From assembly GCA_947487745.1 (NCBI GenBank), contig CANKXQ010000006.1, positions 1 through 16,700 of the forward strand: 16,700 bases of DNA, read 5' to 3'. Both the position numbers and the translations under genes were made by a program. The first letter of the stretch is position 1, and each line of letters begins with the position of its first letter. Positions 1 to 16,700 of the stretch are shown here, in pieces. The DNA is from Spartobacteria bacterium. Lineage in GTDB: Bacteria; Verrucomicrobiota; Verrucomicrobiia; Chthoniobacterales; Terrimicrobiaceae. Below the pieces are notes generated by a model, which worked only from the letters and a program-made list of their open reading frames with translations, did not search any database and was not told the DNA's origin.

Positions 1-165
1 AAAGAGAAACTCGCTGAAGCCAGCGCTTTTTTACAGGGGTTGATCTCTACTGCGGAGCAGTTGACCACCCCCCAACGCTGGGAACGCATTTTACTCCGAA
101 TTTTCGAAAGATTTATCCAACCAAAACCCGAAAATACCGGCCTACCAGTTCCGGCAACGGGGTGA
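1..165 (+). CDS. 3' end of an unrecognised protein gene (partial)
   Basis: An open frame enters from the left edge in frame 1 and stops at TGA 163-165, giving the last 54 residues of a protein. The visible part starts with a helix-like, charged stretch (KEKLAEASAFLQG), contains a basic amphipathic segment around TPQRWERILLRIFERF, and ends in a proline- and glycine-rich tail. I do not recognise the family. The codons look ordinary for the window, and a bidirectional terminator lies 120 bases downstream, which fits a real gene converging on rpsD. The reverse strand here holds no rpoA start, although rpoA commonly follows rpsD. The start and most of the protein are outside the window. Confidence 0.5.
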   Translation, partial: KEKLAEASAFLQGLISTAEQLTTPQRWERILLRIFERFIQPKPENTGLPVPATG

Positions 166-286
166 CGATCGCCATCCGCGTTTTTTCAACTGCCGAATTT
201 AGGGTCATTTCTCCGTGTGTTTGTGACTCCGTGAGAGGAAGTTCCTGTCATCCTGCCCATCCTGTCTCAAAATTCCTTCGTGGGGC
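166..286. other. intergenic spacer with short repeat-like phrases
   Basis: This is the spacer between the convergent gene ends, before the terminator. It contains two imperfectly repeated words: CTCCGTG at 211-217 and again at 227-233, and TCCTG at 243, 251 and 260 (periods of 8 and 9 bases, the unit being close to ATCCTGCCC). Both resemble degenerate members of dispersed intergenic repeat phrases that I associate with environmental bacterial genomes. This is recognition from memory, not a search. I see no convincing gene, tRNA or promoter here. Confidence 0.35.
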
Positions 287-320
287 AAAAAAACGCGCCC
301 TGTTGCCAGGACGCGTTTTT
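287..320. terminator. bidirectional intrinsic terminator after rpsD
   Basis: The arms 289-302 and 307-320 pair around a 4-base loop. The G/C-rich part is ACGCGCCCTG against CAGGACGCGT, flanked by A-runs on the left and T-runs on the right. Read on the minus strand the single imperfect position becomes a G-U wobble, the loop reads GCAA (a GNRA tetraloop) and the stem is followed by seven T residues, so it fits best as the terminator of the ribosomal operon. On the plus strand it has a C/A mismatch but keeps five T residues, so it can also stop the converging gene. Confidence 0.85.
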
Positions 321-351
321 CTCTTTGGTGGGAAATCGATTAGCTCGCGGT

Positions 352-963
352 TTAGCGGGCGTAAAGTTCGACGACGAGCTGTTCGTTGACGATGGGATTG
401 ATCTCCTCGCGTGTGGGAATGCGGACGACGCTGCCGCTGAGGTTGTCTTTGTCCACCAGAAGCCAATCGGGAACGGTGACGATCTGGGTGAGTTCGACGC
501 CGCGCTTGGCGAGACGGGTGGATTTATCGTTGCTCTTGATAGCCACGACATCGCCGGGCTTGAGGTTCATGGACGAGATGTTGGTTTTGCGACCATTCAC
601 CGTCACATGACCATGGCCGACCATCTGGCGGGCGCCACGGAGCGTCTTGGAGAAGCCCATTTTTTGAACGACATTGTCGAGGCGGGTCTCAAGGAGCTGA
701 AGGAGAATTTCACCGGTCACACCACGGCGGCGGCTGGCGATTTGGAAGTAGCGGCGGAACTGGCGCTCGAGAACTCCATACTGGTGACGGAGCTTTTGTT
801 TCTCAGCAAGAGCGATTGAGTAATCGGTCTGCTTGCGGCGGGAGCCCTTGGGTCCGTGCTGGCCGGGTGGGTAGCTCTTATTCTCGAATGCTTTGGGTGA
901 GCCGCTGATGAGAACGCCGTAGCGGCGGCTCACTTTGGTCTTGGGTCCTGTGTAACGTGCCAT
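352..963 (-). CDS. rpsD: 30S ribosomal protein S4
   Basis: S4 is a primary 16S rRNA binder that nucleates 30S assembly. The protein is 203 residues, the normal length. The N-terminal domain has the S4 signature SYPPGQHGPK at residues 30-39. The S4 RNA-binding fold covers roughly 91-155, with RQMVGHGHVTVNG at 112-124. It has no cysteines, so it is the zinc-free form. The start is ATG 961-963. The stretch before it is AT-rich with no Shine-Dalgarno site and carries an 11-base direct repeat (968-978 and 990-1000). This is the last gene of the operon, followed by the terminator. The usual next genes, rpoA and rplQ, are not here. In E. coli S4 represses its own operon; whether that holds here cannot be read from the sequence. 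Confidence 0.97.
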   Translation of the reverse strand: MARYTGPKTKVSRRYGVLISGSPKAFENKSYPPGQHGPKGSRRKQTDYSIALAEKQKLRHQYGVLERQFRRYFQIASRRRGVTGEILLQLLETRLDNVVQKMGFSKTLRGARQMVGHGHVTVNGRKTNISSMNLKPGDVVAIKSNDKSTRLAKRGVELTQIVTVPDWLLVDKDNLSGSVVRIPTREEINPIVNEQLVVELYAR

Positions 964-967
964 GAAG

Positions 968-1000
968 AGTTTTAAGTTTGTAAGATTTAAGTTTTAAGTT
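968..1000 (-). repeat. 11-bp direct repeat in the rpsK-rpsD spacer
   Basis: On the minus strand AACTTAAAACT occurs twice in the 48-base spacer before rpsD, at 990-1000 and 968-978. The copies are exactly 22 bases apart start to start, about two helical turns. The second copy ends five bases before the rpsD ATG, where a Shine-Dalgarno site would be expected but none is present. It could be an unstructured A/U-rich ribosome or S1 landing site, or a binding site for a regulator such as S4. Both roles are inferences. Confidence 0.6.
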
Positions 1001-1011
1001 GGCCGACTGGA

Positions 1012-1611
1012 TCAGACCCTGCGTTGTTTTGGCGGGCGGCAGCCGTTGTGAGGGATCGGCGTGACGTCGCGGATGACGGTGACATCGAGGCCGATTGCTT
1101 GCATGGCGCGGACGGCGGATTCGCGGCCTGAGCCTGGGCCTTTGACGCGAACTTCGACTTCCTTGAGGCCGTGCCCCATGGCTTGGCGGCAGGCGTCCTG
1201 CGCTGCCATCTGGGCTGCGTAGGCGGTGCTTTTGCGGGAGCCTTTGAAGCCGCACTTGCCGGCGCTGGACCATCCGATGATGGCGCCGCGGAGGTCGGTG
1301 ATGCTGATGATGGTGTTGTTGAAGCTGGCTTGAACGTGGGCGATGCCCTGGATGACGTTTTTGCTGCCCTTGGCCTTGACGATCTTGATTGGTTCAATCG
1401 TGTCATCGAGGGAGATGCTGACCGGCGAAGGAGCTGCAGTGGTCGCTTTTTCCGCGCCAGCGGCTTTCTTGGCTTTAGGAGCCGCCTTGGGTTTTGGAGC
1501 TTTCTTGGCAGGGATTTCGGCGGTTGCGGCGGGAGCCTCGGCTATTGCGGCGGGGGCTGCTGGAGCAGTCTCGACGGGCGCTTCGGCTGGTGTTGTGTTT
1601 TCTTCACTCAT
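1012..1611 (-). CDS. rpsK: 30S ribosomal protein S11 with long N-terminal extension
   Basis: S11 sits on the 30S platform near the E site and the mRNA exit. The protein is 199 residues against about 130 for typical bacterial S11. The conserved core runs from about residue 85 to 199 and includes [12 protein letters not shown] (95-106), GSRKST (124-129), [10 protein letters not shown] (156-165) and the C-terminal [18 protein letters not shown]. Residues 1-80 are an extra low-complexity segment: acidic and Ala/Pro-rich first (1-35), then Lys/Ala/Pro-rich (36-58), resembling a histone H1-like tail. The only ATG is at the head of the extension, so the extension is probably real. There is no clear Shine-Dalgarno site. 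The gap to rpsM is 19 bases. Confidence 0.96.
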
Positions 1612-1630
1612 ACTTCAGTAAAATGCGGGA

Positions 1631-2026
1631 TTAGACTTTGCCGGCTTTGGCGTCTTTGTTGCGCTGGACGCCCACGGTTTTGCGTGGTCCCTTGCGGGTG
1701 CGGGCGTTTGTGGATGTGCGCTGGCCACGGACGGGAAGACTGCGGCGGTGGCGGATGCCACGGTAGCAATTGATGGCCTGAAGGCGCTTGAGGTTGCCTT
1801 GAACTTCGCGGCGCAGGTCGCCTTCGATCGCAATTTTGTTGGCGTTGATCGCGTGGATGATCGCGTTGAGTTGCTCGGGCGAGAGGTCTTTGGCGCGGGC
1901 ATTGGGGTCAATGTTGGCCTGTTCGAGAACTTTCTTTGTGTTGCTGGGCCCCATTCCATAAATGTAGGGAAGGGAAGCTTCGATGCGTTTGTCGCCGGGG
2001 ATGTCTACTCCAAGTAAGCGTGGCAT
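1631..2026 (-). CDS. rpsM: 30S ribosomal protein S13
   Basis: S13 lies in the 30S head and forms bridges to the 50S subunit; its C-terminal tail reaches the P-site tRNA. The 131-residue protein is slightly longer than usual. It begins [10 protein letters not shown], carries the helical N-terminal region ([17 protein letters not shown], 24-40), and has the signature [13 protein letters not shown] at 92-104 followed by the basic tail [12 protein letters not shown]. The start is ATG 2024-2026 without a clear Shine-Dalgarno site. It follows rpmJ after 35 bases and precedes rpsK, the standard alpha-operon order. Confidence 0.97.
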
Positions 2027-2061
2027 GGTATTGGTGGTTTTGGTTTCGGCTGCCGATGGGA

Positions 2062-2175
2062 TCAGCCCTGTTTTTGTTTATGACGCGGGTTTTTGCAAAC
2101 AACGCGGATCACGTTTTGTCGGCGCACGATTTTGCACGCTTCACACAGTCTTTTTACTGAGGCTCTGACTTTCAT
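2062..2175 (-). CDS. rpmJ: 50S ribosomal protein L36
   Basis: L36 is the smallest 50S protein, a zinc ribbon contacting 23S rRNA near the L7/L12 stalk base. The reading frame encodes 37 residues, beginning [19 protein letters not shown] and ending NPRHKQKQG. The zinc ligands are intact: Cys11, Cys14, Cys27 and His32, so this is the zinc-binding (C+) form. Its ATG overlaps the infA TGA by four bases (ATGA at 2172-2175), which points to translational coupling. It lies between infA and rpsM, the usual position. Confidence 0.96.
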
Positions 2176-2426
2176 TTTCTTTTATTTGGTTGAAATGATG
2201 ATGATTCGTTTTTGTGGCGGTATGTGATGCGCCCCTTGGTCAAGTCGTAGGGCGACATTTCCAGCATGACGCGGTCTCCGGGAAGAATGCGAATGAAGTG
2301 GAGACGCATCTTGCCAGAGATGTGGGCGAGGACGCGATGACCGTTCTCCAGTTCGATTCTGAACATGGTGTTCGGTAAAAGCTCAACGACCTTGCCCTCT
2401 ACTTCGATAGCGTCTTTCTTGGCCAT
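2172..2426 (-). CDS. infA: translation initiation factor IF-1
   Basis: IF-1 binds the 30S A site during initiation and works with IF-2 and IF-3. The protein has 84 residues against the usual 72. The S1-like OB fold covers residues 1-72, with [14 protein letters not shown] (6-19), the core [20 protein letters not shown] and the end [14 protein letters not shown]. About twelve extra polar residues ([12 protein letters not shown]) follow. The start ATG 2424-2426 gives the canonical [11 protein letters not shown] and lies inside the end of map, so the two genes overlap by 28 bases. A weak GGAAG lies upstream. The stop overlaps the rpmJ start. Confidence 0.97.
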
Positions 2427-3163
2427 GTCAATACTTCCGGAGCGTGATCTGTAATTAAAACGGTATGCTCAAAATGAGCGGAGGGGAGTCCGTCGGCAGT
2501 GACGGCGGTCCACTTGTCGGCGAGAACTTTCACATCTGCGCGGCCCATGTTGATCATAGGCTCGATGGCGAGTGTCATGCCGGGTTTGAGTTTTGGTCCG
2601 CTCCCGCGTTTGCCGAAATTTGGCACTTGGGGATCCTCGTGAAGTTTGCGACCGACGCCGTGGCCGACGAATTCGCGCACGACGCTGAATCCATTTTTAA
2701 CGGCTTCGGTTTCCACAAAATTTGAAATGTCGCCGACGCGATGACCGGGACGGGCGAGTTGAACGGCACCGTTGAGAATATCCTCGGTGACGGTGAGGAG
2801 GCGTTCAATCTCAGGGTCAATGATGCCAACAGGAACCGATGTGGCGTTGTCGCCAATCCAACCATCGCGAATGATGCCGACATCCATTTTGACAATGTCG
2901 CCGTAGGCAATCGCACGGGAGCTACCGATTCCATGGACAACCTCTTCATTAAGGCTGATGCAAATATGGCCGGGAAATTTTTTGTATCCCAGAAAGGCGC
3001 TGCGAACCCCGGCGGCGGACATCAACTGGGCAGCGGCGTGGTCGATTTCGCCGGTGGTCACGCCAGGAGCTATGCGGCAGGCCAATTCGTTAAGAATCTG
3101 GGCAGCAACCTCGCCAGCTTGGCGCATTTTTTCAATCTCATGGGGACGCTTGATACTGATCAT
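2399..3163 (-). CDS. map: methionine aminopeptidase, type I
   Basis: Map removes the initiator methionine from nascent proteins. It is a cytosolic M24A metallopeptidase with a pita-bread fold. All five metal ligands are present: Asp94 (VKMDVG), Asp105 (WIGDNA), His168 (FVGHGVG), Glu201 (LAIEPM) and Glu232 (HFEHT). His77 (VVHGIG) matches the catalytic substrate-binding histidine. The length of 254 residues is close to the E. coli enzyme, with no N-terminal extension. The start has one of the few strong Shine-Dalgarno sites in the window, AAGGAGG at 3169-3175, six to eight bases upstream. The 3' end runs 28 bases into infA. The usual upstream partner adk is missing; see the entry at 3160-3318. 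Confidence 0.97.
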
Positions 3164-3318
3164 GCGACCTCCTTCGCGTTGCTAAGGAAATCCGCACTGA
3201 TGACGTCCAAGCCAAAGAAATCCAATACCCGACAAATCGAGGGGCGGGTGTTGGCGTCCTTGCCGTAAAGTGGCGGACAAAGCAAAACAGCGCAGGTTTT
3301 CAAGACTACAAAGGCACG
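3160..3318 (-). pseudogene. open stretch between secY and map, possible adenylate kinase remnant
   Basis: Directly after the secY TAG the same frame stays open for 52 codons and stops at TGA 3160-3162, which overlaps the map start as ATGA. The translation contains AVLLCPPLYGKDANTR followed by ICRVLDFFGLDVISADFL. This resembles the N-terminus of adenylate kinase: LLGPPGSGKGTQ with P-loop glycines replaced, then the FGL..IStgDlL region, with about four extra residues between them. adk commonly lies exactly between secY and map. There is no ATG or GTG in frame; TTG at 3301-3303 would be the first start and has no Shine-Dalgarno site. I read it as a likely relic of adk, or less likely a small coupled ORF. 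The similarity was judged by eye. Confidence 0.35.
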
Positions 3319-4827
3319 CTAGAGTTGCGTGGCGAAATAAATCGTCACACCGGCTATGACGAGGATTGCAATACCGGCATATATCCAGACGAGTGTCTGG
3401 TCATTGATGGATTGAGCGGACGAAAGACGGCTGCGTGATTCCTGAGCACTGCGGATACGGCCTTTGCGGAGGAAACCATCATAGTGGCGCTGAAGAAGGT
3501 GTGTCTCCACTTGGCGCATGGTATCAAGCACCACGCCCACGATAATCAAGAGTCCAGTGCCTCCAAAGAACTGCGAGGTCATGTAAGGAACATTAAGGCT
3601 CTGGCTAAGTAGCTGTGGCAAAACAGCCACTGCGGTCAAGAAAATAGCTCCCGCGAAGGTCAAGCGGGTCATCGTGTAGTCCAAGAAATCTGCAGTCGGC
3701 TTGCCAGGACGCACACCGGGAATGAAACCACCGTATTTCTTGAGGTCGTCAGCAATCTGGACGGGTTGAAATTGGGTTGCAACCCAGAAATAGCTGAAGA
3801 AGAAAATCATCAGCGCATAGAAAAGATAATGCAACCATCCGTAGGTGAGAAGATTTGAAAGATCTTGAGCCCAACCCACACCTGGGAAGGCCATGTTCAA
3901 GATCGTGGATGGGAAGAGCAGGATGGCTTGAGCAAAAATGATCGGCATGACGCCGGCATAATTGATCTTGAGAGGCATGTATTGAGTTTGCCCGCCATAA
4001 ACTTTGCGCCCGACAACGCGTTTGGCGTATTGGACACTGATCTTTCGCTGAGCTTGCGTCACAGCTATGACCGCTGCAATGACGAAGAAGAGAAAACCAA
4101 TCATTAAGACCAAGACGACAGGGCTAACGGCCGACTGGGCATTGGCCGCGCTGGGAACGAATGTCCTCCAAGCCTGAATCAAACCAGCGGGCAACTGAGC
4201 CAATATGCCTACGGTGATGATGATAGACATGCCATTGCCAATACCTTTTTCAGTAAGCTGGTCACCCAACCACATGAGGAGCAAGGTCCCAGCAGTCATC
4301 GTAATGATGGTGATGAGCTGGAAACCAATACCTGGAGTGGTCACCAAAGGCAGCCCCAAGTTGTTGATAGTATCCATGATTCCTGGAAGGAATGGATTAG
4401 CTTGGGGATTTTCAAACGATCTTGCTAGGAGATATGCTTGAAAGATGCAAAGCCCGATCGTGGCGTATCGGGTGTATTGCATAATTTTCTGACGCCCACC
4501 GTCCTCGCGGGAAAGTTTGCCCAACCGTGGAATCACGGCCGTGAGGAGCTGGAGCATAATCGATGCGCTGATAAAAGGCATCACTCCAAGAGAGAAAATG
4601 GCGCAATTTGCCAATGCACCACCACTGAAGAGGTTAAAAAGCGCAGCAACGCCGCCGGTCGAGGCGGCACCGGCATGATCAAGGAACCACTGGCGGAGAA
4701 CTTGGGCGTTGACCCCAGGAGTGGTTATAGCCGAACCGGCGCGGATCACGATGATCGCCGCAAGAGTGAAGAGCACTCGGGAGCGCAGTTCAGGAATCTT
4801 AAAAATGTTGGCGAAGGCGCTGATCAT
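3319..4827 (-). CDS. secY: protein translocase channel SecY with an extra C-terminal membrane segment
   Basis: SecY is the pore of the Sec translocon and exports or inserts proteins at the inner membrane. The 502-residue protein contains family motifs such as LGVMPFISASIMLQLL (80-95), LSREDGGRQKIMQYTRY (105-121) and GDQLTEKGIGNGMS (188-201), and the late segment GTGLLIIVGVVLDTMRQ. Standard SecY proteins (about 430-450 residues) end soon after the cytoplasmic RHYDGFLRKGRIR, found here around residues 447-459. This one continues with a polar linker and a further hydrophobic stretch at 478-498, so it probably has eleven membrane segments. The start ATG 4825-4827 has no Shine-Dalgarno site and lies just after a hairpin across the rplO stop. 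Confidence 0.97.
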   Translation of the reverse strand: MISAFANIFKIPELRSRVLFTLAAIIVIRAGSAITTPGVNAQVLRQWFLDHAGAASTGGVAALFNLFSGGALANCAIFSLGVMPFISASIMLQLLTAVIPRLGKLSREDGGRQKIMQYTRYATIGLCIFQAYLLARSFENPQANPFLPGIMDTINNLGLPLVTTPGIGFQLITIITMTAGTLLLMWLGDQLTEKGIGNGMSIIITVGILAQLPAGLIQAWRTFVPSAANAQSAVSPVVLVLMIGFLFFVIAAVIAVTQAQRKISVQYAKRVVGRKVYGGQTQYMPLKINYAGVMPIIFAQAILLFPSTILNMAFPGVGWAQDLSNLLTYGWLHYLFYALMIFFFSYFWVATQFQPVQIADDLKKYGGFIPGVRPGKPTADFLDYTMTRLTFAGAIFLTAVAVLPQLLSQSLNVPYMTSQFFGGTGLLIIVGVVLDTMRQVETHLLQRHYDGFLRKGRIRSAQESRSRLSSAQSINDQTLVWIYAGIAILVIAGVTIYFATQL

Positions 4828-4839
4828 TTGAAGCTGGTC

Positions 4840-4860
4840 GCAGCAGCCTTAAGCTGCTGC
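4840..4860 (-). promoter_or_regulatory. perfect hairpin across the rplO stop codon, before secY
   Basis: The arms GCAGCAGC (4840-4847) and GCTGCTGC (4853-4860) are perfect inverted complements around a 5-base loop. The rplO stop codon (4849-4851) is in the loop. The stem ends 13 bases before the secY ATG, and no T-run follows it, so it is not an ordinary terminator. It could slow ribosomes leaving rplO, hide or expose the secY start, or block exonucleases. Part of the symmetry comes from the alanine codons that end L15 (VEAAA), so chance plus codon choice is possible. Confidence 0.6.
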
Positions 4861-5313
4861 CTCAACTTTGGGAAGGACAACTTTGCCCCCGGCCTTCTCA
4901 ATTTTCTCACGAGCTGTTGCGCTGACCTCATCAACTTCAACAGTGAAAGCCTTGGTCACTTCACCACGACCGAGGATTTTGACTCCATCGAAACGGCCTT
5001 TCACAAGGCCGGCTTTGCGAAGAGAGGCTTCGGTAATCGAGTCACCAGCGGCAAACGACTTTTCCAAGGAGTCCAAATTAACAACGCCGTAGAAAGTCTT
5101 AAAGTCCTTGTTATTGAAACCTCGTTTGGGCAGTCGGCGATAGATTGGCATCTGACCGCCTTCAAAGCCAAGTCGAATGGAACCACCGGAACGCGCTTTC
5201 TGGCCCTTGTGGCCCTTGCCGGAGGTTTTGCCCTTGCCGGAGCTTTCGCCAATACCAAGGCGTTTGCGGCGGTGCTTTGCACCGGGATTGGGTTTAAGTG
5301 TATGAAGTCTCAT
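4849..5313 (-). CDS. rplO: 50S ribosomal protein L15
   Basis: L15 is a late-assembly 50S protein that threads a long basic arm into 23S rRNA. It has 154 residues, slightly longer than the E. coli protein. The N-terminal arm has the typical glycine- and lysine-rich run (GKGKTSGKGHKGQKARSGG, 26-44) and the conserved EGGQMPIYRRLPKRGF (51-66). The globular domain ends in VLPKVEAAA, a short alanine tail. It follows rpsE after five bases. The gene for L30 (rpmD), normally between them, is absent. No clear Shine-Dalgarno site is seen, which fits coupling to rpsE. Confidence 0.97.
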   Translation of the reverse strand: MRLHTLKPNPGAKHRRKRLGIGESSGKGKTSGKGHKGQKARSGGSIRLGFEGGQMPIYRRLPKRGFNNKDFKTFYGVVNLDSLEKSFAAGDSITEASLRKAGLVKGRFDGVKILGRGEVTKAFTVEVDEVSATAREKIEKAGGKVVLPKVEAAA

Positions 5314-5318
5314 TTGTA

Positions 5319-5879
5319 TTACGCGGAAGCGGGTTCAGTTGGAGCAGCGACAACCTTGGGACGGATTGTTTTGCCACGGAGGCGGAAGACATCATCTTTG
5401 AGACGAAGTTGGCTCAGCGCAGCAATAGTGGCATGAACGACATTGGCGTGGTTGCTGGAGCCGAGAGATTTGGCCAGAACATCGCGAATGCCAACCGCTT
5501 CGAGAACGGCACGGACGCCGCCCCCAGCGATGACGCCAGTTCCCGGAGAAGCAGGGCGGAGAAGCACGCGACCACCACCAAATTCGCCAGTCACCATGTG
5601 AGGAATCGTGTTTTCTTGAACGGCTATCTTAACCATCCGCTTCTTGGAAGCGTCTGTTGCCTTGCGGATTGCTTCGCTCACTTCATTGGCCTTGCCGAAG
5701 CCGACGCCGACCTTACCTTTTTGGTCGCCACAAACGATGAGGGCGCTGAAGCTGAAACGACGACCACCCTTGACGACTTTCGCGCAACGGTTAATGAAGA
5801 CGACTTTTTCAGTAGTCTCCTTGGGTTCCCTTGGCGTTTCGGGACGGGATTGTTTTCTATCTCTGGATTTCGGAGGCAT
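5319..5879 (-). CDS. rpsE: 30S ribosomal protein S5
   Basis: S5 sits near the mRNA entry and the decoding-site rear and affects accuracy. It has 186 residues. A charged N-terminal segment (1-22) precedes the double-stranded-RNA-binding-like domain (about 25-88, with [24 protein letters not shown]). The C-terminal domain has [22 protein letters not shown] and [15 protein letters not shown]. The C-terminus carries a short Ala/Pro tail (AAPTEPASA). It starts at ATG 5877-5879, preceded by CTACC rather than a Shine-Dalgarno site, 11 bases after rplR. Confidence 0.97.
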
Positions 5880-5890
5880 GGTAGGTCGTA

Positions 5891-6247
5891 TTAGAATTCA
5901 AAACCACCCTCACGGGCGGCATCGGCAAGGGCTTTGACCTTGCCATGGTATTTAAAGCCACCGCGGTCGAAAACAACCTTGGTGATCTTGTGTGCGGCGG
6001 CACGTTCAGCGATAAGTTTTCCAACTTCGCAAGCAGTAGCCACATTGGCTCTTGCACCGGGTTTGGCACGGAGTTCAGCTTCCGTGGTATTGACGGAGAC
6101 AAGCGTCTTGCCGATCGTGTCGTCAATGACTTGGGCCGTGATGTGTTGTCCAGAAAAATGGACAGCCAAGCGCGGGCGGGTTGGTGTGCCGGCGAGCTTT
6201 TTACGCAGGCGGACGTGACGGAATTTACGTTTATCTGTGGCAGACAT
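5891..6247 (-). CDS. rplR: 50S ribosomal protein L18
   Basis: L18 binds 5S rRNA and links it to the central protuberance of the 50S subunit. The length of 118 residues matches the family. It begins with a basic arm ([17 protein letters not shown]), followed by [20 protein letters not shown] and the C-terminal signature [20 protein letters not shown] ending GGFEF. It lies three bases after rplF and 11 before rpsE, the standard spc order. The start ATG 6245-6247 has no strong Shine-Dalgarno site. Confidence 0.97.
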
Positions 6248-6250
6248 GGT

Positions 6251-6790
6251 TTATTGGACGGTTTTGCCTTCCTTGCGGCGGATTTGTTCACCAACGAAGC
6301 GGACACCTTTACCCTTGTAAGGCTCTGGCGGGTAATAAGCACGGATATCTGCGGCGCACTGGCCGACAATCTGCTTGTCGATGCCTTCAATGGAGAGCTT
6401 CGTATTCTCAGCGACGGTGATTTTTACACCCTGAGGGATATCGAACAAGATGGGGTGTGATTTGCCAAGGCTGAGATTGAGCTTTTGACCCTGAACAGCA
6501 GCTTTAAAACCAACGCCATGAATTTCCATGTCGCGCTTGAAGCCATCAGTGACTCCAGTGATCATGTTTGAAAGCAGTGAGCGGGAAAGGCCGTGAAGCG
6601 CTTTTTGCTCGCGATTATCGCCGTCACGAAGGACAGAAAGCTGCTCGTCCTCGACTTTTGCGCTAATCTTGGCTGGCAGAGTCCACTCGAGTTTTCCCTT
6701 TGGTCCCTCGACGTTGACAGCCCCATTTGCAGCCACGGTGACTTTGACCTTTGGCGGGACTTTGATAGCTTGTTTTCCGATGCGTGACAT
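6251..6790 (-). CDS. rplF: 50S ribosomal protein L6
   Basis: L6 lies at the base of the L7/L12 stalk close to the sarcin-ricin loop and the factor-binding site. It has 179 residues and the two tandem L6 folds, the first beginning MSRIGKQAIKVPPKVKV and the second around the HGVGFKAAVQGQKLNLSLG region. The family C-terminus is clear: PEPYKGKGVRFVGEQIRRKEGK. It follows rpsH after two bases and precedes rplR by three, so the three genes are almost contiguous. The base context before the ATG is AACC without a Shine-Dalgarno site. Confidence 0.97.
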   Translation of the reverse strand: MSRIGKQAIKVPPKVKVTVAANGAVNVEGPKGKLEWTLPAKISAKVEDEQLSVLRDGDNREQKALHGLSRSLLSNMITGVTDGFKRDMEIHGVGFKAAVQGQKLNLSLGKSHPILFDIPQGVKITVAENTKLSIEGIDKQIVGQCAADIRAYYPPEPYKGKGVRFVGEQIRRKEGKTVQ

Positions 6791-6792
6791 GG

Positions 6793-7182
6793 TTACCAGA
6801 TGTAGGCGAGCAACTCGCCGCCGACTTTTTGTTTGCGCGCCTCGTGACCGGTGAGAATGCCGCGAGAGGTGGAAAGGACCGCGATACCCATACCGCCGAG
6901 GACGCGAGGAATATCTCCTGCTCCCACATAGCGGCGAAGGCCGGGACGGCTCACGCGTTTCAGGCCGGTGATGGCGCTGGTTTTGTTGACGAATTTGGTT
7001 TGAATCTTGATATTCTGGTGACCATCAATAGTAACAAGCTCAGTGTCTTTGATGTAGCCCTCTTTTTTCAAGATTTGGGCGATGTCACTCTTAAGCTTCG
7101 AGTAAGGAAGGGTCAGGGAAGCTTGTCCAGCAGCAGCGGAATTCCGCAGGCGTGCAAGCATATCAGCAATGGGATCGGTCAT
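6793..7182 (-). CDS. rpsH: 30S ribosomal protein S8
   Basis: S8 is a primary binder of the central domain of 16S rRNA. It has 129 residues. Signature parts are MTDPIADMLARLRN at the start, SRPGLRRYVGAGDIP in the middle, and the C-terminal LSTSRGILTGHEARKQKVGG followed by ELLAYIW. It follows rplE after nine bases. rpsN (S14), usually between rplE and rpsH, is absent, and nine bases leave no room for it. In E. coli S8 represses the spc operon; I could not identify a matching mRNA site here. Confidence 0.97.
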   Translation of the reverse strand: MTDPIADMLARLRNSAAAGQASLTLPYSKLKSDIAQILKKEGYIKDTELVTIDGHQNIKIQTKFVNKTSAITGLKRVSRPGLRRYVGAGDIPRVLGGMGIAVLSTSRGILTGHEARKQKVGGELLAYIW

Positions 7183-7191
7183 AACTTTTTA

Positions 7192-7782
7192 TTAGGCGGC
7201 TGGCGCGGCTTTTGTTTCGGCTTGCTTCTTCGGCTTGTCGGTGAATGGCATTCCAAGTTCCGTAAGGAGTGACTTGGCCTCGGCATTTGTGGAAGCTGTT
7301 GTGACGATGGTGACATCGAAACCGATGTTCTTTTTGATACGATCGAGTTCGATTTCCGGGAAAATGGACTGATCGGCAACACCGAGAGTGTAATTTCCCT
7401 GGCCGTCGAACGCTCGTGGAGAGATACCACGGAAGTCACGAATGCGGGGAAGAGCGGTTTTGATGAGGCGCTCGAGGAACTCATACATGATGCGACCACG
7501 GAGGGTCACTTTTGCGCCGATGGCTTGAGCCTCTCGGAGTTTGAAGTTGGAGATAGCCTTCTTCGCCATGGTGGTTACTGGACGCTGCCCCGTGATCGTG
7601 GTGAGTTCGGTTCGCGCAATTTCAAGAGATTCCTTGACATCGGGAGCTGAGCCGATGCAGGTGTTGATAACAACCTTGGTGATCTTTGGAATTTGATGGA
7701 CGTTTGAGTAACCGTGTTTCTCGCGGAGAGCGGGCAGGACGCGGTTCTTGTAGTCGGTAAGGAGTGCTGGTTCTTGAGTCAT
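7192..7782 (-). CDS. rplE: 50S ribosomal protein L5
   Basis: L5 binds 5S rRNA and contacts the P-site tRNA. The protein has 196 residues against about 180. Conserved stretches are IPKITKVVINTCIG near residue 32, GQRPVTTMAKKAISNFKLRE, GAKVTLRGRIMYEFLERL, PRIRDFRGISPRAFDGQGNY and the end LTELGMPF. Beyond that is a Lys/Ala tail of about 15 residues (DKPKKQAETKAAPAA) that is not part of the family core. The start ATG 7780-7782 has no Shine-Dalgarno site. It lies 13 bases after rplX. Confidence 0.97.
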   Translation of the reverse strand: MTQEPALLTDYKNRVLPALREKHGYSNVHQIPKITKVVINTCIGSAPDVKESLEIARTELTTITGQRPVTTMAKKAISNFKLREAQAIGAKVTLRGRIMYEFLERLIKTALPRIRDFRGISPRAFDGQGNYTLGVADQSIFPEIELDRIKKNIGFDVTIVTTASTNAEAKSLLTELGMPFTDKPKKQAETKAAPAA

Positions 7783-7795
7783 GGCTATATACTAC

Positions 7796-8065
7796 TTACG
7801 CGGCTTTATTGGACTTCTTGTCAGTTGTTGCGGCTTCGAGCAGCTTAACATTCGAGATATGGATCGGACCCTCGCGCTCGAGGATTGCACCGTTCGGATG
7901 CTCTTGGGATTTGCGCTGATGCTTCTTGATCATCCGAATGCCTTCCACAATAACTTGTGCTTTTGCGGCTTTAACTTCGAGGACTTTTCCACTGGCGCCC
8001 TTGTGGTTGCCGGAAATCACTTGAACGGTATCGCCTCGGCGAACATGAAATTTCTGTTGGCTCAT
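7796..8065 (-). CDS. rplX: 50S ribosomal protein L24
   Basis: L24 initiates 50S assembly and lies near the exit tunnel. At 89 residues it is somewhat shorter than the E. coli protein, but the core is complete. The KOW motif is RRGDTVQVISGNHKGASGKV (about 9-28), followed by VIVEGIRMIKKHQRKSQEHP and a short Lys/Ala tail. The start ATG 8063-8065 overlaps the rplN stop by one base (TAATG). It has a good Shine-Dalgarno site, GGAGG, about eight bases upstream inside the end of rplN, one of the few clear sites in the operon. Confidence 0.97.
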   Translation of the reverse strand: MSQQKFHVRRGDTVQVISGNHKGASGKVLEVKAAKAQVIVEGIRMIKKHQRKSQEHPNGAILEREGPIHISNVKLLEAATTDKKSNKAA

Positions 8066-8430
8066 TATAGGACCTCCGGGGCTAAGGAGATAATTTTCAT
8101 AAAGTTCTTTTCGCGAAGCTCGCGAGCCACTGGACCGAAGATACGAGTGCCACGAGGGTTCATATCTTTGTCGATGATAACAATCGCATTGCTGTCAAAG
8201 CGCAGTGCGGAGCCATCTTCGCGGGTTACTGGTTTTTTCGTGCGGACAACAACTGCGCGAACGACATCACCTTTTTTCACGGTGCCACCTGTGGAAGCTT
8301 CCTTCACGTTGGCTGTGATAATGTCACCGATGCGGGCGGTCTGGGTTGCCTTGCCGATGACACCGATCATGGTGGCCATGCGGGCACCGGTATTGTCGGC
8401 GACATCGAGGCGTGAGCGGATTTGAATCAT
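8065..8430 (-). CDS. rplN: 50S ribosomal protein L14
   Basis: L14 lies at the subunit interface and forms bridges with 16S rRNA; it is also the docking site of the silencing factor RsfS. The length of 121 residues is normal. Conserved parts are [19 protein letters not shown], the central [26 protein letters not shown] (split here only for reading) and the C-terminal [14 protein letters not shown] with [10 protein letters not shown]. It follows rpsQ after five bases, and its stop is shared with the rplX start. Confidence 0.97.
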
Positions 8431-8435
8431 GGCAA

Positions 8436-8720
8436 TTAGTGTTTGAGAACTTCGACGAGGCGCCAGCGCTTGGTGCGGCTGAGCGGGCGGGTTTCCATAA
8501 TGCTCACACGATCGCCGATTTGGGCTTCATTTTTCTCATCGTGAGCATGGAACTTGGTGACGTGCTTGGTGATTTTTCCAAATTTTGGATGTGGCACGCG
8601 TGTGATTGTGCGAACAACAATGGTTTTATCCATTTTATTCGAGACGACTTCGCCGACACGAACCTTACGCAGTCCACGGGACTCGGTTTGTGCGGTTTCG
8701 GGAGTGATTGTATCTTCCAT
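8436..8720 (-). CDS. rpsQ: 30S ribosomal protein S17
   Basis: S17 is an OB-fold protein that binds 16S rRNA early in 30S assembly. It has 94 residues, with an extra acidic N-terminal segment of about 12 residues ([13 protein letters not shown]) before the family start [19 protein letters not shown]. The rest is typical: [40 protein letters not shown] and [16 protein letters not shown] 8718-8720 is the first start after the rpmC stop, three bases away, and has no independent Shine-Dalgarno site. Confidence 0.96.
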
Positions 8721-8723
8721 TGA

Positions 8724-8927
8724 CTACTTGGCTGCTGCTTCCCGGGCCTTGCGGCTGAGAACGGTTTCGATGCGCGCGACATTGCGACGGGCTACCCGGA
8801 TGAGATGTGGTCTCTCGAGTTGGGAGCTTTGTTGCTGGATTCGCAGGTTGAACATCTCTTCTTTGAGTTCCCGCTTGCGCGAGACGAGTTCTTTTGGCGT
8901 GAGTTCCTGAATTTCCTTGATTTTCAT
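8724..8927 (-). CDS. rpmC: 50S ribosomal protein L29
   Basis: L29 is a small two-helix protein at the tunnel exit, where it helps form the platform for trigger factor and SRP. It has 67 residues. The pattern MKIKEIQELTPKELVSRKRE, then LKEEMFNLRIQQQSSQLERP and IRVARRNVARIETVLSRKA, is characteristic, including the LFNLR-like element and the final RRxIARixTVL motif. It lies eight bases after rplP and three before rpsQ. Confidence 0.96.
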   Translation of the reverse strand: MKIKEIQELTPKELVSRKRELKEEMFNLRIQQQSSQLERPHLIRVARRNVARIETVLSRKAREAAAK

Positions 8928-8935
8928 AACGGCGA

Positions 8936-9355
8936 TTACGCTGCGTGGTGACGAGTTAGGAAGCGCGTGCGAAGCGGGAGTTTGTTTGCTGCCAATCGAA
9001 GAGATTCGCGAGCAACGGTTTCAGAGATTCCATCCAGTTCAAAAAGAATATTACCAGGGCGGACAACGGCCACCCAGTATTCGGGCTGACCTTTACCTTT
9101 ACCCATTCGGGTTTCCGGCGGACGGGCTGTAACGGACTTATCAGGAAAGATGCGAATCCACAGCTTGCCTTTGCGCTTCATGTTGCGCGTAAGAGCGACA
9201 CGAGCGGCCTCAATCTGGGTATTGGTGATCCATCCGCGCTCCAAAGTCTGGAGACCAAATTCACCGAAATCAATTGTGGTATTGCGTGATGCGAGACCCT
9301 TGCGGCTACCCCGCTGCGTCTTGCGATACTTCACGCGTTTTGGCATCAATGGCAT
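8936..9355 (-). CDS. rplP: 50S ribosomal protein L16
   Basis: L16 contacts the A-site tRNA elbow and organises the peptidyl transferase region. It has 139 residues. Conserved elements are [20 protein letters not shown] at the start, [60 protein letters not shown] and [16 protein letters not shown]. An AAGGAT Shine-Dalgarno-like site precedes ATG 9353-9355. It is separated from rpsC by 34 bases, one of the larger internal gaps, with nothing recognisable in it. Confidence 0.97.
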
Positions 9356-9389
9356 AGTATTATCCTTTTACTTGAAGTTCCTCGAGAGT

Positions 9390-10094
9390 TTATACAGCCT
9401 GCGGAGCCTCAGCCGAGGCTTGGACTGTTGGCGATGATTGGCGAGGTTCCTGAACTTTCTCTGGAACTTCTTCCACTTTCTTGCAGATCCAGCACTTAAC
9501 ACCGATTTTACCGGCTACTGTTTCTGCCTCTGTAAAACCATAGTCGATCGGTGTGCGGAGGGTGTGAAGTGGAACTTTGCCCTCGTGGTAGCGCTCGGTG
9601 CGGGCAATTTCTGCTCCACCAAGGCGGCCGGCTACACGGATTTTGATACCCAAAGCACCCTGTTCCATGGTGATTTGGACTGCGCGCTTCATGGCGCGAC
9701 GGAAAGAAATGCGACGCTCGAGCTGGGAGGCGACATTTTCAGCGACGAGTTGGGCATCCATGTCTGGATTCTTAACCTCGACAATGTCGATTTTGACTTG
9801 TTTTCCACCAGCGAGATCGCTGACCTCTTTGGTGAGGCTTTCAATTTCTTGGCCACGGCGACCGATGACAACACCTGGACGGGCGGTGTGAATCGTGACA
9901 CGAACACTGTTCCATGCACGCTCGATGACGATGCGCGAGATGGCTGCTTGCTTAAGCTTTTTCTTGAGAACATTGCGGATTTTTTCGTCAGCAATGAGAT
10001 AGTCGGCAAAATCTTTGCGCGAGGCATACCAGCGTGAACCCCAGTCGCGAGTGACCGGGAGGCGGAATCCGATTGGATTAACTTTTTGTCCCAT
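9390..10094 (-). CDS. rpsC: 30S ribosomal protein S3
   Basis: S3 lines the mRNA entry channel in the 30S head. It has 234 residues. It begins [20 protein letters not shown]. The type II KH domain has the GRRG loop at 78-81 ([15 protein letters not shown]). The C-terminal domain includes [20 protein letters not shown] and the end [11 protein letters not shown]. That end contains Cys201 and Cys204 as CxxC. After it comes a low-complexity tail of about 28 residues rich in Glu, Pro, Gln and Ala. AAGGAAT seven bases upstream of the ATG is a fair Shine-Dalgarno site, lying in the end of rplV two bases away. Confidence 0.97.
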
Positions 10095-10096
10095 GA

Positions 10097-10570
10097 TTAT
10101 TCCTTGGTTTCCGCAGTTGTAGCGGAGGCTTCTGTTGATGTTAAGGCCGCGACTTGTGCTGCAGGAGCTTTCTGCTTGGCGGTCGATTTCTTGTTCGCGG
10201 ATTTCTTCTTCGGCTTGTCGGCGCGACGAACGATTTCAACTTCGTCCGTGAGAGTCACGCTGATGTGGCTGGTGCGCTTGCGGATGGGACCTGCGCTGCC
10301 ACGAGCTTTTGGCTGAAAGCGCTTGAGAGTTGGCCCCTCTCCAACAACAGCTTCCTTAACAACAAGGTCGTTGGGGTTGAGTTGATTGTTATTCTCAGCG
10401 TTGGCTATCGCGCTTTTGAGCGTCTTAAGAATGAGGCCTGCAGCTTTTTTGGGAGTGAAACGCAGGAGATCCACTGCGTCGGTAGCTGGCAACCCTTGAA
10501 TGGCACGAGTGACCTCGCGAGCCTTGAAGGCCGAGATTTTGGCGAACCTATGAATCGATTTTACCTGCAT
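10097..10570 (-). CDS. rplV: 50S ribosomal protein L22 with a C-terminal tail
   Basis: L22 sends a beta hairpin into the exit tunnel and contacts 23S rRNA of all domains. The protein has 157 residues against about 110 in the family. The core (1-114) has [60 protein letters not shown] and the final HISVTLTDE. Residues 116-157 are additional: first Lys-rich ([17 protein letters not shown]), then Ala/Thr/Glu-rich. The gene is separated from rpsS by an inserted coiled-coil gene that ends 17 bases upstream. There is no clear Shine-Dalgarno site. Confidence 0.96.
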
Positions 10571-10587
10571 TGTTATGTTGTGTTTAT

Positions 10588-11373
10588 TTATTTTTGGGCA
10601 TCCACTTTGAGGGTGTCGCCTTTTTCTATACGAGTAGTTTCAGTCGTAAGAGATTGAATCACGCCCCCGGAAACTTTTTCCCGGACATCAACTATTTTAA
10701 TGGTGTTTATTATTTTGCCATTTCGGTAGACTTGAAACGGCATTCCTACCTTCACCCCATGAGCTCTGCCAATGTTTGCAACAACAAGAGATATTTCATC
10801 TCTCGTATCAAGAACAACACCAGTTGCGATGCTTGGCTCTATGCTATTTTCTTGCAATCGAGTATTATCTTTGAGCAATTCGTTTGTTTTTCTTAACTCA
10901 GACTCGACCGCGAGTCGAGTTTGTGGATTTGTTTCAACTGAGGTTAACAAAATCATTTGAATGGCTTCGGACAGCATTAGCAACTGCCGCCTAGCGGAGT
11001 CTTTGTCACTTTTTATGACTCGCAACTCGCGAAGGCACTGAAGCAATCGCGCTTCCAAAGCCGCTTTATTGCTGTCTTTTTCGGTTGCAGCAAGGGCTTC
11101 GAGTCTGAGATTTGCGTCTTCAAGCTCTCGGCGATTTGCTTCGGCACTATTTCCCATTTCCGCTACTGTAGCAGTCAGCGCGCTAATGGTCGTTTCGGCC
11201 AAGAGGAGTTTTTCCCTCAAGGCACCAATAGTATTAGAATCGGGGGCCGAGACTTGCGTCTTGGCAATCCCCATTCGTGATTCAAAATCTGTCAAAGATC
11301 GTTCATCCTGAGCCTTGGCTATGGAAAGCGTTGGCAGGATGATGAGTGCTGCCGCCTTGGCGACAACCCACAT
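10588..11373 (-). CDS. secreted coiled-coil protein of unknown function inserted in the ribosomal operon
   Basis: The product has 261 residues. Residues 1-21 look like a Sec signal peptide (MWVVAKAAALIILPTLSIAKA) with an AxA cleavage site before Gln22. Residues about 48-176 are predicted helical and coiled-coil by eye: charged, Leu- and Ala-rich, without Pro until 150. Residues about 180-258 look like a compact beta domain, with GVVLDTRDEISLVVANIG, HGVKVGMPFQVYRNGKI and a final EKGDTLKV. This domain recalls the C-terminal barrel of FlgT-like envelope proteins, and the layout recalls MreC. Both are resemblances, not identifications. It starts four bases after rpsS and ends 17 before rplV, so it is certainly in the operon. 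Base composition looks more A/T-rich than its neighbours, and the start lacks a Shine-Dalgarno site. The product is probably periplasmic or outer-envelope. Confidence 0.85.
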   Translation of the reverse strand: MWVVAKAAALIILPTLSIAKAQDERSLTDFESRMGIAKTQVSAPDSNTIGALREKLLLAETTISALTATVAEMGNSAEANRRELEDANLRLEALAATEKDSNKAALEARLLQCLRELRVIKSDKDSARRQLLMLSEAIQMILLTSVETNPQTRLAVESELRKTNELLKDNTRLQENSIEPSIATGVVLDTRDEISLVVANIGRAHGVKVGMPFQVYRNGKIINTIKIVDVREKVSGGVIQSLTTETTRIEKGDTLKVDAQK

Positions 11374-11377
11374 GTAT

Positions 11378-11656
11378 TTACTTGGTCACTTTTGCGGTGT
11401 GAGAACCGTGTTTCTTAAAGATACGGGTTGGGGAAAATTCACCCAACTTATGGCCAACCATATTTTCTGTTACAAAAACAGGAATGAAGGTTTTGCCATT
11501 GTGAACGTTAAAAGTGTGTCCGACAAAGTCTGGGGTGATCGTGCTGCGGCGTGACCAAGTTTTAATTGGTTTCTTGCCGCCCGATTCGTTCATCTTGTCG
11601 ATTTTGTCGAGGAGCTTCCATTCGACATACGGGCCTTTTTTAAGTGAGCGTGCCAT
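11378..11656 (-). CDS. rpsS: 30S ribosomal protein S19
   Basis: S19 lies in the 30S head with S13 and contacts the A-site region. The length of 92 residues is normal. It begins [20 protein letters not shown], contains [20 protein letters not shown] and [20 protein letters not shown], and ends AKVTK. It follows rplB by two bases. In standard operons rplV comes next; here a coiled-coil gene starts four bases after the stop. Confidence 0.97.
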
Positions 11657-11658
11657 GA

Positions 11659-12507
11659 TTAGTTCTTAGCTTTGGATTTACGGCGCTGAACGATGAACGT
11701 ATCGCTGGGTTTATGTTTGCGGCGGGTCTTAAAGCCCTTCGCGAGTTGGCCCCATGGGGACATCGGGTGGTGACGACCGCCACCGCCCTTGCTCTTGCCT
11801 TGTCCTCCACCCATTGGGTGATCGACAGGGTTCATGACCATACCACGAACATGTGGACGGATGCCAAGCCAGCGACTGCGGCCAGCTTTTCCTGACGAAA
11901 CATTCATATGGTCGGAGTTGCCGACTTGACCGATTGTTGCGTAGCAGTTCTCGTTAATGCGGCGGATTTCACCGGAAGCCAGTTTGACCAGAGCATAGCC
12001 ACCTTCGCGGTTGGCTAGGACTGCTACGGAGCCGGCGCTGCGCACGATCTGTCCGCCACGGCCTGGGATAAATTCAACATTGTGAATTGAGGTTCCAAGT
12101 GGGATAGACTTAAGTGGAAGGGCATTTCCGACATTTGGATCTGCCTTCTCGCCTGCCACTACTTTTTGGCCAACCTCAAGGCCAACTGGAGCGAGAATGT
12201 AGGCTTTCTCCCCGTCCTCGTATTTCAGAAGGGCAATGCGCGCTGTGCGATTTGGATCGTATTCGATGGCAGTAACTTCAGCCACTGCATCGCGACGGCT
12301 ACGCTTGAAGTCGATGATACGATAGCGGCGCTTGTGCCCTCCACCGACATGGCGCATCGTGATGCGGCCTTGATTGTTGCGACCACCTGTGCGCTTGATT
12401 GGTTCTGTGAGATTTTTTTCCGGCTTGGTCTTCGTGATCTCAGCGAAATCCGGAAGCGCCTTGAAGCGAGCGGCAGGGGTAAGTGGTCTGAAAGTTTTGA
12501 TGGCCAT
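11659..12507 (-). CDS. rplB: 50S ribosomal protein L2
   Basis: L2 is a highly conserved 50S protein near the peptidyl transferase centre and is needed for subunit association. The protein has 282 residues, about nine more than E. coli. Family features are [60 protein letters not shown] and the C-terminal [20 protein letters not shown]. The first histidine of the DHPHGGG motif, the one linked to activity, is kept; the second is Met. Extra glycines follow the motif. It lies 12 bases after rplW and two before rpsS. Confidence 0.97.
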
Positions 12508-12519
12508 GGTCTGTATTTC

Positions 12520-12807
12520 TTAGACGAGATCGAGTTTTTCGCCCTCTTTCAAGGTAACGATTGCTTTCTTCCAGTTGGCTTGGCGGCCGAAGTCGGCACG
12601 ACGCTCGCGCTTTTTCTTTCCAGCAAAATTGGCTGTGTTCACATCAGCGACCTTCTTTTTGAAGATCACCTCAATGGCGCGTTTGATTTGCAGCTTGTTA
12701 GCTGATGGACGGACACGGAAAACGTATTTGTTAAGCTTTTCGGAAAGCAGAGTGGCTTTCTCGGTCAGCAGGACTGTTTCAATATGGTCGTAAACTTCAA
12801 TATTCAT
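12520..12807 (-). CDS. rplW: 50S ribosomal protein L23
   Basis: L23 sits at the tunnel exit and is the docking point for trigger factor and SRP. It has 95 residues, the usual length. It contains VLLTEKATLLSEKLNKYVFR near the start, ANKLQIKRAIEVIFKKKVAD in the middle and the rRNA-binding loop around NFAGKKKRERRADFGRQANW, ending in TLKEGEKLDLV. Its ATG overlaps the rplD stop by one base (TAATG at 12805-12809), a sign of translational coupling. Confidence 0.96.
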   Translation of the reverse strand: MNIEVYDHIETVLLTEKATLLSEKLNKYVFRVRPSANKLQIKRAIEVIFKKKVADVNTANFAGKKKRERRADFGRQANWKKAIVTLKEGEKLDLV

Positions 12808-13421
12808 TACGCGAGCCTTTCGGAAATTTTGTCGAGCGCCCCGCGAGTCACGATAATTTTGTCGAATGCGAGGAGATGCTCGGTATTAACATCGGATGCA
12901 CGGGTGAGTTGAGCAGTGGCCACATTGCGAGCGGCCTTGAAAGTGTTTTCATCAAACCCTTCGGAAACGATGAGAGTCTTGCGGGCATCAGGGGTAGCCG
13001 AGCGGAGAAGTGAGACGAACTGCTTGGTCTTGGGTTCTGCCACAACGAAGCTATCCACGAGCAGAACATCACCGAGAGCGATGCGTGCGCTGAGAGCCTT
13101 GCGGAGCGCGAGTTTTTTGACGGCCTTCGGAGTGTTCTTGGTATAATCGCGGGGAACTGGTCCATGAGCTACGCCACCACCAACCCAAACTGGGCTTGAG
13201 AAGTATCCGGCGCGGGCACGTCCTGTTCCTTTTTGACGCCATGGTTTGCGACCCGAGAGATTCACATCGGCTTTGGTCTTTGCACAGGCAGTGCCGCTGC
13301 GGCGGGCTGCTTGGAGTGCAACGACCACATCGTGCACAGCCTGGTTGCCCTTGGCTTCCTCTGTGATGAGTTCAATCTTCGCCTTGGCGGCGTCTGCGGC
13401 TGTAAGAACGGTGGCGCTCAT
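12807..13421 (-). CDS. rplD: 50S ribosomal protein L4
   Basis: L4 lines the exit tunnel opposite L22; in E. coli it also represses the S10 operon by binding its leader. I choose ATG 13419-13421, which gives 204 residues starting MSATVLTAADAAK. An in-frame upstream start at 13445 would add MCRLKFLI, which is unlike the family and overlaps a small ORF. Signature parts are SGRKPWRQKGTGRARAGYFS, VGGGVAHGPVPRDYTKNTPK and KALSARIALGDVLLVDSF. It is the first ribosomal gene here: rpsJ (S10) and rplC (L3), normally upstream, are missing. No Shine-Dalgarno site is seen; the region before the ATG is T/A-rich. Confidence 0.95.
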   Translation of the reverse strand: MSATVLTAADAAKAKIELITEEAKGNQAVHDVVVALQAARRSGTACAKTKADVNLSGRKPWRQKGTGRARAGYFSSPVWVGGGVAHGPVPRDYTKNTPKAVKKLALRKALSARIALGDVLLVDSFVVAEPKTKQFVSLLRSATPDARKTLIVSEGFDENTFKAARNVATAQLTRASDVNTEHLLAFDKIIVTRGALDKISERLA

Positions 13422-13432
13422 GATCAAAAATT

Positions 13433-13501
13433 TTAGACGGCACAAGGACTCACCACCGCTTTCCTAGCGGCTTCGGCTGGAGTATGTGCGTTGTATTTCA
13501 T
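13433..13501 (-). CDS. possible 22-residue leader ORF before rplD
   Basis: An ATG at 13499-13501 opens a 22-codon frame, MKYNAHTPAEAARKAVVSPC followed by AV, ending in TAA 11 bases before the rplD ATG. A purine-rich run (GGAAAAAAAG) lies four bases or more upstream. It shows no similarity to the L3 C-terminus. It could be a leader peptide coupled to rplD, a relic of a lost upstream gene or chance. The same frame is open further upstream to a GTG at 13666 (77 codons), but that part overlaps the presumed leader and looks non-coding. Confidence 0.25.
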   Translation of the reverse strand: MKYNAHTPAEAARKAVVSPCAV

Positions 13502-13702
13502 GTTTCTTTTTTTCCGCGCAGCTTCAGGTTTCAAAGGAAAGGAATCTTCGATAATTCGCTGATTCCATCCCCCTCGAGGCTTTGCGGGAAGGGGGAAGCT
13601 ACAGAGCCGCGAAAAGTTGGCAAGAGAAAAAATGAAAAAAATTACAAGACTCGTTCTTGTTACCACCGCGATGGAATGCCGCGAGGAAATTCCCCGGAGT
13701 CT
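13502..13702 (-). promoter_or_regulatory. putative leader and promoter region of the ribosomal operon
   Basis: This is the largest non-coding stretch within the minus-strand series and the natural place for the operon promoter. A weak sigma-70-like pair is TTGCCA (13618-13623) and TAGCTT (13596-13601) with a 16-base spacer, but the -10 box matches only three of six bases. Upstream of it is a strong A/T run (13624-13652). Downstream is an inverted repeat, TCCCCCT (13568-13574) and AGGGGGA (13590-13596), around a 15-base loop, with no T-run on either strand. The repeat could be part of a regulatory leader, for example for L4, but this is inference. Confidence 0.3.
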
Positions 13703-14185
13703 TCAATAGCGAAATTCCGGCTTCGAATCAGCCGGGGCTTCCATCTCGGAAATCGGATGGAGAACATCAACGGGTTCCGGCAAAGACTCGAATTCAGGCA
13801 TTGGAACAGAGCTTTCGAACGCATTCGAAATTATCGCCGAACCGCTCTGAGAGCGTTTGCGAGCGGGGCTCGCTGAGGGCTCAGGTTCACGCGGCGGGGC
13901 TGGCTCAATCTCTTCGTTGGCGATGTAGCCCGTGCGACCGTCCTTGATCTCCACATAACTGAAACCAAACTCGCGGCGCAGCATTTTCACACGCTCTCCC
14001 CGCTTGAGCGAAGCATCCGGCCCGCGCTCTTGTCCCGGCCCGAGAGAGTAGAAAGGAGTATAGTCCGACTGGACCAAAAACTCCGGCGCCTTGTCCGGAT
14101 CGAAGCTCTGCGTGGCGCATCCGACGAGACACGCAGCAGTCAGAAAAAGAACAGCAATTATTTTGAATGTTGAGAGGAGCACCAT
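13703..14185 (-). CDS. small SH3-domain-like lipoprotein
   Basis: I choose ATG 14183-14185, giving 160 residues. A start at 14269 would overlap the upstream gene and add 28 residues before the signal peptide. The N-terminus is a lipoprotein signal (MVLLSTFKIIAVLFLTAACL) with lipobox LVGC and acylated Cys23. Residues about 38-96 resemble a bacterial SH3 domain: DYTPFYSLGPGQ, LKRGERVKMLRREFGFSYVE and IKDGRTGYIANEEIEP. The rest (97-160) is Pro/Glu/Ser-rich and probably disordered. SH3-type domains of this kind often bind cell-wall peptides. It lies 19 bases after the nucleotidyltransferase gene, and GGAG lies somewhat far upstream of the ATG. Function is not known. Confidence 0.8.
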   Translation of the reverse strand: MVLLSTFKIIAVLFLTAACLVGCATQSFDPDKAPEFLVQSDYTPFYSLGPGQERGPDASLKRGERVKMLRREFGFSYVEIKDGRTGYIANEEIEPAPPREPEPSASPARKRSQSGSAIISNAFESSVPMPEFESLPEPVDVLHPISEMEAPADSKPEFRY

Positions 14186-14204
14186 GTCTGCAAGGTCTCC
14201 AAGA

Positions 14205-15182
14205 CTATGCACCGATGGACCCCGGTGCGCAATCGCATTGGCACACACTCTGCGATGTGAGCACGGCATCGATCAGGCGTGCTCGTGGTTCAACTTTTGC
14301 ATCCGGCCAGAGGATCACATTTTCCAACACGGCATCCTCTCCCACATCCGCTCCCGCCGCGACCGCCGAGAAACCTGCAATCGAAGCTCCAGGGCGAATG
14401 CGCGCACCGCTTTGAACCGGCTGCAGCCAGTCAGCGGGAAGATAAGAAAAGGTGTGTGTGCCTTCTTTCAAAACCCGGTGCACACCCATGTAGGACGGGA
14501 TATTCCCGATATCAAACCACACGCCTTCATCGATCAACTCTCCACCCACCACAACTCCGCGACGCATAAGATCGACCAACACAGGGATAATGGAAACAAC
14601 ATCACCCGCCGGGATGTGTTGGAAAATTTCAGGAGAAAAAACACTCACGCCTGTGAAAAGAAACGATGGCTCGGAGCGCCCCCCGATGAGACCTCGCATA
14701 TCGGTGATACGACCTGTCGAGGGATCACGCTGAATGCGGCGCTCCGCACCAGAGGCGCGCAGCGCGAGTGTTGCGATGCGGCCCGAGCGCTGGTGCGATG
14801 CGATCAGGCTTTGCAGCGGGAAGTCCGCGAGGACATCCCCATTGTAAACCAGAAAGGGCTCATCTCCGATGAGGCCGGCCGCGTTCTTGATGCCGCCGCC
14901 TGTCTCCAGAAGCACCGGTTCATGGCGGAAAAAAATTGGGTATCCGCGATACTCCGCTCTGCCGTTGGCCTCGCCAAGCCAGCGCGCGTAAGCTTCCGGT
15001 CGATGGTGCGTGTTGACAACGAATCGGGTGACTCCTGCGGCAATCAGGTGATCAAAAGCAAAAGTGATGAGCGGTTTGTTGAAGATAGGAACCAGAGGCT
15101 TCGGCCGCTCGTCGGTAAGGGGCCGCAGACGGGTTCCCAACCCCGCGCCAAGAACGAAAGCCGTCTTGATTTCTCCGCTCAA
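14205..15182 (-). CDS. sugar-phosphate nucleotidyltransferase (MurU or mannose-1-phosphate guanylyltransferase type)
   Basis: The enzyme should transfer a nucleotide from an NTP to a sugar-1-phosphate, releasing pyrophosphate. The protein has 325 residues. The N-terminal Rossmann-like domain has the signature GAGLGTRLRPLTDERPKPL (12-30) and the metal-binding Asp116 in VYNGDVLAD. The end of the catalytic domain has DEGVWFDIGNIPSYMGVHR (218-236). Residues about 259-307 form irregular hexapeptide repeats of a left-handed beta helix (GARIRPGASIAG, GEDAVLENVILWPDAKV). The substrate cannot be fixed from sequence: MurU (peptidoglycan recycling) and GDP-mannose synthesis are both possible. The last residues contain an unusual CQCDC (314-318). 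It lies 24 bases after the acetyltransferase. Confidence 0.88.
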   Translation of the reverse strand: MSGEIKTAFVLGAGLGTRLRPLTDERPKPLVPIFNKPLITFAFDHLIAAGVTRFVVNTHHRPEAYARWLGEANGRAEYRGYPIFFRHEPVLLETGGGIKNAAGLIGDEPFLVYNGDVLADFPLQSLIASHQRSGRIATLALRASGAERRIQRDPSTGRITDMRGLIGGRSEPSFLFTGVSVFSPEIFQHIPAGDVVSIIPVLVDLMRRGVVVGGELIDEGVWFDIGNIPSYMGVHRVLKEGTHTFSYLPADWLQPVQSGARIRPGASIAGFSAVAAGADVGEDAVLENVILWPDAKVEPRARLIDAVLTSQSVCQCDCAPGSIGA

Positions 15183-15206
15183 TGTCCACCCTCCCTTGCG
15201 AGGAAA

Positions 15207-15668
15207 TCAGGATTCATGATCCACAAAATAGCGCATCGGCTTCATCTCGCTTTCGACGAATCCATGCTTGAGATAAAACCGACGCGACTCCTCGGGGTTG
15301 TCGGTGAGAAGTGTGATGCGGAGAAATTTTTTATCACGCGCAAAGCCGATGGCATGTTGCAATAGGCGCGAGCCGTAGCCGCTCCCGCGATGCTCCCGGT
15401 GCACCACCAGGTCTTCCAGCACCAGCACAAAGCCGCCCTCCGCCGTGCTGATCGTGATGAGCAGATTGATCATTCCAATGATCATCCTCTCATTTCGAAG
15501 GACAAAAATTCGACCTCTCGATGGTTGCTCCAAGATCAGCCGCAGGCCGCGCATTTGTTTTTCCCTGTCGGGCTGAAAATCCGCCTCTTGCAAGAACAAG
15601 TCACGGAGGAGTTCAGTCAACTCAGGCAGGTCGTCCAAGGTCGCGGGTTCGATTCGGAGATCGGGCAT
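15207..15668 (-). CDS. GNAT family N-acetyltransferase
   Basis: The 153-residue protein has a single GNAT fold. It opens with LRIEPATLDDLPELTELLRD, typical of the first strand and helix. The acetyl-CoA-binding motif A is LVVHREHRGSGYGSRLLQHA (88-107), with the R-x-x-R-G-x-G-Y-G pattern. Motif B is RRFYLKHGFVES (129-140). The substrate is unknown. It lies 52 bases after mutL and 24 before the nucleotidyltransferase, so it is probably cotranscribed, but these neighbours do not define a pathway. Confidence 0.88.
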   Translation of the reverse strand: MPDLRIEPATLDDLPELTELLRDLFLQEADFQPDREKQMRGLRLILEQPSRGRIFVLRNERMIIGMINLLITISTAEGGFVLVLEDLVVHREHRGSGYGSRLLQHAIGFARDKKFLRITLLTDNPEESRRFYLKHGFVESEMKPMRYFVDHES

Positions 15669-15720
15669 GGACGATTTATCTCACACCGATTTACCTCAAG
15701 CAACCCGCGAGCGCCGGAAA

Positions 15721-16700
15721 TCAGCGGCCAAACTTTCGATCCAGCTCGCTGAACGACCATTGGATCATGGTAGGCCTTCCTTGCGGACAGGCATAGGGCA
15801 ACTCGCATTTCAGCAACTCCCCCACCAGACGGCGCGCGCGGGATTCCTCGTAGTCGAAGCCATTCATCGCGGCGATGCGCGAGACCGAGCGCACGAGGGC
15901 ATCGAGCACCGGTTGGCCCGACCCAAGAAGACCAGTGGATCGCAGAGTTTCGCACACATCGAGCAACGCCGCGCGGGCATCCCGCTCCGCGAGGCACGAG
16001 GGTAGTGCCTCGACCTTGAAGGAATATCCCCCGAAGGCTTCGAGTAAAAATCCCGCCTTCTGCAGGGCTTCGAGATTTTCGGAAATCCAGACCGCATCCT
16101 TTGGCGTGAGCTCCACGATTTCTGGGAGGAGTAAGCGCTGAGAGGTCACATGACCGACAGCAGCCTCGCGGCGAAGGCTCTCGAAAAGAATCCGCTCCGA
16201 TGCCGCCCGGGCATCGAGGAGAACGAGTCCCTCCGCCCCCTCCATAAGTATCCAGCGCCCGCCCAGCCCGCCCAGAAGACGAAAGGCATCGTCATTCCCT
16301 ACCGCTCGCTCGGGCGGCGGCATGACGGGCAGATCCATTTGCGGAGGCGGGGAAAACGCCGGACGCGATGGGCGATGGGGAACCGCCTCATGCACCTCTT
16401 CGCTCCGAGGCGTCGCCGGCTCTTTCGGAGCAGCCTGCACCGGCGTCCTAAAGGCATCCAGCGCTTGCTTGGCAGCCGCATAGACCGCCTGCCGAACCTG
16501 ATCCGGTCGATGCAACCGCACCTCGCGCTTGGCGGGGTGCACATTGCAATCGAAAGAGAGTGGATCCATCGTAACCCTTAAAACCGCCAGCGGATGCCGC
16601 CCCTTTGGCAGCGCCTCCGCATAAGCCTCACGCAGGGATTGAAAGACCGCCGGACACTGAACCACACGCCTGTTGAGAACCACAAACTGCAACTCCCGGT
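15721..16700 (-). CDS. mutL: DNA mismatch repair protein MutL, C-terminal part (partial)
   Basis: MutL links mismatch recognition by MutS to strand removal. The gene enters from the right edge; about 326 residues are visible. They begin in the GHKL-associated domain (QFVVLNRRVVQCPAVFQ, then SFDCNVHPAKREVRL), followed by a Pro-rich linker and the C-terminal dimerisation domain from GRWILMEGAEGLVLLDARAA. The endonuclease motifs are altered: DQHAxxE reads DARAASE (16180-16215), the CPHGRP motif reads CPQGRP (15772-15792) and the ACR-type motif reads SRIAAMNG. The protein ends SELDRKFGR as in many MutLs. Latent nuclease activity is therefore doubtful. Confidence 0.93.
   Translation of the reverse strand, partial: RELQFVVLNRRVVQCPAVFQSLREAYAEALPKGRHPLAVLRVTMDPLSFDCNVHPAKREVRLHRPDQVRQAVYAAAKQALDAFRTPVQAAPKEPATPRSEEVHEAVPHRPSRPAFSPPPQMDLPVMPPPERAVGNDDAFRLLGGLGGRWILMEGAEGLVLLDARAASERILFESLRREAAVGHVTSQRLLLPEIVELTPKDAVWISENLEALQKAGFLLEAFGGYSFKVEALPSCLAERDARAALLDVCETLRSTGLLGSGQPVLDALVRSVSRIAAMNGFDYEESRARRLVGELLKCELPYACPQGRPTMIQWSFSELDRKFGR

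Follow-up and report, generated by a model that had tools for sequence, protein, structure and literature searches.

Why does a gene for an apparently exported protein lie between the genes for ribosomal proteins S19 and L22? The question is raised by an open reading frame (ORF) in a 16,700-nucleotide stretch of a Spartobacteria genome (assembly GCA_947487745.1, contig CANKXQ010000006.1), hereafter the window; X is the name used here for this ORF and for its protein. X starts with ATG, encodes 261 aa and occupies 10588..11373 on the minus strand, beginning 4 nt after the rpsS stop codon and ending 17 nt before the rplV start. The ORF coordinates bear out the position given in a preliminary description, which also held that X is made along with the ribosome; co-transcription is plausible, judged from the tight packing. 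Scans of positions 9900-13600 were undecisive: four promoter-like sites were found where 2.7 were expected, including one immediately ahead of rplV (10586-10558, minus strand), and eight terminator-like sites where 5.6 were expected. Ribosomal operons with non-ribosomal genes are a known phenomenon, and secY, map and infA were also read in the ribosomal operon of the window, secY further downstream on the same strand run as X. The features of the locus are as follows.

10588..11373, minus strand: gene X, 261 aa (ORF, relatives, dN/dS)
11311..11373, minus strand: predicted N-terminal export signal, residues 1-21, with A-K-A at 19-21 (sequence)
10849..11238, minus strand: helical stalk, residues 46-175, three predicted helices (AlphaFold2 model; similar layout in a distant relative)
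10603..10821, minus strand: C-terminal beta barrel, residues 185-257 (model and profile comparisons)
10681..10689, minus strand: D-V-R motif, residues 229-231 (alignments)
11378..11656, minus strand: rpsS (S19), upstream neighbour
10097..10570, minus strand: rplV (L22), downstream neighbour and the more constant partner

Other features of the window were recorded in passing. Judged against the usual lengths of these proteins, S11 (1012-1611) is extended at its N-terminus by about 70 residues rich in Ala, Pro and Lys, and L22 (10097-10570) at its C-terminus by about 45 residues rich in Lys and Ala. An ORF at 13703-14269, adjoining the ribosomal operon, shows by eye a lipobox-like LVGC and an SH3-type-looking region. 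rplC is absent upstream of rplD in the window (13380-16700). Among genomes of genus g1, L3 lay on a different contig from S19, or 495 kb away from it (G010), in all 12 in which both were found, contig breaks being possible; in six of six genomes of other families L3 was 1.9-2.0 kb upstream of S19.

X belongs to an unnamed protein family

A search of 5.8 billion proteins returned 341 relatives of X at E <= 1, and matches were found in 75 of the 97 genomes of its order. Together with dN/dS ratios of 0.22-0.26, these numbers mark X as more than a chance ORF. Among the 120 relatives listed, all bore the source name 'hypothetical protein' save one, 'septal ring factor EnvC'. When the full protein was compared with Pfam, the sole match was to FlgT_C (residues 197-224, E 2.9e-4), and its 21.6 bits fell below the 27-bit cut-off; NCBIfam gave no match at E <= 5, and the X family was not found described in the literature searched. 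The preliminary description, which knew of no described family at this locus, agrees with these results. The PVC signature protein treated in PMC3444138 is a different protein of 53-80 aa. X is thus a member of a conserved, apparently exported and unnamed family that Pfam and NCBIfam models do not cover; the folds of its parts are already known.

Three subgroups of X are homologous by hhalign (E 8.5e-12, 2.4e-10 and 5.7e-7). Members range from 112 to 402 aa with the starts as chosen, and 12 short ones (alignment A8) consist of signal and barrel only, with no stalk. The VIA rows contain barrel matches only, and absence there does not exclude other families.

The gene is tied to rplV across much of the phylum

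The S19-L22 junction was surveyed in the 97 genomes of the order, each searched for X, S19 and L22. In 85 the junction was readable, S19 and L22 lying no more than 4 kb apart on the same strand of a single contig, and X stood between them in 69 of these. Two of the remaining 16 (G073 and G078) held a short divergent member (profile E 3.7e-7 and 2.2e-6), and 11 were closed, with 61-80 nt between the domain matches (nine in family f5, two in f13 g23). The last three (G028, G031 and G040) had a wider gap without a match; inspection of the G028 and G031 junctions revealed no X member in the sequence, while G040 was judged by gap length only. G031 (L097) and G040 are 0.9-Mb genomes with a shortened junction. 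Where X has been lost, the ribosomal genes have stayed in place and the junction has closed. Of the 12 genomes without a readable junction, five had X adjoining S19 or L22 where the contig ends, and seven lacked both S19 and L22.

Among 47 titled contigs, including those of Chthoniobacter flavus Ellin428 and Spartobacteria bacterium LR76 (L135 and L136), 46 (35 + 11) had X between S19 and L22 and one had X beside S19 at the contig edge; as these contigs were found through X itself and overlap the surveyed genomes, they give no independent frequency. Seven weak matches (L082, L085, L090, L091, L094, L095 and L096) lay away from rpsS and rplV in the stretch examined. In a close relative, G011 (L164), decay or an assembly error has interrupted the reading frame of X around residues 31-45.

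The survey was extended to 288 genomes of the phylum. The order-level X profile, paralogues included, matched 112 of these; 93 were used, and 19 weak matches that did not adjoin a listed rplV by coordinates were left out. Counts below refer to the 150 entries listed per family, out of 277 and 281 matching genomes. An X-family match lay no more than 300 nt upstream of rplV in 66 of the 150 genomes with rplV listed. In 40 further regions lacking a first-profile match upstream, a barrel profile detected a member on the rplV strand in 30. Because this profile included four short members chosen by eye, the search was repeated with the 89 earlier members alone, and the same 30 of 40 were recovered (E 1.8e-19 to 9e-8, -10 to 95 nt from rplV). 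Three more short members (G097, G238 and G295) were detected at E 1.1e-13 or better. In total, X was directly upstream of rplV in 99 of the 127 genomes examined among the 150 listed, the other 23 lying outside this count. It was absent from 28: inspection of 15 revealed no member, and 13 were scored by gap length, at most 255 nt, which leaves no room for even the shortest member observed (112 aa).

In 37 of the 68 phylum genomes with both genes listed, S19 and L22 did not lie within 4 kb on one contig; contig breaks may account for some of these cases, but the split is also seen in G176 and G242, whose genomes are each one contig. Names borne by relatives of the split-operon group are Lentisphaerota, Lentisphaerae, Victivallales and Victivallaceae. 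By the first profile, X was upstream of rplV in 11 of the 37; of the other 26, 20 regions were taken, and 16 had it there. Since X keeps its place upstream of rplV even where rpsS is elsewhere, it is more constantly linked to rplV than to rpsS. These data show that X lies directly upstream of rplV in most examined Verrucomicrobiota genomes, Akkermansia included (genus g37, by the names of its nearest proteins), and that several lineages are without it; X is not needed everywhere.

X is old and under purifying selection

Compared with three close relatives, X gave dN/dS ratios of 0.22, 0.23 and 0.26, and its dS was similar in magnitude to that of the flanking ribosomal protein genes. Over nine pairs the ratio was 0.05-0.27 in every case; dS of X was of the same order as that of rpsS, rplV and rplB, and higher in some pairs, while dN was higher than theirs. 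X is therefore under purifying selection. Protein distances of X track those of L22 and S3 (Mantel r = 0.885, 84 loci, reached by none of 999 permutations); L031, which duplicates L030, and L097 had been removed from the 89-member set, and the Mantel test was run without L011.

The preliminary description had taken X for an insertion of later date on account of a composition richer in A/T than that of its neighbours. The compositional difference holds in the window's own clade but not over the whole set of loci compared. In the window, the GC content of X is 0.461, against 0.530 for rplV, 0.545 for rplB and higher values for most other genes, although rpsS (0.448) and rplW (0.462) are close to it; GC at third positions (GC3) is 0.427, the lowest of 26 window genes. 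In each of the first 12 loci listed, X was below its ribosomal protein neighbours. Over all 60 loci kept by the filter, which excluded other junction loci, it was below them in only 36, and the means were equal (0.575 and 0.574). GC bias is thus no mark of late arrival. Relatives carry X at the same place in diverged classes of the phylum, its divergence follows that of the ribosomal proteins, and dN/dS is far from 1; synteny, purifying selection and congruent divergence together rule out a late arrival or a spurious ORF. The antiquity of the gene is well supported.

The N-terminus resembles an export signal

The signal-like N-terminus noted earlier, with AKA at residues 19-21, is present in the sequence, and the feature extends to the family. 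A hydrophobic N-terminal segment was found in 84 of 89 members; an internal stretch, taken from these proteins as a control, gave 1 of 84. The five exceptions comprise a broken frame (L002), three members with a hydrophobic stretch upstream of the start taken (L025, L075 and L076) and one in which none was seen (L066). A larger set gave 111 of 116 (111 of 119 counting three left out), but the starts were partly chosen to favour a hydrophobic segment and only the 27 of 30 sequences that passed were entered, so that 84 of 89 is the less biased count. Charge was more positive before the segment than after it in 104 of the 111, equal in seven and reversed in none. The N-termini resemble cleavable signals, with A-x-A sites in 46 of the 111, or uncleaved anchors or, in L064, a lipobox. 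By these simple sequence rules X has the N-terminal signal or anchor of an exported envelope protein, with a predicted N-in, C-out orientation, and it seems to be sent to the cell envelope. This type of N-terminus, found in 84 of 89 members, argues against a cytoplasmic, rRNA-binding ribosomal protein.

A helical stalk and a C-terminal barrel are predicted

AlphaFold2 modelled the window protein as helices at residues 46-96, 103-143 and 150-175 followed by a barrel (mean pLDDT 74, pTM 0.35); in the model of a Lentisphaerota-type relative, a helix at the N-terminus precedes three main helices and a barrel (mean pLDDT 81, pTM 0.41). A long coiled coil had been proposed for about residues 48-176. 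Helices are indeed predicted there, but heptad hydrophobic periodicity was not significant in the window protein (reached by 396-494 of 500 shuffles) or in the order alignment (61-179 of 1000), and it reached significance in the Lentisphaerota-type group only (0-5 of 1000). The proposed C-terminal beta domain is present in the model, as a predicted six-stranded, FlgT-like barrel. Two of its residues, G202 and R231, are invariant in 41 diverse aligned members; of the two, only the glycine persists in the Lentisphaerota-type and short sets. The last residues of X vary between members. It is well supported that members share an N-terminal hydrophobic segment and a predicted C-terminal barrel, with a helical stalk in most of them.

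Ranked by Z, FlgT or a flagellar LPHT-ring chain came first for both models (11.8 and 11.1), with F1-ATPase N-terminal barrels following within about 1. In Foldseek, FlgT and the LPHT-ring chain led for the window model and F1-type barrels for the second.

X is distinct from the known proteins that it resembles

An MreC- or FlgT-like layout had also been suggested. The FlgT part stands as far as the barrel fold goes, and this likeness to FlgT, the Vibrio flagellar H-ring protein, is unspecific, the fold being common to F1-ATPase barrels. X differs from FlgT in its long helical stalk and in a one-barrel match to FlgT_C that reaches 21.6 of 27 bits, and none of 39 X relatives exceeded the FlgT_C cut-off. 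The gene for FlgT lies in a flagellar cluster, whereas that for X lies in a ribosomal operon. Membership of FlgT was rejected on the sub-threshold score and the gene setting.

The likeness to the cell-shape protein MreC is only partial. X shares with it an anchor, helices and a barrel, and four MreC or MreC-containing titles appeared in the first 29 rows for the window model (best E 1.9e-4), at TM-scores of 0.17-0.20 by query length; the 50 rows given for the second model contained no MreC. MreC has two beta barrels, whereas the X model has one, at residues 185-257, and the MreC Pfam family PF04085 gave no match in X at E <= 5. MreC is encoded elsewhere in 93 of the 97 genomes of the order, including 10 of the 11 with a closed junction; the window's own genome (G000), 64% complete, gave no MreC match. 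Since 93 of 97 genomes carry a distinct gene for MreC, X is neither MreC in these bacteria nor a replacement for it.

The C-terminal part of TsaP, the type IV pilus secretin-associated protein, gave a short, weak profile match (E 0.012), but a Pfam scan of X found no LysM domain, and the gene context is different; membership of TsaP was rejected on the lack of LysM.

Unnamed paralogues in the same genomes resemble X in having, by reading, an anchor, a helical stalk and the same kind of barrel, but they lie in other places, next to rnr, dnaX/radC and prfB. They branch apart from 30 junction members with a support of only 0.66. Two stand in tandem in an Akkermansia genome. The ORFs, identified by reading, are listed here.

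L146: 2207-3019
L147: 2101-2952 and 3000-3815
L148: 2544-3362
L149: 1632-2540
L159: 2320-3114

Possible roles of X

On the best reading, X serves as a scaffold, either anchored in the membrane or periplasmic, and is produced along with L22; its envelope location and its function are both inferred. In broader terms, we see about an even chance that X is an old housekeeping protein of the Verrucomicrobiota cell envelope, its dosage tied to the synthesis of L22 and the ribosome. The chain would be inserted N-in, C-out, its helices would form an oligomeric stalk in the periplasm and, as the analogy with FlgT, TsaP and MreC suggests, the barrel could bind a partner, either in peptidoglycan synthesis or in an outer-membrane complex. 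If X is translated from the L22 message, its supply would be proportional to ribosome synthesis, and hence to growth rate, and X may in this way link envelope growth to translation capacity. That it is a phylum-specific coupling factor, with the amount of scaffold matching envelope expansion to ribosome production through a wiring absent in other bacteria, is unlikely.

It is possible, though somewhat doubtful, that no coupling between ribosome and envelope exists and that X is simply an abundant periplasmic protein of an ordinary kind, placed for convenience in a strong constitutive operon. The closed junctions that losses of X leave among intact ribosomal genes, and the great variation in length (112-402 aa) and stalk, are consistent with this; the linkage to rplV, however, persists in many genomes with rpsS elsewhere, beyond what gene-order drift would lead one to expect.

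A part in cell-wall elongation, with X as a one-barrel functional relative of MreC working alongside the separate MreC, is distinctly improbable. The layout of anchor, helices and barrel and the MreC titles in Foldseek point that way, but at low TM-scores, with no Pfam match and with FlgT and F1 barrels fitting equally well or better. Some X members, moreover, have no stalk, and MreC is encoded elsewhere even in most genomes with a closed junction.

The position of an exported-type chain directly upstream of rplV, with secY further down the same strand run of the window, would also suit a secretion monitor. SecM regulates secA through its own translation and export, and X might act similarly on the downstream rplV-secY genes. 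We consider this very improbable, as the conserved residues fall in the predicted folded barrel while the last residues vary between members. Were X a membrane-anchored tether with its stalk in the cytoplasm, docking ribosomes, its encoding with ribosomal proteins would be readily explained; but the charge bias predicts C-out in 104 of 111 members and C-in in none, and the A-x-A sites and the lipobox-like motif of L064 fit export, making a tether extremely improbable. A recent foreign insertion or a non-functional ORF, to which the low GC3, the GC below neighbours in the own clade and the broken frame in G011 might point, is refuted by the phylum-wide position, the purifying selection and the congruent divergence.

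Old and under selection, X hints at a link between ribosome making and envelope building. According to PMC12283558, on transposon essentiality in Verrucomicrobium spinosum, targeted mutagenesis exists for that species, and X would be testable there if it carries the gene. Across much of Verrucomicrobiota, an unnamed, apparently exported family occupies a place within an operon that ranks among the most conserved in bacteria, and it gives a concrete starting point for asking how envelope growth may be coupled to protein synthesis in these organisms.
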